From Gilvimarinus gilvus (GTDB lineage: Bacteria; Pseudomonadota; Gammaproteobacteria; Pseudomonadales; Cellvibrionaceae), in the NCBI RefSeq assembly GCF_030518155.1, contig NZ_JAULRU010000215.1, forward strand, positions 1 through 64,000: DNA of 64,000 nt. Reading direction: 5' to 3'. A model generated the notes under the pieces. It was not told the DNA's origin, ran no database searches, and saw nothing but the letters and a program-made list of their open reading frames with translations. A program made the translations under genes and the position numbers. This document shows, in pieces, positions 1 through 64,000 of the stretch (position 1 is the stretch's first letter; each line of letters begins with the position of its first letter).

Positions 1-81
1 CCACAAGATCACCACTCTGCGGGTCGCCAAAATTGGGGGTTTCGGTGCGCCGGAAAACTCAATACGTAGAGGGCGAGCCAT
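1..81 (-). pseudogene. RAYT transposase N-terminal fragment
   Basis: Reading leftward from the ATG at 81-79, the first 12 residues are MARPLRIEFSGA, the hallmark start of REP-associated tyrosine transposases (RAYT, Y1_Tnp superfamily), which normally continues into a YHV(T/I)xRG segment. Here the frame stays open to the window edge, but the residues after position 12 (PKPPILATRR) do not match that continuation. The gene therefore looks broken or fused to foreign sequence about 40 bp inside. A RAYT-type start also explains the dispersed repeats nearby. The left part lies outside the window, so a frameshifted but longer copy cannot be excluded. Confidence 0.5.
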
Positions 82-166
82 AAAGTCACCAAATTAATCA
101 GAACACCCCTTCCAACCTAGCACACTTCACCAGCGTGTCAAATGTAAGGCCTGACCCCTTTAGCTT

Positions 167-306
167 GGTCTCGCACGCTCTAAATTCGTCAAATTACTGA
201 TTTTCCCGCCAACCATTTAATACCTAATCAACCCGGGCAAAAGCTACTGGACTAAAAGCCTAGCAAGAACTCACTTTCTCAATCTTTGGGTGTCCTTTAT
301 TTAACC
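167..306. repeat. Dispersed ~140-bp repeat, copy A
   Basis: Begins GGTCTCGCACGCTC and ends in TTTGGGTGTCCTTTATTT. The same ~140-bp sequence recurs at 4019-4161 and 4164-4299, and in weaker form at 4806-4920. After copy A the tail motif GGGTGTCCT(T/C)TATTTAACC is repeated twice more up to about 362. It lies just upstream of the RAYT start at position 81, so it is probably a RAYT-associated repeat (inference). The rest of 1-425 shows no gene. Confidence 0.75.
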
Positions 307-425
307 CCTCATTGGGTGTCCTCTATTTAACCATCCTTTTGGGTGTCCTTTATTTAACCATCCTTTATTTATTTCACCCTCCGACAGACCCGAGGTGATT
401 CACGCCTTACATTAAGCACCTAGTG

Positions 426-1274
426 TTATTGCTTTTGGTATAACCACTTTACACTTTGTATAACGGTTTCAGGAAAGGCGGTAACATGATCTCCGTTAGG
501 ATAATGTTGATGAATGTTAATAAAATTGTCTTCGCGCGAGGCTAAAGCGGACACCACTTTTTCTATATGTTTACCCAAGTCGATTTCCTCTGTTCCTCGG
601 CTGATCATGACATTCCTGGGAGGGAGTCCAGGTGCCGGTTTCAAATTTATCGCCATATCGCTGAGCTCAGGCACGTAATACCACACAGATGGGCTACCTA
701 ATAGGTAATTGTTAAATGTGTCGGGCTGTGTGAGTAGTATATAAAAGCCGAACAGGCCCCCTGTCGAGTAACCAAAATATGTACGATTATTGTTTTCGGC
801 ACGATAGATTTCTTCCACTCGCGGAATCACATTATTGCGAATAAAAGTTAGATGTCTACTGGCTTTTCCAGGTTGATATTTGGCCTGAATCTCCGGGTCA
901 TCAGATTTTTTGAAAGTGTAATCTGGAAAGCGACTGGCATGTACCCCTACCTCATTCTTCTGTTTTTCCGTAATGTCTTTTCGCCAAGATATGCCAACAA
1001 GGATAACATCCTCGAAAATGTAATAAGTTGAGGATGACAGCGCTTCGATAGCCCACATTGCATCGGTAAAGTAGAGGACGGGGTAGTGTTTATCCTTGTT
1101 GTCGTAATAGTTCTTGGGTAGCTTTACATATAACTCGTAATCGGCGTTGGTAAGCGGGTCACGGATGGGCACAACTTGTGTGTGTGGCATTTGGTATGCC
1201 TTATAGTCCGTCGCTAACACGCAGGCTGGTAATCCGAGTAGTAATACTGTCAGGTAGATTGCTTTGATGTTCAT
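426..1274 (-). CDS. Secreted alpha/beta-hydrolase, putative esterase (esterase D / IroE-like)
   Basis: The 282-aa product carries an N-terminal hydrophobic signal (residues 4-20) with LPAC at 15-18, a possible lipobox. The catalytic-elbow motif GYSTGG is at 168-173 (Ser170 as nucleophile), and a late GDH at 261-263 can supply the active-site His. This order matches the PF00756 putative esterase family, which includes siderophore esterases and acyl esterases. The start at 1274 is chosen because AGGTGA lies 6-8 nt upstream and the signal peptide begins there; an upstream in-frame start at 1337 would add 21 polar residues. It is divergent from the CadC-like regulator that follows, a likely regulatory pair. 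The substrate is unknown. Confidence 0.8.
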   Translation of the reverse strand: MNIKAIYLTVLLLGLPACVLATDYKAYQMPHTQVVPIRDPLTNADYELYVKLPKNYYDNKDKHYPVLYFTDAMWAIEALSSSTYYIFEDVILVGISWRKDITEKQKNEVGVHASRFPDYTFKKSDDPEIQAKYQPGKASRHLTFIRNNVIPRVEEIYRAENNNRTYFGYSTGGLFGFYILLTQPDTFNNYLLGSPSVWYYVPELSDMAINLKPAPGLPPRNVMISRGTEEIDLGKHIEKVVSALASREDNFINIHQHYPNGDHVTAFPETVIQSVKWLYQKQ

Positions 1275-1531
1275 ATTCTTGGTCACCTGTCTTAAAGATT
1301 GGTGGCGAAACCGCTCTTTGTTGTTTAGTAGGATCAATAGGGAAGTTGGTTGAAACCAATGTTAATCAATACCAAGAGGGGATGCCTGAGGTTTGCCTGA
1401 TTTCTAGCTGATGTTTGTCTGTTGTTGGAAATCATATTAATATCAATCGGTTATGATACCGTTCTTACAATAATCTGACGCATTGCGGCCGGGGTCGTCG
1501 TAGTCAGCAACGGCTTTTGAGTGTGAGAGAT

Positions 1532-3682
1532 ATGACAGCACAGTATTGGGTGGGAGAGTTTTGTGTTGACCTCACCAGGAACCAGATCTCCTACGGTGGA
1601 CAGTCGCAAACCCTCGCCCCCAAGGCGCTGGCGGTGCTGACCTGCCTAGCGCAGCACCAGGGCAAAGTGGTAAGTCAGGATGCCTTATTATCCAGCGTCT
1701 GGCAGGGCGTCGTGGTGTCCCCGAATACCTTACAGCGCAGTATTGCTCAACTGCGCCGCGCGTTGGGTGATGATGGCAAAGGCCAGCAGCTTATTAAAAC
1801 TCATGCCAAGCAGGGCTATAGCCTGGAGTGTGAGGTCAAATGGTGTGCTGACGCTGCAGAGGAGTCCGGGGTATCGCCGACGATTAGTACTACGCCGGAC
1901 CCCGCCACTCACTCCACACCAACCGAAAGCAAGGCGGCACAGTCGACCGGATTTGCGTTCTTGCCCCAGTTGGTGGTGGGAGGTGTGCTTCTGGTAGTAC
2001 TGGCGGTAGTAGGGTATTTCTATAGGGAAGAGGGGCCGCAGCCGATTGTGGTGGAGTCTATTCGATTGCTGACGGCCACGGATGATAAGGAATTCGACCC
2101 CAGTTATAGCCCTGACGGCGAACACATCGTATTTCACCGCTATCGGGATAAATTATGTGATAACCGGCTGTGGGCGCTGGACACTAACTCGCGGAAGGAA
2201 ACTCTACTGACCCCTGACTGGGCGGCCTACGGGCCGCACAGTTTTTCTGAAGACGGCAGCAAACTGGCCTTCCTCGCGACCGAGGCCTGTAACCAGCCAG
2301 TAACACAGCGTAATTGCTATGACCTGGTCAGCCTTGATTTTAATGCGGCGCTACAGAGCCCGCAGCAGCCAGAGGTGGTGCTCAGCTGTAAGTACACTGA
2401 TGTAAGAAAACCGCAGTGGCTTAACAATCGCGATATTGCGTTGCTACAAAAGCAGACAGATCGCTGGGTCTTGATGAAATACTCGACCCATACCAATACC
2501 AGCACAACGCTCTATTCCTTAGCAGGTGGTAATATTCTTGATTACCTATACTCCCCAGTGAAAAAACGCTTTGCCGTTATAGGTATGCGCAGTGATGGGA
2601 GCTATCATATAGATATGCTTACACCTGATGGCCGTCGGCTTTCCAGTCACCCCATTCAGCGGCCAGAGGGCATGTCACAGTACGGTGGCATATACCCAAG
2701 TTTTGACCCGGTGAATGATCGCCTTATCTTCAGTACTGGACGGCAGCTCTTTACCCTGTCTTATGAAGGCAAGATATTCAAAATAAACACAGTGCTTACC
2801 GATAGAATGTATTTGCCAGCCTTTCACCCGCGTGGCACCAGTATGCTGATGATTAAGGGCCCCTATGATACCGATGTGGTGTTACGTTCCTTTTCGAATC
2901 TCGGCGATAGCGGTGACGCAGCGGTAGGCAGACAGTATGTAACTTTTGAACGATCTAATGTGGGTGACAGCCAAGGCGCATTTCAGCCCGGTGGCGACCT
3001 GATAGCCTTCCGCTCGGCACGCTCTGGCGAAGAACAAGTGTGGGTAAGCGATGGTCAGGGCCCAAGGCAACTGACCGACTTTGGTTTAGATACCTATATA
3101 CGCGGCATCAAATGGGCGGCAGATGGCCAAAGCCTATTGGTTAACGCGAATAACATTCTTGTACAGGTGGGTCTGGATTCTAGTGCTCAGACCTTTGACG
3201 TACAACATCCTGTCTTACAATTGTTACATTGGGATAGCGTCAGCAGTAAAATTCTGGTTTTTGCGCGTATAGCAGGTGTTAAAAAGCTCGTTGAGTATGA
3301 TTTTAGTAGCGGCGCATGGCGAGTCGTTTCAGACAAAAATATACTATGGGCTCAGAAAGATGCTGATGGCCGAATAATTATCAAAGATGAGTTGGGCCAG
3401 TTCTGGCAGCCGGGCCCGGTTGAATATCAGCCGATTGAGGTGCTATCTGGCAGAGGCACAGGCACAGGCAGTGAAACCTTTGTCGTACGAGATTACCTAT
3501 TGTTCGCCATTAATAGTCATGATGAATTGTGGTCCTATAACCTTAAAAATGACGAGTATACTGTTTTGGGCCCGCTTGAGCCGGGGTGGGAAGATCTGAC
3601 TGATGTGAACCAGGAAACAATATTACTGAGCATGAGAGTCTCCGCGAAAAAAGAAGTCGTCGAAGTTATTTTAGGAGAATAG
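1532..3682 (+). CDS. Membrane-anchored CadC/ToxR-type regulator with TolB-like beta-propeller
   Basis: The 716-aa protein has three parts. An OmpR/PhoB-type winged helix (residues about 5-105) contains the family's LAPKALAVL and SVWQG..VSPNTLQRSIAQLRR segments. One transmembrane helix follows at about 143-163 after a Ser/Thr/Pro-rich linker. The long C-terminal region has repeated blades of PD40/WD40-like type (for example YSPDGEHIVF, FQPGGDLIAF), expected outside the membrane. This is the CadC/ToxR plan, in which an external sensor drives DNA binding by the inner domain. ATG 1532 is preferred; a TTG at 1517 in the same frame is the alternative. It is divergent from the esterase at 426-1274, which may be its target. 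The signal is unknown. Confidence 0.8.
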   Translation: MTAQYWVGEFCVDLTRNQISYGGQSQTLAPKALAVLTCLAQHQGKVVSQDALLSSVWQGVVVSPNTLQRSIAQLRRALGDDGKGQQLIKTHAKQGYSLECEVKWCADAAEESGVSPTISTTPDPATHSTPTESKAAQSTGFAFLPQLVVGGVLLVVLAVVGYFYREEGPQPIVVESIRLLTATDDKEFDPSYSPDGEHIVFHRYRDKLCDNRLWALDTNSRKETLLTPDWAAYGPHSFSEDGSKLAFLATEACNQPVTQRNCYDLVSLDFNAALQSPQQPEVVLSCKYTDVRKPQWLNNRDIALLQKQTDRWVLMKYSTHTNTSTTLYSLAGGNILDYLYSPVKKRFAVIGMRSDGSYHIDMLTPDGRRLSSHPIQRPEGMSQYGGIYPSFDPVNDRLIFSTGRQLFTLSYEGKIFKINTVLTDRMYLPAFHPRGTSMLMIKGPYDTDVVLRSFSNLGDSGDAAVGRQYVTFERSNVGDSQGAFQPGGDLIAFRSARSGEEQVWVSDGQGPRQLTDFGLDTYIRGIKWAADGQSLLVNANNILVQVGLDSSAQTFDVQHPVLQLLHWDSVSSKILVFARIAGVKKLVEYDFSSGAWRVVSDKNILWAQKDADGRIIIKDELGQFWQPGPVEYQPIEVLSGRGTGTGSETFVVRDYLLFAINSHDELWSYNLKNDEYTVLGPLEPGWEDLTDVNQETILLSMRVSAKKEVVEVILGE

Positions 3683-3770
3683 CGGCCTTGCTAGCGTTAG
3701 GGGATGAAGGCATCAGAGATTTTTTTGTATCTACACCCAGAGTCCTGTCCGAGAAGTTCGGAGCGAAATA

Positions 3771-3840
3771 GGGACAGATTTATTTTTCTCACTTACCTAC
3801 GACAAGCTATCCCTTTGAAAATAAATCTGTCACCTTTTTT
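3771..3840. repeat. Imperfect palindrome carrying an AAATAAATCTGTC repeat
   Basis: GACAGATTTATTTT (3773-3786) is inverted as AAAATAAATCTGTC (3818-3831). The right arm with its flank (GACAAGCTAT.CC then AAATAAATCTGTCACC) recurs at 4530-4568. The surrounding interval 3683-4018 has no credible gene. A 40-codon open stretch ending in TGA at 3977 could be a decayed transposase tail but was not assignable. Confidence 0.6.
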
Positions 3841-4018
3841 GATTCTGTCATATCGAGCGACGCTTTGGCCGGGCCATCGGCCCCGTTGCCAAAGTCAGTG
3901 AACTGTGTGAATCACTCAATCTCAACTGGATATACGGCATCAGCCAGTGCCGACGGCTTTACCCACAAACCGGTTGATGCCAACTCGCCATAAAACCCTT
4001 TGTGCTCTCAAGGGCATA

Positions 4019-4161
4019 ATCTCGCACGCTCTAAATTCGTCAAATCACTGAATTTCCCGCCAACCATTTAATACCGAGTCAGCCAGGACAAAAGCTACAG
4101 AGCTCACAGCCCTGCAACAACATATCCCTTCAATCTTTGGGTGTCCTTTATTTCGTTAACC
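4019..4161. repeat. Dispersed ~140-bp repeat, copy B
   Basis: Same orientation and order as copy A (167-306): TCTCGCACGCTCTAAATTCG start, CCCGCCAACCATTTAATACC core, GGGTGTCCTTTATTT end. It is directly followed by copy C. Confidence 0.8.
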
Positions 4162-4163
4162 GT

Positions 4164-4299
4164 GGTCTCGCACGCTCTAAATTCGTCAAATTACTGATTT
4201 TCCCGACAGCCATTTAATACCGAATCAACCAGGGCAAAAGCTACTGAGCTCAAAGCCTAGCAAGAAATTACTTCTTCAATCTTTGGGTGTCCTTTATTT
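4164..4299. repeat. Dispersed ~140-bp repeat, copy C
   Basis: Head-to-tail with copy B and close in sequence to copy A. Its last bases (TTTATTT) contain the stop codon of the small minus-strand reading frame at 4294-4476, so either the element inserted at the end of that gene or the frame is accidental. Confidence 0.8.
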
Positions 4300-4476
4300 G
4301 CTACCATCAAAAAAATACGACACTGCTAGAGCTTGCACAAGTACGACAGCGACACCAAAACCTAGCCCAAACACTATACCTTGCAGGAACTTTTTAAAGA
4401 GTCCTTTCATGTGTTTACATGCTCCGCATTTTAATAGTTCTTCTTTTATGATGACAAAAATATCGGGACCATCCAT
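4294..4476 (-). CDS. Possible small membrane protein (60 aa)
   Basis: This short frame encodes a charged N-terminal half with two Cys (CGACKH) and a hydrophobic C-terminal segment at about residues 31-56 that would make one membrane helix. No family is recognised and no good ribosome binding site precedes the ATG. The stop codon lies inside repeat copy C. The composition (amphipathic then hydrophobic, Lys next to the helix) looks protein-like, but it could be chance in repeat-rich DNA. Confidence 0.3.
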   Translation of the reverse strand: MDGPDIFVIIKEELLKCGACKHMKGLFKKFLQGIVFGLGFGVAVVLVQALAVSYFFDGSK

Positions 4477-4529
4477 TGCTGTTTGATATTCTGCATGTAT
4501 ATTGTAGGGCCCTTGGGGTTTCCTTCCTC

Positions 4530-4568
4530 CGACAAGCTATTCCATAAAAATAAATCTGTCACCTTTTT
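4530..4568. repeat. Second copy of the AAATAAATCTGTCACC repeat
   Basis: GACAAGCTAT-TCC followed by AAATAAATCTGTCACC matches 3800-3838. The interval 4477-5107 otherwise holds only repeat copy D. An 81-codon frame on the plus strand (4483-4728) overlaps this repeat and has no supporting feature, so it is not called. Confidence 0.6.
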
Positions 4569-4805
4569 GCTCTCAGGCTTTCTGGGTGACGGCTTGTTGA
4601 AATTGGCGGCGGCTACGATTAGCATGCATACAGACTGCTCCTTGGTGACGGTGGACTCTTTGATCGGAAAAAGTCTCATCATTGGAGCAGTTTTTTTGTA
4701 TCTATATCAAGTGCTTATGCTTAAGTAAGTGCCATTCAGACCTGACCCCGACCTTGTGCTGAGACAACTCCAAACAACGAAAACTGGGACACCAAAAACT
4801 TGACA

Positions 4806-4920
4806 CCAATTTACTGAATTACCCGCCAATCAGACAGCACCTAATTAATCAGAGCAAAAACTACGGGCCAACTAGGCGTGGTAGCGATCAACTTTTCAAT
4901 TTGTGGCTGTCCTGTATTTT
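4806..4920. repeat. Degenerate copy D of the dispersed repeat
   Basis: It keeps the order TTACTGAATTACCCGCCAAT, AATCAGAGCAAAAACTAC, then TGTGGCTGTCCTGTATTT, matching the core and tail of copies A-C with many substitutions and without the GGTCTCGCACGC head. Confidence 0.55.
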
Positions 4921-5107
4921 CCCATCCCTATTTTTCCAACCTCCAACTCTAAATGTTGCTCTATATGAAAGGTTAACCTAAACCTTAGCATACATCTGAA
5001 TTGATGAGGAGAGTTTACTCAATTATACATTCAGCCTCTTACGTCTACTCCTTAGATCCAGTAAATACCACTTATTGAATTAAGCAAACCGCCCCGGTAT
5101 TACGAAT

Positions 5108-6055
5108 TCATAAGAACGAAAATCTAAACTTATTTTTGACAGAACATTTAAATTTATAATTGATAATTTTCTTCTGATACTCATCTATAGAACTAAACTT
5201 ATCACTCAACGTAGGAATCCGCTTCTTATAAGATTGAACTCGATTTTTGACGTAATTACGATCTAAAGATACTAACTTCGCAAGAGAATCATAGCTTACT
5301 TTTAAAGAGTCTCTTGTGATTTTAGCAAACTCCTCATTCGTCCTTCCTATACCAATTACTTTACGATATTTTTTAATTAATCCTAAATCAATATTGTACT
5401 CCGCAAGATATTCAACATGGGATAGAAAAGACTCAAATTCATATATTATAAAATCAACCCCCTCAATAACATCTTCCGTAGAAAGTAGATAATCAGCTGC
5501 CTCTTTCTCACCAAGAAGTTCAATTAAATCACTATGTATATCAGTAGAGTTTTTTAGCTTTTCATTAAATTTTTCATCACTAGCGATTTTATAGTGAACT
5601 TTATCTTTAAAAGTAAGAACATCAATCAATGTATTATAGTTCTCAATCATTCCAATGATTCTGTCCAACCTAACCCAATCAGTCATCTTTAAAAGCTCGG
5701 GACAACTATCGGTTTGAACAAAAATATAGGATATTTTTGAAACGTCATAATCTATTTTCTTTGGGATATTGATTTGTAGAGGAAGGACTAGCATTCGCTC
5801 CAAGGGGGATTTAGTGAGACGATGAATATATCTGTTTTTATATGCTTCTAACTTTCTGCTATTTTTATAGACATTTACTATTAATTCATTTAAAAGATCT
5901 AACTTTTCAAGATTAGACGAAATTCCGACTTTATATTTAATGACCGCGAAAGCAACGATAACCCCAAGAATAGCTGAAAATATATGGCTAAAGTCGAAAC
6001 TCTGGTTTCCAGAGGATTCTATCACTTCAATTAACTCAGCATAATTCATTTGCAT
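5108..6055 (-). CDS. Hypothetical protein with N-terminal membrane helix, AT-rich
   Basis: The 315-aa product has one clear hydrophobic stretch (about residues 23-42, with SAILGVIVAFAVI) and then a long, charged, mostly helical region rich in Lys, Ile, Tyr and Asn, probably cytoplasmic. No catalytic motif or known domain was recognised. The gene is markedly AT-rich and uses AT-ending codons, unlike its GC-balanced neighbours. With the flanking repeats and the broken antitoxin next door, that points to horizontal acquisition. ATG 6055 (MQM) and ATG 6049 are both possible; neither has a strong ribosome binding site. Defence or stress roles are conceivable for such single-helix accessory proteins, but nothing in the sequence shows one. 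Confidence 0.7.
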   Translation of the reverse strand: MQMNYAELIEVIESSGNQSFDFSHIFSAILGVIVAFAVIKYKVGISSNLEKLDLLNELIVNVYKNSRKLEAYKNRYIHRLTKSPLERMLVLPLQINIPKKIDYDVSKISYIFVQTDSCPELLKMTDWVRLDRIIGMIENYNTLIDVLTFKDKVHYKIASDEKFNEKLKNSTDIHSDLIELLGEKEAADYLLSTEDVIEGVDFIIYEFESFLSHVEYLAEYNIDLGLIKKYRKVIGIGRTNEEFAKITRDSLKVSYDSLAKLVSLDRNYVKNRVQSYKKRIPTLSDKFSSIDEYQKKIINYKFKCSVKNKFRFSFL

Positions 6056-6280
6056 TTATGATCCACAATAAATAGGAGTATTAGGATCGCCCATTAGGCT
6101 ATTTATCAAACACAGCGATAATATATTTTCCCGCTTGCGCGGGAAATCGTTAATCGACACGTTTTTTTCGCAATTGGTTCGGCGTTTATTCAATTATCAC
6201 CAGACGAAGTTCCAGGGACAGTTTACTCAATCTAGAGCAGCTTCCCCACCAACCAAAAGCATCCTGCTGATTATTATACT

Positions 6281-6609
6281 TTAAGCCACTTCCGAACCAG
6301 TACTGCCGATTGCCTTAGACAGCTCGGAGGAGGAAGCCCCTAACGCCAACAATGATTTAGTCAACGCGTCAATCGACACACTCGAATCGCGGGCCTCCAA
6401 TTTGGCAATGCGCGATTGGCTTGTTTTTACTCGCTTAGCCAACGCTACCTGACTTTTTTCTGGCTTTTTCGACGCTTTCTTAAGGCATTACCGAGCGATA
6501 TTTTCACATTAATATAAGGTGACTCTTCGGGCGTTAACCGGAGAAAATCAGTTGCGTCTCCAACTACCCAGCCGGCCGCTTCTAGTTTTTTGCGTTTATC
6601 GGAACGCAT
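6281..6609 (-). pseudogene. HigA-type XRE antitoxin with a one-base frameshift
   Basis: The frame starts at ATG 6609 behind an ideal AGGAGGT. It encodes MRSDKRKKLEAAGW... to ...LRKRRKSQKK, the N-terminal half of a well-known HigA/XRE antitoxin family. It then hits TAG at 6447-6445. The next frame continues without a break as SQVALAKRV..SQSRIAKLEAR.., the family's helix-turn-helix, to a TAA at 6283-6281. The switch lies in a run of six A (about 6455-6460); seven A would restore a 109-aa protein of normal length. It is a pseudogene, a sequencing error, or a slippage site. No toxin gene (HigB/RelE) is found upstream, where it usually lies. Confidence 0.75.
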
Positions 6610-6653
6610 GGTCGTACCTCCTGAATAATTTATAACCGCAAGCATGCCATATT

Positions 6654-6663
6654 TGACATATCA
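6654..6663. promoter_or_regulatory. Possible antitoxin operator palindrome
   Basis: TGACATATCA lies 45-54 bp upstream of the antitoxin start codon and is nearly self-complementary (TGA-N4-TCA), next to GCATGC. HigA-type antitoxins repress their own promoters at such short palindromes. Position and symmetry are the only support. Confidence 0.25.
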
Positions 6664-6731
6664 TAAATAGCCCAGCACCTGACTCTGAGCGCGATGGGCA
6701 GACATGGCTCTATTCCCGTACCCGTTCTAAC

Positions 6732-6751
6732 TGGACTTAATATGGACTTAA
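6732..6751. repeat. Direct repeat of TGGACTTAA with 11-bp period
   Basis: TGGACTTAA occurs at 6732-6740 and again at 6743-6751, one helical turn apart. This looks like an operator for a dimeric repressor, but no gene starts next to it on either strand. It may be the remnant of a lost toxin-antitoxin promoter (inference). Confidence 0.3.
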
Positions 6752-6804
6752 GTATCAGAAGCCACTCTAAAACACTCTAGGTTTCAGCTACGAAGCGTCA
6801 CCTC

Positions 6805-7019
6805 CCCATCGCAGCCAGCCGAACGCAGGTAGATTTGGTTGGTTAATCGCGCATGGACGCGCGATTAAGGAAAAACGCGTGGGAACGCGATTTTTTCCGA
6901 CCGGCCAAATCTGCCGGAGCGAGGGAACCCGAAGGGCTGAGATGCGCGGGGTGCGCTTTTTCGTCCCTTTTTGCCGCATAGGAAAAAGGGACTCGCCATC
7001 GCCCGGCGATAGAGGGCGG
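6805..7019. repeat. Structured ~210-bp repeat element, copy 1
   Basis: From CATCGCAGCCAGCCGAA the element folds as an outer stem (GGTAGATTTGG 6828-6838 with CCAAATCTGCC 6905-6915) enclosing two hairpins: TAATCGCGC/GCGCGATTA (6844-6852/6859-6867) and GGAAAAACGCG/CGCGATTTTTTCC (6869-6879/6886-6898). A further perfect 10-bp hairpin follows (GTCCCTTTTT 6963-6972 with AAAAAGGGAC 6983-6992). Copy 2 at 8255-8466 keeps every stem with different bases. Open frames through it on both strands are by-products of the palindromes. The function is unknown; RNA structure or a non-autonomous mobile element are both possible. Confidence 0.8.
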
Positions 7020-7254
7020 GAAGTACGGGATAAGGCTTATTTGAGGGGGATTGGAGAGATTTACGACTAGCGAGAAAAGAGCATAGTGGAAGTGGATATG
7101 AGTTGGGTACTCTGGCGACAGCCATCGTGCCTAGCGGGATGCATGGCGCACTCAGCCCAGGCTGCCCTCTCTGCCTCTGCGAGGCATTCACCTAGTCCCT
7201 GTGCCCCACCCTGCGGGCGACTCCGTCGTGTAAATTCGCTCCCGGCGAATTAGT

Positions 7255-7387
7255 GGTCGCTCCTGCGCTCAGCCCAGGCTGCCCTCTCTGCGCTTGCAGC
7301 GCATTCACCTTGTCCCTGCGCCCGCGGCAAAGCTGGCCCCGCGAGCGTAGCGAGTGTATTGGGTCTTCGTGCATCCATGCCCATCAA
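7255..7387. repeat. 133-bp direct repeat, copy 1
   Basis: GGTCGCTCCTGCG to GCATCCATGCCCATCAA. It is matched by 7607-7739 with the same length and only about three differences, so this is a recent duplication inside the hairpin cluster. Confidence 0.85.
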
Positions 7388-7606
7388 ACACGCTGGTGTC
7401 AGCGGTCTCACCCGACTAGATCCACAAACAAAAGCCCCCGTCCAATGGACGATATCTATCGTAGTGGTGGGACTTCGACGATTCGCGGGATGCACTCGGG
7501 CCTCGGCCCAGGCCGCCCTCTCTGTCTCTTCGAGACATTCACCTTGTCCGTGGCCCTCCCCCTCCGGGCAGCGAAGCTGTGCAAAATGGCTGTCCTGCCA
7601 TTTACA

Positions 7607-7739
7607 GGTCGCTCCTGCGCTCAGCCCAGGCTGCCCTCTCTGCGCTTGCAGCGCATTCACCTTGTCCATGCGCCCGCGACAAAGCTGGCCCCGCGAGCGC
7701 AGCGAGTGTATTGGGTCTTCGTGCATCCATGCCCATCAA
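7607..7739. repeat. 133-bp direct repeat, copy 2
   Basis: Near-identical to 7255-7387. The differences seen are C/A after TTGTCC, G/A in CCGCG(G/A)CAAAG and T/C in GCGAGCG(T/C)AGCG. Confidence 0.85.
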
Positions 7740-7947
7740 CCGGAGCTAAGCCTCGCTCCCGCTGAGCTTTCAGCGAGACAAATAAAAAACCCCCGTCCAA
7801 TGGACGATATCTATAGTAGTGGCGGGACTTCGACGATTCGCCTAGCGGTGGCCGCTCCTGCGCTTCCATGCGCCCGCGACATTCGTGCATCCATGCACAT
7901 CAACCGGAGCTAAACCTCGCTCTCGCTGAGCTTTCAGCGAGACAAAT

Positions 7948-7985
7948 AAAAAACCCCCGTACTCTCGCGAGTACGGGGGTTTTTT
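7948..7985 (-). terminator. Intrinsic terminator of tRNA-Ala
   Basis: AAAAAACCCCCGTACTC and GAGTACGGGGGTTTTTT form a very strong hairpin directly after the tRNA 3' end, with T-runs in both directions. Related but incomplete versions of this terminator occur at about 7785 and 7435 in the repeat cluster. Confidence 0.9.
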
Positions 7986-7992
7986 ATTTGTT

Positions 7993-8068
7993 TGGTGGAG
8001 CCTAGCGGGATCGAACCGCTGACCTCAACACTGCCAGTGTTGCGCTCTCCCAGCTGAGCTAAGGCCCC
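7993..8068 (-). tRNA. tRNA-Ala (anticodon GGC)
   Basis: The 76-nt minus-strand gene folds as a cloverleaf: acceptor GGGGCCU/AGGCUCC with the alanine identity pair G3-U70, D-arm GCUC..GAGC, anticodon stem CAACA/UGUUG with loop CUGGCAG (anticodon GGC, reading GCC/GCU), T-arm AGCGG-UUCGAUC-CCGCU, and an encoded CCA. It is followed by a strong terminator and preceded by its own promoter. Confidence 0.97.
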
Positions 8069-8081
8069 AAAAGAGGTGCGC

Positions 8082-8110
8082 ATGATAGGCTCGAGACCGA
8101 AAGCTGTCAA
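8082..8110 (-). promoter_or_regulatory. Sigma-70 promoter of tRNA-Ala
   Basis: On the minus strand, a perfect -35 TTGACA (8110-8105) and -10 TATCAT (8087-8082) are separated by exactly 17 bp. The -10 ends 13 bp before the mature tRNA 5' end. The stretch 8111-8254 upstream holds nothing else recognisable. Confidence 0.8.
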
Positions 8111-8254
8111 GGCTTTTACCTGAGAAATTTCAGCCAGTTAGCTTCTGTGTACAGAGTGCGGTCAACTTGCTGTTTTTTCCAACATTTGAGGATATCCCCT
8201 AGTTACGCCCCCTTACCCTTCAAGCCCCCAACAGACCTAGCTACGGAGTATTAC

Positions 8255-8466
8255 CCCCATCGCAACCAGCCGAAGGTACGCTGATTTTGCGGGTGAATTG
8301 CACACGGATGTGCAATTCAGGAAAAGCACCGGGAGGTGATTTTTTCCGACCCGTAAAATCTGTGTGCATTCGGGGACCCGCAGGGCTGAGGTGCGCGGGT
8401 GCGCTTTTTCGTCCCTTTTTGCCGCACAGGAAAAAGGGACTCGCCATCGCCCGGCGAAATAGGGCG
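8255..8466. repeat. Structured ~210-bp repeat element, copy 2
   Basis: Same orientation and order as copy 1 (6805-7019). The outer stem is GATTTTGCGGGT (8283-8294) with ACCCGTAAAATC (8349-8360). Inner hairpins are GAATTGCACA/TGTGCAATTC (8295-8304/8309-8318) and GGAAAAGCACC/GGTGATTTTTTCC (8320-8330/8335-8347). The conserved 10-bp hairpin is at 8411-8420/8431-8440. Bases in the two inner hairpins and the outer stem differ from copy 1, yet pairing is kept. It abuts the 3' end of gltX, so it may also act as a transcript end. Confidence 0.8.
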
Positions 8467-8472
8467 AAAACC

Positions 8473-9966
8473 TCAGTCGGCAGATTGCCCCAAAGCCATA
8501 AAGGCTTTCTCCAACTTCTTAAGCTGCTTCTTCCCCGGCTCCCCAAGTACATTAATCGCCTGACGCAAACGCGCGCGGCTCATATCCGGGCCCAGCAGGG
8601 TCATGGAATCCATCACCGAGAAAGACGCGGTGGTGCCGGCAATGGCCACGAATATTGGCGCCAGGAAGTCTTTGAGTTTGATGTCCATCTGCCCGGCCAA
8701 TTCCTTCAGGGTATTGAAGATGGCGTCGCGCTCCCAGTGGCGCAGGGCTTCTAAGCGCCAGAGGGCGAATTGCAGCAGTTGCTTTTGCTCGTCCAGCTCT
8801 AGCTTGTTGGCGGCAAAGTGGGCTTCGGTCAGCGGCAGAGCACCCGCGGCCAAAAAGGCCACCAGCGGGATAAAGTCGCCCAGGGTTTCCATGCGCTGCT
8901 GCGCGTGGGGCAGCATTTGCATGAGATTGTCGCGGTTGAGCGCCCACTCGGTAAGACGGTCCGCCAGGGCTTCGGTGCTCAGGTCTTCGCGAATCCACAG
9001 GCCGTTGAGCCAGCTCAGCTTTTCCACGTCGAAAATTGGGCCGCCGAGGCTGACGCGATTAATATCAAAGTGCTTCTGCATTTGCGCCAGAGAGAACTTC
9101 TCGCTTTCATCGGGCATGGACCAACCCATGCGGCCCAGATAGTTAATCACCGCCTCGGGCAGGTAACCGGCCTTTTGATAGTACAAAATGCTGGTGGGGT
9201 TTTTGCGCTTACTGAGCTTGGATTTATCCGGGTTGCGCAGCAGTGGCAAATGACACAGTACCGGCGCCTGCCAACCAAAATATTCATAAAGCTTTAAGTG
9301 CTTAGGTGCGGAGTTAATCCACTCTTCACCGCGAATCACGTGAGTAATGCCCATTAGGTGATCGTCCACCACATTGGCCAGATGATAGGTCGGCATGCCG
9401 TCGGCTTTGAGGAGCACTTGCATATCCACCTGTGACCAGTCGATTTCAATGTTGCCGCGCAACATGTCGTCAATGACGCAGACGCCCTCTTCCGGCAGCT
9501 TCATGCGCACCACATAGGGCTCGCCGGCATCGAGTTTGGCCTGTACTTGTTCGGCGCTGAGTTTTAAACCGCGGCCGTCGTACTTGGGTGTTTCACCTCG
9601 CGCTTGCTGTTCGCGGCGCATTTCGTCCAGCTCTTCGCCGGTGGCAAAACAGTAAAACGCGTGGCCTTTTTCGATCAGCTCATCGGCGTACTGTTTGTAG
9701 ATATCCATGCGCTCGCTTTGGCGGTAAGGGCCGTGATCGCCGCCCACATCCGGGCCTTCGTCCCAGTCGAGGCCGAGCCAGCGCAAGCTGTCGAGAATCG
9801 CCTGTTCCGATTCCGCGGTGCTACGAGTTTGATCGGTGTCTTCAATGCGCAGTAAAAACTGGCCGCCGTGCTGACGGGCAAAACACATATTAAACAGTGC
9901 AATATAGGCGGTGCCTACGTGGGGGTCGCCCGTGGGCGACGGAGCAATACGAGTGCGAACGGTCAT
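8473..9966 (-). CDS. gltX: Glutamate--tRNA ligase
   Basis: The 497-aa class I synthetase charges tRNA-Glu in the cytoplasm. The N-terminal [12 protein letters not shown] carries the HIGH-like motif (HVGT, residues 16-19), and the KMSKS loop is present as KLSKR near residue 250. The C-terminal anticodon-binding domain follows. The length is normal for a bacterial GluRS of the type without the CxCxY zinc site. ATG 9966 begins exactly at the conserved [13 protein letters not shown] start. tRNA-Ala lies downstream on the same strand with its own promoter. Confidence 0.97.
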
Positions 9967-9990
9967 AAGAGTCTCTTGTGTCGGTTCTGT

Positions 9991-11031
9991 CTATAAATTT
10001 ACAAAGGCCTGCCAAAGTTGCTCGCCACTAATTACCTCGAGCGTGCGTGGGCGCTTGGCTTGCCCTGCATTAACGGTGGCCGAATTATCCGGGTGGCGGC
10101 ACAGGCGCTTACCGCACATATCGCAGATATAGCCCGGCGCCACAATATGCACCGAGCGCGGGCCGGTGGCACCGATTAACGCGGGGTCCGTCGGGCCATA
10201 GGCCGTCACCGTGGGCTTACCCAACGCGGCGGCAATATGAGCAAGGCCGGTATCGTTACACACGGCGCCGCGGCTTGCGTGCAGTAGGCCCGCGAGTTGC
10301 GTCAGGCTCATACGCTCTAAAACTTTGGCGTTGTCACGCCCTTTTGCAATAGCGTTGGCCGCTTCGCGCTCGGCCGGTGAGCCCCACGGCAGCAGCACAT
10401 CCAACCCCTGTGCGGCGGCTAAATCAATCAGCCCCTGCCAGCTGGTATTGGGCAAACACTTGGTGGGCCAACTGGCGTTGGTCACCGCCACAATATACGG
10501 GTTTTGCGTCACTGTTTGCGCCGGCCAGCTTTGTTCCGCCAAGCCAAATTCGGGGGCAATGCTGGGCCGCTGGTAACCGAGGCCGGCGGCGAATAAATCG
10601 CGCCAGCGATCCACCGCTAAAATATCTTGCGCCACCGCAAAGCGGCGCTGATAAAACCAATGGGCGCCGCGCTCGCGCACCGAGTCGGCATCCGGCCCGG
10701 CGCGTAAACCGCGCGCCATACGCGTCACCGAGGCACTTTTAAAATTGGTTTGTGCATCCAACACCAGGTCGTACTCAGTGCGACGCAGCTCTTGCCAGTA
10801 GGCTTTTAATTCGCCCGATTTCCAGGCCGATTTTGGCGACTTTTTCCAGCGCCGATGCGCCGAAACAATGGTGCGCTCCACCGCCGGATGCCAGGTGGGC
10901 ACCTCGGCAAAGGCTTCATCCACCGCCCAGTCGAAACGGATACCGGGAATAGCGCGCACCGCATCGGAAACCGCGGGCAGCGTCTGCACCAAGTCTCCCA
11001 TGGAGCTGAGTTTAACGATCAGTACTTTCAT
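9991..11031 (-). CDS. waaC: Lipopolysaccharide heptosyltransferase I
   Basis: A 346-aa glycosyltransferase of family GT9. It adds the first L-glycero-D-manno-heptose to Kdo of the LPS inner core at the cytoplasmic face. The start MKVLIVKLSSMGDLVQTLP is diagnostic for WaaC. The C-terminal donor site includes CNDTGLAHIAAALGKPTVTAYGPTDP. ATG 11031 begins at this motif; longer frames run into the heptamer array upstream and are not believable. An odd C-terminal tail has CDMCGKRLC, a Cys-rich extension after the domain. It lies 24 bp upstream of gltX, possibly co-transcribed. Confidence 0.92.
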   Translation of the reverse strand: MKVLIVKLSSMGDLVQTLPAVSDAVRAIPGIRFDWAVDEAFAEVPTWHPAVERTIVSAHRRWKKSPKSAWKSGELKAYWQELRRTEYDLVLDAQTNFKSASVTRMARGLRAGPDADSVRERGAHWFYQRRFAVAQDILAVDRWRDLFAAGLGYQRPSIAPEFGLAEQSWPAQTVTQNPYIVAVTNASWPTKCLPNTSWQGLIDLAAAQGLDVLLPWGSPAEREAANAIAKGRDNAKVLERMSLTQLAGLLHASRGAVCNDTGLAHIAAALGKPTVTAYGPTDPALIGATGPRSVHIVAPGYICDMCGKRLCRHPDNSATVNAGQAKRPRTLEVISGEQLWQAFVNL

Positions 11032-11106
11032 GCGCGATTGGCCGGCCGTAAAAGCGCGCCATTGTAGCGTAAACACGGGGGTGCGGGATATGGGTTTGGT
11101 GGTGAA

Positions 11107-11225
11107 GGGGAACGGGGAACGGGGAACGGATAATGGTAAACGTGAACTGGGGACAAAGCTGGTGGCTCTGCGCAACCCATTGCCCGTCAACCGTTCGCCG
11201 TTGCCCGTCAACCGTCAACCGTCAA
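11107..11225. repeat. Heptanucleotide repeat arrays (GGGGAAC-type and CCGTCAA-type)
   Basis: First array: GGGGAAC three times at 11107-11127, then in-phase degenerate units GGATAAT and GGTAAAC. Second array: 11184-11225 is six consecutive 7-mers on the plus strand, CCGTCAA, CCGTTCG, CCGTTGC, then CCGTCAA three times. Read on the minus strand these are GGTTGAC, GGCGAAC and GGGCAAC. All non-degenerate units fit GGNNRAC. The second array contains the stop codon of the LysR gene, whose last residues (TVDG) are encoded by repeat units. Confidence 0.85.
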
Positions 11226-12143
11226 ACTCCCCATCGCCTCCCCCAAATACTGCCACACCGCATCCACGGCGCGGTTGCGCGCTTCGCGCCCCAGGCACAC
11301 CAGGTGAATGGGGGAGGCTTCGGGGTGGCGCCAGCCGGTGAGTACTGGCACTAAGCTGCCCGCAGCCAGCTCTGGCTGAATAAGTAGCGGGTCGACAAAC
11401 ACTACCCCTAGCCCCATTGCCGCCAGAGCCGCGAGCGAGCGGCCATCGTCGCCGCATATGGCATCGTCTATGGCGACGTTGACAGTGTCACCATCGTTGT
11501 TGGCAAAGGTCCAGTGGTCCATCGCGAACTGAGAGTTTTTGAAAAACAAACACGGGTGCTGGGTGAGCTCGCGCGGATTCGTCAGTGGTTTAGCCCGTGC
11601 CAAGTAACTTGGGGCGGCGTAACACGCCCAGGACTTTTCGCCAATTTTTTTGGCCACCAGTGACGAGTTAGGTAAGTGCCCTACCCGCACGGCAATGTCC
11701 ACCCGCTGGCTAATTAAATCCACCACCTCGTCGGTAATATTAAACTCCAACGCCACCTTGGGGAAACGCCGTCGCAACTCGGGGATCACCGGCAGTAAAT
11801 AGCGCTCGCCAATTAAGGTGGAACTGCTGATTTTAACCCGGCCGGCGGGCTCGGCCTGTTGCGCCATTTTCAAACTGGCGGCGCTGTCCAACACGCCCTG
11901 CAGTGATTGGGCCGAAACCAACAGGCTGGCGCCCTCATCGGTCAGGCAAAGCTGGCGGGTACTGCGCTGCAATAAGCGCTGGCCCAGCGCCTCCTCAAGC
12001 TGGCTGACTTTTTTACTGATGGACGAGCGCGGCAAACCCAGCGCTGTCGCCGCAGCCTGAAAGCTGCCCAGCCCAGCCACCCGCGTAAACACGTACAGCT
12101 GGGGCAGGTGTTGGTGCAACAGACGCACAATATCGACATTCAT
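11208..12143 (-). CDS. LysR-family transcriptional regulator
   Basis: The 311-aa protein has an N-terminal winged helix-turn-helix (about residues 12-70, with GSFQAAATALGLPRSSISKK and LEEALGQRLLQRSTR) and a type 2 periplasmic-binding-like effector domain. The sub-type resembles CrgA/YafC-like LysR proteins. ATG 12143 is preferred; longer frames start inside the heptamer array at 12151-12187. The C-terminus runs into the second heptamer array and ends within it. It is divergent from the SDR gene at 12311, its likely target, with 167 bp between them. Confidence 0.9.
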   Translation of the reverse strand: MNVDIVRLLHQHLPQLYVFTRVAGLGSFQAAATALGLPRSSISKKVSQLEEALGQRLLQRSTRQLCLTDEGASLLVSAQSLQGVLDSAASLKMAQQAEPAGRVKISSSTLIGERYLLPVIPELRRRFPKVALEFNITDEVVDLISQRVDIAVRVGHLPNSSLVAKKIGEKSWACYAAPSYLARAKPLTNPRELTQHPCLFFKNSQFAMDHWTFANNDGDTVNVAIDDAICGDDGRSLAALAAMGLGVVFVDPLLIQPELAAGSLVPVLTGWRHPEASPIHLVCLGREARNRAVDAVWQYLGEAMGSLTVDG

Positions 12144-12150
12144 ATTCTTT

Positions 12151-12187
12151 CGTTCCCCGTTCCCCGTTCCCCGTTCCCCGTTCCCCG
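12151..12187. repeat. Heptanucleotide array, CGTTCCC x5
   Basis: Five perfect units plus CG. The minus-strand unit is GGGGAAC, the same as in the array at 11107. The LysR gene is thus bracketed by heptamer arrays. It lies just upstream of the LysR start codon, in the LysR/SDR control region. Confidence 0.9.
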
Positions 12188-12310
12188 ACAATTATTTCCC
12201 ATCCAGAACCATTAAGTTTCCACAATGGTGACTTATCGGAAACAGAATCCCAATTTACACTTGCCTGCAATGAAAACGCAAGTTCAGTCCAGCCCCATAA
12301 GGAGATCCCC

Positions 12311-13036
12311 ATGAGCAAAACGGTTTTAATAACAGGCGGCACCTCAGGTATAGGTTACGCGAGCGCCAAAGCCCTGAAGGCAGAGGGAAATCGAGTGCTG
12401 ATTACCGGCCGCGATCAGGCGCGATTAGATAAAGCCGCAAGTGAACTCGGTGTTGAGGCCATTTTGTGTGATAGCACAAACGCCGCTGCCATTGTCGCGC
12501 TGGGCAAACGCTTGGCAAAAGACGGTATAACCCTGGATGGACTGGTACTGAACGCCGGTATTTTTTACCCGCGCGCGATCAGCGACGAGAGCTGGGACAA
12601 TATTCAGGTCACCATGAACACCAACTTTGCCGGCCCGTTTATGATGATGCAAGCCTTGGCAGGCACTATGAGCAACCCGGCAAGCGTGGTGTTTATTTCC
12701 AGCGTGGCGGTCGAAAAAGCACACCCCACCTGCGCCGCCTATGCGGCCAGTAAAGCGGCCTTTGAAGCGGCGGCGGGCGTTATGAATGTGGAGCTGGCGG
12801 CCAGCGGCATTCGGGTGAACTCCATTCGCCCCGGGGTGACCTTAACGGAGATTCAGAAAAAAGCCGGCATGAGCGACGAGGACATTGCCGGGCTTGCCGA
12901 ATCCCTCAAGGGCTTGCCGGTGGGGCGCATATTATCGCCCGCTGACATAGTCCCCGCCGTGCAATACCTGCTCAGCGATGCCAGCATTGCCATGCGCAAT
13001 GGGCATATGACGATTGATGGTGGGTTTGGGTTGTAG
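12311..13036 (+). CDS. Short-chain dehydrogenase/reductase (SDR)
   Basis: A classical 241-aa SDR, NAD(P)-dependent and cytoplasmic. The cofactor motif TGGTSGIG is at residues 8-15, the structural LVLNAG follows, the catalytic Ser is in FISSVAV and the YxxxK active site is YAASK. The C-terminus ends MTIDGGFGL as in many sugar/keto-acyl SDRs. AAGGAG is 8 nt upstream of the ATG. The partner is the divergent LysR gene. The substrate cannot be told from sequence. Confidence 0.92.
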   Translation: MSKTVLITGGTSGIGYASAKALKAEGNRVLITGRDQARLDKAASELGVEAILCDSTNAAAIVALGKRLAKDGITLDGLVLNAGIFYPRAISDESWDNIQVTMNTNFAGPFMMMQALAGTMSNPASVVFISSVAVEKAHPTCAAYAASKAAFEAAAGVMNVELAASGIRVNSIRPGVTLTEIQKKAGMSDEDIAGLAESLKGLPVGRILSPADIVPAVQYLLSDASIAMRNGHMTIDGGFGL

Positions 13037-13040
13037 AGCC

Positions 13041-13096
13041 GGGGAACGGGGATCGGTATAAAATTTCGTTCTCCGTTCCCCATCAACCGTCAACCG
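13041..13096. repeat. Heptamer units in both orientations after the SDR gene
   Basis: GGGGAAC and GGGGATC (13041-13054) are followed, after an AT-rich gap, by inverted units of CGTTCTC, CGTTCCC and CAACCGT type up to the GH9 stop. GGGGAACGG (13041-13049) can pair with CCGTTCCCC (about 13073-13081). The array fills the whole gap between the convergent SDR and GH9 genes and could end both transcripts. Confidence 0.65.
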
Positions 13097-14917
13097 TTAT
13101 TCACCCCCATAAATACTCTCCAACGCACCGGTTACATACACCAGCGGTGCGTTCCAGTTGATGGTCACTTCGTTGGTGGAGTAGCTGCACCAATGATCTA
13201 AATAGGCGCGAGCCACGGCTTCGTCGCCGTAGGGGTAGTTGTCGGCGCCGCAGTCGTTTTGGGCGTTGGTGTTGGGGCCGCCGGCCAAAAAGCCTGGCAC
13301 CGGGTCAACAACATTATCCGCCTCGGACTGACGGTGGTGAATGTGCATCGGCGGGCGCGCCCCGAACCCGGTAACGTAGCTGTATTCGGTGGGGTTGCGT
13401 CCCAGGGTGTAATCCAGCAGTGCCTGCGCCGCGTTTACGTATTTCATATCGGCGCTGTAATCGTACGCTTGCAGTACCATCATCGCCTTATTAAGCGCGC
13501 CGCCGTTACTGCCCCAATAGAAGTTTCCCGCCACCAGCGGCACACCGTAGGCCGAGCTGTTCATATCGGCAACGATGGAGTCGGCCAATTCGACAATGCG
13601 CGATTCAATTAACGCCTGATCCGCCGCTGCGGTTAAGTTCGCGCGATGCTTGGCCAACGACACCCAGGCCAAACCATCGGTGTTGGCCCAACCCGGAACA
13701 CCGTTGCTGATGGACTCTAAGTTTGCCGCTTGCAGGTAATCGTCATCGCCGGTGGTGATGTAGAGCTCAACCGCAGCCCAGGCAAATTCATCCTCAAAGC
13801 GACTGTCACCGTAGCCGCCGGTTTGAATATCTTCGGGCTGCTGATAGGCCACATTAGGGTTGGCTTGCGCCCACTGCCAGGCAGACTGCGCCGCAGCCAG
13901 CATATCGTCAGACAGGCCCGAATACACCGCCTCATGCTCTGCCACTACCCGGCTAGCCACCGCCATTACTGCCGCGAAGTTTAGCGTGGCCGAGGTGCCC
14001 TTTTGCACCACATAGCGCGGCTCGGTGCCTTCGGCAGGCATCACCGCTCCGGCAAAGTTTTTGGTGGTGAGCTTGTGGTATACGCCACCGTCGTTAGGAT
14101 CTTGCATATCCAGCATCCACTCGAGGTTCCACATCGCCTCTTCGAGAATGTCTGGGGTGTCGTTACCGCTTTCGGGAATACCGGCGTCGGTGGCCGCGTA
14201 AAAAGCGCCGTGATGCTCAAGTGCCGCCAATAAGGTGTAGGTGGATATGCCGGAGTTAACAATATATTTGCCGAAGTCGCCGGCGTCGTACCAGCCTTTA
14301 GGCGCCGATATAGAAGTGCCCTCTGGCCTTTCGGCGGAGGCTGCCGAGGCGTGCACCAGCACATCGGTATCCGGGTGGCCGGCAGCGCGCGCCCAATCGC
14401 CAGCGTGTTCGGCCGCGAGCGCTGAACTGGCGCGATTAAAATAGAAGGCTTTTAAAGCGCCTATATTCAAGGCTTTATAGGGCTGACTGGCAATCACAAA
14501 CGGGTCGGAATCCTCCGCGCCGGCAACGCGAATCACATAGGTGCCGGGGTCTTGCAGGTCGGAAAAATCGGCTTGGGCCACCACCTGATTGGCGGGAGTC
14601 CACTCGCTAAACGCCGACAGTTCACCTTCCAGTACGGCCACCTCGGTATCGGTATTGATCACCGAAAACGCGGTTGCGCTGACCTCGGGAACAACGGCAA
14701 CCTTAGCCGCTTGCGGCGCAAAGCCGATTTGATTCAACAGAATACGACCAGCGGATTCGACCGAGCTTGAACTCTCACTGGAGGCTTCCGAGCTGGACTG
14801 GCTGCTGGCACTGCTGGAGGGGTTACTGTTGCTGCTTCCGCCGCCACTGCTGCCACAACTGGCCAATACAAAGGCGCTGCACAGGGCCAGGGCGGCCTTA
14901 ATGCGTAAGGGTTTCAT
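13097..14917 (-). CDS. GH9 endoglucanase lipoprotein
   Basis: A 606-aa glycoside hydrolase family 9 enzyme, an endo-acting beta-1,4-glucanase by family. The lipobox LASC places Cys21 as the lipid anchor, so it sits on the outer membrane or cell surface. A Ser-rich linker (about 22-54), an Ig-like CelD_N domain (about 57-145) and the (alpha/alpha)6 catalytic domain follow. Catalytic Asp pair: WYDAGDFGKY (Asp211, Asp214). The late HHRQS motif and the Glu of STNEVTINWNAP complete the GH9 signature. ATG 14917 has GAGGAAG upstream and begins the signal peptide. Codon use is normal for the window. Confidence 0.93.
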   Translation of the reverse strand: MKPLRIKAALALCSAFVLASCGSSGGGSSNSNPSSSASSQSSSEASSESSSSVESAGRILLNQIGFAPQAAKVAVVPEVSATAFSVINTDTEVAVLEGELSAFSEWTPANQVVAQADFSDLQDPGTYVIRVAGAEDSDPFVIASQPYKALNIGALKAFYFNRASSALAAEHAGDWARAAGHPDTDVLVHASAASAERPEGTSISAPKGWYDAGDFGKYIVNSGISTYTLLAALEHHGAFYAATDAGIPESGNDTPDILEEAMWNLEWMLDMQDPNDGGVYHKLTTKNFAGAVMPAEGTEPRYVVQKGTSATLNFAAVMAVASRVVAEHEAVYSGLSDDMLAAAQSAWQWAQANPNVAYQQPEDIQTGGYGDSRFEDEFAWAAVELYITTGDDDYLQAANLESISNGVPGWANTDGLAWVSLAKHRANLTAAADQALIESRIVELADSIVADMNSSAYGVPLVAGNFYWGSNGGALNKAMMVLQAYDYSADMKYVNAAQALLDYTLGRNPTEYSYVTGFGARPPMHIHHRQSEADNVVDPVPGFLAGGPNTNAQNDCGADNYPYGDEAVARAYLDHWCSYSTNEVTINWNAPLVYVTGALESIYGGE

Positions 14918-15017
14918 GGGCACTTCCTCATATTTATTTTTTATTGATATGGGGGAGAGTCTACCGGTAAACAAGGTTTATTTGATGGATAAGTGCGCAA
15001 AGAAGGGTTAATGGCTT

Positions 15018-15164
15018 TGAGGTCTGAGGTCTGAGGTCTGAGGTCTGAGGTCTGAGGTCTGAGGTCTGAGGTCTGAGGTCTGAGGTCTGAGGTCTAAGGT
15101 CTAAGGTCTGAGGTCTGAGGTCTGAGGTCTAAGGTCTGAGGTCTAAGGTCTAAGGTCTGAGGTC
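15018..15164. repeat. 21-unit heptanucleotide array (TGAGGTC/TAAGGTC)
   Basis: 147 bp made of exactly 21 head-to-tail 7-mers. Most units are TGAGGTC; a minority, mainly in the last half, are TAAGGTC. It lies upstream of the GH9 gene and downstream of hda, filling most of that gap. It differs from the GGNNRAC arrays (unit GGTCTGA when started at GG) but has the same period. Confidence 0.97.
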
Positions 15165-15200
15165 GTTAGCGTCCGACCTCAGTCGTCTGACATCAAGCGT

Positions 15201-15914
15201 TTATAAACCCAACGTCTTTTTCACAAAGGGTATGGTCAATTTGCGCTGCTCGGCCAGCGAGGCGTGATCGAGTTTGTGCAGACAGCAAAACAGCTGGTTC
15301 ATGTCGCGGGGTACGCGCTGCACTATGTAGTTGGCAACGTCTGCTGATAAATCCAGCCCGCGCTCTTTCGCGCGTTTGCGCAGAGCCTGTATTTTTTCAT
15401 CGTCGCCTAAACTTTCGACCGCATAAATTACGCCCCACTGAAAACGCGATTGTAAATCGGCCAGGTGAACACCCAGCGAACGCGGGTTGTGGGTGGCGGC
15501 AACCAGCAAGAGTTTACCGGAGTCACGCAGGGCGTTGTACAGGTTAAAAAGTGCCCTTTCCCACTGAGCGTTACCGGCAATGGCATCGAGCCCGTCGAGG
15601 CACACCAAGTCCATATGCTCAAGCCCTTCCAGCAATGCTTCAGGCGCAAAACCCATCACATCGTTGAGCGGTAAATACTGAACGTTCACCCCCATTGATT
15701 CGGCGTAGTGACAGCTCGCCTGCAGCAAGTGAGTTAAGCCGGCGCCGGAGGCACCCCATAAATACACAAACTGTTCGCCATTGTTTTCAACTTGCGCCTT
15801 CAGGCAGTTCACAACTTCGAGATTAACCGAGTGTTCGGGCGCAAAAAAATTGGCAAAGGTGGCGTCGTCTTTAAGGCTTACCCCTAACGATAACTGCTGA
15901 GGAGCACTGCCCAT
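15201..15914 (-). CDS. hda: DnaA regulatory inactivator Hda
   Basis: A 237-aa AAA+ DnaA paralogue that, with the loaded sliding clamp, stimulates ATP hydrolysis by DnaA and so limits re-initiation. The N-terminal QQLSLGVSL is the clamp-binding motif. The modified Walker A is WGASGAGLTHLL and Walker B is LVCLDGLDAI. Its ATG shares one base with the stop of the upstream DUF2066 gene (TAATG), which implies translational coupling. Confidence 0.93.
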   Translation of the reverse strand: MGSAPQQLSLGVSLKDDATFANFFAPEHSVNLEVVNCLKAQVENNGEQFVYLWGASGAGLTHLLQASCHYAESMGVNVQYLPLNDVMGFAPEALLEGLEHMDLVCLDGLDAIAGNAQWERALFNLYNALRDSGKLLLVAATHNPRSLGVHLADLQSRFQWGVIYAVESLGDDEKIQALRKRAKERGLDLSADVANYIVQRVPRDMNQLFCCLHKLDHASLAEQRKLTIPFVKKTLGL

Positions 15915-17056
15915 TACTGCACGTCCTCGGTTAACCGGTAGCGCAACGGCCGCGCGACCGAACCGCGCAATTGGTAGCGATTAACACTCAAGCTCACGCC
16001 GGTTTCCGGCACTAAGGTTTGTGTCAGTGCCAGTGTATTCTCCAGCTGAGCAACGTCTCCTTCGGTAAACAGTTGCAGCGTTAAACCATTGGCCGCCACC
16101 GAATACATTTCAACCCGCCGCACCACAGCCAGCGAACTCAGGTAACGCTCCACCGTTTTAAAGTCACCGAAACTGTCGGCATTTTCGATCAACATAACAA
16201 TGCTGGCCGCACCGCTTTCGCTGGGGCGAATAGCGTAGACATTGGCAAAGCGATCTGCGGCACTGTTAATGGCTTTAAGCATTAGCTCATCGCCACTTTG
16301 CCCCTGGCCATCAAAACTTTGATCACCCTCGCTGTGCAGTAGCTGCCAGTCACCCCGATAACTGCCATCGGATAGCGCGCTATAACGCAGCGCCAATATT
16401 GCATCGGCACGGTAGCGCTCTGACGCGTCCAGAATACGCTCTTCATCCAATTGCCAGAGGCTTTGCTCGGGCATTGCCAGGTGATCTTCCAGATCAAACA
16501 CCGGCACCGTAATCGGCAGGCCGCGCAACTGGGCTTGCTCGCGCACCGCACTCCAGGTAGCGGTATCCGTTACCATGCGTAAACCGTCGCCATTATTTTC
16601 CACCGCCCACACTAAGACGTTGGGGCGATTGGCCGGCCAATAGGACAGTCCGGCGTCGCGCAGTAATTGCTCAACCAATGCCGCCGAGAATTTCAAATTT
16701 AGTTTTGAAGCCGGCACCTGTTCACCATTTGCCGACAGCAAGGTTTGCTCAGTACTGGCGTAACTGTATTCGTAAACGTATTCCTGCGCGTTGGCTAACG
16801 CCTGTTTTACGGTAGGGCTTTCAATGCTCTGCAGGGAGCCCGAGACACGCACAAGCACCCGCTCCAGTGCATGTTTGGCCGCGGCCGCGCGCTGCACCTC
16901 GGATTGCGATTTCACTAATTCTTCGGCGCTGTAGAGTTCAACGGTTTGATCAGCACTGACCGGCACAACCGCCCAAACAGATAGCACGAGTAGAGTCACA
17001 ATTCGGTAAATCAGCGTCACAGTTATTCGACACCCACAGTAAAAGAAGTGCCGCAT
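15914..17056 (-). CDS. DUF2066 protein, exported
   Basis: About 380 aa with an N-terminal membrane/signal segment (LIYRIVTLLVLSVWAVVPVSA). The body matches the DUF2066 family, which is found next to hda and opposite purM in many gammaproteobacteria, exactly as here. The biochemical role is unknown. The start is uncertain: ATG 17056 is used, a GTG at 17140 would add 28 residues, and a GTG just before TLIYRI would give a tighter signal peptide. None has a good ribosome binding site. The stop overlaps hda by one base. Confidence 0.85.
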   Translation of the reverse strand: MRHFFYCGCRITVTLIYRIVTLLVLSVWAVVPVSADQTVELYSAEELVKSQSEVQRAAAAKHALERVLVRVSGSLQSIESPTVKQALANAQEYVYEYSYASTEQTLLSANGEQVPASKLNLKFSAALVEQLLRDAGLSYWPANRPNVLVWAVENNGDGLRMVTDTATWSAVREQAQLRGLPITVPVFDLEDHLAMPEQSLWQLDEERILDASERYRADAILALRYSALSDGSYRGDWQLLHSEGDQSFDGQGQSGDELMLKAINSAADRFANVYAIRPSESGAASIVMLIENADSFGDFKTVERYLSSLAVVRRVEMYSVAANGLTLQLFTEGDVAQLENTLALTQTLVPETGVSLSVNRYQLRGSVARPLRYRLTEDVQ

Positions 17057-17190
17057 TGTAACAGGCAAATTTTGCCTTTGCGCCCCCTGAACTTGCCGAT
17101 CAGGGCCAGTTTTGTGCAATTGCTGACACCTGCGCCCCACAGCACCGACAAAACAATGAGCGCTGCACTATTCATAATCAAATTCTATTT

Positions 17191-17209
17191 GGTAATAATT
17201 CTCATTTGC
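17191..17209. promoter_or_regulatory. Fur box upstream of the sigma-like gene
   Basis: This 19-bp site, from GGTAATAATT to CTCATTTGC, agrees with the Fur consensus at 13 of 19 positions. It sits 36-54 bp upstream of the start codon at 17245 and between it and the divergent DUF2066 gene. It suggests iron repression of the 17245/17465 gene pair. Confidence 0.55.
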
Positions 17210-17244
17210 ATTAGAGTGAGTTAACCACCAAGGAGATTAGCATT

Positions 17245-17472
17245 ATGGAAACACTTGCTTTGCACTTGCGCCACTACGAACCCAAACTTCGCGATTATTT
17301 AACCCAGCGATTTGGCTCCGCCGCTCTGGCGCGACAAGTAGCCCGCGAAACACTTCAGACCATGCAGGCCAGTGAAATCTTGCAGTGCATTGGCAACCCC
17401 TACGAGTACATTACCGGTTACGCACTGGCGTTGGCCAAGCGCCATGAGGCGGGAGGCAAACGCCATGACTAG
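17245..17472 (+). CDS. Small protein resembling ECF sigma region 2 only
   Basis: The 75-aa product aligns by eye with the first domain of FecI-type ECF sigma factors: a helix like HLRHYEPKLRDYLTQRFG, then ARQVARETLQTM, then the NPYEYITGYALALAKR helix. Region 4 is absent, so it cannot be a complete sigma factor. AAGGAG lies 9 nt upstream of the ATG. The stop overlaps the next gene by 8 nt and the pair follows a Fur box. It could be a degenerate FecI, a small regulator, or an unrelated helical protein. Confidence 0.65.
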   Translation: METLALHLRHYEPKLRDYLTQRFGSAALARQVARETLQTMQASEILQCIGNPYEYITGYALALAKRHEAGGKRHD

Positions 17473-18211
17473 CCTGCCCGAGGACTTGACCAATGCCGTC
17501 TACAGCTACGCTGTGGCACAGTGGCGCTGGCCCGAGTTGCAACTGATTGACCGTGCGGCGGCTGAACTTTGGGATAAGCTGCCCAAGCACAACCTACAGC
17601 CACACGCGCAAAAAAAACGCGTCGCCCGCAGCGCCTGGATAGATCAGCGCTGCCTTGAGTTTATCGGACGTCATTGCAACGCGGAGTTTGTCGCTCTTAG
17701 GCCCGGTCTCAATACCCGCTTCTACCGTTTGAGCCAGCAGGTCGAATGGCCGAGGTTTTGCTGGTACGATCTCGACCACCCTGCCACCGCGCGCTACAAA
17801 CACTGCGTCCTTCCCGACGTGGATAATTACCAGATTGCCCCCTTCGCTGACCCGGACACTGACCCGTGGCTGCGGCGTATTTGTGGGGCGAGCCAACAAC
17901 CTCTTATGCTGATTGCTGAGAACCTCAACAGCTCGCTGAGTAGAGCGCACTGGCAAAGGGTTGTGGACACATTGCACCAAGCCGCTGGCGACAGAATTGT
18001 AGAAATTGTCTATGACGGACCCAGCCCCGTCGGGGCATGCCTGAGCCAACTGGGCAAATTTTTGCGCAGCCGCGATAACCATGAGCTGCCTTGTGATATT
18101 ACTCTACCGCGCTCGAGCCCGACCTTGCGCCGGCAGCCGATTGAGCAGGGTTTACTGAGCTGGCTGTCCTTGCACAGGCTGGGGTTTCACTGTCAAATAG
18201 GTCGAGGCTGA
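17465..18211 (+). CDS. Leucine-carboxyl-methyltransferase-like (PPM/LCM) protein
   Basis: The 248-aa product resembles class I SAM-dependent methyltransferases of the LCM/COG3315 family: RSAWIDQRCLEFI, then GLNTRFYRL, then YDLDHP, then IAENLNSSL occur in family order and spacing. The SAM-binding loop reads LRPGLNTR where the family has LGxGLDTR, so a key glycine is missing and catalysis is doubtful. ATG 17465 has GGGAGG upstream and overlaps the previous stop (ATGACTAG), so the two are coupled. The Fur box upstream links it to iron; family members occur in siderophore and polyketide clusters. The role here is unknown. Confidence 0.6.
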   Translation: MTSLPEDLTNAVYSYAVAQWRWPELQLIDRAAAELWDKLPKHNLQPHAQKKRVARSAWIDQRCLEFIGRHCNAEFVALRPGLNTRFYRLSQQVEWPRFCWYDLDHPATARYKHCVLPDVDNYQIAPFADPDTDPWLRRICGASQQPLMLIAENLNSSLSRAHWQRVVDTLHQAAGDRIVEIVYDGPSPVGACLSQLGKFLRSRDNHELPCDITLPRSSPTLRRQPIEQGLLSWLSLHRLGFHCQIGRG

Positions 18212-18391
18212 GCTAGCGCTGGCCAGAACCTCTGTATCGCATCCCCGTAACCGGGCGCGCGCCCTGCGCGAACCCTGTCAAAACAGACGTTTTTACGGAG
18301 GTATTTATAGGTTTTTTCCGGTAGAATACGCGCCTTTGTGATCAACTCGCCCGGACTTAACCACCGAGCCCAGTACGGAATCAAACAGCGC

Positions 18392-19447
18392 ATGAGCGAA
18401 AACACCCCCACCTCACTCAGTTACAAAGACGCCGGCGTCGATATCGATGCAGGTAATGACTTAGTTGAACGTATTAAAGGTGTGGCCAAACGCACCCGGC
18501 GCCCGGAAGTAATGGCCGGACTGGGTGGCTTTGGCGCTCTGTGTGAAATACCCGAAGGCTACCGCCAGCCGGTATTGGTCTCGGGTACCGATGGTGTCGG
18601 CACCAAATTGCGCCTGGCCATGGATCTCGGAAAGCATGACACCATCGGGATTGACCTGGTGGGCATGTGCGTCAACGACTTAGTGGTTGCCGGCGCCGAG
18701 CCTTTGTTCTTCCTTGATTACTACGCCACCGGCAAGCTCAACGTTGATGTGGCCGCCGATGTTGTCACGGGTATTGGCGAAGGCTGTGCTCAATCCGGCT
18801 GTGCCCTGGTTGGCGGCGAAACCGCCGAAATGCCCGGCATGTATGAAGGTGAAGATTACGACCTGGCCGGCTTCTGCGTCGGTGTCGTCGAAAAAAGTGA
18901 AATCATTGATGGCAGTAAGGTTGCCGCCGGTGACGTGTTAATTGGCCTCACCTCTAGCGGCCCTCACTCCAACGGCTACTCGCTGATTCGCAAAATCATT
19001 GAAGTATCAGGTGCCGATTTAAATCAGGACTGCGGCGGTGAAAGCCTGGCCCAGGCTCTGATGGCCCCGACCCGTATTTACGTTAAGCCGTTATTGGCAC
19101 TTATTAAAGCGCTCCCCGTACACGCCTTGTCGCACATCACCGGTGGCGGCCTGCTGGAAAATATTCCCCGCGTACTGCCAGACAACGCCAAAGCCGTAAT
19201 CGACACCACCGCCTGGCAGCTACCACCGGTATTTCAATGGCTGCAACAAGCCGGTAACGTCGATGCACGCGAAATGTACCGCACCTTTAACTGCGGAGTA
19301 GGCATGATATTGGCGGTACCTGCCGACCAAGCCGATGCAGCGATAGAGCTGCTGACCAATGCCGGCGAAACCGCTCTCAAGGTTGGTGTCATCAGCGACG
19401 CCGCTGACGGCGAAGAACAAGTGGAGCTGCAAGGGATCGCTCAATGA
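18392..19447 (+). CDS. purM: Phosphoribosylformylglycinamidine cyclo-ligase
   Basis: The 351-aa enzyme closes the imidazole ring, making AIR from FGAM with ATP in purine synthesis. [29 protein letters not shown] and [13 protein letters not shown] are PurM signatures. ATG 18392 begins at the conserved [15 protein letters not shown]; a further upstream ATG at 18338 is less likely. The last 4 bp overlap purN (ATGA). Confidence 0.96.
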
Positions 19448-20109
19448 GTTCAGCGTCAACCACCCGTGTTGTCGTTTTAATTTCCGGCAGCGGCAGCAAT
19501 TTACAGGCGTTAATCGACGGCCAGTCCAGTGCCGGCCTGCCCATTGAGATTGCCGCCGTAATCAGTAACCGCCCCAACGTAAAGGGGCTGGAGCGCGCGG
19601 CCCAGGCCGGTATTGAAGCCATTACTCTTGATCACAAAGGCTTTGAGTCACGCGAGGCCTTTGACGCGGCCCTAGCCGAGCACATCGACAGCTACCGACC
19701 CGATCTGATTGTACTGGCCGGCTTTATGCGTATATTAACGCCAGCATTTACCCAGCGTTACTGCGGCCGCATGCTCAACATTCACCCCTCTTTGCTGCCC
19801 AAGTACCAGGGGCTGAATACGCACCAGCGCGCCCTGGACGCCGGTGACAGCGAACACGGGGTGACGGTGCATTTTGTCACAGCTGAGCTCGACGGTGGCC
19901 CCGCCGCCATTCAGGCGGTGGTCCCCATATTAGCGGGTGATGATGCGAGTATTCTGGCCAGTCGGGTGCAAGCTCAGGAACACGTGATCTACCCGATGGC
20001 AGTACAGTGGTTTGCCGAGGGAAAATTAACCATGGCTGACAACAAGGCACTGCTTGACGGTGAACCTTTGCCGGCCAGTGGTTACCAAGTAAGGACTGAC
20101 AACGCTTAA
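19444..20109 (+). CDS. purN: Phosphoribosylglycinamide formyltransferase
   Basis: The 221-aa GAR transformylase uses 10-formyltetrahydrofolate in the third step of purine synthesis. [16 protein letters not shown] binds the GAR phosphate, and [18 protein letters not shown] contains the catalytic Asn-His region. It overlaps purM by 4 bp and is followed by DUF3108, the usual gammaproteobacterial order. Confidence 0.96.
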
Positions 20110-20120
20110 CAAAGGATGCT

Positions 20121-20855
20121 ATGCGCCTGACTCCCGCAATTTTTGCTTTAGCACTTGGACTTATCTCCATGTGCGCCACCGCCGATACCGCATCGGTTAG
20201 TGAGGCCACGCCGCCCAAACAGTTTAAAAACATCTACAAGGCCCGGGTTTACGGTATCGGCATTACCGTGACCCACGAGCTTACCGCCTTGGATGACGGC
20301 CACAAGCTGCGCTTTTTTGCCGACTCTTTTGTCGCCAGCATTGAGGAGATCAGCCATTTTGATTGGCCCAATCAAGATCGTTTGCGCCCCTTGAGCTACA
20401 GCTATGAACGCACCGGGCTAGGCCGTGACAGAACCGCCAAACTCGACTTTAACTGGGAAACCGGCAAGGTCACAAACAATGTGCAAGACAAACCCTGGAA
20501 GATGAAAATCGAACCCGGGGTACTGGACAAGCTCAGCTTTCAGATTCAACTGCAGCATGACTTGATTGCCGGCAAGACTGAAAGCCTCGCCTACGATATC
20601 GCCGATGGCGGTCGGGTAAAGCATTATGAATTTGAAATTGTCGGCAGAGAAACCCTTGAAACTCCTCTCGGCAAAGTAGACACTGTAAAAATTAAACGTT
20701 CGCGCAAAGACGATGATCGCGTCACTTACGCTTGGATGGCACCCAAGTACGACTATCTACTGGTTCGTATGCAGCAAGAAGAAGGTGGCGACGTCTATAC
20801 CATTTACATCCACGAATCCGAAATCGACGGTGAAACGATTTCGGCCTTTGAGTGA
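20121..20855 (+). CDS. DUF3108 protein, exported
   Basis: 244 aa with a cleavable signal peptide (ALALGLISMCATA) and a beta-rich DUF3108 domain through to the C-terminus. This family lies after purN in many gammaproteobacteria and is predicted periplasmic or outer-membrane associated; its molecular role is not established. AAAGGA precedes the ATG, 11 bp after purN, so it probably belongs to the purMN operon. Confidence 0.88.
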   Translation: MRLTPAIFALALGLISMCATADTASVSEATPPKQFKNIYKARVYGIGITVTHELTALDDGHKLRFFADSFVASIEEISHFDWPNQDRLRPLSYSYERTGLGRDRTAKLDFNWETGKVTNNVQDKPWKMKIEPGVLDKLSFQIQLQHDLIAGKTESLAYDIADGGRVKHYEFEIVGRETLETPLGKVDTVKIKRSRKDDDRVTYAWMAPKYDYLLVRMQQEEGGDVYTIYIHESEIDGETISAFE

Positions 20856-20903
20856 CAGGCTCACTCTGATTCAAAACACATTCACCAAGCAAAGGCTCTC
20901 ACT

Positions 20904-21386
20904 ATGAATATTTCCGACAACTGCGTTGCCAGTTTTCACTACACGCTCACCGATAAAGACGGCAAGGTGCTCGACTCCTCCGACGGTCGCGAACCTCTGG
21001 CCTACCTGCACGGTGCTAGCAACATCATTCCAGGGCTGGAAAAAGAGCTGGTTGGCAAGCAAGTTGGCGACAAACTGAAAGTTGACGTTCCCGCCGCTGA
21101 AGCTTACGGCGAGCGCAACGACGAGATGATGCAAGAACTGCCAGCCAACATGTTTACCGGCGTTGAAAAAATCGAAGTAGGCATGGAGTTTCACGCGCAA
21201 ACCGAACAGGGCACGCAGGTTGTGAGTATCGCTGCGGTTGATGGCGACACCGTGACTGTTGATGCCAACCACCCGCTGGCCGGTGTCGACCTGACCTTCG
21301 ATGTGGAAATCACCGAAGTGCGTGAAGCCACTTCGGAAGAACAAGAGCATGGCCACGCCCACGGCGCAGGCGGTCACGAGCACTAA
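20904..21386 (+). CDS. slyD: FKBP-type peptidyl-prolyl isomerase SlyD
   Basis: The 160-aa cytoplasmic chaperone/prolyl isomerase has the FKBP core split by the IF domain (YGERNDEMMQELPANMF) and a His-rich metal-binding tail ending HGHAHGAGGHEH, typical of SlyD and linked to nickel handling. The tail is shorter than in E. coli. Confidence 0.93.
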   Translation: MNISDNCVASFHYTLTDKDGKVLDSSDGREPLAYLHGASNIIPGLEKELVGKQVGDKLKVDVPAAEAYGERNDEMMQELPANMFTGVEKIEVGMEFHAQTEQGTQVVSIAAVDGDTVTVDANHPLAGVDLTFDVEITEVREATSEEQEHGHAHGAGGHEH

Positions 21387-21396
21387 AGTGACGCTC

Positions 21397-21428
21397 TGGT
21401 GGCCACCGCATGTGTATGGTGGCCACCA
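21397..21428. repeat. Paired GGTGGCCACC palindromes
   Basis: The sequence TGGTGGCCACC occurs at 21397-21407 and again at 21417-21427, each a perfect 10-bp palindrome, 20 bp apart centre to centre. It lies right after slyD and about 105 bp before the GH105 start, so it could be a double operator for the pectin genes or part of a transcript end. Confidence 0.45.
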
Positions 21429-21534
21429 ATTCCCCTTCTGGCCTACGCCACCCAAACCTCTGTACTTTTCTTTGTCTCTGAGCGCGTAAGTTGTTATCGT
21501 CTAGCAGACTATAACCCATAAAAGCGAGAGACCG

Positions 21535-22602
21535 ATGCAAGCACTGCGTTCCACCCTACTTGCCTTAACACTGCTGTTCGCCGAATGTGCGGTTGCAGGC
21601 ACAAGTCACGACAATACCGACGCGATAGCCCAGGCAGCGATAGAAGACTTACTTAGCCGCCCCGACTACATGATGTACATCAGCGACCACTTCACCGGCT
21701 TTCACTACGCGGAAGCTGCCGCAGCCTACGGCGCACTCAAATACGCTCGCCTCAGCGACAACCAAGTCCTCACTGAGCGCCTATTGGCGCGCTATGAAAC
21801 CGTGCCCGGCACCGCCGACTTGCTGCAAGATGAACATGTGGATGCCAATGTGTACGGCATTCTCCCTATCGAACGCTACTTTACCAATGGCGATCAACAG
21901 GCGCTGGCCACGGGCCTTGAGCTCGCCGATGACCAGTGGGCCGCCCCCCTTGAGAACGGTCTTACCCGGCAAACCCGCTACTGGATTGACGACGTGTGGA
22001 TGATTGGCGCGCTGCAGATTCAAGCCTACCGGGCCACGGAAAAACCCATTTACCTGCATCGAGCCGCCCTGCAAATCAACGCTTACTTACACAAACTGCA
22101 GCAGCCCAATGGCCTGTTTTATCACGGTCCGGACGCGCCCTTTTTCTGGGGGCGAGGTAATGGTTGGGTGGCCGCGGGTTTAGCAGAGCTGATATCTGAG
22201 CTGCCTGAAGATCACTTACTCTACGGTCAGATCAGCGAAAGCTATCAGCGCATGATGGCAGCCCTGCTGCAATACCAAGCCACTGATGGTATGTGGCGGC
22301 AGTTGCTTGATTACCCCGACGCCTGGAAGGAATCTTCCGGCACCGCCATGTTCGCCTACGCCATAGCGGTTGGGGTTGAGCGTGGCCTACTGCCAAAAGA
22401 GTCCTATCAACACGCGGTTGATAAGGCGTGGCAGGCGCTGAGCAAACGGGTTACGGACAACGGCCAGCTCACCGACGTTTGCGTAGGCACCGGACAAAGT
22501 CAGGATGCTGCCTACTACCTGGAGCGCCCCCGTATCACCGGGGACTTGCACGGTCAGGCGCCGCTTTTATGGCTCGCAACAGCACGCCTACTCCCTGAGT
22601 AG
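21535..22602 (+). CDS. GH88/GH105 unsaturated rhamnogalacturonyl hydrolase, exported
   Basis: A 355-aa (alpha/alpha)6 hydrolase that removes the 4,5-unsaturated uronic acid left by pectin lyases. The signal peptide covers residues 1-21. WIDDVWM (150-156) carries the catalytic Asp, FWGRGNGW (204-211) and TGDLHGQAPLLWL near the C-terminus are GH105 hallmarks. AAGCGAGAG precedes the ATG. It is followed by a terminator and then the GH43 gene on the same strand, forming a small pectin/arabinan locus. Confidence 0.9.
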   Translation: MQALRSTLLALTLLFAECAVAGTSHDNTDAIAQAAIEDLLSRPDYMMYISDHFTGFHYAEAAAAYGALKYARLSDNQVLTERLLARYETVPGTADLLQDEHVDANVYGILPIERYFTNGDQQALATGLELADDQWAAPLENGLTRQTRYWIDDVWMIGALQIQAYRATEKPIYLHRAALQINAYLHKLQQPNGLFYHGPDAPFFWGRGNGWVAAGLAELISELPEDHLLYGQISESYQRMMAALLQYQATDGMWRQLLDYPDAWKESSGTAMFAYAIAVGVERGLLPKESYQHAVDKAWQALSKRVTDNGQLTDVCVGTGQSQDAAYYLERPRITGDLHGQAPLLWLATARLLPE

Positions 22603-22639
22603 ACCCACGCCGACCGGCCTTAACGCCCCCCGTAAAGTC

Positions 22640-22679
22640 AAAAAGACCACTATATGTCATACATATAGTGGTCTTTTTT
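22640..22679. terminator. Intrinsic terminator after GH105
   Basis: AAAAAGACCACTATATGT and its exact reverse complement ACATATAGTGGTCTTTTT are separated by CAT. It is a perfect 18-bp stem with terminal T-runs on both strands. Confidence 0.92.
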
Positions 22680-22800
22680 ATAGGTTTCTCCTGAAAAACA
22701 CTGATTACTCCTGCTCATTGCATCAATTATTACTATTGTATTATTATTAGATAAATTAATATTTAATACTTGCGATAAAAGCATAATAGAGGTGCAAACC

Positions 22801-25800
22801 ATGTCTATACGAACCCTCACCCTGGCGGTGAGTATTTTGTCTCTGGCTGCCTGTGGCGGCGGATCTGGCGGCGACAGTAACGGCTCAAGCTCATCTGTGG
22901 CGTCATCCAGCTCTTCGAGTTCATCCGAAGCTTCCTCTTCGGTTAGCTCGGCGCCATTAGAGGTGTTCGACAACCCGACACTGGGCGCGGCCGAAATCAA
23001 CTACAACGACGTACCGGTTCATGACCCCTCTGTTATCCGCATCGACGATGGAACTTTTTACGTGGTGGGTTCACATTTAGGCTTCGCCAAAAGTACTGAC
23101 CTTATTAGCTGGGAGCCCGTCGCTAACGGTGTTGACGACGCCAACCCTCTGTTTAATACCTATGCTACCGAAATATCCGAAGGCATCGAGTGGACCGGCG
23201 GCTATGTAGGTTCGTGGGCCTCGGACATTATCCAGTTGGATGACGGGCGCTATTACTTCTATTACAACCACTGTACCCAACCGGCCACCGGCCAGTGTGA
23301 CGGCCCCCGATCCTATTTGGGCGTAGCGGTTTCTGATGATGTAGAAGGCCCTTACGTAGACCAGGGTATTTTCCTTTACTCGGGACAAACCGATGAAGAA
23401 ATGACCGGTGACTACGGTGTTGGGGATCTCACCAGTTTTGATGCCTTTGTCCACCCTAACGTGATTGACCCCACCGCGTTTTTTGATAAAGACGGCCAGC
23501 TTTGGATGTCTTACGGCTCATACTCAGGCGGCATATTTGTGCTCGCTATGGATGAAACAACCGGTAAACCTGAGCCAGGACAGGGCTACGGTACCCATAT
23601 TATTGGTGGCGATCACAGCTCGATTGAAGGCAGCTTTGTTTACTACAGCCCCGAATCGGATTACTACTACCTGTTCACCTCCTTCGGTGGCTACGAGGCC
23701 GCTGACGGCTACAATATTCGCGTCGCGCGCTCGCGCAACCCGGACGGCCCCTATCTGGACGCCGCAGGTAATGACGTTGCCAATGCCCGTGGCAACTGGG
23801 AAAGCATAGCCCCGTACGGCAATAAAATGATGGGCGGGTTTATTTTTCAATCCCTGCCCGGCTCTGATGCAGAGTCTCGCGGCTACCTGGCGCCCGGTCA
23901 CAACTCTGCCTACTACGATGAGTCAACCGGTCAGCACTTCCTGATCACCCACACCCGCTTCCCCGGTCGCGGCGAAGGTCACGCTATTCGCGTACACGAG
24001 ATGTGGGTCAACAATGACGGTTGGCTGGTAGCCTCACCGCAGCGCTATGCGCCCATTGAGGGCGAAAATATTGTTGACTATCAAGATATTGTCGGCGACT
24101 TCCAAATCATTGATCACGGCAAAGACATCAACCGTAGCGCGCACCTGTCAATGGCAGCCACACTGCATGAAGATGGCAGCATTAGCGGTGAGGTCAACGG
24201 CAGCTACACCTTGTATGCCGAGCAACCCGAGCGCATTACCATCACGCTCGACGACGGCACTGTCTTTGAAGGTCTGGCCGCCTGGCAATGGGACCCGCGC
24301 CTAGAGGTGCTGGTACCGACCTTCACGGCACTATCTGCACAGGGGGCGTCAATCTGGGGATTACAGCTTCCGGCCAAAACCAATGGCGAAGTGGTTGATG
24401 CGATTACCGCGGCTTTAAGTTTACCGACTGAATTTAAAGGCACTGCTCTGGAGTTACCGACCGAGGGCGCCCGTGGTGCCAGTATTGGCTGGAGTATCAG
24501 CGACACAAGCACAATTGCACAAGATGGCTCAGTCACTCGCCCCAATGTGGGGGAAGGCGACGCAATGGTTGAACTCACCGCCACTATCAGTCGTCAGGGT
24601 ATCGACAGCATGCAGTCGTTTAACGTCACTGTACCTCAGCGGGTCACCTATAACCGAACGGCTCAATATCAATTTGAGAACGACCTAACCGACAGCCTTG
24701 GCAACAAAGCCGACGGTTACGCCACCGCCGATCGTATTCATAACGCAGGTTCTGTTGCCTATGCTGCAGGCCAAAGCGGGCAGGCTGTAATGCTCGACGG
24801 TACCAACGGCGTTCGCCTGCCAGATGGGTTAATCGATAATTACGAATACACGGTTTCGATGTGGGTTAATCCCGCCATGATCACCCAATTCAGCACCGCG
24901 TTTTTTGGTGCGGCGAATGAACTGACCAACGAGGAAGGCGGTCTGTTAGCGGATCAGTGGTTGAGCCTGGTTCCCGAAAGCTGGGATAACAACACCATGC
25001 TGTGGAGTGGTAGCCAAGCGTGGGTTGATGCGAGCGCTGGTGAACTGATTAGCGAAAACAGCTGGACCCATTTAGCCTTCGCTGTAAACCAAGGCACCGT
25101 TAGCGTTTATATCGATGGTGTGGAAAAATTCTCTGGTGGCAGCATCACAGACTTTTTCACCTGGAATGAAGGTTTGTTTGCACTGGGTGTTAACTACTGG
25201 GACTTACCCTTCAACGGCATGATCGATGAGCTGAATATTTACGATGCAGCCTTGAGTGCCGGCGAAATTACCGCTCTGGATATCGATCAACTGCCTGCCA
25301 CTGCACTGCTGGAATCGGCCAAAGACTTATTGGACTTGGGTGACTTAAGCGGGGTGCAGTCGGACTTTGAGTTACCAAGTTCTGGCCCTTACGCCTCAGC
25401 GATTAGCTGGAGCTCATCCAACAGCAGCGCTCTCAACGTGCAAGGCAATACGGCGGTGGTCACTCGCCCTGAGTCGATTGACACAGATGTCACGCTGACT
25501 GCGACCTTAACCCTGGACGGCGAAACCAGCACCAAGACATTTGTGGTTACTGTGAACTCGCTGGCTCCGGCCGAGCCTGTGGCGCACTTTAGCTTTGATG
25601 ATCACCTCAGCGATGAAACTGCAAACTTTGGCGCGGGCACCGTAACCGGCAACCTAATGACCAATACCGGTGGCGATGTTAATTACGGCGCGGGCAAATC
25701 CGGTATGGCGCTCAGCCTCGATGGCAATAGTGGTGTGGCCCTGCCCGACGGTTTGATTGACGGCAGCCGTTACAGCTTCGCACTGTGGCTAAACCCACAG

Positions 25801-26181
25801 GCGCTAAATCAATTCACCACCGCATTCTTTGGCGCGCAATCGACAAGCAGTTGGATAAGCGTTGTACCCTTCGGACCGGGCGACGGCAATACCATGCTGT
25901 GGTCAGGTGAGGCTTGGTTTGACGGTGACACCGGCGCTCAGTTCGCCGCTGGCGAGTGGACTCACTTTGCCACGGTAGTGGATGCAGGCAACATCACCCT
26001 CTACGTTAACGGCGAGCAAGTGTTTACCGGCACCGGCTTCCCCGATGTATTTACCGGCGCCGACGCTGAATTTGGTATTGGCGTTAACTACTGGGACACA
26101 CCATACACGGGCCTGGTGGATGAGCTAGTCATCTTTGACGAAGCGGTAAGTGCTGAAGTAATAGCGGCGTTGGCGGAATAA
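22801..26181 (+). CDS. GH43 arabinanase-like lipoprotein with two LamG domains
   Basis: A 1126-aa modular enzyme. Lipobox LAAC (Cys18) and a Ser-rich linker (about 25-50) are followed by a GH43 five-bladed propeller (about 60-400) whose catalytic base is Asp75 in VHDPSV and whose acid Glu lies in SSIEGSF. A beta domain (about 420-530) follows, as in endo-1,5-alpha-L-arabinanases. Then the pair [atrophied Ig-like domain + LamG/concanavalin-like domain] occurs twice (about 535-820 and 835-1126), with near-identical segments such as GVNYWD.P..G..DEL. ATG 22801 has AGAGGTG upstream. Predicted to cut arabinan side chains of pectin at the cell surface. Confidence 0.9.
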   Translation: MSIRTLTLAVSILSLAACGGGSGGDSNGSSSSVASSSSSSSSEASSSVSSAPLEVFDNPTLGAAEINYNDVPVHDPSVIRIDDGTFYVVGSHLGFAKSTDLISWEPVANGVDDANPLFNTYATEISEGIEWTGGYVGSWASDIIQLDDGRYYFYYNHCTQPATGQCDGPRSYLGVAVSDDVEGPYVDQGIFLYSGQTDEEMTGDYGVGDLTSFDAFVHPNVIDPTAFFDKDGQLWMSYGSYSGGIFVLAMDETTGKPEPGQGYGTHIIGGDHSSIEGSFVYYSPESDYYYLFTSFGGYEAADGYNIRVARSRNPDGPYLDAAGNDVANARGNWESIAPYGNKMMGGFIFQSLPGSDAESRGYLAPGHNSAYYDESTGQHFLITHTRFPGRGEGHAIRVHEMWVNNDGWLVASPQRYAPIEGENIVDYQDIVGDFQIIDHGKDINRSAHLSMAATLHEDGSISGEVNGSYTLYAEQPERITITLDDGTVFEGLAAWQWDPRLEVLVPTFTALSAQGASIWGLQLPAKTNGEVVDAITAALSLPTEFKGTALELPTEGARGASIGWSISDTSTIAQDGSVTRPNVGEGDAMVELTATISRQGIDSMQSFNVTVPQRVTYNRTAQYQFENDLTDSLGNKADGYATADRIHNAGSVAYAAGQSGQAVMLDGTNGVRLPDGLIDNYEYTVSMWVNPAMITQFSTAFFGAANELTNEEGGLLADQWLSLVPESWDNNTMLWSGSQAWVDASAGELISENSWTHLAFAVNQGTVSVYIDGVEKFSGGSITDFFTWNEGLFALGVNYWDLPFNGMIDELNIYDAALSAGEITALDIDQLPATALLESAKDLLDLGDLSGVQSDFELPSSGPYASAISWSSSNSSALNVQGNTAVVTRPESIDTDVTLTATLTLDGETSTKTFVVTVNSLAPAEPVAHFSFDDHLSDETANFGAGTVTGNLMTNTGGDVNYGAGKSGMALSLDGNSGVALPDGLIDGSRYSFALWLNPQALNQFTTAFFGAQSTSSWISVVPFGPGDGNTMLWSGEAWFDGDTGAQFAAGEWTHFATVVDAGNITLYVNGEQVFTGTGFPDVFTGADAEFGIGVNYWDTPYTGLVDELVIFDEAVSAEVIAALAE

Positions 26182-26209
26182 CGGAGAACGGAGAACGGAG
26201 AACGGAGAA
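26182..26209. repeat. Heptanucleotide array, CGGAGAA x4
   Basis: Four perfect units that start at the base after the GH43 stop codon. When started at GG the unit is GGAGAAC, fitting the GGNNRAC pattern. Confidence 0.9.
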
Positions 26210-26226
26210 ACCCTATCCATCTTTAC

Positions 26227-26262
26227 GATTAAAAAGGAGCGCAATTGCTCTCCTTTTTAATC
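26227..26262. terminator. Bidirectional intrinsic terminator
   Basis: GATTAAAAAGGAG and CTCCTTTTTAATC form a 13-bp stem around a 10-nt loop, between the convergent GH43 and zinc-ribbon genes. It serves both strands. Confidence 0.88.
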
Positions 26263-26294
26263 TTCCGTAAACCGTACTCCCTCTCCCGTATCAA

Positions 26295-26480
26295 TCAATG
26301 CGCCTCCACCTTCTCCTCACCACAGCGTTTGCATTTATAACGCGTCACTAACTTTCCCTGTTTTACATCAAACTGCTGGCTCGTTACTACTTCCCACTTG
26401 TGAAAACCGCTGCGGCACAGGGTTTTGCCCTTGTGTTTTTGCTTGGGGCTGGGGCGCTTGAAAGGCAGGACATTGCTCAT
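26295..26480 (-). CDS. Conserved small zinc-ribbon-like protein (61 aa)
   Basis: A basic N-terminus (PFKRPSPKQKHKGK) is followed by CRSGFHKW and YKCKRCGEEK. The three Cys and the His are arranged like a short zinc ribbon. Similar uncharacterised proteins with this CxxGxHKW..CKRCG layout are common in gammaproteobacteria. It is divergent from ppk2. Confidence 0.8.
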   Translation of the reverse strand: MSNVLPFKRPSPKQKHKGKTLCRSGFHKWEVVTSQQFDVKQGKLVTRYKCKRCGEEKVEAH

Positions 26481-26570
26481 GGTGGTTGCAGCTTTACTGT
26501 ATTGCGGCTAATAATAACTTTATACACCATACGCCGTGGCAAACCCACCCCCTGCACTGGACACCTATCT

Positions 26571-27395
26571 ATGCAGTCTCCGTCTGAGATTCGATTGCGC
26601 CAACGCAATCTCGATATTCGCCAATTCGATGATGTTCAGCCACAGGTTGACGACAAACAAACATATAAGTCGCAACTGAAGTATTGGCAAACAAAATTAC
26701 TCCACGTACAGCAGGCGTATTATCACTCGGGTAAACGGGCCATTATTGTGTTTGAAGGTTGGGATGCGGCGGGCAAAGGCGGAGCTATTCGCAAAACCAC
26801 GGAAAAACTCGATCCGCGCGGCTGTACCGTACACCCTATCGGCGCGCCCAAGCCGGAAAACCAAGAAAAGCATTACCTATATCGCTTTTATACGAAATTA
26901 CCGGAGGCGGGCTGCCTCGCTATATTTGACCGCTCCTATTACGGGCGTGTGTTAGTCGAGCGGATAGAAGGCTTCGCACAGGAACATGAGTGGCAGCGCG
27001 CGTTCCAAGAGATCAACGAGTTTGAGCGCTTACTCACTGATGATGGGGCGCGTTTCGTAAAGCTGTTTCTTCATATCGACAAACACGAACAACTGAAACG
27101 TTTTGCACAGCGCCTGAATGACCCTTACAAGCGCTGGAAGCTCACCATGGAGGACTTGCGCAACCGGGAAAAGTGGCCCGATTACGAAAATGCCATTAAC
27201 GATATGCTTCAATATACCGACTCCGAAGCTTCGCCTTGGCATGTTATTGCCGCGCACCACAAATGGCATGCCCGTATTGACGTCATCAGGACCATCGTAG
27301 AAACTCTTAGCCAAGGAGTGGTCATTGAGCCCCCGCCTATGGACCCAGCCATTGTCCAACTGGCGCGCCAAAAGCTGGGGCTCGACACCGACTAG
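26571..27395 (+). CDS. ppk2: Polyphosphate kinase 2 family protein
   Basis: The 274-aa PPK2 enzyme transfers phosphate between polyphosphate and nucleotides. Walker A is GWDAAGKGG (63-71), and the lid/Walker B region is FDRSYYGRVLVER (119-131). It is a single-domain PPK2 (class I or III by length). ATG 26571 fits the family start; a longer in-frame start at 26400 would overlap the divergent zinc-ribbon gene. Its last 4 bp overlap the convergent regulator gene. Confidence 0.9.
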   Translation: MQSPSEIRLRQRNLDIRQFDDVQPQVDDKQTYKSQLKYWQTKLLHVQQAYYHSGKRAIIVFEGWDAAGKGGAIRKTTEKLDPRGCTVHPIGAPKPENQEKHYLYRFYTKLPEAGCLAIFDRSYYGRVLVERIEGFAQEHEWQRAFQEINEFERLLTDDGARFVKLFLHIDKHEQLKRFAQRLNDPYKRWKLTMEDLRNREKWPDYENAINDMLQYTDSEASPWHVIAAHHKWHARIDVIRTIVETLSQGVVIEPPPMDPAIVQLARQKLGLDTD

Positions 27396-27853
27396 GCAGA
27401 GGGTTGCTCAAATTGCCAGACGCCGTAGTAATCGCCCTGGCGCAGCAGCAGCGAGGTAAAGTGCGCCACAGCCAATAACCATAGCCCACCCACTAGAGAT
27501 ACGTGGCTCACCAAACCGCCCAGACAAAATATAAAACCCGCTATATGACAAGCATATTCAACATTTTTTGCCGAGCGGCGGGTTGGCCGCCAGGTCAAAA
27601 AATTAAACGCAAACCACACCTTTACCCACAGTGGTACCTGTTGCCATTGATCCGATTGTTTATCCACCATATATGCTTCCTCATCGAGAGTATCAACGTC
27701 TACTTCCAACACAGCAGCCAGACACTTCATACTTTCGAGACTCGCTTTATGACCACGTTCGATCCGCTGAACGGTACGTACATTAAGCCCAGACATCTCG
27801 GCCAATTGTTCCTGCGTTAAATGTCGGTCAATACGCAACTGCTTCAAAATCAT
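27392..27853 (-). CDS. XRE-family regulator fused to a membrane domain
   Basis: The 153-aa product has an N-terminal helix-turn-helix (about residues 3-58; RHLTQEQLAEMSGLNVRTVQ, then RIERGHKAS). An amphipathic stretch (QQVPLWVKVWFAFNFLTW) and two membrane helices follow (AGFIFCLGGLVSHVSLVGGLWLLAVAHF), resembling a 2TM domain. It is likely a membrane-tethered repressor, as in other XRE+2TM proteins. ATG 27853 has AGGCGAGA upstream. Confidence 0.82.
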   Translation of the reverse strand: MILKQLRIDRHLTQEQLAEMSGLNVRTVQRIERGHKASLESMKCLAAVLEVDVDTLDEEAYMVDKQSDQWQQVPLWVKVWFAFNFLTWRPTRRSAKNVEYACHIAGFIFCLGGLVSHVSLVGGLWLLAVAHFTSLLLRQGDYYGVWQFEQPSA

Positions 27854-27926
27854 GATGTGTCTCGCCTGTGTGTGTTGATAGTCTCGCCGCAATGGTGCCC
27901 TGTCGGCCACGAAATGGCCCCGACTT

Positions 27927-28124
27927 TTACCCGACAATATCTATTTTGCACAATTTACAGTTTAATTTTTGACCAAGCATGGCCGCCCGGCCCATTTCGG
28001 TGGTGACCCAATGACGCACTACCCACGGTGGATTATGACGCACATGCTGGCTATGGCCACAAGCGAGCTCCGCCACCCAGTGGTCTTCGTCGTCTTTGTG
28101 GTATCCGACAATGGGCTGTTTCAT
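27927..28124 (-). CDS. DUF3565 protein (65 aa)
   Basis: The motifs DDEDHWVAELACGHSQHVRHNPPW and a final LNCKLC match DUF3565, a short Cys/His-containing family widespread in proteobacteria and probably metal binding. Function unknown. It sits between the XRE gene and the end of the B12 operon on the same strand. Confidence 0.85.
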   Translation of the reverse strand: MKQPIVGYHKDDEDHWVAELACGHSQHVRHNPPWVVRHWVTTEMGRAAMLGQKLNCKLCKIDIVG

Positions 28125-28158
28125 AAGCTATTGAATACGCCCCTCTAGGCGAAAATGA

Positions 28159-29049
28159 TTATTGGCGCACAGAATCGAGGTGCTCACACATGAGTTCAGC
28201 GCCATCGAGAATTCGCAACGTATGGCGCTGAATAATATCGGGAGGCACAAAAAACAGATGTTTATTTTTAACCGCTTGTAGCGATGGGTAGTTAAGCCAT
28301 TCATCCAACCAATCAGGTCGGTCTTCTCCCATGCCGCTGGCAACAATGGCCTGCGGATCGCGCGCCAGTACGGATTCGATATTGATTTTTGGCGCAATCG
28401 ATACAGCGTCGGCAAACACATTGCGACCGCCACACAACCTAATAACATCACTGACTAAATGCTCGCCATTGAGTGTCTGTAGCGGGTCATTCCAGACCTG
28501 ATACATAACACTGACAGGCTCGGTATTCTTATATCGTTGGTTAAGAGATTCCAGCTTTTGCAACCACTGATCCGCCGTTGCATTGGCGCTTGTCGAGGTT
28601 CCGGCCAGCTCACCGAGGGTGCGCACTTCTTGAGCAATATCACCCAATGTTCGCAATTCGTCCACGTAAACGGTGAGCCCCAAACGCTCCAGCTGAGCCG
28701 CGACATCTTCACCGTTACCGGAAGACCAGCTGAGCACGAGATCAGGCTTTAAAGCCAAAATACGCTCATAGTTAACCACTTTAAAACTTCCTACCTGCGG
28801 CAAGCTCAGTGCCTGCACGGGATAGTCACTGTAACTTACCGCGGCCACCAGTTTGTCGCCCGCGCCTGCCGCGTATACATTCTCGACAATATGCGGCGCC
28901 AGCGCAATGATTCGCTCAGCCGGTTGGGCGAGCTCAATGAGCTTACCGCGGACGTCAACAACCTGAACACGAGCCGGTTTTTCGTCGGCGCGGGTGAGCG
29001 GCGCAAAAACAACCGCCAAAATGAATAAAGCAAGCTTAACAACTCTCAA
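28159..29049 (-). CDS. btuF: Periplasmic cobalamin-binding protein BtuF
   Basis: A 296-aa class III substrate-binding protein with signal peptide (residues 1-21). RIIALAPHIVENVYAAGAGDKLVAAVSYSDYP and ILALKPDLVLSW are typical of BtuF/FepB-type helical-backbone receptors. With BtuC and BtuD of the same operon it completes the inner-membrane B12 importer. It is the last gene of the operon, 14 bp after cobD. Confidence 0.92.
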   Translation of the reverse strand: MRVVKLALFILAVVFAPLTRADEKPARVQVVDVRGKLIELAQPAERIIALAPHIVENVYAAGAGDKLVAAVSYSDYPVQALSLPQVGSFKVVNYERILALKPDLVLSWSSGNGEDVAAQLERLGLTVYVDELRTLGDIAQEVRTLGELAGTSTSANATADQWLQKLESLNQRYKNTEPVSVMYQVWNDPLQTLNGEHLVSDVIRLCGGRNVFADAVSIAPKINIESVLARDPQAIVASGMGEDRPDWLDEWLNYPSLQAVKNKHLFFVPPDIIQRHTLRILDGAELMCEHLDSVRQ

Positions 29050-29063
29050 TGTGTTCTCCTTTT

Positions 29064-30176
29064 CTATACAGGCCCGGCGCTATATTTAAACTGACGCAAC
29101 GCACTTGCAATGCGGTGGCAGTCATCATCCGGTAAACCAATTCGCAACCAACCCGATACTGCATCACCGCACTCATACCCCCAGCGGGTATAAACTCCGC
29201 TGCATGCTAAATTTTTATAAACTTCAAACAGGTAATCGTTAACAGCCGCTTCACGCATTGACGTTAATGTAATAAACAGCCCCGAGTTAACCAGGGCTAT
29301 ATTTTCGGTCAGGCAAGACCGCAAAACTCGCTCTAGTTTCTCACTAGCTGAACGGATTCTGGCGCGTTGACGCTGCTGCCAATCGCTATCTTGCAACGCC
29401 TTTACTCCGGCCCATAGCGCAGGCCCGCTAACAGACCAAGGCGCAACCACCTCACGAATGTTGGTCTGATCTGATGTAAGCACAAAACCCAGTCGCAACC
29501 CGGCAAGACCAAAAAATTTACCCACCGATCGCAAAACGATCAGGTTGTCATGGTCCTGAATATTAGTGGCCAATGACTGAGTCATATCAATATCGACAAA
29601 GGCTTCATCGACAATAAGCCAACCCGGTAACGCGCACGCGAATTGCGCTAGTTGATTTTTCGCAATGCTCACACCCGTGGGATTATTGGGATTGATAACC
29701 ACCGCATGCGCAATGGATTTACTCTTTATAAGCTGTCCTAGCTCAGTCACAGAGGCGTAATACTTCACATGGTGCCCCGCGTGTCGCCATCGACGGGCAT
29801 GCTCACAATAGCCCACTGCAGGCACAGCCACATCGGACGGACCGGTTGCTGCCAACATATTAGGCAAGCGCTCAATGGCATACTGGCTGCCCGGCACAGG
29901 CGTTAGGCACTGCGCCGCGACACCGTAGAACCGAGAAGCTGCCGTGAGTAGCGGGGCTACATTGTTGGGAAGATCGTGCCAGACTGACTCCGGTACCGCC
30001 CCCAGTGGATAGGACCAGGGGCTAATGCCCGTCGATAAGTCTTGCCAACCAGCATCGGGGAGACCAAAAACGCGGGATGCATATGCCAGATCTCCGCCGT
30101 GCGCGGGGTAATCCACACTACGCGTTGTAGCGTCTTGTACAGGAGCGACATGCTGGCTGGAAACTGTAGTTTTCAA
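29064..30176 (-). CDS. cobD: Threonine-phosphate decarboxylase
   Basis: A 370-aa PLP aminotransferase-fold enzyme making (R)-1-amino-2-propanol phosphate for the B12 lower-loop linker. YPAHGGDL, NPNNPTG, VDEAFVDI and SVGKFFGLAGLRLG (with the PLP Lys) are diagnostic. The best start is TTG 30176, which overlaps the cbiB stop by 4 bp (TTGA); a longer frame from 30230 would overlap cbiB by 58 bp. Confidence 0.92.
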   Translation of the reverse strand: MKTTVSSQHVAPVQDATTRSVDYPAHGGDLAYASRVFGLPDAGWQDLSTGISPWSYPLGAVPESVWHDLPNNVAPLLTAASRFYGVAAQCLTPVPGSQYAIERLPNMLAATGPSDVAVPAVGYCEHARRWRHAGHHVKYYASVTELGQLIKSKSIAHAVVINPNNPTGVSIAKNQLAQFACALPGWLIVDEAFVDIDMTQSLATNIQDHDNLIVLRSVGKFFGLAGLRLGFVLTSDQTNIREVVAPWSVSGPALWAGVKALQDSDWQQRQRARIRSASEKLERVLRSCLTENIALVNSGLFITLTSMREAAVNDYLFEVYKNLACSGVYTRWGYECGDAVSGWLRIGLPDDDCHRIASALRQFKYSAGPV

Positions 30177-31117
30177 TACCCGAGGCCCCCTGCCCAAACG
30201 CCGTGCACGCTCAATAAAGCTAGGGTACACAATACAATGGCGCGCCGTGTTAATAGCGTCGCTCTTAACAAATCATCGGCAATGACAGCCCTTCCCGGGG
30301 TGGCAGGTTTATCTTGCCAAACGCCGTGGTAACTTGCCCCTGCGCCTAAGCTCACGCCTAAACAACCGGCACCTGAAGCCAGAACGGCGCCGGCATTAGG
30401 GCTTGCCCAAATGCCGGCGCACTGACGCCAACACACCCAACCATTGCGGGAAAAAGCGCAGACGACAAAAGCAGCAGCGGTAAGTCTGGCGGGCAGATAA
30501 TTTAGAACGTCATCCAAACGCGCCGCGGCCCAGCCAAAGTGTTGGTAGCGCGCATTGCGATAACCCCACATCGCATCGAGCGTGTTGACTAAACGATACA
30601 TTACGATTCCCGGCACGCCTGCCACGACAAACCAAAACAGTGGCGCGATAACGGCGTCGGACGTATTCTCCAACAGAGACTCGATGGCCGCCTTTGCCAC
30701 GCCATCTGCCTCCAGCTCATCGCAATCACGACTTACGATCATCGCGGCTCCCCTTCTGGCATGTACCAGCTGGCCATTTTTCAGGCTTGTGAAGATTGGC
30801 GCAATGTGAGCATCGAGTGACTGCCAACCTATGGCCAGATACACAGCGCCCGCCCCCAGGGCACACTGGATCATCCAGCTATCACTTGTCAGACGCGTAA
30901 GGAAAACAGCCAACACTAGCCAAGGTACGGTGGTAAACAGTAACGCCAGAGCACCTACTGCACGGGCATGTATAAATGCAGGCCTATTGAGCAGAGCCTC
31001 AACGGTGCGGGCCAAGCTGCCGAAACCTACCAGTGGATGCAGGCGTTTAGGTTCGCCGAGCAATCGATCAAGCGCAACACCCAATGCAACACTAACGGAC
31101 ACAAAGGAAACAATCAT
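30173..31117 (-). CDS. cbiB: Adenosylcobinamide-phosphate synthase
   Basis: A 314-aa integral membrane enzyme that joins adenosylcobyric acid to aminopropanol (phosphate). DRLLGEPKRLHPLVGFG and ENTSDAVIAPLFW are hallmark segments. Several membrane helices are visible. It overlaps cobD by 4 bp; called CobD in the aerobic-pathway naming. Confidence 0.94.
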   Translation of the reverse strand: MIVSFVSVSVALGVALDRLLGEPKRLHPLVGFGSLARTVEALLNRPAFIHARAVGALALLFTTVPWLVLAVFLTRLTSDSWMIQCALGAGAVYLAIGWQSLDAHIAPIFTSLKNGQLVHARRGAAMIVSRDCDELEADGVAKAAIESLLENTSDAVIAPLFWFVVAGVPGIVMYRLVNTLDAMWGYRNARYQHFGWAAARLDDVLNYLPARLTAAAFVVCAFSRNGWVCWRQCAGIWASPNAGAVLASGAGCLGVSLGAGASYHGVWQDKPATPGRAVIADDLLRATLLTRRAIVLCTLALLSVHGVWAGGLGY

Positions 31118-31133
31118 CTGAGTGAAGCCGCTG

Positions 31134-31922
31134 TCAACACAAAGCGACCAGTAAAATCAGGACTAACACTTCACTTAACTCAACCAGCGCACCCAAACAA
31201 TCGCCGGTATAGCCGCCAATTTGCTTAAACCAAAATCGCGACCAATACGTCAGTAAAACCGCCAGCGCGACGATTAATACCGCGCTGTGCACAAACGACA
31301 AGCCAACCGCGACTAACGCACAGTATAAAAAAGCGGTAATCCAAAGTGACTGACTGTTGTTGACCGGAGTGCTAACTCCGCCATCGGTTTGCCGGGCGTA
31401 ATCGGCCAAGGCCATAAATGGCAATATCGCTGTACGTGCTAACACGGGCGCTACCAATAGTAGACTCAGAGCGGCGCCTTGCTGCCACAGACTGGCCAGA
31501 GCAATAACCTTAAGCATAATCACCAACACCAGAGCCACCAAGGCGACAGCGCCACAGGCCGGATCGTGCATAACCTGAAGAATGCGTTCACGCCTTTGCT
31601 TTTGATCAGTAATTTTATGCCCGGCATAGTAGGCATCCATGCAATCGGCCAAACCATCCAGATGCAATGCACCAGTGAGCATCACCCAAAAGCTTACCGT
31701 TAAAGCGGCCGCCAGCCATGTACCAAACCCGGCAACGAGAGACGCAAATAATACGAGAACTAGCCCCAGCACCAGTCCCACCAGCGGATAAAAATACACA
31801 GCCGTCGAAATGGTGCGAGAGTCAGGCTTGTGCAGCCATTTGCCAACGGGTAGACGGGTTAGAAATACCAGCGCGTATAAAAACGCCTGTAGATAATGGG
31901 TTAGCTTATGATTGATAGACAT
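31134..31922 (-). CDS. cobS: Adenosylcobinamide-GDP ribazoletransferase (cobalamin synthase)
   Basis: A 262-aa membrane protein that joins alpha-ribazole to adenosylcobinamide-GDP. FLTRLPVG near the N-terminus and GALHLDGLADCMDAYYAG are family signatures. ATG 31922 has AGGTGAG upstream and overlaps the end of cobC by 17 bp. Confidence 0.94.
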   Translation of the reverse strand: MSINHKLTHYLQAFLYALVFLTRLPVGKWLHKPDSRTISTAVYFYPLVGLVLGLVLVLFASLVAGFGTWLAAALTVSFWVMLTGALHLDGLADCMDAYYAGHKITDQKQRRERILQVMHDPACGAVALVALVLVIMLKVIALASLWQQGAALSLLLVAPVLARTAILPFMALADYARQTDGGVSTPVNNSQSLWITAFLYCALVAVGLSFVHSAVLIVALAVLLTYWSRFWFKQIGGYTGDCLGALVELSEVLVLILLVALC

Positions 31923-32523
31923 ACTCAGTCTCACCTGGGGCCAGAATATGAACCGTATTAGCATTAAATGTTGGCGCCACTATTTTGATAGACGCTGCGA
32001 AACCATAACCGACATTCAGTTGCATCATGCCCGCGGGGCTTTCACCTCGCGCTATATTTAGCAACAGCTTTATTACTCCACCATGGGTAATTAATAATAC
32101 TTTTTCACTTGCCCTATACTCTTGTACCAGCGTCAAAACGCTGTTTAGTACCCGGCCTTTGAAGTGTGTATAGGCTTCACCCGCCGGCGGCGTGACCTGA
32201 TCAGGCGCGCGCGACCAGGCCAGACATAGGGCCTCATGCTCTTGCCAAACTGATTCGACCTGCAGGCCCTCCCAATCACCAAAACTCATCTCTCTAATAC
32301 CCGCATCTACACGCAGCGAGACATTTGAGTTTGTCGCTAAACCCTCAGCAAATGCTCGACAGCGGATGAGAGGTGAACAGACAATGCTTTGCCAGGGGCC
32401 CTGTAATTTTTTCAGGCCGCCTGCCATATGCTGCCAGCCTTCAGCCGTTAGCGGTACATCGGTAGAGCCACGGAAAATTGCCCCTCCTTCACAGGCGCCG
32501 TGCCTGAGTAAATCAATCTGCAT
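31906..32523 (-). CDS. cobC: Alpha-ribazole phosphatase (histidine phosphatase family)
   Basis: A 205-aa phosphoglycerate-mutase-like phosphatase. LLRHGACEGG contains the catalytic His and LITHGGVIKLLL the second His. In this operon it fits CobC, which dephosphorylates alpha-ribazole-5'-phosphate. ATG 32523 lies inside the cobT 3' end (11-bp overlap). Confidence 0.87.
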   Translation of the reverse strand: MQIDLLRHGACEGGAIFRGSTDVPLTAEGWQHMAGGLKKLQGPWQSIVCSPLIRCRAFAEGLATNSNVSLRVDAGIREMSFGDWEGLQVESVWQEHEALCLAWSRAPDQVTPPAGEAYTHFKGRVLNSVLTLVQEYRASEKVLLITHGGVIKLLLNIARGESPAGMMQLNVGYGFAASIKIVAPTFNANTVHILAPGETEYVYQS

Positions 32524-33550
32524 CGGCAACACCCGCCTCGGCAAACGTTGCCATAGACCCGTGTAAATTCAACGCCTGACGGACCAAGTTAGCGGCGAGC
32601 GCGGCACCACTGCCCTCGCCCAATCGTAAGTCAAGTGACAACAACGGGGTGACCCCAAGCTTTGCCAGCGCCACTGCATGTCCGGACTCATCAGAAAGAT
32701 GCGAAAACACCAACCAAGGTTTAATACTGGGGTTCACGGCGACGGCAATAGCGGCGGCGGCTGTCGTAATAAAGCCGTCAACGATGACCGGAATACCGCG
32801 CTGCGCGCAGGTGATATAAGCGCCGACCAGCGCTGCAATTTCAAACCCGCCCAATGCGCCTAGAAGCGCCATTGGGTCTTGCACCGTAGCATCGTGTAAT
32901 GCGAGCGCCTGATCAATAACCGCAACTTTACGCTTTAGTGCCGTCTCATCAATACCGGTGCCGTGTCCGGTCATTACCTCTGCAGGCAAATGGTAGAGCG
33001 CGGCCAACAAAGCGCTCGCCGCCGTGGTATTGCCAATGCCCATTTCACCGCCAATAAACATGTCGGTTTCATTAACTTGGTTTCGCCCTGCGTTCAACGC
33101 AGCCTCCAGCTGCGGTGCCGACATGGCTTTGGCAACGGTAAAGTCCTGGGTAGCAGGTGCAATGATCGCGTCCACCAGTACCGGGTGAGCGGGTACCGCG
33201 GCGACACAGCCTAAATTCACCACTTTGAATTCTGCCCCCAATGAATCTGCGAGCACACATATAGCCGCGCCTCCGCTGCAAAAATTCTGCACCATTTGCG
33301 CCGTAACAGACTGTGGGAAAGCCGACACGCCTCGCGCAGCGACACCGTGATCCGCGGCAAACACGCGAATTGCAATACGCTTTAATTGTGGTATTTCTCG
33401 CCCCTGCAAACCTGCGAAACGCACCGCAAGAGATTCCAACTGACCAAGCGATCCCGCAGGTTTAGTTAAATTTTCCTGCCGGGCAAGTGCCGCTTGGGTG
33501 GATACCTTATTAACCGGCTTGGCCAAGTCGCGCAACCATTCTAATTTCAT
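32513..33550 (-). CDS. cobT: Nicotinate-nucleotide--dimethylbenzimidazole phosphoribosyltransferase
   Basis: A 345-aa CobT that activates the lower ligand to alpha-ribazole phosphate. LTKPAGSLGQLE, VFAADHGVAARGVSAFP and GEMGIGNTT are conserved; a late Glu in LRLGEGSGAALA is catalytic in the family. 10 bp separate it from cobU. Confidence 0.95.
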   Translation of the reverse strand: MKLEWLRDLAKPVNKVSTQAALARQENLTKPAGSLGQLESLAVRFAGLQGREIPQLKRIAIRVFAADHGVAARGVSAFPQSVTAQMVQNFCSGGAAICVLADSLGAEFKVVNLGCVAAVPAHPVLVDAIIAPATQDFTVAKAMSAPQLEAALNAGRNQVNETDMFIGGEMGIGNTTAASALLAALYHLPAEVMTGHGTGIDETALKRKVAVIDQALALHDATVQDPMALLGALGGFEIAALVGAYITCAQRGIPVIVDGFITTAAAAIAVAVNPSIKPWLVFSHLSDESGHAVALAKLGVTPLLSLDLRLGEGSGAALAANLVRQALNLHGSMATFAEAGVADAD

Positions 33551-33560
33551 ACATCCCTCT

Positions 33561-34103
33561 CTAACGGCTACCGATTGGCTCGCCCTTCAATGACATTGGC
33601 AATCCGGCAACGACTAACGTCACTTGATTGCATCGCTCGGCCAGCGCTTGATGAAGCCAACCGCTGGCATCGACAAACTCACGCGATAGTTGCCCCAATG
33701 GCACAACCCCCGAACCCACTTCGTTGCTAACGAAAACCCAACTCGGTGTATTGCCCAAAGCCAACTGCCTATCAATTTCCAGTAGCAACAAGTCGCGTTG
33801 TTGTGGCCAGCACCCGGCGTGTAAACAGTTGCTAATCCAAAGCGTTAAGCAGTCAACTAACACCCACGAATTATCATCGAGTAGGTTGGCTAGCGCACGG
33901 GCCAACTGCACGGGCTCTTCTACCGTTCGCCATTGATCGGCGCGATCGTGGCGGTGCTTGGCAATACGCGATTGCATTTCATCATCACCGGCCGCCCCCG
34001 TTGCCAAATAAACAGGTTTTTCGTGAACCTGACACAAACTCAAAACGCTCTGTTCCGCCAGCCGGCTTTTGCCGCTGCGTGCGCCACCAAGAATTAGTTG
34101 CAT
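33561..34103 (-). CDS. cobU: Adenosylcobinamide kinase / guanylyltransferase
   Basis: A 180-aa bifunctional enzyme (CobU/CobP). The P-loop is GGARSGKSR (6-14), HRxDR is present as KHRHDRADQW, and VSNEVGSGVVP is conserved. It phosphorylates and guanylylates adenosylcobinamide. It overlaps btuD by 10 bp. Confidence 0.95.
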   Translation of the reverse strand: MQLILGGARSGKSRLAEQSVLSLCQVHEKPVYLATGAAGDDEMQSRIAKHRHDRADQWRTVEEPVQLARALANLLDDNSWVLVDCLTLWISNCLHAGCWPQQRDLLLLEIDRQLALGNTPSWVFVSNEVGSGVVPLGQLSREFVDASGWLHQALAERCNQVTLVVAGLPMSLKGEPIGSR

Positions 34104-34885
34104 GATGCGTTTCCTACCACAATGGGCTTGCCGGTTTTTGGGTGGGGCAGTATCAACACGTCTGTTTCAAACACATCACTCACCAATGCTTCGGTTAACA
34201 CATTTTGCGGCTGGCCATTGGCGACGCAGCGGCCGCGATCTAGAACGACGAGACGGTCACTGTAACTCGCCGCCAGAGTAATATCGTGTACCGTCATTAA
34301 TACCGCCACACCGGTAGCCGCAAACGATTTAACCGCCTCCATTAACTGGTGTTGATGACCTATGTCTAAACTGGTTACCGGCTCGTCGAGTAATAAAAGA
34401 CGTTCTCTGGCATCTTGCTCTCGCCATATTTGCGCGAGCACACGCGCCAAATGCAAACGCTGTTGCTCTCCGCCTGAAAGCGTGGGGTAAAAACGTTTGG
34501 CCAGGTGGCTCACATCCATGGCCTCCATAGCCTCATGGCATATCTGCACATCCAGGACTCTACCGGTGCTGTGTGGCCCGCGTGACATAGCCACAACTTC
34601 GAAACCCGTGAAGGCAAACTCCAGCGTATTATGCTGGGAGAGAACAGCCATTTGACGAGCCCTCGCCCGTGGCTCAATCGTACTGAGCAATTGCTTCTCA
34701 AGCAAAACCCGGCCGCCACTGGCATTGACATCACCGGCTATCGCACGCAGCAAAGTTGTTTTACCCGCACCATTGGGGCCAATAACTGACACAACTTCGC
34801 CTGCGGCCACGTTTAAGTCCATGGGCAACAGCAGCGGTTTACCCGCCACATGAACGGCGACTTGCTCGATACGCAGCCGTGTCAT
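34094..34885 (-). CDS. btuD: B12/iron-chelate ABC transporter ATPase
   Basis: A 263-aa ABC ATPase of the FecE/HmuV/BtuD type: Walker A GPNGAGKTT, signature LSGGEQQRLHLARVL, Walker B LLLLDEPVTSLD, H-loop TVHDIT. The position between btuC and cobU and the overlap of 4 bp with btuC assign it to cobalamin import; heme-type HmuV is close in sequence and cannot be excluded on motifs alone. ATG 34885 is chosen; longer frames run antisense through btuC. Confidence 0.88.
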   Translation of the reverse strand: MTRLRIEQVAVHVAGKPLLLPMDLNVAAGEVVSVIGPNGAGKTTLLRAIAGDVNASGGRVLLEKQLLSTIEPRARARQMAVLSQHNTLEFAFTGFEVVAMSRGPHSTGRVLDVQICHEAMEAMDVSHLAKRFYPTLSGGEQQRLHLARVLAQIWREQDARERLLLLDEPVTSLDIGHQHQLMEAVKSFAATGVAVLMTVHDITLAASYSDRLVVLDRGRCVANGQPQNVLTEALVSDVFETDVLILPHPKTGKPIVVGNASCN

Positions 34886-35907
34886 CGAATCAACTCCCGA
34901 TGGCGTATCAATAAGAAAACAAAAAACGGCGCGCCGATCAGCGCGGTAACTAACCCCACAGGCAATTCCGTGGGGGATAATAGAATTCGTGCAAGGGTAT
35001 CGGCTACGAGCAACAAGCTGGCACCACCCAATGCGGAAAGCGGCACCAGTGTGCGATGATCTGGCCCCACACACAATCGAACCATATGGGGCACAACCAA
35101 CCCGACAAATGCGATACTGCCGGCCACGGCAACGGACACACCAACACCTAAGGCCACCCATATTATTAACTGATTTTTCAAACGCTCTACATTCACCCCA
35201 AGGTGGCGAGCTTGCGACTCTCCTAGCAGCATTGTGTTGAGCGCCTTGCTGGTTCTCGTCATAGCCAGCAACATAATTGCCAGTACCGACAACATTAAAC
35301 CGGCGCGCGCACTGTTGGCTCCGTCCAGTCCACCCATGCGCCACAGGCTCATTCGACGCAGACTTTCATTGTCAGCGAAATAATCCATTAGCCCAGTGGC
35401 ACTCGCAGCCAGTGCACTCACAGCGATTCCCATCAACAACATGGTTGCTACCGAGGTGCCTTGCAGGCCGGTTGCCACACGATAAACCAACCACACAGCC
35501 ATGAGCCCGCCAATGCAGGCGCCGAGAGAGACCAGCGATAAACCGCCTATTAAGGTGCCACCGCCAATCAAAATCGCCGCGCTGGCACCGACCGAAGCGC
35601 CGGCAGTCACCCCTATTAAGGAAGGGTCTGCCAGGGGATTGCGAAACATGCCCTGCAAGTAGGCCCCACATACCGCGAGTACAGCGCCAACCGATGCAGC
35701 CAACAGAGCACGAGGCAAGCGAATTGAGCGGACAATTTCATGGCTAATGCCCGGCGCTTCGCCCCCCAACAATGCACTCAACACCACAGGAAACGACAAG
35801 CGCACAGACCCCAGTGCAATGGCGCCCACAAAGCTTATAATCAGCGTTACGATTAATGCCGATAACGTCCAGCGACGGCGGTGCCTGCGAGGATCCGCTG
35901 TACTCAT
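34882..35907 (-). CDS. btuC: B12 ABC transporter permease (FecCD family)
   Basis: A 341-aa permease with about ten membrane helices. [20 protein letters not shown] and [15 protein letters not shown] are FecCD/BtuC hallmarks. ATG 35907 has TTGGAG upstream and overlaps the cobQ stop (ATGA). It forms the importer with BtuD and BtuF. Confidence 0.9.
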
Positions 35908-37364
35908 AGCGACTCCAACTGCATTAACCACTCAGCGTTTAAATGTTGTTCAAGTGTATCGGCCAACCGATTCAACTGATTATTGCGGTGTACATCCAGG
36001 TCAAACTCTTGCCATTGCGCACTCGCGTCGCTGGCCCATTGCAATAGCTGTTCGAGTGCCTTGGGGTGATCAAATAAGCCGTGAATATAGGTAGACAGTA
36101 TTTGCCCATCAGCGCTTATCGCTCCATCATGGGTGCCATTATCCAACTGGAAAACGCCTTTCTCTAGTGCTGAACCGACAGATACACCACAGTGAATTTC
36201 GTAGCCGGAAAATAACGCAGAGCAACCTCCCAGCTGAAACTCACCGCGCACATTATTAAGCGTTTTATTGGCCTTTAGCGTGGTGACATAGTCAAACAGC
36301 CCCAAGCCTGCCATATTCCCGGGCGGCCCTTCTATGCCTTCAGGGTCGTTGATGGCTTGCCCAAGCATCTGCATCCCCCCACAAATACCCAACAGCTTGC
36401 CACCATAACGCAGGTGTCGGTTTAACTTTTTCTGCCAATTGTTTTCTAGTAATGCTTGTAAGTCAGCACGTACATTTTTACTTCCCGGTAAAACCAATAA
36501 ATCGCACGCAGGTAAGGCGTCGCCAATGGCAACGTACTGTAAATTTACCTGAGGATGTAAGCGTAACGCGTCAAAGTCAGTATGGTTGCTGATACGGGGA
36601 AGCACCGGTACAACAACATTAAGCAGATCTTGCTCCTGCACTTGACCGGCGTGAATGGCATCTTCGGCGTCCAGATAGAGGTCATGTAAATAAGGTATGA
36701 CCCCCAGCACAGGCTTGCCGGTATATTCTTCGAGCCAGTCGAGCCCCGACTGCAACAGCGCTAAATCTCCGCGAAACCGGTTAACAACAAAACCTTTTAC
36801 GCGCGCACGCTCGCTGGGTGACAGCAACTCTAGCGTTCCCACTAAATGGGCAAACACTCCTCCCTTGTCGATATCGGCTATAAGTATGACCGGACAATCC
36901 GCAGCCTCGGCAAACCCCATATTGGCAATATCATTGTCCCGCAGGTTAATTTCAGCGGGGCTGCCGGCGCCTTCAACTAACACACATTGATACTGTTTTT
37001 TTAAACGGGTAAAAGAATCCAGTACCGCTTGCTGTGCGGTTGCTTTGTAAGCGTGATAATCCAGCGCCTGCATGTTACCAATAGACTGGCCTTGAATAAT
37101 CACTTGGGCACCGACATCTGAGAACGGTTTTAACAGCACCGGGTTCATATCCGTGTGTGCGGCCAACCCGCAAGCAATCGCTTGCAATGCTTGGGCACGG
37201 CCTATTTCACCGCCGTCTGCTGTTACCGCGCTATTAAGCGCCATATTTTGCGGTTTGAAAGGCGCGACCTTTACTCCCCGGCGGTTTAATAATCGCGCCA
37301 ACCCCGCCACCAGGGTACTTTTACCCGCGTCGGAGGTTGTGCCCTGCACCATTAAGCAGTTCAT
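35904..37364 (-). CDS. cobQ: Cobyric acid synthase
   Basis: A 486-aa glutamine-dependent amidotransferase that amidates adenosylcobyrinic a,c-diamide. [12 protein letters not shown] is the nucleotide-binding loop, and the glutaminase half has [10 protein letters not shown] with its Cys nucleophile and a late His in YIHGLFDHP. It is present although no corrin-ring genes are in the operon. Confidence 0.95.
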
Positions 37365-37398
37365 GTCTACGTATACCGCCTAAGGCAATGTTCTAGCA

Positions 37399-38010
37399 TT
37401 AATAATCCACACCTTTACGCGCTTTAATACCAGATTTAAAGGCGTGTTTCACATCTTTCACCTCGGCGACAGTATCGACCAGATCTTGCAGTGCACTACC
37501 GCCACCGCGGCCGGTAACAACCACACTTTGCTCGCGCGGGCGGTTTTTAATTGCCTCCAACACCTTGTTTTCCTCAAGGTACTTATAGGCAATCATATAG
37601 GTCAGTTCGTCCAGTACCACTAGATCGACCGTATCGTCCGTCAATAATTTCTCGGCTTCCAACCAGGCTTTTTCCGCCTCGCGAATGTCGCCCGACCTAT
37701 CTTGCGTATTCCAGGTAAACCCCGTGCCCATTTGATACAGATAAACTTGCGGGCAATGGTTTTTAATGTACAGCTCTTCACCGGAGAGTTGCTCGCCTTT
37801 AATGAACTGGATCACGCCCACTTTGTGACCGTAACCCAGCGCACGCATTACCATACCGAAAGCAGAGCTCGACTTTCCTTTGCCGTTGCCGGTCAACACA
37901 ATGGCCACGCCACGTTCAGAATCCGCCGCGGCAATGCGGGCATCGACCTTGGCTTTTTGTTTTTCCATGGCTTTTTTGTGGCGTTCGTTTTTACTCTGCT
38001 CTTCGGTCAT
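37399..38010 (-). CDS. cobO: Corrinoid adenosyltransferase (CobA/CobO/BtuR type)
   Basis: A 203-aa ATP:corrinoid adenosyltransferase. The P-loop GNGKGKSSSAFGM and LDELTYMIAYKYL are diagnostic. The ATG at 38010 follows AGGAATTACC; an upstream frame starts inside btuB and is rejected. Confidence 0.94.
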   Translation of the reverse strand: MTEEQSKNERHKKAMEKQKAKVDARIAAADSERGVAIVLTGNGKGKSSSAFGMVMRALGYGHKVGVIQFIKGEQLSGEELYIKNHCPQVYLYQMGTGFTWNTQDRSGDIREAEKAWLEAEKLLTDDTVDLVVLDELTYMIAYKYLEENKVLEAIKNRPREQSVVVTGRGGGSALQDLVDTVAEVKDVKHAFKSGIKARKGVDY

Positions 38011-38038
38011 GGTAATTCCTGACAATGTTGTGATGCGA

Positions 38039-39868
38039 TTAAAAGGTAACGTCCAAACCGGCATAGCCCGATGCACCGGCAGTTCGATAGTTGGGCACTT
38101 CTACATATTCTTCGTCAGTTAAGTTTTCACCGCGAACGTAAAAGCTAACGGCTGAACTTAACGTGTAGCGTACGCTGGCGTCCAATACTTGATAGCTTGC
38201 GATAGGATCACCATAGCGGTCCTGAGTACCATCGGCGGTGCGGACGTTAACCGATGCTTGCAATGCGCCGGCCGGTACGAAAGTGAAACCTACATTGGCC
38301 ATATTCTCCGGCTGACGGGCGCGAACAGAGCCTTCAGCCGTTTTGGCATCGGTGTAGCTGTAGTTGGCATTGATTACCAGCCAGTCGGCCATGGGAAAAT
38401 CGGCGATGAATTCGAAACCTTCTGACGTACTTTCGCCCGCGCTTTGCACATAACCACCATCCCAATCAATTTCTCTATCAATGCCTTGGTCAAAATACAC
38501 CAGCTCTAAATGCAAACCGCTGTTGCCAAAGTACTCGATACCCGCATCCCAACCTTCACTTTCCTCTGGGGTTAGCGGCGCTAATTCGGGATTATTTTGC
38601 TGGCGATTGTAGTCGATTTCAAACAAGCTTGGGGCTCTGAATCCGGTACCGTAACTGCTCTTAACTTTTAGCGAGCCAGCATTTAAATCCAGTACGTAAG
38701 CCCCACTCATGCGAAAGGTATTGTAATCGCCAAAATCATCGCTGTCGTCCCGACGTACACCCGCTGTGACATACAACCCATGCCCGTAGTGCCCCTGGTA
38801 CTCCGCATAGGCTGCCCATTGATCACGACTCAGCTCCAGCACTTTGTCTGCGCGCTGCTCCAGACCATAGGCAAATGTATGTGTGTCACTCAATTTAGCA
38901 CGCCCTAACCACTCAAGCTTTTGAATCTCGCCCTCGGTATCGTAGGACACGGCACCTGCCGCAATATTTTGACGCGCTACGTCGGTGTTGGAATAAGCTA
39001 ATTCATTGTTAAGACGTTCAGTGTGGTACTTGGCGCTTACCCGCGTGTTGGTCTGTTCAAAGTCGCCAATACAGTCGTCCTGATAAGGCCAGCTGCACCG
39101 ATCAAATTCATTGCTGGCGTCGGTGTCGCGTAGCACCGCCTCCAGACGCAGTGCACCGCTGACATTCCAACCCACCCGACCGTGCAATGTCGTGTTCTCG
39201 TAACCGTCATCGTCGCGCAAGGCTGCATCGGCTAAGCTTGCGTTAAAACCTTCCGTTTCTGCGTAGGAGGCGCCCACAAAGTAATCTAGAGTCTCATTGG
39301 CGCCACCTACACTGGCGTTGTAACGCTGGCTGTCGTAACTGCCACCTTCCGCTGCGAGCTTCACCTGGGTCTCGTCGCTGGCAGTGGTGGTTGAGATATT
39401 CAAGACACCGCCGGAATCGGCCCCATACATAAGCCCCTGGGGCCCACGCAATAGTTCCACCCTACTCACATCGGCACTCATAATGTGCTGTAACTGCGCC
39501 CCGGCCTGAGTACCGGTAGGATCAGTGACGTCTACGCCATCGACGCGCACCATTGTGCGGTAGCCTGACTCACCTCGTACACGAATCGAAGTCGGCTTAC
39601 CCATACCACCGGTATTGGTCACCGACACCGACGGCATGGAACGAAGCACATCGGCCAGCGCGGTAAATCCGCGCGCTTTAATTTGTGCCTCATCCAACAC
39701 GGCTATGGAGGTCGCCACCTCGCGCAAAGGCTGTTGCTGGCGTGAGCTCACCACCACCATGGTTTCCAATGTAGGCAGCAAGGCTTTGGTATTTTCAGTA
39801 TTGTTAGATTGGGCAAATACAGCCGTCGATAAGGCAGAAACCGCCACGGCTAAAATAGTTTGTTTCAA
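38039..39868 (-). CDS. btuB: TonB-dependent vitamin B12 receptor
   Basis: A 609-aa outer-membrane barrel with signal peptide (1-19), a TonB box (ETMVVVS), a plug domain (ALADVLRSMPSVSVTNTGG, RVDGVDVTDP) and a beta-barrel ending in Phe (DVTF). The cobalamin riboswitch directly upstream and the operon that follows assign it to B12 uptake. It is the first gene of the operon. Confidence 0.95.
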   Translation of the reverse strand: MKQTILAVAVSALSTAVFAQSNNTENTKALLPTLETMVVVSSRQQQPLREVATSIAVLDEAQIKARGFTALADVLRSMPSVSVTNTGGMGKPTSIRVRGESGYRTMVRVDGVDVTDPTGTQAGAQLQHIMSADVSRVELLRGPQGLMYGADSGGVLNISTTTASDETQVKLAAEGGSYDSQRYNASVGGANETLDYFVGASYAETEGFNASLADAALRDDDGYENTTLHGRVGWNVSGALRLEAVLRDTDASNEFDRCSWPYQDDCIGDFEQTNTRVSAKYHTERLNNELAYSNTDVARQNIAAGAVSYDTEGEIQKLEWLGRAKLSDTHTFAYGLEQRADKVLELSRDQWAAYAEYQGHYGHGLYVTAGVRRDDSDDFGDYNTFRMSGAYVLDLNAGSLKVKSSYGTGFRAPSLFEIDYNRQQNNPELAPLTPEESEGWDAGIEYFGNSGLHLELVYFDQGIDREIDWDGGYVQSAGESTSEGFEFIADFPMADWLVINANYSYTDAKTAEGSVRARQPENMANVGFTFVPAGALQASVNVRTADGTQDRYGDPIASYQVLDASVRYTLSSAVSFYVRGENLTDEEYVEVPNYRTAGASGYAGLDVTF

Positions 39869-39959
39869 GGTTCAACCCCTAAGCAAATTGGACTTGGGAT
39901 CGAGGGAGGAATAGCAATTCGGAGGTGCCAGACGTAAACGCCGACACAGGGTCGTATTG

Positions 39960-40113
39960 CCAGATGGTAGCCCTCCGCTCCATCACGGTTCGGATACAGG
40001 CCGGTATCGGGCTTACAAGTATGCACTTGATCACCGTTGCGGGGGCAGCGCCGGATTTCCGGACTTCCCGTTTACCCTACTCAGCTCTGGCATCGCCAGG
40101 CAGCAGGCACCAT
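39960..40113 (-). promoter_or_regulatory. Cobalamin riboswitch
   Basis: On the minus strand, from GGTGCCTG (40111-40104) through GGGAAGTCCGG, AAAT, CCGGCGCTGCCCCCGCAACG and GTGA to the GTAAGCCCGATACCGGCC B12-box region near 39995-40015, the sequence matches the AdoCbl aptamer in order and spacing. The remaining ~90 bp to the btuB ATG would be the expression platform. High B12 should switch the whole btuB-btuF operon off. Confidence 0.93.
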
Positions 40114-40127
40114 ATATCGTGGCGCGC

Positions 40128-40156
40128 AATGTAAGGGGGTTGAGCGTATTTGTCAA
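40128..40156 (-). promoter_or_regulatory. Sigma-70 promoter of the B12 operon
   Basis: A minus-strand -35 TTGACA (40156-40151) is followed after 17 bp by TACATT (40133-40128). The start of transcription would fall about 8-10 bp before the first base of the riboswitch aptamer. Confidence 0.65.
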
Positions 40157-40163
40157 TTGGTGG

Positions 40164-40195
40164 ACGGTCGACGGTCGACGGTCGACGGTCGACGG
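40164..40195. repeat. Heptanucleotide array, ACGGTCG x4.6
   Basis: Four perfect 7-mers plus ACGG; unit GGTCGAC when started at GG, fitting GGNNRAC. It ends 8 bp upstream of the -35 box of the B12-operon promoter. Confidence 0.92.
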
Positions 40196-40318
40196 AAGGG
40201 TACTCCCGCTCACCGTGCCCCGTGCTCCATACCCCGCACCTAAGAACTGTAAAGCTCGTTGCACTCAAGCTCCCCACTTGCTGAAATAGCATTGAATTAA
40301 TAAAACGTAGGAATGACC

Positions 40319-41416
40319 ATGAATATCAATAAATCGTCACGCCGTCAGTTTATTAAACGCATGGGGCTTGGTAGCGCTGTATTAACCGGTGTATCAAGCT
40401 CACACCTTTGGGCGGCCCCGCAACGCAAACTGGGCGTCGCTCTGGTGGGCCTCGGCTACTACAGCCGTGACTTGCTCGCCCCCGCGCTGCAACTTACCCA
40501 ACATTGTGAATTGCGCGGTATTGTTACGGGCAGCCCGGAGAAGATTCCCGTTTGGCAGAAAAAGTACGGAATTAAAGATGCCAATGTATACAACTACGAC
40601 AATATGCACACCATTGCCAACAACCCGGACATAGACGTTATTTATATCGTGGTGCCCACCGGCTTGCATTTGAAGTACTCGGTCATCGCGGCCAACGCCG
40701 GCAAACATGTCTGGTGTGAAAAACCCATGGCGATGGATGCCACTGAATGCCAAACCATCATTGATACATGCCGCAAAAACAAGGTGAAGTTATCCATCGG
40801 CTACCGCATGCAGCACGAACCCAACACCCAAACCGTTATCCAGTATGCCAAATCTCTCCCCTATGGAGACATTGGCTCGGTCACCTCGACCGCGGCTTAT
40901 GCCGGCAATGGCGCAGCTGCTGATTACTGGCGTATGCAAGCGGCGATGGGCGGTGGTGCACTTTACGATATGGGCGTATACGCCATTAACGGGGCGCGCT
41001 ACGCCACGGGCATGGAACCCGTTGCCGTTACGGCCAAGCGAGACTTCAGCCACCCGAAATTTAATGAAGTAGACAATACAACGACATTAACTCTGGAGTT
41101 TCCGGGCGAAGTTATCGCAAAGTGTCGCACGTCAGTGGTTGAATCGGGCAATGTACTGAGAGTCGACTGCGCGGATGGGTGGTACCAATTAAGCCCGATG
41201 CAGGCCTACAACAATGTGACGGGCACAACCAGCGATGGCAAAACGCTCGATAAATTTATTGCCAATCAGCAAGCGGCGCAAATGGATAACGATGCTCTGG
41301 CGATACTCAATAATTCTCAGGTAATCGTTCCAGGTGAAGATGGCAAACGCGATATTGAAATTGTTCAGGCAGCCATCGAATCTTCCGCTAAAAATCAGCG
41401 GGTAACATTGACGTAG
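40319..41416 (+). CDS. Gfo/Idh/MocA oxidoreductase with Tat signal
   Basis: A 365-aa NAD(P)-dependent sugar/polyol oxidoreductase similar to glucose-fructose oxidoreductase. SRRQFIK near the N-terminus is a twin-arginine signal followed by a hydrophobic stretch, so the folded, cofactor-loaded enzyme is exported to the periplasm. The Rossmann start is VALVGLGYYS, and the active-site Lys lies in WCEKPMAMD. ATG 40319 has AGGA at correct distance (ATG 40313 is too close to it). It is convergent with the metallophosphoesterase. Confidence 0.88.
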   Translation: MNINKSSRRQFIKRMGLGSAVLTGVSSSHLWAAPQRKLGVALVGLGYYSRDLLAPALQLTQHCELRGIVTGSPEKIPVWQKKYGIKDANVYNYDNMHTIANNPDIDVIYIVVPTGLHLKYSVIAANAGKHVWCEKPMAMDATECQTIIDTCRKNKVKLSIGYRMQHEPNTQTVIQYAKSLPYGDIGSVTSTAAYAGNGAAADYWRMQAAMGGGALYDMGVYAINGARYATGMEPVAVTAKRDFSHPKFNEVDNTTTLTLEFPGEVIAKCRTSVVESGNVLRVDCADGWYQLSPMQAYNNVTGTTSDGKTLDKFIANQQAAQMDNDALAILNNSQVIVPGEDGKRDIEIVQAAIESSAKNQRVTLT

Positions 41417-41442
41417 CCTGATGTTGGCTTGACCTATCACAA

Positions 41443-41478
41443 CGGCCGCCGGTAAAACCCGAAGGCGGCCGCTTTTTT
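41443..41478 (+). terminator. Intrinsic terminator after the Gfo/Idh/MocA gene
   Basis: CGGCCGCC and GGCGGCCG form an 8-bp GC-only stem around a 13-nt loop, followed by CTTTTTT. Confidence 0.85.
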
Positions 41479-41491
41479 GCTGATGTAACGT

Positions 41492-43366
41492 TTAATCACT
41501 TTGCCGATAAAAATTACCACTGCCGGCCACCACAGATTCGTGCCCCCAGCTAGGCAACCATTCGCGCCCCACCATACCGTACTCGCCGGAGTCGTTGTCG
41601 CGCGCTTGCACATTAATGCGCAGTCCGTCCCACTTGCCTCCTCGGTCCGCTTCAAGCACCGTAAAAGGTATATAAACTTCCGCTGCATACCCCCTGTCGG
41701 TAACTTTGGCAGAAAGCTCAACACCTTCGGGCACACCGGGATTACCACGCAGCAATGCCTCAAAACCTGCCGCTGGCGCGACAACGGCAATGGAGCGATC
41801 ACCCGGCACTTTATTGTCGTAGGTCTGCTTAATGCTTCGGCGCGACTTTTCACGGGCATCTATATTGAAAAAGAGGAAGTCCTGCACCCAATAGTTTTGG
41901 CTTTCATCGCGCTTAATGTCATCATCGACAACATCGACGGCCAATACCAACCCTTTATCGGTAACGCCAGCAGACCAACGAAAACTAAAATCTTCATCGC
42001 CTGAAAAATTCTCAGTGGTAAAAAAAGCACCCGGAGCGTTAGCAAAAAAAGCGGTGCTACTCCACTCGCTCAACTCGGCATCAAGAGAGAAACCTTTGAG
42101 TTTAGGCAGCGGGTACTCACGTGCGGCAGCAAGCATTTCTTCACCCTGATACTCTATGCTCTCGCCATTGAGGTCATAGCGCAGTTGCCAGTCAACCTGA
42201 GCGAGATTCGTATTGCCTGACATTGCCTTAGGCACTCGCAGTGGTACAGGTATGGTGACTATTTCATTGGGAGGAACTTGAACTTCAACGTGCGTCGCCC
42301 TCTCGACCAGCGCTCCCCCTAAGGAGCTAATGTCGGCGCTGAAGGCATATGCAATATCCGCATCATTTTTCAACCGAAGCTGGGCCGTCCCCTCGCTAAA
42401 ACGGTCACGATATAGAATAGCCGGGGCGGACACTCGTCCGCGGTCAATCATGTTGTTCTGCAGATCACGCATTTCAGCAGTGCGGACGTTTTTATCCCAG
42501 ATACCGTCGAGCATCAAGTTGGCTATAATGGGGCCATCCTCACTCATGGTAACCCAGACGACATGATCAAACTCGCCAAATCGGGCGCCGCGCATGCTGC
42601 TGACACCCCCGGTTGTCGCCAGGGTAAAGTACTCGCGACCGTGACGTTTGTCCCTTACATAGCGGTGGTGGTGGCCGGCGAATACAGTATAGGGGCGATC
42701 TTGCAACAGTGCTTCGACTTCACCCCAGCGGTCTTGCTCGTCGCGATCCCACAGAGGTGCGTGGGTAAAAATCAGCGTCCATTTGGAACCTTTATTTTCG
42801 TTAAGCGTTTTCTTTAACCAGTCTATTTGCTCGCCCGAAAAGCTGTGGGTAGATCCGCCATCGTTAGAGTTAAGCATCACAAACATTACGTCGCGATAGG
42901 TAAAATGATAGTAACTTTTACCGTAGCGCTCGCGCCACACCTCGGCCATGACATCGTTGGTGTAGTCATGATTCCCGGCCAAATAGAAAAATGGCATATC
43001 GAGCCGTGCCACCATACTGTCGAATTCATTCCACTCGCTTGCGAGCTGCTGCCGATCTTCCGTGTAGCCTTCAATTAAGTCACCCACGCTGACCACAAAT
43101 TCGGGCTGCAGCAAATTTAGTTTATCCACGGCCTCGGAGAACACACCGGGTCGAAGACCACCGGTACGATCGGTAACGATGGCGAATTGAAATGCAGATG
43201 GATTGTTATTGATTTGTAGGTGGGTCCAGGGGGTCGCCTCGCCAGTGCTTTCAATCAATAATCCTGATGCCTCCGAGTGCTTTATTGCATCGTGCGCATA
43301 GGTTGCACCTGTCACTACCGCCAGCGACAACAGCGTTGCCCTGATTATCCATAAACCGATCGACAT
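41492..43366 (-). CDS. Secreted metallophosphoesterase with C-terminal CBM9-like domain
   Basis: 624 aa with signal peptide (1-24). The calcineurin-type phosphoesterase core (about 55-290) has VVSVGDLIEG, LAGNHDY, IFTHAPLW and FAGHHHR metal ligands; the first motif reads VTDRTGG rather than DxH. An Ig-like middle part follows. The last ~190 residues (from about 430, FSLDAELSEW) resemble the CBM9-type domain found in xylan-related and sugar-binding proteins. The combination suggests a phosphate- or sugar-directed enzyme outside the cytoplasm. Substrate unknown. Confidence 0.82.
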   Translation of the reverse strand: MSIGLWIIRATLLSLAVVTGATYAHDAIKHSEASGLLIESTGEATPWTHLQINNNPSAFQFAIVTDRTGGLRPGVFSEAVDKLNLLQPEFVVSVGDLIEGYTEDRQQLASEWNEFDSMVARLDMPFFYLAGNHDYTNDVMAEVWRERYGKSYYHFTYRDVMFVMLNSNDGGSTHSFSGEQIDWLKKTLNENKGSKWTLIFTHAPLWDRDEQDRWGEVEALLQDRPYTVFAGHHHRYVRDKRHGREYFTLATTGGVSSMRGARFGEFDHVVWVTMSEDGPIIANLMLDGIWDKNVRTAEMRDLQNNMIDRGRVSAPAILYRDRFSEGTAQLRLKNDADIAYAFSADISSLGGALVERATHVEVQVPPNEIVTIPVPLRVPKAMSGNTNLAQVDWQLRYDLNGESIEYQGEEMLAAAREYPLPKLKGFSLDAELSEWSSTAFFANAPGAFFTTENFSGDEDFSFRWSAGVTDKGLVLAVDVVDDDIKRDESQNYWVQDFLFFNIDAREKSRRSIKQTYDNKVPGDRSIAVVAPAAGFEALLRGNPGVPEGVELSAKVTDRGYAAEVYIPFTVLEADRGGKWDGLRINVQARDNDSGEYGMVGREWLPSWGHESVVAGSGNFYRQSD

Positions 43367-43455
43367 AGCCCATCCCTTGTAGATTCTGTATACAAGTTGG
43401 CAGTCTAGCCAAGGATAAATGACAATGTCTAGCTTGACGCGCAGGCTGAATTACA

Positions 43456-44427
43456 TTAATTACCCAAGTGAAGTTTTACCATAGCGGCAGGCGTCATTTT
43501 GTAGTGCTTTTTAAAAGCGCTCACAAAATTAGAGGGGTGATCATAGCCGGCTAAGAACGCCGCTTGCTGTACACTTTCACCATCAATCAGTAAGGCACGC
43601 CGCGCCGCTTCCAGACGTTGCAAACGAGCGTATTCCATAACCGTAATACCGTTTTCAGCCTTAAACTTGCGCTGCAGAGTGCTGATGCTCATACCCAGTG
43701 CTCCGGCAATATCAGGCAGTTCGCTAGATTGTTTTAATAATTCATCCAATCGGGCAGATAAAGCCTGGGCGCTATCTTGGCGCCAAGAGGCCGTTTTCGG
43801 CGCATGCCCTTGCTGCAAGCAGGCGATGGTACCTTGCAGAAGATCAATCGCTGCGGCCTCTAAGGCCAGCCGTGGCGCACCGTCATCCCCCGCGCTGAGT
43901 ACGAGCATCTTTCGGGCCGCGGCAACCAAACCTGAATCAGCAGGCCAACTGAGCACACCCCAAGCCAATAGCTGATCGACAACATCGCCGGCAAGCCTGG
44001 CCCGCAGCCACGGCTCTGACGCGGTAACGTTGACCTTGCAAACCCTCTGCCCAGCGCGTATTTGCCGGGTAAATATTTCTGTAGATGGCGATTTCAATAC
44101 CAGGACTTGCTCAGACGGCTTTGCCTCACAGGTATAGGAACGCGAACCTAAATAGAACGCCAACTCGCCGCGGAGCAACACATTGACACTCAACCCCGGG
44201 GCAAATTCTCCGCTACTGCGGGAATTGGCTAGCTCCAGGGCATCGACACAGTGAATTGCAAGCCCGGGGCCGAGCTCAACGGCGTAGAAATGCCCTTGCA
44301 ATAAATTGCCTCGCTGAACGCCTTTAAGGCTGTGCGATGTGGCTATGGCGGACAAATGCTCACGCATTTGATCGGCACTGATTGATCGCCGTTTCAGTAA
44401 CGGCGCTATATTTTGATGATTTTCCAT
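43456..44427 (-). CDS. AraC-family regulator (PchR-like)
   Basis: 323 aa with a C-terminal AraC/XylS double helix-turn-helix (about 225-320; ALGMSISTLQRKFKAENG, AAFLAGYDHPSNFVSAFKKH). It is divergent from a TonB-dependent receptor across a shared Fur box, the arrangement of PchR-type activators that sense a ferric-siderophore or heme and switch on their receptor. Confidence 0.85.
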   Translation of the reverse strand: MENHQNIAPLLKRRSISADQMREHLSAIATSHSLKGVQRGNLLQGHFYAVELGPGLAIHCVDALELANSRSSGEFAPGLSVNVLLRGELAFYLGSRSYTCEAKPSEQVLVLKSPSTEIFTRQIRAGQRVCKVNVTASEPWLRARLAGDVVDQLLAWGVLSWPADSGLVAAARKMLVLSAGDDGAPRLALEAAAIDLLQGTIACLQQGHAPKTASWRQDSAQALSARLDELLKQSSELPDIAGALGMSISTLQRKFKAENGITVMEYARLQRLEAARRALLIDGESVQQAAFLAGYDHPSNFVSAFKKHYKMTPAAMVKLHLGN

Positions 44428-44483
44428 AATAGCTTGACGATTTTACAGCCTGCGTATTGTCACTCTCCCCTGTATCATTCAAA

Positions 44484-44498
44484 TGATAATAATTATCA
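44484..44498. promoter_or_regulatory. Perfect 7-1-7 Fur box
   Basis: TGATAAT-A-ATTATCA, a perfect inverted repeat equal to the core Fur 7-1-7 site, midway between the AraC start (44427) and the receptor start (44547). A second half-site-like CATTATCA lies at 44503-44510. Confidence 0.85.
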
Positions 44499-44546
44499 CC
44501 ACCATTATCAACTAATTTACTGTATTAAAGAGACTAGGGAAACGTA

Positions 44547-46619
44547 ATGTTAAAGACGCACTCTGCTGTAGGCGTGTTGCTGGCAGCCAGCACATCGTTC
44601 GCAATGGCGCAAACAGACACACAACAACCAGAGCTTGAGCAAATGGTTGTCTGGGGAACTGAAGTCCGCGCTTCTTCGGTATACATGGACTCATCTGACA
44701 TAGCCATTCGCCAGGCCGATCATATCAGTGACTTATTGCGCACGATCCCTGGGGTTGATGTAGGCGGCGCCCACTCAATGAACCAACGCATTACCATCCG
44801 CTCAATGGATGATAAAGATCTGCGCATCAGCATCGACGGGGCCAACCAGAACACCTACATGTACCACCATATGGGTAACCTACAAATTCACGCGGACATT
44901 TTAAAATCTGTGGACATCGATGTAGGCACCAACTCAGTGATTAATGGCGGCTTAGGTGGTGCTGTGCGCTTCGAAACCAAAGAGGCAAAAGATTTGCTAG
45001 CCGCTGGCGAGCATTTTGGCGGACGCATAGAGGGCACCGTCAGCGATAACTCCAGCAATAGCGTATCGCTGAGTGCCTACGCACAGCTGGGTTCGAAGGT
45101 CGATCTTTTGGCCTATTTCAACCATGTCGAGCGCGACAACTACGAAGTGGGCGGCGGCGAAATCAAGGACTCGGAAGGTGAAGTCATTCCCGGTACCGAC
45201 GGCACCGTGCGGGGACTAGAAGGCGAGCTAAACGACGCCCTTATAAAAATTGGTGTTGATCTGACCAGCAGCCAACGTTTGGAGTTTGGGTACGAGACTT
45301 ACAGCGACGAAGGTGATTACAGCTACCGCCCCGACATGGGCCTGGCGACCGACCTTGCCATTACCAACAGCCTTAACGTGCCGCTATTGTGGCCAACCGA
45401 ATTTACTCGCGACACCTACACTCTCAATTACGACGCCAGCATTGGCAGTCGTACAACGCTAAAAGCAGCGCTGTTCCGCAATGAAAGTACGCTTTGGCGC
45501 GATGAAATGGGCTGGGCCGACAACCCCGCTTACGAGGCTTGGGCTGCAATTGTCGAAGGCGAAGCCCAAAACACCGGTTTCAACCTACTAGGTGAAACGG
45601 TACTGGGCGAGAGCGTTATCAATACCCTTACCTACGGTGTGGATGTCACCCAGTATAAAACCAATTACACCGCTACCTACGTTGGCGGCGCGGTAGACGA
45701 AGCAGGTGAAGAGGCAACAGAGTCAGCCGTGTTTCTGCAGGACCGTATCGAATTGGGCATGTTTGCGATCATTCCCGGGGTGCGCTACAACGAGTACGAT
45801 ATTGAGTCGGCCATCGTCACTAAAACTTACGACGACGTCACAACTGCGCTAGCGGCCGAGTTTCAACCCACTGACAGCCTACAGTTCAGAGTTTCAAGTA
45901 CTGAATTGTTTAAAGGCCCGGATATTTCTGAGGTGTTCGTCGGTGCCGGCTTATTTGAAGACCCCAACCCAGAGCTTGATGCTGAAAGCGGGCGCAATGA
46001 TGAAATTGCTGTAGCGTATGGTGATGCCATACTAGGCGCTGATCAATTCAGTGTGGGCGCCACCTTGTTCCGCACCAATATTGAAGGTTATATCTACCAG
46101 TACGCCAGCCCGGTAATGGATAATGTTGGCGATATGGAGGTCACCGGTGGCGAGGCCTATATCGGCTATGACCTTGGCGGGCTGCGCACTTTGCTCACCT
46201 ACTCCGATGCCGAAAGTGAGCTGGACGCCTACGCTGGCTATGAAGAATTTCAGGGCGCTCGCATCGACCGTCAGCAAGGTGACACATGGAGCTTGAATCT
46301 CGACTATGAGTTTGCAAACATTGATCTTCAATTGCACTACGACTTATTGATGGTTGGTGATGTGTCCGCAGGGCCAGACCTTGACGGCCCAACGTTAGAA
46401 AACTCTAAAGACGGTTACACGGTGCATAATGTTTCCTTGCAGTGGGCCCCCACTGACGGGCTGCAAATAACCGCCGGTGTCGACAATCTATTCGATGAAT
46501 TCTACGCGTCGCAATCATCGCGTACCGGTGTCAGCTTTCACCCGCGCTTTGGCGAGTTATACCTGTTTGATTACGAACCGGGCCGAAACTTAAAGGCCAC
46601 GGTGTCCTATCAATTCTAG
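44547..46619 (+). CDS. Iron-regulated TonB-dependent outer-membrane receptor
   Basis: 690 aa: signal peptide (1-21), TonB box region LEQMVVWGTE, plug (HISDLLRTIPGVDVGGAHSM, RISIDGANQN) and barrel ending YQF. Both FRAP/NPNL boxes of classic heme receptors are not evident, so siderophore or heme cannot be decided. Iron control is supported by the Fur box and the adjacent PchR-like gene. Confidence 0.9.
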   Translation: MLKTHSAVGVLLAASTSFAMAQTDTQQPELEQMVVWGTEVRASSVYMDSSDIAIRQADHISDLLRTIPGVDVGGAHSMNQRITIRSMDDKDLRISIDGANQNTYMYHHMGNLQIHADILKSVDIDVGTNSVINGGLGGAVRFETKEAKDLLAAGEHFGGRIEGTVSDNSSNSVSLSAYAQLGSKVDLLAYFNHVERDNYEVGGGEIKDSEGEVIPGTDGTVRGLEGELNDALIKIGVDLTSSQRLEFGYETYSDEGDYSYRPDMGLATDLAITNSLNVPLLWPTEFTRDTYTLNYDASIGSRTTLKAALFRNESTLWRDEMGWADNPAYEAWAAIVEGEAQNTGFNLLGETVLGESVINTLTYGVDVTQYKTNYTATYVGGAVDEAGEEATESAVFLQDRIELGMFAIIPGVRYNEYDIESAIVTKTYDDVTTALAAEFQPTDSLQFRVSSTELFKGPDISEVFVGAGLFEDPNPELDAESGRNDEIAVAYGDAILGADQFSVGATLFRTNIEGYIYQYASPVMDNVGDMEVTGGEAYIGYDLGGLRTLLTYSDAESELDAYAGYEEFQGARIDRQQGDTWSLNLDYEFANIDLQLHYDLLMVGDVSAGPDLDGPTLENSKDGYTVHNVSLQWAPTDGLQITAGVDNLFDEFYASQSSRTGVSFHPRFGELYLFDYEPGRNLKATVSYQF

Positions 46620-46620
46620 C

Positions 46621-46771
46621 AGGCTGTTGAAACACCTCATGCATGCTCAGCGTAGCCTGAAGCGTGCAGATGTTGTGTCTTGTCTCGACGGACAGGGCGG
46701 TTCCCTTTGCTAGAGGCAAGGCGCAGCAGATGTGCACTTCAGGCTACACCCTCCGGGGCTTTCAACAGTCT
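46621..46771. mobile_element. MITE-like inverted-repeat element
   Basis: About 151 bp with imperfect terminal inverted repeats (AGGCTGTTGAAA at the left, TTTCAACAGTCT at the right) and a second inner inverted pair (GTAGCCTGAAG and CTTCAGGCTAC). It begins 2 bp after the receptor stop codon. The left end (CTGTTGAAA..ACC.CATGCATGC) recurs at 55061-55083. No protein is encoded; mobilisation by a transposase elsewhere is inferred. Confidence 0.65.
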
Positions 46772-46832
46772 ACTAGCCACCAAAACTGCAGCGGGCGGGC
46801 TTGCCCCCAGGCTCCGCTCGCTGTAGGGTATT

Positions 46833-46859
46833 GCGCTTTTAGTCAACCACTAAAAGCGC
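46833..46859 (+). promoter_or_regulatory. 11-bp hairpin abutting the permease start codon
   Basis: GCGCTTTTAGT (46833-46843) and ACTAAAAGCGC (46849-46859) are perfect complements with a 5-nt loop. The stem ends one base before the ATG at 46861, where the ribosome binding site should be; no Shine-Dalgarno is visible. It may control translation or be an operator. Confidence 0.5.
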
Positions 46860-46860
46860 T

Positions 46861-48111
46861 ATGCCAAACTCTTCTCTTGCAAGAAAACTGACATACTCCG
46901 ACGCTGTATTTATCGGCTTGGCCGCTATGGTGGGAGCAGGAATATTTACCGCCATCAGTCCCGCCGCTGCCGCTGCCGGCCCATGGATTGGACTGTCGCT
47001 GCTTATCGCCGCTTTTATTGCCTTTTGTAACGCTGCCTCATCGGCCGAGTTGGCCGCGCTCTACCCTAGTGCTGGCGGCACCTACTTATACGCGGGTAAA
47101 CAGCTGCACCCCTTCGCAGGTTTTATCGCCGGCGCCTGTTTTCTTTGCGGTAAAACCGCCAGCGGCGCGGCAATGGCATTGGCATTTGCTCACTATGCCT
47201 TTCCCGCGTGGGAAAAACCGCTGGCCGTGAGCGCTATCCTAGTGTTAACGCTCGTAAACCTGGTCGGTATTGAAAAAACTGCGCAGGCCAGTCGCATCAT
47301 TGTTTGTATTGTTATTGCCGGATTGCTGATCTTGGTCGGGCTTTGCTTGAGCACTGCCTCGCCTATCGAGACAGCTGCGCAATCTCACCTAGACCTCAGC
47401 AACATATTGCAGGGCGCGGCAATATGGTTCTTCGCCTTTGCAGGCTACGCTCGTTTGGCCACCTTATCCGAAGAAGTTAAAGAGCCCGGCCGCGTTCTCA
47501 ATAAAGCCATAATAACGTCGCTTTTACTGGCGCTCGCTTTGTACGGGCTGGTGGCCTTTGCCGCACTGAGATCAGCAGGCGCAGACGCATTGGCAGCCAG
47601 TCCAGCGCCGCTAGCGACTGCTGTGCAGGCGGCGGGCTACGATCAGCTGCGCTATGTGGTTGCCTGTTTTGCTGCGCTCGCGTGCCTGGGGGTATTGTTG
47701 TCACTGATCGCGGGAATCAGCCGTACCCTGCTTGCCATGAGCCGCGCGGGAGATATGCCCCGCTCCCTGAGCGTCATTAATGCCAAATTTCAAACACCGG
47801 CACGCTGTGAGTTGGCCGTTGCCTGCGCCATGATTGCCGCTGTGTTGCTGTTCGATTTAGCCCAGGCCATTGGCTTTAGCGCTTTTAGCGTGCTTCTGTA
47901 CTATGCGTTGGCTAATATCAGCGCTTTAACCCTGAGCAAAGACCGCAAAATTTGGCCGCGGATTTTTTCAGTGATTGGCCTCTTGGGCTGCGTTGCTCTG
48001 GCCTTCTCACTGCCCGTCATCACCATTGCGATCAGTATGGGGTTGCTCGTTTTGTTCGCGCTTTACTATATATTCACTGTGTTGTGGCGGCGTCATGTCC
48101 CTGACCTTTAA
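46861..48111 (+). CDS. APC-family amino-acid permease
   Basis: 416 aa with about 12 membrane helices. The helix-1 motif GAGIFTAISPAAAAAGPW and the EELKEPGR-like segment SEEVKEPGRVLNKAI are APC signatures. It likely imports an amino acid or amine by proton coupling; the substrate is unknown. It overlaps the GNAT gene by 17 bp, so the two form an operon. Confidence 0.88.
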   Translation: MPNSSLARKLTYSDAVFIGLAAMVGAGIFTAISPAAAAAGPWIGLSLLIAAFIAFCNAASSAELAALYPSAGGTYLYAGKQLHPFAGFIAGACFLCGKTASGAAMALAFAHYAFPAWEKPLAVSAILVLTLVNLVGIEKTAQASRIIVCIVIAGLLILVGLCLSTASPIETAAQSHLDLSNILQGAAIWFFAFAGYARLATLSEEVKEPGRVLNKAIITSLLLALALYGLVAFAALRSAGADALAASPAPLATAVQAAGYDQLRYVVACFAALACLGVLLSLIAGISRTLLAMSRAGDMPRSLSVINAKFQTPARCELAVACAMIAAVLLFDLAQAIGFSAFSVLLYYALANISALTLSKDRKIWPRIFSVIGLLGCVALAFSLPVITIAISMGLLVLFALYYIFTVLWRRHVPDL

Positions 48112-48574
48112 AGTCGCCAGCGAACCAGACGCCTGTGCAATTAGCCGAATGGTAGTAGAGCTCACCGAGGAAGTAACTCAACAGAGCCGAAACGCAAAAT
48201 TTACCCTTAATCATAACTCGACCTTGGCAAAGTGCCGCGCACTCATAGCTCAAGATTTGTACCACGCGGTCGTCGCAAAAGACAATGCAGAATATATCGG
48301 CCTGGCAAGTTTTGCCGAAAGCTATGCGCTCTACGCAGGGGGTAAAATAGGTATTATTCAGGAGTTCTACATCAGCCCGCCATGGCGTTCACAGGGCATC
48401 GGGGCCAGACTGATGGATCAAATAAAAGCTATTGGGCAGAGCCGTGACTGGGCGTGTATTGAACTCTGCACGCCTCCTCTACCCGGGCTTGACAGCTCGC
48501 GCGCGTTCTATCAAAGGCAGGGTTTAAAACCAGTGGGAGGCCGCAAAAGGCGGCTATACCTAGCGGGCTGTTGA
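48095..48574 (+). CDS. GNAT-family N-acetyltransferase
   Basis: A 159-aa single-domain acetyltransferase. The acetyl-CoA loop is SPPWRSQGIGARLMDQI, preceded by the IIQEFYI strand. ATG 48095 overlaps the permease end. The last codons GGC TGT TGA lie in the left terminal repeat of the element at 48566-48721, so the native C-terminus may have been replaced. Confidence 0.85.
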   Translation: MSLTFKVASEPDACAISRMVVELTEEVTQQSRNAKFTLNHNSTLAKCRALIAQDLYHAVVAKDNAEYIGLASFAESYALYAGGKIGIIQEFYISPPWRSQGIGARLMDQIKAIGQSRDWACIELCTPPLPGLDSSRAFYQRQGLKPVGGRKRRLYLAGC

Positions 48575-48721
48575 GAAACTCCTTACGTAATCAGGCTTTC
48601 AGGCTGGTTCGAAAGCCAGGCGCCGTTTCGAAGGTGTGCGTCTACCCATCAAGAAGCGGCAACAACAAGTCCCTACTCAGCCCGAAAGTCAGCCCGAAAG
48701 CCCCGAAGGGCGTTAACAGCC
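48566..48721. mobile_element. MITE-like element between two convergent genes
   Basis: About 156 bp bounded by GGCTGTTGA (48566-48574) and TTAACAGCC (48713-48721). Inside are CAGGCTTTCAGGCTGGTTCGA and further repeats of CAGCCCGAAAG. Both bordering genes end inside the termini: the GNAT stop TGA at 48572-48574 and the pilin stop TAA at 48715-48713, each after Gly-Cys codons. Confidence 0.55.
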
Positions 48722-49174
48722 GGCCGCGCTGACCACGACGTTGGGCGCATCGTTGACTCCGGTTGAGGCGGTATAGGACACCCGACAGTTTGCATCAATC
48801 GAACCGTTAGCATCGACGTCATAACCGACCACCCCGTCATTGGTTGTACCTTGATCGGCCAAGTCATCACTTTGAATATTTAACAGCCCCTCGATAGAGG
48901 CCGCGGTAGGGTAGCCGTAAGCGACGGCAACATTAGCGCCGGAACCGTCGCCACAAGTGGTTCCTGCGGCCTGCTCGCTTCCTTCTATCACACAGCGCGC
49001 ATAAAGAAGGTTAGCGGCGCCAATCATTGAGCCCTGGACACCTTCGAGCACCGCGCGGCGTGCATCGCCCTGTAATTGGATAAAGCGCGGCAACGCGATA
49101 GCCGCCAAGATTCCGATAATAGTAATCACGACCACCAACTCGATCAGTGTAAAACCTTGTTTATTCTTTTGCAT
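48713..49174 (-). CDS. Type IV pilin / MSHA-like prepilin
   Basis: 153 aa with the class III signal KNKQG^FTLIELVVVITIIGILAAIALPRF: cleavage after Gly, Glu5 of the mature protein and a hydrophobic N-terminal helix. Four Cys residues in the globular part could make disulfides, with the last residue Cys as in some pilins. ATG 49174 has GGGAGAG upstream. The stop is in the terminal repeat of the element at 48566-48721. Confidence 0.88.
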   Translation of the reverse strand: MQKNKQGFTLIELVVVITIIGILAAIALPRFIQLQGDARRAVLEGVQGSMIGAANLLYARCVIEGSEQAAGTTCGDGSGANVAVAYGYPTAASIEGLLNIQSDDLADQGTTNDGVVGYDVDANGSIDANCRVSYTASTGVNDAPNVVVSAAGC

Positions 49175-49234
49175 AGAGATCTCTCCCACCCTCTAAGGTC
49201 ACTGGTATTAATCCTACAAAAGCCAGTATTATTT

Positions 49235-50140
49235 TTAAATGTCACAAACTGCCTGCTCCAGTATGGACTCGCACAACCTATGACTGGCAAGTACGCCTTG
49301 CAGATAGTCAGCGTTCGCTTGCCTCGTCTCTACTTGCGCGATGAACTCTTCTAACATAGTAAAAAAGCCCCGCTTATACAATGTTTCATCCCAGTCGCCA
49401 AAGCCAAAAGCCGTGACTTGATTACCGAGCATTTCCTGCCCTTGTCGCAGATTATCGACTTGCCAACTTGCATTTAAGCCATTGTACTCCAACCGTTCAC
49501 GGGTTTGACCACTGACGCGATTCATGGCCGCTGTAAACGAAGCTCCTGCCGACCGCCAGCTAACACTAATGCTGGCAAGCGCGTCCGCCATAAAAAAGGG
49601 ATGTACTTGAAAATCGAGCACGGGGTCGGGGCTGGCATGCCGAACAAAATCCACCACATGAATAAAATCATCAAAGATAAATTCGCGCGGAGCACCGGCC
49701 AGGTTGTGACGGTTTTTCTGATAAATAACACTGACCGGCTTGACCGCTAACGGCGCCTGGTACAGTGGCGCATAGCGACGATTAAAACCGCAGAAAAGTG
49801 GGCAGTTTTTCTCCATCGCTAACGCCACCAGCTGCTCCGAATGATTCAGGTTGTAGCTCAATGGTTTGTCAACAAAAACCGGGATGCATTCATTCAGTGC
49901 GGCAGTGGCCAAATCGAAGTGGCTTTCGGTACTCGAGTGGATCATCACCGCATCCGGCCGACTTTTTAACATAGCCGAATAATCGGTGTAGGTTTCGTCG
50001 ATGCGGTAGTGATTGGCCAGGCGCGCTAACGTAGCTGGGTTGCGGGTGCACAAAATAGGGGTTGCATTAAGGTGACGTGTTAGCGCAGGTAAATAAGCCT
50101 TTTGAGCAATATCACCCAGGCCGGCAAGGGCAATCCGCAT
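49235..50140 (-). CDS. Gfo/Idh/MocA oxidoreductase (cytoplasmic)
   Basis: 301 aa; Rossmann start MRIALAGLGDIAQKAYLPAL, active-site region VFVDKPLSYN. No signal peptide. ATG 50140 has a perfect AGGAGG 8-9 nt upstream, so a longer frame from 50221 is rejected. The family acts on sugars, polyols or their derivatives; the substrate is unknown. Confidence 0.88.
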   Translation of the reverse strand: MRIALAGLGDIAQKAYLPALTRHLNATPILCTRNPATLARLANHYRIDETYTDYSAMLKSRPDAVMIHSSTESHFDLATAALNECIPVFVDKPLSYNLNHSEQLVALAMEKNCPLFCGFNRRYAPLYQAPLAVKPVSVIYQKNRHNLAGAPREFIFDDFIHVVDFVRHASPDPVLDFQVHPFFMADALASISVSWRSAGASFTAAMNRVSGQTRERLEYNGLNASWQVDNLRQGQEMLGNQVTAFGFGDWDETLYKRGFFTMLEEFIAQVETRQANADYLQGVLASHRLCESILEQAVCDI

Positions 50141-50260
50141 AAATAAAAACCTCCTATCCGTAGCGCGATAACAATATGGGCAATAGAATTTAATAGAGGT
50201 TAGTATACAGCGATTACTCAATACAGATAGAAAACCTAGAGAATGGATACTTAAGAATCG

Positions 50261-51013
50261 TTAATACTCGATGAGCTTAAATATATCGCTGACATTGGCA
50301 AAACAGGGAAAATTTTGCGACAACACGCCTTCATCACCCGGCTGATATTTGCCCGTTTGCACGAGAGCCGCACCAATACCTGTGTTAAGCGCACCTTCAA
50401 CGTCTCCCCGAACATCATCCCCCACCATAAAACACTGACCAGCCGTAAGGCCTGTAGAACGAACAACTTGCTCAAAAAAAGCGCGGCTGGGTTTACCCAT
50501 AATAATGGGCTCTACTCCAGCGGCGTAGGCGAGCGCATGGATAAAGGGGCCGGCATCGAGACTCAAACCGTGTTCGTCCTGAAAATAGCGATTATCGCCA
50601 ATACCAACCAAGGGGCTTCCATTCATAAGCAAGCGAAAGGCACGATTAAGCGATTCGTAAGTTAAACCGTCACGGGCATCCCCAATCACAACGCAATTTG
50701 CATTACTCTCACTATGCGTAAACAGTGGCCGAATAGCTGGGTGGACTAAAGCGAAGGGTCGCAGTTGATGTTGCGAGATGTAGGTTTGCGCTGCATCAGG
50801 GGCGGTGAACAGTTCATCGGCTCTGGCATCAATTCCCAGACTCGCTAATTTTTGCAGTATCTCCTGGCGGGACTTAGTGGCGGTATTGGTAACGAAACGC
50901 AGAATAAAATTGTTACGGCGCGCTTGGGCAATCACATGATCAGCCCCTGGCAGCCGCTCGTCGCCTTGGTAAAGCACACCGGAAAGGTCAAAAAATAAAG
51001 CGCTAATTGGCAT
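50261..51013 (-). CDS. HAD phosphatase, LHPP-like (TIGR01458 type)
   Basis: 250 aa. Motif I is FFDLSGVLY, with Ser where most HADs have the second Asp, as in LHPP phospholysine/phosphohistidine phosphatases. Motif II FVTNTATKS, motif III IMGKPSRAFFEQ and motif IV MVGDDVRGDVEGA are present. It starts 6 bp after the ZIP stop, so it is in the same operon. Confidence 0.87.
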   Translation of the reverse strand: MPISALFFDLSGVLYQGDERLPGADHVIAQARRNNFILRFVTNTATKSRQEILQKLASLGIDARADELFTAPDAAQTYISQHQLRPFALVHPAIRPLFTHSESNANCVVIGDARDGLTYESLNRAFRLLMNGSPLVGIGDNRYFQDEHGLSLDAGPFIHALAYAAGVEPIIMGKPSRAFFEQVVRSTGLTAGQCFMVGDDVRGDVEGALNTGIGAALVQTGKYQPGDEGVLSQNFPCFANVSDIFKLIEY

Positions 51014-51019
51014 GCCCAA

Positions 51020-51730
51020 CTACCCCACTGTAACACTACCTATCATACCTACCGCAAAACCCAATACGGCCCCCAAAGGCGGTTTCCAGTGGTTGCGCAT
51101 AACGGCCTGTGGGGCAATGTCCTGGAAAATAAGATAGAGGATACCACCTGAGGCAAAGCTCATAATAGCGGCCGTTAAAGTCTCGCGCTCCTGTAGTAAA
51201 GTATAGCCAAGATACGCCGCCAAGGGGCCAATTAAACTGGCCACAAAAATGGCCCATAGAATATTGCGTTTGGTGAAATTATTGGTACGCAATTCGCGAA
51301 AAGTATTGAACCCTTCAGGTAGGTTTTGCAGGCCAATAAACGCCGCCAGCAATAAACCCATTTTACGGTTTTGACTGAAGACTGCCCCTAGCGAAATAGC
51401 CTCGGGGACATAGTCCATCATCATAGCCAGAAACTGCGCAAAGCTACCACCACGACGGGCCAGAGCCGCATCGATAGCGCAAAACACCGCCCCGCCGCTT
51501 ACAAACGTTACAACCAGCAAGCCCGGGTTTAGCACGACCATGGCATGCGGTGTTAAGGAAAATGCAACCGCCGCCAGCAAAGCACCACCGCCAAAAGCGG
51601 TAATGCCGTGCAGCAACTCATCTTTAATGTTGCTTTCTTGGGTTGGCTCAAATCTCGCGACAAGTGCGCCGACGTAGGCAGTCGCTCCCGCAACCCATGT
51701 TATAGCGACAACAAAAACAAGCTCAGACAA
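51020..51730 (-). CDS. ZIP-family metal transporter
   Basis: 236 aa, about eight membrane helices. HGITAFGGGALLAAVAF, DYVPEAISLGA and the LQNLPEGFN motif mark a ZIP metal importer/exchanger (zinc, iron or manganese). There is no ATG; TTG 51730 is 8 nt after GAGGAAG and is preferred to TTG 51739. Operon with the HAD gene. Confidence 0.85.
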   Translation of the reverse strand: MSELVFVVAITWVAGATAYVGALVARFEPTQESNIKDELLHGITAFGGGALLAAVAFSLTPHAMVVLNPGLLVVTFVSGGAVFCAIDAALARRGGSFAQFLAMMMDYVPEAISLGAVFSQNRKMGLLLAAFIGLQNLPEGFNTFRELRTNNFTKRNILWAIFVASLIGPLAAYLGYTLLQERETLTAAIMSFASGGILYLIFQDIAPQAVMRNHWKPPLGAVLGFAVGMIGSVTVG

Positions 51731-51748
51731 TATCAGCAACTTCCTCTA

Positions 51749-53749
51749 TCAACGCACCGCGTGCAGAAAATGCATATGCTTTTCATACTGATCTAACACA
51801 TCGGCAATAACCTGCTCCTCACTCCAGCCCATTATGTCGTAGTCCTGCCCACCTTCTTTTAGATATACCTCCGCGCGAAAGTAACGCAGTTTCTCTCCAC
51901 GCTTTTTACTGGTATCACGCATTACGTAAGTCGGTGGGGTAAATGGGCGTACATGTACGGAGTAAAAGAAGTCCGCCTCTTCCAAGTGGCTAACAGAAAT
52001 CCAGAGTCGGTCCTTTTCGTCGTGATCGACTGTTGCATTCAACCCCTTGGTTTGCAGTTCGTCAGCCACTTTACGTAGGGCACTGCGAACGGTCCCGGAC
52101 AAAAAGCCGAGTACATCTTCTCGCCCCGGTTGGCGAACAATACGCGCCAAGCGCTTTTCCCAGGTGACGGGATTGTGCGCTACTCTGGGCGCCAGCATCG
52201 CATCGCGCAAACTGACTTTTTTCACAATCTCTAGCCGCAGCGCTTTGTATAGCCCCCAGCACATAAACAGCATGACAATGGTAAACGGTAACGCACTGGC
52301 AATGGTCGCGGTTTGCAGCGCCGACAGGCCACCGGCCACCAACAGTGCCGCGGCTATAACCCCTTCAGTCACCGACCAAAAAATACGCTGCCACACCGGC
52401 GTATCTTCCTCGGTGCCACCGGAGGTCAGCATATCAACCACCAATGACCCCGAGTCAGACGATGTGACGAAGAATGTAATAACCAATACGGTCGCTATGA
52501 GCGAGGCAATTGTCGTCATCGGTAAGTATTCAAAGAACTGGAATAGCGCTACCGACGTGTCCGCTGCCACCGCATCGGATAGCTGAGTAAAGCCTTGCTC
52601 TAAAATCATGTGAATGGCTGTATTACCGAAAAAAGTCATCCACATAAAAGTGAAGCCTACCGGCACCATCAACACGCCAATAACAAACTCTCGAATACTG
52701 CGACCGCGGGATACCCGCGCGATAAACATACCGACAAACGGAGACCAGGCAATCCACCACCCCCAGTAAAACAGTGTCCAACCGCCAATCCAGCCACTGG
52801 GCTCATAGGCGTAGAGTTTAAAGGTAGTTTCGACCAGACCGGACAGATAATGTCCGACGTTTTGCACGTAGGTTTGTAGCAAGTGCACCGTGGGGCCCGC
52901 AACTAGCACAAACAACAACAGTGCCACAGCCAGAAACAGGTTTAACTCCGATGCGCGGCGAATGCCACCATCAAGCCCCAACACAACCGAAATCGTCGCT
53001 AAAATGGTAATACCGGCAATCAACGCAATTTGAACACCCGTACCCACCTCTAAACCAAACAGATAATTAAGACCTGCGTTGACTTGCATAACACCGAAGC
53101 CTAACGAGGTTGCCACCCCAAACAAGGTTCCGAGTACCGCAAATATATCGACCGCGTGGCCAATTGGACCGTATATACGCTCTCCAATAATGGGGTAGAA
53201 CGCGGAGCGAATCGTCAGCGGTAAATTGTGGCGAAAAGCAAAATAGGCTAAAGATAAGGCTACAACAGCATAAATCGCCCAGGCATGCACCCCCCAGTGG
53301 AAGAAAGTAATGCGCATAGCTTCCCGCGCAGCATCCACTGTACCGGGTTCTCCCACTGGCGGAGTCATGGTGTGCATAACAGGTTCAGCCACACCGAAAA
53401 ACATCAGGCCGATCCCCATACCCGCGGAAAACAACATCGCGAACCAAGACACATAACTGTAATCCGGTTCGCTGTGATCTGGCCCCAATTTAATCCGACC
53501 GTAATCGGAAAAGGCCAACATCACCACAAAAATAAAGAACAGGGCGACCGACAAAACATAAAACCAGCCAGCCGAATGTACCACCCAACCTTGTATGGCG
53601 GAAAACACCGTTTCAGCGTTTTCGGGAAACAGCACCGCGAACAAGACGAATAAAATACAAAGGCCGCCTGCACCGATAAATACCGGAGGGTTTACCTTTA
53701 TATTGAATTTGGTTTCCTGTGTTGCTGATTCGGAATTGTTTTCACTCAT
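51749..53749 (-). CDS. BCCT-family betaine/choline/carnitine transporter
   Basis: 666 aa with 12 membrane helices and a ~150-aa C-terminal cytoplasmic tail as in BetT. FFGVAEPVMH and the FYWGWWIAWSPFVGMFIARVSRG helix 8 are BCCT signatures. It imports a quaternary-ammonium osmolyte, likely choline or betaine. The porin gene lies 12 bp upstream on the same strand. Confidence 0.93.
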   Translation of the reverse strand: MSENNSESATQETKFNIKVNPPVFIGAGGLCILFVLFAVLFPENAETVFSAIQGWVVHSAGWFYVLSVALFFIFVVMLAFSDYGRIKLGPDHSEPDYSYVSWFAMLFSAGMGIGLMFFGVAEPVMHTMTPPVGEPGTVDAAREAMRITFFHWGVHAWAIYAVVALSLAYFAFRHNLPLTIRSAFYPIIGERIYGPIGHAVDIFAVLGTLFGVATSLGFGVMQVNAGLNYLFGLEVGTGVQIALIAGITILATISVVLGLDGGIRRASELNLFLAVALLLFVLVAGPTVHLLQTYVQNVGHYLSGLVETTFKLYAYEPSGWIGGWTLFYWGWWIAWSPFVGMFIARVSRGRSIREFVIGVLMVPVGFTFMWMTFFGNTAIHMILEQGFTQLSDAVAADTSVALFQFFEYLPMTTIASLIATVLVITFFVTSSDSGSLVVDMLTSGGTEEDTPVWQRIFWSVTEGVIAAALLVAGGLSALQTATIASALPFTIVMLFMCWGLYKALRLEIVKKVSLRDAMLAPRVAHNPVTWEKRLARIVRQPGREDVLGFLSGTVRSALRKVADELQTKGLNATVDHDEKDRLWISVSHLEEADFFYSVHVRPFTPPTYVMRDTSKKRGEKLRYFRAEVYLKEGGQDYDIMGWSEEQVIADVLDQYEKHMHFLHAVR

Positions 53750-53761
53750 GTTATCTCCACG

Positions 53762-54835
53762 CTAAAGGTAAAAGTCCAGGGACAGGTAAAGCGCGTCGAA
53801 GTCGCCTTCCCCCACCATCCCGTTGCGGTCGACATAACCATCCTGGTTTAAGTACTCAATGTAAATCCAGCCCGGCCCATAGTTGTAACTCATGCCCGGT
53901 GCTATTGCCGTCACCGTACCCGCTTCATTGCCGTCTGTTTTTGGGCGCGCTGCCGAAGCGTCTAAGTAGAATGACCAAGGTCCAGAGCTGTAACCTACCT
54001 CTGCGGCAAAACGTTGGTTCTCTACACCACTTGGCAATCCACTCTGCGCTAAGTAATCGTCGGGAAGCTCTCGCGACTGCGTAATCCAAGAGGCTTTAGA
54101 GAAAAAGTTACCGACGGTGCCCTCGTAATAGACAACAGCCGCCTGATGATCACCAGAGACGGGTCTGTCCGGGTCGCCACTGAGGTCTTGTAAGCCACCA
54201 CTTTGCACCGACAGGCCCAACTTATGATTTGGCACCAACTGCCAATTGGCATTACCCACTAACGTCTGCACCTTGCGGTAAGTCGCTGAACTGCCCCAAT
54301 GGCCATTATCGTCTACCGTATCGGTGCTGGTACTGCCCCAATCATCGGCATGATAGTAGGCGATGTCGTAACCAAGCTGGCTTTTTTGACCGGTAAGCTT
54401 GGCGCCGACGTCCATCTGATCGCCGTAACCGGCCAACAGGATGTCGCCAGGCCAAAAATTGACCGTTTTCCAGCCAAATGGCACCTGAGACTTGCCCACC
54501 CGCAGCGTGTGGTCTTTGTTAAGCTGCCACCCAACCCACGCTTTGTGCAATGTGTATTGATCACCCGTGGAATTATTAGCCGGATCGGTAAAGCTGCCGG
54601 GCCCTGCCCGAAACTCAGCGGAATAAAGCCAGTTACTGTCCTCGGCGGCAGCGCCGTCCAGATACAGAATAAGAGCTTCCCCAGTAAACTCACCGCCGCT
54701 GTTGGTATTGGCTTCATCGTCAGGTATATATTGGTAGGTACCCCAGACCCCGGCAGACAATTGCGTTTCAGCATGCGCAGCCCCAGCCGCTAACGCCCCC
54801 AACAGCAAGATGTACGAATGATGATGTTTGGCCAT
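53762..54835 (-). CDS. Outer-membrane porin
   Basis: 357 aa with signal peptide (1-22, ending AHA) and alternating beta-strand pattern to a final aromatic/hydrophobic LSLDFYL. KAWVGWQLNKDHTLRVGKSQ, VPFGWKT and DVGAKLTGQKSQLGYDIAYY resemble OprO/OprP-like or DcaP-like porins. Pairing with the BCCT gene suggests passage of the same osmolyte. Confidence 0.82.
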   Translation of the reverse strand: MAKHHHSYILLLGALAAGAAHAETQLSAGVWGTYQYIPDDEANTNSGGEFTGEALILYLDGAAAEDSNWLYSAEFRAGPGSFTDPANNSTGDQYTLHKAWVGWQLNKDHTLRVGKSQVPFGWKTVNFWPGDILLAGYGDQMDVGAKLTGQKSQLGYDIAYYHADDWGSTSTDTVDDNGHWGSSATYRKVQTLVGNANWQLVPNHKLGLSVQSGGLQDLSGDPDRPVSGDHQAAVVYYEGTVGNFFSKASWITQSRELPDDYLAQSGLPSGVENQRFAAEVGYSSGPWSFYLDASAARPKTDGNEAGTVTAIAPGMSYNYGPGWIYIEYLNQDGYVDRNGMVGEGDFDALYLSLDFYL

Positions 54836-55058
54836 CGGCTTCCCTTTCGTGTTTGTCTATCGACTGCCGGCTGTACCGACTTGAATCTCCGCCACCCAAG
54901 CAGACACCTGGGGCGGAATGGTGTGCGGAAATACCCGCCTTGACAGTCAACAGCGAGAGAGCTGCCGACATAATTGAACATATCGTTTAAACGCCACCGC
55001 GAGACTGGTGGATCAGTGGTGACGATATCAAATGCAGATTAACTGCATTATAGACTAG

Positions 55059-55120
55059 CAGCTGTTGAAAAACCCCATGCATGCTAGCAGTTCTGTAAGG
55101 GGTTTGCTCTTCGCTAGCCC
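55059..55120. repeat. Fragment related to the 46621 element
   Basis: AGCTGTTGAAAAACCCCATG matches the left end of the element at 46621, and AACCCC..GGGGTT closes a hairpin (about 55071-55076 with 55098-55103). Part of the 337-bp gap 54836-55172, which otherwise holds no gene. Confidence 0.5.
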
Positions 55121-55129
55121 AATTTGTAC

Positions 55130-55185
55130 AGGGAACCTCTGATCGAGTGTTCAGTGGCCTCTGGAGACTTAATCAGAGGTTCCCT
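55130..55185. mobile_element. Small inverted-repeat element at the nudix 3' end
   Basis: AGGGAACCTCTGAT (55130-55143) and ATCAGAGGTTCCCT (55172-55185) are perfect 14-bp inverted repeats around 28 bp. The right arm encodes the last residues (Gly-Asn-Leu) and the TGA stop of the NUDIX gene. It may be a tiny MITE or act as a terminator for that gene. Confidence 0.6.
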
Positions 55186-55721
55186 AGGTGGCCTGTCAAT
55201 TGTAGCCAGCCAAATGCATTAACAGTGGTCGCATCTTTTATCTCACCCGCCAAGATCATGCGCTTAACCTCACTCAGCGCAAAGCGCTCTGCAATCAGAT
55301 CTTCTTCCTCGGCATCCAACTGCCGATCGCCCGACGTCAAGCCTTGTGCCAGAAAAATATGATAGCCCTGAGTGCAGAAGCCATAAGCCAAATATTGATA
55401 ACCCAGGTGCGTCAAGTGCTCGGCTGTCAGTCCGGTTTCCTCTTTTAACTCACCGGCAGCCAACTCTTTGGCTGGCGCATCTGGGTTTTGCTCCCAGGCC
55501 CCCTGTGGCATCTCCCAATACCGACCGCCAACGGTATAGCGATATTGCTGTACCAAATAGATATAGCCGTCTTCAATGGCAGCAATAACGGCGAAATCTG
55601 GCTTCTCAACCACACCATAAATGCCCTTGGCGCCACTGGGACGCTCTATGTCATCTTCGCGAACCCGCATCCAATAATTTTTATACACTTCCCGACTCGA
55701 AAGCTGGCGAATCTTACCCAT
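55173..55721 (-). CDS. NUDIX hydrolase (ADP-ribose pyrophosphatase-like)
   Basis: 182 aa. The NUDIX box is present as GAWEQNPDAPAKELAAG then ELKEETGL; the usual Arg before the first Glu (REUxEE) is Gly here. The upstream segment VVEKPDFAVIAAIEDGYIYL and the QYRY.VGGRYWEMPQG strand resemble NudF/ADP-sugar enzymes. ATG 55721 is chosen over 55763. The C-terminus runs into the inverted repeat above. Confidence 0.85.
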   Translation of the reverse strand: MGKIRQLSSREVYKNYWMRVREDDIERPSGAKGIYGVVEKPDFAVIAAIEDGYIYLVQQYRYTVGGRYWEMPQGAWEQNPDAPAKELAAGELKEETGLTAEHLTHLGYQYLAYGFCTQGYHIFLAQGLTSGDRQLDAEEEDLIAERFALSEVKRMILAGEIKDATTVNAFGWLQLTGHLGNL

Positions 55722-55821
55722 ACACACCCTACGTAAATAGTTGAAAATATTTGATAATGGCATTTGACCCTATGTGTGGCTGTGGCGCAAACTGCCCAGA
55801 TAACAATTCGGAGAGCCAACC

Positions 55822-56814
55822 TTGAATAATTCAACTATCCGCTGGGGCATTATTGGCGCCGGCATCATTGCTCATCAGATGAGTGACGCCATTAGCGCAA
55901 GTGAGGGCAATGAACTGGTCGCGGTAGCCTCACGCACCGCACCCAAAGCCCGCGACTTCGCTGGCAAATACGGTATCAGCGCGGAAACCTACGAAAGCCT
56001 GATCGCCCGCGCTGACATTGATGTTATCTATATTGCCACCACGCACAACTTCCACTGCGAAAACGCTCTACAGGCTTTGGCTGGCAATAAAAATCTGGTG
56101 ATTGAAAAGCCGTTCACTGTCAATGCAGACCAAGCGGAACAGATTGCCCGTGCGGCCCGCGAGCGCAACCTGTTTGTTATGGAAGCGATTTGGACGCGCT
56201 TTTTACCCAGTATGCAGGCACTGCGTGAACAAGTCGCCGAAGGTGTACTCGGCAAGGTAAAGGTCGCGCACGTCACCTTTGGCGGAATCTCTGCCGATCA
56301 GTATCGGGGGCGCCTGTACGATCCGGCCCTGGCCGGCGGCGTCACTCTGGATATGGGTATTTACCCGATCAGCATGCTGTGCTGCGTTCTGGGCGAACTG
56401 CCCACTGCGGTGACAGGGCGCTGCTTATTCAGTGATACAGGTATTGACGAGACAGCCAGCTATCAATTGACCTTCGCCAGTGGCTGTATCGCTACGGTAA
56501 ACACCAGCATCAATATGATGCTGGGCCAAACCATGACGCTCTACGGTGACGAGGGACGTGTTAATTACCCCGACTTTCAAGGCAAGGGCGAATATACCCT
56601 GACCCAGCTCGACGGCCGGGAGACGACCGAAGAAGGCGTGTTTGGCGCAGACAATGCCGACAATGGATTTATTCACCAGGTCGAGGAGGCCGCACGCTGT
56701 TTGCGCGCGGGGTTGAGCGAAAGCCCTATTATCCCCCTCGGTGAAAGCGTTGCCATTATGAAAGTCCTCGATGACCTGCGCCATCAATTTCCACTGAGAT
56801 ACGACTTCGAATAA
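55822..56814 (+). CDS. Gfo/Idh/MocA oxidoreductase (dihydrodiol-dehydrogenase-like)
   Basis: 330 aa starting at TTG 55822 behind GGAGAG. Rossmann motif GIIGAGIIAHQM, active-site LVIEKPFTVN, and MEAIWTRFLP with GGVTLDMGIYPISM typical of trans-dihydrodiol / D-xylose dehydrogenase-like members. Cytoplasmic, NAD(P)-dependent. Divergent from the NUDIX gene. Confidence 0.88.
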   Translation: MNNSTIRWGIIGAGIIAHQMSDAISASEGNELVAVASRTAPKARDFAGKYGISAETYESLIARADIDVIYIATTHNFHCENALQALAGNKNLVIEKPFTVNADQAEQIARAARERNLFVMEAIWTRFLPSMQALREQVAEGVLGKVKVAHVTFGGISADQYRGRLYDPALAGGVTLDMGIYPISMLCCVLGELPTAVTGRCLFSDTGIDETASYQLTFASGCIATVNTSINMMLGQTMTLYGDEGRVNYPDFQGKGEYTLTQLDGRETTEEGVFGADNADNGFIHQVEEAARCLRAGLSESPIIPLGESVAIMKVLDDLRHQFPLRYDFE

Positions 56815-56907
56815 AACCGGCCCCCTTCAATTTGCCAGCGCCTGCCGATGGCGCTGGCTGCGCACATTGGGTAAAATGCCGCCTTTTTCCCGTTGTGAGC
56901 TCTATTC

Positions 56908-58191
56908 ATGGAAACACTAACGCTTAAGCCCATCAGCGCCGCGCAAGGCGAAGTCACCCTGCCCGGCTCGAAAAGCTTGTCGAACCGCATTTTGTTACTG
57001 GCGGCACTGGCACAGGGCGAAACCACCATTACCAACCTGCTCGACAGTGACGATGTCAGCCATATGCTGACCGCACTGAAAGCGCTGGGCGTTAGCTATA
57101 CCCTATCTGCCGACAAAAAGACCTGCCAAGTCTCAGGCCTGGGGGGCGTTTTCCAGTCAGCCGAGGCCCTCGAGCTGTTTCTCGGCAATGCCGGCACCGC
57201 CGTACGCCCACTCACAGCCGCTCTGGCGCTCAGTCAGGGCACCTTTACCATTACCGGTGAGCCGCGCATGTACGAGCGCCCCATTGGCGACTTGATCGAT
57301 GCCTTGCGCCAGTTGGGCGCGGATGCCACCTACCTCAAAGACGACGGTTTCCCGCCATTAACACTGCAAGGTAAACCACTTAACGGTGGCGCGGTGAGCA
57401 TAAAAGGCAATATCTCCAGCCAATATCTCACCGCACTGCTGATGATTGCGCCATTGCTCAAAAGCGACACCGTGATTAAAGTGGATGGTGAGCTGGTTTC
57501 CAAACCCTATATCGACATCACCCTGGACACCATGGCCAAGTTTGGCGTCAGCGTCGCCAACAATGATTACCAATCGTTTAATATTTCGGGCAATCAACAA
57601 TATCAGGCACCGGGCGAAATTATGGTGGAAGGCGATGCCTCATCCGCCTCTTACTTTCTGGCCGCTGCCGCCATTGGCGGCGGCCCGGTAAAAGTTCACG
57701 GCACAGGCTCCGCCAGCATTCAGGGCGACGCGAAATTTGCCGATGTACTGGCGCAAATGGGCGCGAAAGTGACTTACTCCGACATGTGGATTGAAGTGGA
57801 AGCAGGCTCAGAGCTTAACGGTGTTGATGTGGACTTAAACCACATTCCCGATGCGGCTATGACCATTGCCACTGCGGCGCTTTTTGCCAAAGGCCCAACC
57901 CGTATACGCAACATCTACAATTGGCGCGTTAAAGAAACCGACCGCCTTGCCGCAATGGCCACCGAATTGCGTAAAGTGGGTGCCACTGTCGATGAGGGCG
58001 AAGACTACATTTATATCGAGCCACCTAAAGAAATTCAAACCGCTGCCATCGACACCTACAACGACCACCGTATGGCCATGTGTTTTTCACTGGCGAGTTT
58101 TGGCGATGCGGATATTGTGATAAATGACCCCAAGTGCACATCGAAAACCTTCCCCACTTACTTCAACGAGTTTGCGCGAATTACTTCTTAG
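56908..58191 (+). CDS. aroA: 3-phosphoshikimate 1-carboxyvinyltransferase (EPSP synthase)
   Basis: The 427-aa shikimate-pathway enzyme has the same length as E. coli Aro[19 protein letters not shown] (S3P/PEP site), [17 protein letters not shown] and the [19 protein letters not shown] segment are class I EPSP synthase signatures. Confidence 0.97.
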
Positions 58192-58193
58192 GC

Positions 58194-58256
58194 GGTGAAC
58201 GGTGAACGGTGAACGGTGAACGGTGAACGGTGAACGGTGAACGGTGAACGGTGAAC
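58194..58256. repeat. Heptanucleotide array, GGTGAAC x9
   Basis: Nine perfect 7-mers starting 2 bp after the aroA stop codon. Fits the GGNNRAC pattern. Confidence 0.97.
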
Positions 58257-58268
58257 GGATTGTGATCT

Positions 58269-58300
58269 AAAGGGGAGCGCTGTTTAGCATTCCCCTTTTT
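58269..58300. terminator. Intrinsic terminator between aroA and the PVC-type gene
   Basis: AAAGGGGA (58269-58276) pairs with TCCCCTTT (58291-58298), with an inner GCT/AGC pair and a trailing T-run. It serves the plus strand and, through its A-run, possibly the convergent gene. Confidence 0.8.
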
Positions 58301-58318
58301 CATTTGATACACAGCAAC

Positions 58319-61300
58319 TTATTGCGCATACTTTTGTTCAAGCTCCGGCGCAAGCCAAAAACCTGTTTTGTCGGCGGTCTCTCGTCGAACTTGTTCAACT
58401 TGCTCGGGCAAAATTGCTGAGGCGCTGTTACCAAAAGCATTGCGCACGTAGGTCAGCACCGCTGCCATTTCTTCATTATTTAACATGCCTTTGAACTGCG
58501 TCATAGGAACATGACCTGGATAGTGACGTCCATTCACATCAATCGGGCCGGTTAGACCGTTTAAGGCAATATCAATCAAACGTGCAGCATTGCCCGTTAC
58601 CCACTCAGTTTGCGCCAGCGGCGGAAACTGTGCAGCCGGCAACCCTTTCCCGTCTTCCTGGTGACAAGTGGAGCAAAAGCCTTCGCGTCGATAGATTTCA
58701 CGCCCTTTCTCCCATACCGCGGCCACCTCTGGTGGTAGGTCATGGTCTTGCTCGCTAGAGTCTTCCGAGGGCAAATTTACGTTACCGCCCCAATAGGCTG
58801 CGGCCTGAGTATAAGCCTGACGCGCCCAATCATCGACAGAAAGATCGGCAGCCTGCTCAACAATGCTTAGGGCTCTCGCGTCACTCATCCAGGTGGCGGC
58901 CACCACCGCCTCTAAGCGCACTCGGGGATGATCGTCTTGTGCAGCCTTATTTAGCAATGCCAACGCATCGTCAAATTGACTTTGATGATAGCGCAAAGCC
59001 TCCACAGCTGCTGCGCGCACTTTGAAATCATCAGCTTGCAGCAATTGCCGAATTAGCTGAGGATCTAGGTTGCGATTATCAGCCCAAAGCGCTTCTATTT
59101 GACGGTGCTCGCTCAGCTGTTTGTCCTCGCGCAACGCTTTAAGCCATTTATCACGCGCGATGGCCACGTCGTGGGCTGAAAACTTACGCAGCTCGCGGTA
59201 GATACGCTGACGCTGGTGCCAGTCTACCCTAGCAAGCATCTGCCACAACTGGTCCGGCGACATAGCCGTTAAGTCTGAAACCTCTGAGAGCGCGCCGCCT
59301 TCGTAGGTGATTCGGTAAATACGCCCGTGGGCATGGTCTCGCAAGGGGTCGCGAGCATTGTGTTGCATGTGGCCAATAAGCTGATTGTGCCAATCCACCA
59401 AATAAAGTGAACCATCGGGCGAAAAGTCTAAATCAACGGCGCGAAAGTTTGGATCGCTGGACCTATACAAATCCATTACAAACTGACTGGTATAACCCGT
59501 ACCTTCATCCGTCAGTCGGTGCTGTTTCGCTCCCAGAAAACCGATCGAATTGTTGAGAATAAAATCGCCTTGTACTTCATCCGGAAAGTGATCGCTGTCG
59601 ATAAAAATAAGACCCGACGTGGGGCGTACGCGGTGGTCCGACTCTATCAGTGACTCGGTGCCTACGGTTAGCTGACCATAGTGAGTTCGCAATTCCACTG
59701 GCAGCATCCAGTGCATATCAGGGTTTGAAGTCGACAGGAAAAAGCCCTGCCCCCAGCGATCAAAAGCGACGCCCCAAGGGTTGGGAATATGAGTTTGTAC
59801 CAGGCGCTGCAGTTTTTGCGATCGCGGCTCAAATCGGTAAAACCCACCGTTAACGGCCCGCACCGGCCCATAGGCTGTTTCGACATTGGTATGTAAAAAC
59901 ACACCTTCGGCGAAGATCAAGCCGCCCCACTGATCCCGGGTAAATGCACTTATTGCGTGATGGGTGTCATGGGTGTCAAAACCACTCAAAATAATGTCGC
60001 GTACATCCGCCCGATCATCTCCGTCGGTATCACGTAGACGCAGTAGGTTTGGTGCCTGAGATACGTATACACCTTCAGCGGTTAACTCAAACCCGACAGG
60101 TAAGTGCAGTTTGTCCGCAAACACGGTTTCTTTATCGGCTTTACCGTCACCATCGGTGTCCTCGTAAATCAGAATCTTATCATCGGGAACAGGGTCACCG
60201 GGACGGTAGTGCGGGTAACTCGGCATTACCGAAACCCATAATCGCCCCTTGCCATCAAACGTCAATTGCACAGGATTGGCCATATTCGGAAAATCTTTTT
60301 CCGAGACAAACAATTCAATTGCATAGCCAGGTGCGATGTTAAAACGAGCCAAGGCATCATCACCGTACAGGTATTTTTGCTCGGCGCGCTCCGGTGCATT
60401 AGTTTCGACGTCAGGCAGTTTAACCGTAGCGGCATCGGCGGCTTGACGGTCGTAACCCTTGCCATTCAAAACAGCCCATATTTCTTCCTCGCGATTACGA
60501 GTCAGCTGCCAGGTCTTTTTCTTTTCGGCCGGATAGTTATCCGGGCCAAATGGTTCAAAACGGCGGCCGTCAACGTGCACCCCATTGGGCATTTGATAGT
60601 GATTGAACCAGTGAAAGTTCTTCTCTCGTACCAGAGACACGATTTCGGGCGTTGTCGCTTGACGGTCAGCGGGCATTAATTGCCGCGCCAATTCCGCCGC
60701 CAAACGCTGATACCCTCGCTGATTTAAGTGCGCGCCATTAACCGTTAACTGTTCAGTAGACTGGACGAACCAACGCTTGGTTGGTGTATAAATATCGACA
60801 AAATCTACGCCCTCGGCTTTTGCCACCTCGGCCATAGCGCGGGTATAAAGGGCGAGGTTACGGTTTTCCTCAACACCATCTGGCAACGCGTGATCAGCCG
60901 ATAGATCCTGAAAAGCAATGGGAGATACAAGAATCAGCTCGGGCTCTCCCCTACCATTGTAATGTTGTGCGCGAGTATGCTTAATGTACGCGCGCAACTC
61001 GTTCTTATAACGCGCAATACCATCGACACCATCAAAAGATTCGTTATAGCCAAAAAAGGCGATAATCTTGTCGGCGGCAATGTGTTTAAGCCACTCGTCG
61101 GGACTGGGATGAGTACCAACGCCACTGTGTTCGCTTAACTGAGGATAAAGCTTACTAGCCTCAGGAAATAACCATTGCGTATCACGGGAAGAATGCGGGC
61201 GAAACACAGGCGTCATCCCAGCGCGCGCCAAATTGTGCACACTCACATTCTTACCGGCATTGTACGCGTAAATCTCACTTTCAAAGTAGCCGTAGTGCAA

Positions 61301-62425
61301 CATGCGCTCCGCCAAGCCATTGCCTACGATGGCAATCGAATCCCTATTGGCAAAGTCGACATTAGCGCGCGACGCTAACTTACTCTCCTGTAGCCACTGC
61401 AATTGCTGATTGGTTAAAATAGAACGGCCGGAGCGCCCCAAGGAGAAATCGCTGACTTTCAAACCGCGGTTAACAAAGTAGTCTTCATCCTGAAAGCCAT
61501 AAAAAGAGGGCTCAAATCGATCAATAGGCGTCACATCAGCCTGCGGCGGAACGTCAAGTCCCAGAAGGTGATAAGCAGCGTTCACCACCAGCCGACGCAA
61601 ATTTTCATCTTTAAAGTCGACAGCGGCCCCTGCAGTTGTGGCAAAACATGTTCCCTGTGCTTCGCCATTGGGCGCGGCGTAGGGCTTAATCCAAGCCAAA
61701 GGCATCATGGGACTATTCTGCTCACCTTCAACCGCCGGCGAGTGCGGATCGAGCGATTCGGTAACCGCACCGTGCAGCAACACAGTAGCCTCAACATTGT
61801 GCAGGTGCTCAATACCGTAAATATCGGAGTAGGTAAAAAATGGCTCTACACCGTTCAGCAGTGGATTTTTTGCCTGAGCGGGATTAACCACCGAACGTCC
61901 GCCCTGCACCTTGTGCTCGCCATGATGATTCAGCCAGTTCTCGCCCACCACTTCGCGGCCAAAATTCGTCCAGTCGTAGCCCCCGATGGCCTCTTCATTG
62001 TTAAACGCATGGGTTGCTGTGCGCAAAGCAATCAAAGGTTTACCCGCATTGAGGTAATTTAGCACGGGTAACATTTGTGCTTCGGGCAGTTGCCGCCAGC
62101 GTGTTCCTAACACAAGAAGATCTGCCTGATCGAGTACCTCCATTCCGGGAATATTGTGGTTGTTATTGGGGTCAATTGTTCCGTCATTATTTTGGGCAAA
62201 TAGAACGGTGACTCTAAAACCATGTTTTTTGCTCAAAATTTTTGCCAGCATCGGCCCCCACTCTTCCGAGCGGTACTCTTCATCCCCGGTGACAAAAACA
62301 ACATGTTGGGGTTCGTCGGAAATACCATCGGGCTCAAAAACCAAATAGGAGTGCTGCGATGACTTCGCCAGAGAAAAACTCGACAATAGAGCCGTTATTA
62401 GCGTAATGGCCGTTATTATTTTCAT
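58319..62425 (-). CDS. ThuA / SGNH / PVC-type propeller / HEAT / cytochrome c fusion protein
   Basis: 1368 aa with signal peptide (1-20). In order: ThuA-like domain (about 38-290); SGNH-like domain (about 355-585) with IVGNG (366-370), FGYNES (458-463) and NGAHLN (563-568) but no Ser at the GDS position; PVC-type heme-associated dehydrogenase beta-propeller (about 690-1045, with NPVQLTFDGKGRLWV and DTDGDGKAD); HEAT-like repeats (about 1060-1215); and a class I cytochrome c with CSTCH (1251-1255) and Met ligand candidates at 1308 and 1314. This plan is common in Planctomycetes/Verrucomicrobia. It suggests periplasmic sugar oxidation feeding a c-type heme (inference). The upstream gene is 29 bp away on the same strand. 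Confidence 0.88.
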   Translation of the reverse strand: MKIITAITLITALLSSFSLAKSSQHSYLVFEPDGISDEPQHVVFVTGDEEYRSEEWGPMLAKILSKKHGFRVTVLFAQNNDGTIDPNNNHNIPGMEVLDQADLLVLGTRWRQLPEAQMLPVLNYLNAGKPLIALRTATHAFNNEEAIGGYDWTNFGREVVGENWLNHHGEHKVQGGRSVVNPAQAKNPLLNGVEPFFTYSDIYGIEHLHNVEATVLLHGAVTESLDPHSPAVEGEQNSPMMPLAWIKPYAAPNGEAQGTCFATTAGAAVDFKDENLRRLVVNAAYHLLGLDVPPQADVTPIDRFEPSFYGFQDEDYFVNRGLKVSDFSLGRSGRSILTNQQLQWLQESKLASRANVDFANRDSIAIVGNGLAERMLHYGYFESEIYAYNAGKNVSVHNLARAGMTPVFRPHSSRDTQWLFPEASKLYPQLSEHSGVGTHPSPDEWLKHIAADKIIAFFGYNESFDGVDGIARYKNELRAYIKHTRAQHYNGRGEPELILVSPIAFQDLSADHALPDGVEENRNLALYTRAMAEVAKAEGVDFVDIYTPTKRWFVQSTEQLTVNGAHLNQRGYQRLAAELARQLMPADRQATTPEIVSLVREKNFHWFNHYQMPNGVHVDGRRFEPFGPDNYPAEKKKTWQLTRNREEEIWAVLNGKGYDRQAADAATVKLPDVETNAPERAEQKYLYGDDALARFNIAPGYAIELFVSEKDFPNMANPVQLTFDGKGRLWVSVMPSYPHYRPGDPVPDDKILIYEDTDGDGKADKETVFADKLHLPVGFELTAEGVYVSQAPNLLRLRDTDGDDRADVRDIILSGFDTHDTHHAISAFTRDQWGGLIFAEGVFLHTNVETAYGPVRAVNGGFYRFEPRSQKLQRLVQTHIPNPWGVAFDRWGQGFFLSTSNPDMHWMLPVELRTHYGQLTVGTESLIESDHRVRPTSGLIFIDSDHFPDEVQGDFILNNSIGFLGAKQHRLTDEGTGYTSQFVMDLYRSSDPNFRAVDLDFSPDGSLYLVDWHNQLIGHMQHNARDPLRDHAHGRIYRITYEGGALSEVSDLTAMSPDQLWQMLARVDWHQRQRIYRELRKFSAHDVAIARDKWLKALREDKQLSEHRQIEALWADNRNLDPQLIRQLLQADDFKVRAAAVEALRYHQSQFDDALALLNKAAQDDHPRVRLEAVVAATWMSDARALSIVEQAADLSVDDWARQAYTQAAAYWGGNVNLPSEDSSEQDHDLPPEVAAVWEKGREIYRREGFCSTCHQEDGKGLPAAQFPPLAQTEWVTGNAARLIDIALNGLTGPIDVNGRHYPGHVPMTQFKGMLNNEEMAAVLTYVRNAFGNSASAILPEQVEQVRRETADKTGFWLAPELEQKYAQ

Positions 62426-62454
62426 TGCCTGATCCTTGTCCGGTTGAGAAAAGA

Positions 62455-63360
62455 TTATTGTGTTAAGCGCATTTCAATAGAACTGTACAAATCCCGAAGC
62501 AAGAATTCATTTTTAACTGAATCGTATACCCACAAATTTCTATTGGAATAGCTTGTTATCTTTCTTTTGCTAAAGTGCTCGGGATATTGCACCGCTTGAA
62601 TCAGTGCCACATCCCACAAAATGCGCTGATACTTGCCGCCATCGCGGTGCTCTCGCCAGCGTCGAATAAGGTAGTCTCCCAACTCCCCCTTACCTGAAAA
62701 ATGCTGCTTCGCTTTTGTAAACTCGGCTACATACTTGCCCAGACTGCTTACCGGCAAAATGTGCAGGCGAGCCTGCGAGTTAAGTAAAATGTCGACGGCC
62801 TGCGGATCCATCAACGGATTAAAATCAAGAAATTTAAGCCGCTCGGTGTCTGCGTTAAAGCTTGAACCAAGCCAATAGATGTCAAGCTTGCTTTCAATCG
62901 CCGGGTTAATGAGTAGCGCAGATGCCACATTCGTCAGGGCACCTAGCACAATAACCGTGATCGTCTCCCCTTCGGCTGCCTGCTCGGCCATCTGCACCAG
63001 ATTATGGGTCGCAGAGGAATAAATGGCGCGATCGCCTCCCCAATCATAGATTCTACGGTGACCACCCCGTAAAACCTTAATGCTGGAGGGTAGCTCTAAA
63101 TATGCGGCTATTTCCTGATTAATACGATGGCTTTGCTCCATAGTATTGGTCGTAGACCACTGACTTACCTGCCACTGTGCGGCATTAATGGCAACTATGT
63201 CCCAATCTGGAACCGAAAAGGCTTTTACCAAGGCATAGGGGTCATCAACTTCATTGGCTGTATCTGCATCCAATATGACCGTACGAGCCGATACACTTAA
63301 ACTGACGCTCAGTATCAATACACATACCCAGGAGACGCTCCACCTGACTAAACTCATCAC
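62455..63360 (-). CDS. Exported nucleoside-hydrolase-like protein
   Basis: 301 aa. Signal peptide (about 1-26). The calcium-binding signature DADTANEVDDPYAL of inosine-uridine nucleoside hydrolases follows immediately, with VLGALTNVASAL and a late Asp in LWDVALIQA. Export is unusual for purine salvage, so the substrate may be a non-nucleoside N- or O-glycoside. It lies between the GH5-like gene and the 1368-aa fusion gene, with gaps of 18 and 29 bp. Confidence 0.85.
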   Translation of the reverse strand: MMSLVRWSVSWVCVLILSVSLSVSARTVILDADTANEVDDPYALVKAFSVPDWDIVAINAAQWQVSQWSTTNTMEQSHRINQEIAAYLELPSSIKVLRGGHRRIYDWGGDRAIYSSATHNLVQMAEQAAEGETITVIVLGALTNVASALLINPAIESKLDIYWLGSSFNADTERLKFLDFNPLMDPQAVDILLNSQARLHILPVSSLGKYVAEFTKAKQHFSGKGELGDYLIRRWREHRDGGKYQRILWDVALIQAVQYPEHFSKRKITSYSNRNLWVYDSVKNEFLLRDLYSSIEMRLTQ

Positions 63361-63378
63361 AACTCTCCACAGTTTCCA

Positions 63379-64000
63379 TTATTTTGTGACAGTAACAGGC
63401 ACTCGCCAAATCAAACTACTATCCTCAGTGGTTACCACCAGCTCGCCCTCACCTACTTTTTTCCCGGTTAGCGTCATCGTATCCCTATCCAGCTCAACGG
63501 CATTTGCGTCTCCTTCCCACACCACTGTGTAGCTCTGATTGTGAGCGTTAATAGGCGCAAGTAGTACCTGATACTTTGATGTTGCATCGACAGCCAACGC
63601 TGTTTGCTCGACATAAACGTACACTCCGGCTACATCAACCTTGCCGTCTGCGTAAAAAGACGCGGGTCGCTTTGAGGTCTGCATAACACTGTTCGGGCTA
63701 AGCGCTACAATCTGCGCACCCGGCTCATGCGTCCAGCGGCCAAATTCGCCCTGACGGGTGATATCAAAGTAGAGGTAGTCATCACAATCACCGTTTTTCA
63801 TGCCGCCCCAAGACCAGTTAAGCCAACCAATGTCCGCTTTTTGCAAGATCTCCATCCCTTCTAAATAAGGCAAAGGTTTGGGGTTTTCGCACTGACCGAC
63901 ACGGGTAACCGATGGCCCCTCTCCAATAATCAGTGCCACACCTTGCTCTCGCGCACTGTTCGCAGCCAATTCATAATTGGCAATACTGTCCTGCTCTGAC
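63379..64000 (-). CDS. GH5-like glycoside hydrolase with C-terminal Big_2 domain, partial
   Basis: The 3' part of a gene that runs past the window edge; the frame is open from 64000 to the stop at 63379. ALIIGEGPSV holds the likely nucleophile Glu of a clan GH-A (GH5-type) barrel, and DIGWLNWSWGG is the usual late strand with Trp. The last ~75 residues (VEQTALAVDATSKYQVLLAP to VPVTVTK) form a Big_2/Ig-like domain. It is first of a likely three-gene operon. The exact GH family needs the missing N-terminus. Confidence 0.75.
   Translation of the reverse strand, partial: SEQDSIANYELAANSAREQGVALIIGEGPSVTRVGQCENPKPLPYLEGMEILQKADIGWLNWSWGGMKNGDCDDYLYFDITRQGEFGRWTHEPGAQIVALSPNSVMQTSKRPASFYADGKVDVAGVYVYVEQTALAVDATSKYQVLLAPINAHNQSYTVVWEGDANAVELDRDTMTLTGKKVGEGELVVTTEDSSLIWRVPVTVTK

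Follow-up and report, generated by a model that had tools for sequence, protein, structure and literature searches.

A dispersed, strand-specific folded element of Gilvimarinus, apparently a distant relative of the TwoAYGGAY family, and its divergent pairs bounding variable cassettes

The CsrB, CsrC and RsmX/Y/Z RNAs are sponge RNAs that present GGA in hairpin loops and are encoded at few loci. REP and REPIN sequences are short, intergenic, multi-copy palindromes associated with RAYT, while in integron attC sites and at the ends of IS200/IS605 elements activity resides in one folded DNA strand. The CsrB/CsrC/RsmX/Y/Z group is named as CsrA-binding and the TwoAYGGAY family has been proposed to bind CsrA (PMC4333381), the latter having been listed as probably RNA, from the human gut, gamma-proteobacteria and Clostridiales (Weinberg 2010, PMC2864571). 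For TwoAYGGAY, the titles, abstracts and passages of the open papers found name CsrA as a proposed partner and contain no tested biology, no description of dispersed or paired copies and no link with defence cassettes; PMC11701678 and PMC9788540 have no bearing on the matter.

The stretch of DNA analysed here (hereafter the window) comprises 64,000 nucleotides from Gilvimarinus gilvus, a member of a genus of marine, non-pathogenic bacteria. An earlier note had described in it two elements flanking a tRNA-Ala gene; their place is as described, whereas both begin earlier than was supposed, at CTACGAAG (6788) and CTACGGAG (8241) (Table 1). The two copies lie on the same strand with their parts in the same order, and the outer stem, two inner hairpins and distal hairpin that the note had listed are present in both at matching coordinates. 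They are not the only two copies: blastn with copy 1 finds 27 matching places in the same genome (G000), many of them partial, and covariance models give 23 matches there, copies 1 and 2 included. The reading preferred here, with a probability of about 0.58, is that they belong to a dispersed, strand-specific structured RNA element of the CsrA type, related to TwoAYGGAY.

Table 1. Coordinates of the two element copies and of neighbouring features in the window
Feature	Position	Strand	Details and basis
Copy 1, whole element, subtype A	6788..7017	+	CTACGAAG to GAGGGC; borders from 45 full-length copies compared
Copy 1, three-way junction	6828..6915	+	P1 6828-6843 with 6900-6915; P2 6844-6867; P3 6869-6898
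Copy 1, P2 loop AUGGAC (GGA motif)	6853..6858	+	sequence
Copy 1, P3 loop UGGGAA (GGA motif)	6880..6885	+	sequence
Copy 1, distal hairpin P4, GUCCCUUUUU/AAAAAGGGAC	6963..6992	+	fold; followed by UCGCC..GGCGA 6993-7009
46-bp hairpin repeat targeted to GGA, three free copies	7250..7670	-	AAGGTGAAT starts near 7311, 7545, 7663
tRNA-Ala(GGC), between the copies, context outside the element	7993..8068	-	ARAGORN, Rfam
Copy 2, whole element, subtype A	8241..8465	+	starts CTACGGAG; 3' end 8 bases from gltX ORF end
Copy 2, three-way junction	8279..8364	+	P1 8279-8294 with 8349-8364; P2 8295-8318; P3 8320-8347
Copy 2, P2 loop ACGGAU (GGA motif)	8304..8309	+	sequence
Copy 2, P3 loop GGGA	8331..8334	+	sequence
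Copy 2, distal hairpin P4	8411..8440	+	fold
Glutamyl-tRNA synthetase-type gene (presumably gltX), convergent with copy 2, context	8473..9966	-	ORF list

The element is about 220 nt long. Comparison of 45 distinct full-length copies gives the order CTACGAAG, a C-rich spacer, a conserved stretch around CAGCCGA, the 5' arm of P1 (16 pairs), P2, P3, the return arm of P1, a conserved stretch GAGGGAACCCGnAGGGCTGAGATGC, P4, TCGCC..GGCGA and GAGGGC. P3 separates two subtypes: A, to which both window copies belong, and B, which is represented by more copies in the alignments. All 36 junction pairs of copy 1 are standard, as judged from the fold, the hand structure on the subtype A alignment and pair counts, as are 35 of 36 in copy 2 from the fold and hand structure. 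Folded singly, copies 1 and 2 reach -105.5 kcal/mol (z -5.0) and -104.4 kcal/mol (z -6.3), respectively, and 0/200 shuffles do as well in either case. The claim that the stems of the two copies differ and still pair holds for the outer stem and the inner hairpins but not for the distal half, since the distal ~85 nt are nearly identical in these two copies. Over 45 copies P4 has 25 distinct arm pairs, a count that serves as an illustration and not as a test because the script seeks exactly complementary arms.

The glutamyl-tRNA synthetase-type gene has matches in 8/8 Gilvimarinus genomes, and the interval between it and tRNA-Ala carries at least one element in six of the eight. Only the 3' part of an element, near a contig end, is present there in G001, and neither an element nor a tRNA was found in the 5.1 kb read in G002. 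Judged by eye, the site holds subtype A in G000 and G006 and subtype B in the other four genomes, indicating that the element type was replaced there. Remnants resembling tRNA-Ala lie next to additional element copies in loci L071, L072 and L073 (by eye), as if tRNA and element had been duplicated in tandem at the gltX locus; L071 also has a Fic/Doc-family gene between two same-oriented copies. In the window, positions 7110-7960 form a dense patchwork of several other hairpin repeats, among them the three 46-bp repeats of Table 1, and a strong terminator-like hairpin (~7955-7990) follows, adjoining tRNA-Ala. Farther away there are a cobalamin riboswitch (39982-40130, minus strand; Rfam, 48.2 bits) and, at ~10990-12340, ORF ends that carry repeated sequence of the GNGERGTGNGER type, probably a further DNA repeat that is read through.

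Conservation of the fold was assessed on hand structures drawn on MAFFT alignments, A3 for subtype B (26 copies, 34 pairs) and A4 for subtype A (13 copies, 36 pairs). In A3 95.8% of 883 cells are paired and 25/34 pairs have changed on both sides; the corresponding values for A4 are 96.8% of 467 cells and 15/36 pairs. The observed pairing and covariation score are reached by 0/500 shuffles in both subtypes. The measure 'further pair types' in subtype A is reached by 83/500, which counts against an RNA reading. Sliding the partner strand by 1-3 columns lowers pairing to 35-48%, a control favoured by the structures having been drawn on the same sequences. A covariation test of the kind the earlier note had proposed was performed with a script written for the purpose in place of R-scape, the null of which replays substitutions on the tree and thus preserves phylogeny. 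Among all pairs it finds three significant ones in subtype B and one in subtype A, every one in the structure, and no significant covariation outside the fold in either subtype under this null; of the structure's own pairs, 14/34 (B) and 5/36 (A) have E<0.05. The three-way junction fold and its GGA loops are kept while the stem bases change. The suggestion that the structure is under constraint is supported by the covariance models, by many further copies that keep pairing and by the phylogeny-preserving test, and the element itself matches no coding or IS sequence.

A decaying stem yields G.U and A.C in equal numbers unless one strand folds. The ratios of G.U to A.C are 23:5 and 30:4 in two MAFFT alignments (pooled 53:9, p 1e-8) and 95:13 in a model-fitted alignment, a type of alignment that favours G.U. 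The excess of G.U therefore identifies the plus strand of the element as the folded one; it identifies the strand, and not RNA as against DNA. The bias fits folded single-stranded DNA as well, which counts against the RNA reading. The earlier note had also offered that the covariation might be templated during copying, i.e. that template switching corrects quasi-palindromes as DNA is copied and covariation is a by-product with no selected structure. Long, well-matched stems are what such a process would leave, but it predicts Watson-Crick repair without strand bias, as opposed to the 53 G.U and 9 A.C observed, and it does not account for the P3 mismatch position of subtype B, unpaired in 25/26 copies (T.T 16, C.T 9, A-T 1), for the GGA kept in the loops or for outer stem arms that covary though two hairpins separate them. 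Template switching is consequently regarded as extremely unlikely.

Relatives of the window copies were sought with a covariance model, R1, built from subtype B alone without the window copies. It scores the core of copy 1 at 97.1 bits (E 4e-26) and copy 2 at 60.1 bits (E 2e-15); with R2, of which copy 1 is one of the seeds, the copy 1 core (6815-6940) scores 148.9 bits. The search of related genomes that had been proposed as a check finds the element in at least 24/120 genomes and at least 11/32 genera of the family, including all 8 Gilvimarinus genomes examined, these counts being lower bounds as the best candidates per genome were scored; in the control genome G013, 400 kb yield no R1 match. 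With blastn, copy 1 matches 9/38 genomes, its own counted, namely all 8 Gilvimarinus genomes plus G020, from a different genus, where the match is a 30-bp stub only. Beyond Gilvimarinus, further genera of the family and a genus belonging to another family (G290, G401) share the architecture. One locus of another genus, L094, carries in addition a Guanidine-II riboswitch match over the cut-off (797-846, minus strand).

Among 20 loci compared with the Rfam model of TwoAYGGAY (RF01731), the gathering cut-off (43 bits) is exceeded by 8/10 Gilvimarinus loci of subtype B, 4/5 from other genera and 0/5 of subtype A. In a second set of 8 loci one is over the cut-off (L037, 44.7 bits), four score 38.8-42.9 bits and three have no match. 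The 64-kb window has no TwoAYGGAY match at the cut-off, and positions 6700-8600 have none even at E<=1, which counts against the preferred reading. Also against it, each window copy has AYGGAY in one of its two loops only, P2 (AUGGAC, ACGGAU) fitting the motif and P3 (UGGGAA, (C)GGGA(G)) not. No other Rfam family matches the element at gathering score, in the window or in the sister loci searched. TwoAYGGAY itself has matches in 18/274 genomes of the class, 14 of these over the cut-off and several with at least 9 matches, and in 0/14 well-known control genomes. On these comparisons the window element appears to be a divergent subtype (A) distantly related to the TwoAYGGAY family. That no named family was recognised in it needs amending, as sister copies match TwoAYGGAY.

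Of 69 distinct cores (47 from Gilvimarinus and 22 from other genera), 66 carry GGA in both terminal loops, with 67/69 for P2 and 68/69 for P3, at least one exception being a truncated row; the CsrA/RsmA-type arrangement, one strand with two or more GGA-bearing hairpin loops, is thus found in 66/69. The commonest loop forms are CATGGACG, CAGGACG and CAGGGACG, which are presumably close to the CsrA-site consensus. Two considerations place an action as RNA first: both GGA loops persist across genera that otherwise differ in sequence, and the family matched by sister copies had already been proposed to bind CsrA; form of the loops and family membership point to CsrA as the likely route. The element would be transcribed from its 5' side, and the two GGA hairpins would bind a CsrA/RsmA dimer in the manner of RsmZ/CsrB-type RNAs. 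It could then place the flanking transcript under CsrA control, as a 3'-UTR or edge element, or else sequester CsrA as a sponge. The copies may have spread and been retained at intergenic edges, partly as divergent inverted pairs bounding accessory, and partly defence, cassettes. Perfect hairpins at large (stem 7 or more) show no enrichment of GGA loops, with 12/174 in a 400-kb Gilvimarinus sample against 10/173 in 400 kb of a control genome, which counts against the CsrA reading; genome-wide enrichment was accordingly rejected. In the 64-kb window GGA/TCC occurs in 5/20 hairpins, element copies included. The genome has one csrA match (L159 / L020, G000:C754:127243-128485), which adjoins a tRNA and has two subtype B copies within ~1.2 kb.

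The GGA triplet is associated with a second repeat, a 46-bp hairpin whose own stems vary and still match (by eye). In 27/28 distinct copies found by pattern it starts right after GGA, which lies at most 5 bases upstream. The sites include P2 and P3 of both subtypes as well as other hairpins, and such different host stems imply several insertion events, although some insertions likely share descent. Insertion after GGA looks like recognition at the DNA level and goes against the RNA reading. Runs of another palindromic repeat, of the TCTGAYGTCYGA type, adjoin elements in G000 (e.g. L003, L012, L014).

Among the loci searched, 66 distinct full-length copies were compared for their surroundings. 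A coding explanation was rejected, as only 1/66 overlaps an ORF of at least 200 aa. On the 3' side, 52/65 copies have a neighbour of opposite strand, the median distance being 104 bases; on the 5' side 43/65 do. An element acting as a transcription boundary between convergent units, a bidirectional terminator or insulator with incidental GGA loops, would account for the opposite-strand 3' neighbours, for copy 2 stopping so close to the gltX ORF end (8 bases) and for a left boundary, at metH, just after a terminator-like hairpin (by eye). Against this, no U run follows the distal hairpin (by eye), and termination leaves the near-invariant GGA of two loops unexplained; this role is considered very unlikely.

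Some copies form divergent pairs, with their 5' ends facing each other and their 3' ends outward, while others are single or same-oriented. Minimal pairs, whose cores are ~110-175 bp apart, were seen in Gilvimarinus (L222, L224), three further genera of its family (L087, L094, L098) and the genus of another family (G290, G401; L217, L218, L219, L226); the remaining divergent pairs bound ~0.8-9 kb. At metH in G000 the order is element, gene for a 934-aa SIR2 protein, second element, RelE-like/antitoxin pair, third copy; an IS481-type transposase gene in the right-hand part of the island interrupts this third copy. At the same site G005 has GmrSD-type and FRG-domain proteins between two elements, and G006 an element with a UG36-class defence reverse transcriptase (PADLOC E 4e-200) and one boundary seen. 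G003, G004 and G007 have the gene that follows the island of G000 directly after metH (66-70% identical proteins), i.e. an empty site in three species, so that occupied (G000, G005) and empty orthologous sites, as expected of a mobile element, are both found; in G001 and G002 the neighbours are different ones, and the stretch read there contains no element. At a second locus the cassettes are flanked by a pair of conserved genes (94-99% and 95-97% identical): G004 carries CBASS (Cap15 and cyclase), TIR and RelA/SpoT-domain genes, and G003 and G007 carry different genes with no detectable similarity to those of G004 or to each other's. Divergent inverted pairs bounding variable cassettes at orthologous sites are new here.

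Among the units listed, 11 from Gilvimarinus have both boundaries and contain ORFs of at least 150 aa, and defence genes were counted in these. PADLOC hits (E<=1e-10) were obtained for 8/31 ORFs, as compared with 0/30 random ORFs of one genome (Fisher p 0.003); the hits lie in only 3/11 units (L202, L200, L212) and are not independent, most units being without a strong match. Enrichment of pair-bounded cassettes in defence genes is therefore suggestive. Below the cut-off there are a HEPN domain (L168) and weak matches (L210, L214). The count leaves out L201 and L209, each with one boundary (a reverse transcriptase hit in L201, no hit for the two proteins tested in L209), two loci of other genera, L176 (SIR2-like, 8e-9) and L177 (KAP-like, 8e-73, outside a divergent pair), L223 (a pair without ORFs of at least 150 aa), L215 and L216 (pairs of another family) and L071 (the Fic/Doc gene). 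A SIR2/ThsA-like gene (L224:575-1390, minus strand; PADLOC E 7e-36) lies near a three-element cluster, outside a divergent pair.

A role in DNA recombination or transposition is suggested by the paired boundaries, the exchange of cassettes and the GGA-targeted insertion. One strand would fold as single-stranded DNA, as in attC or IS200/IS605, the inverted pairs would be termini of cassettes moved in trans and the GGA loop would be the cut or target site. The pairs with outward 3' ends that bound different cassettes at metH and at the second locus (G003, G004, G007), the recurrence of minimal pairs in Gilvimarinus, three other genera and another family, and the position of the 46-bp repeat are all consistent with it. 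No recombinase was recognised between paired elements, however, and the IS481-type transposase of the G000 metH island or the IS-type transposase beside, and outside, the L215 pair could have moved the DNA. Moreover, homologous recombination between dispersed repeats would likewise exchange cassettes, the diverged intergenic DNA at metH does not allow a target-site duplication or exact join to be resolved, and the two Y1-transposase matches lie far from any blastn copy (C157 carries none, and on C184 the nearest is ~69 kb away). A recombination end, the main rival of the preferred reading, is possible but rather doubtful as the main explanation. A RAYT/REP system was rejected on the same Y1_Tnp matches and the lack of a RAYT beside the repeats, and a simple IS or MITE because the element has no transposase, no phage or plasmid match and, by eye, no terminal inverted repeat within one copy.

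The RNA action and the recombination role may both be true together. In a more speculative and, as a whole, improbable form, outward-facing pairs of TwoAYGGAY/CsrA type would form the termini in a system of cassette exchange, by which accessory genes, some of them for anti-phage defence, pass between fixed sites on gammaproteobacterial chromosomes, one folded element serving as recombination end, with the GGA loop as cut or target, and, when transcribed, as a CsrA-binding RNA coupling the cassettes to the carbon-storage regulator. In these genomes TwoAYGGAY is a multi-copy dispersed element that includes a subtype missed by the Rfam model. To the earlier description are added a statistically supported fold, one folded strand, inverted pairs in several genera and a second family, and exchangeable cassettes between the pairs, some with defence genes. 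The questions raised are whether RNAs of the element sequester CsrA and how small accessory cassettes move without a recombinase of their own.

Among known systems, the element resembles TwoAYGGAY in its core with two GGA-loop hairpins and in that subtype B and copies of other genera pass the gathering cut-off. It differs in the P3 of subtype A (GGAAAAA-CGCG ... CGCGATTTTTTCC), with the loop UGGGAA/CGGGAG in place of AYGGAY, which the Rfam model misses, in extra 5' (CTACGAAG..) and 3' (P4, UCGCC..GGCGA..GGGC) modules, and in being found partly in divergent pairs bounding cassettes. With the CsrB/CsrC/RsmX/Y/Z sponge RNAs it shares GGA in hairpin loops and paired sites, whereas it has a three-way junction and many dispersed copies per genome in contrast to their few loci. 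Like REP/REPIN with RAYT it is intergenic, multi-copy, non-coding and partly in inverted pairs, but it is a ~220-nt element with a three-way junction, and no blastn copy of it lies near either Y1-transposase match. With integron attC sites and IS200/IS605 ends it would have in common one folded DNA strand and cargo that can include defence and toxin-antitoxin genes, while here two outward-facing copies bound each cassette.
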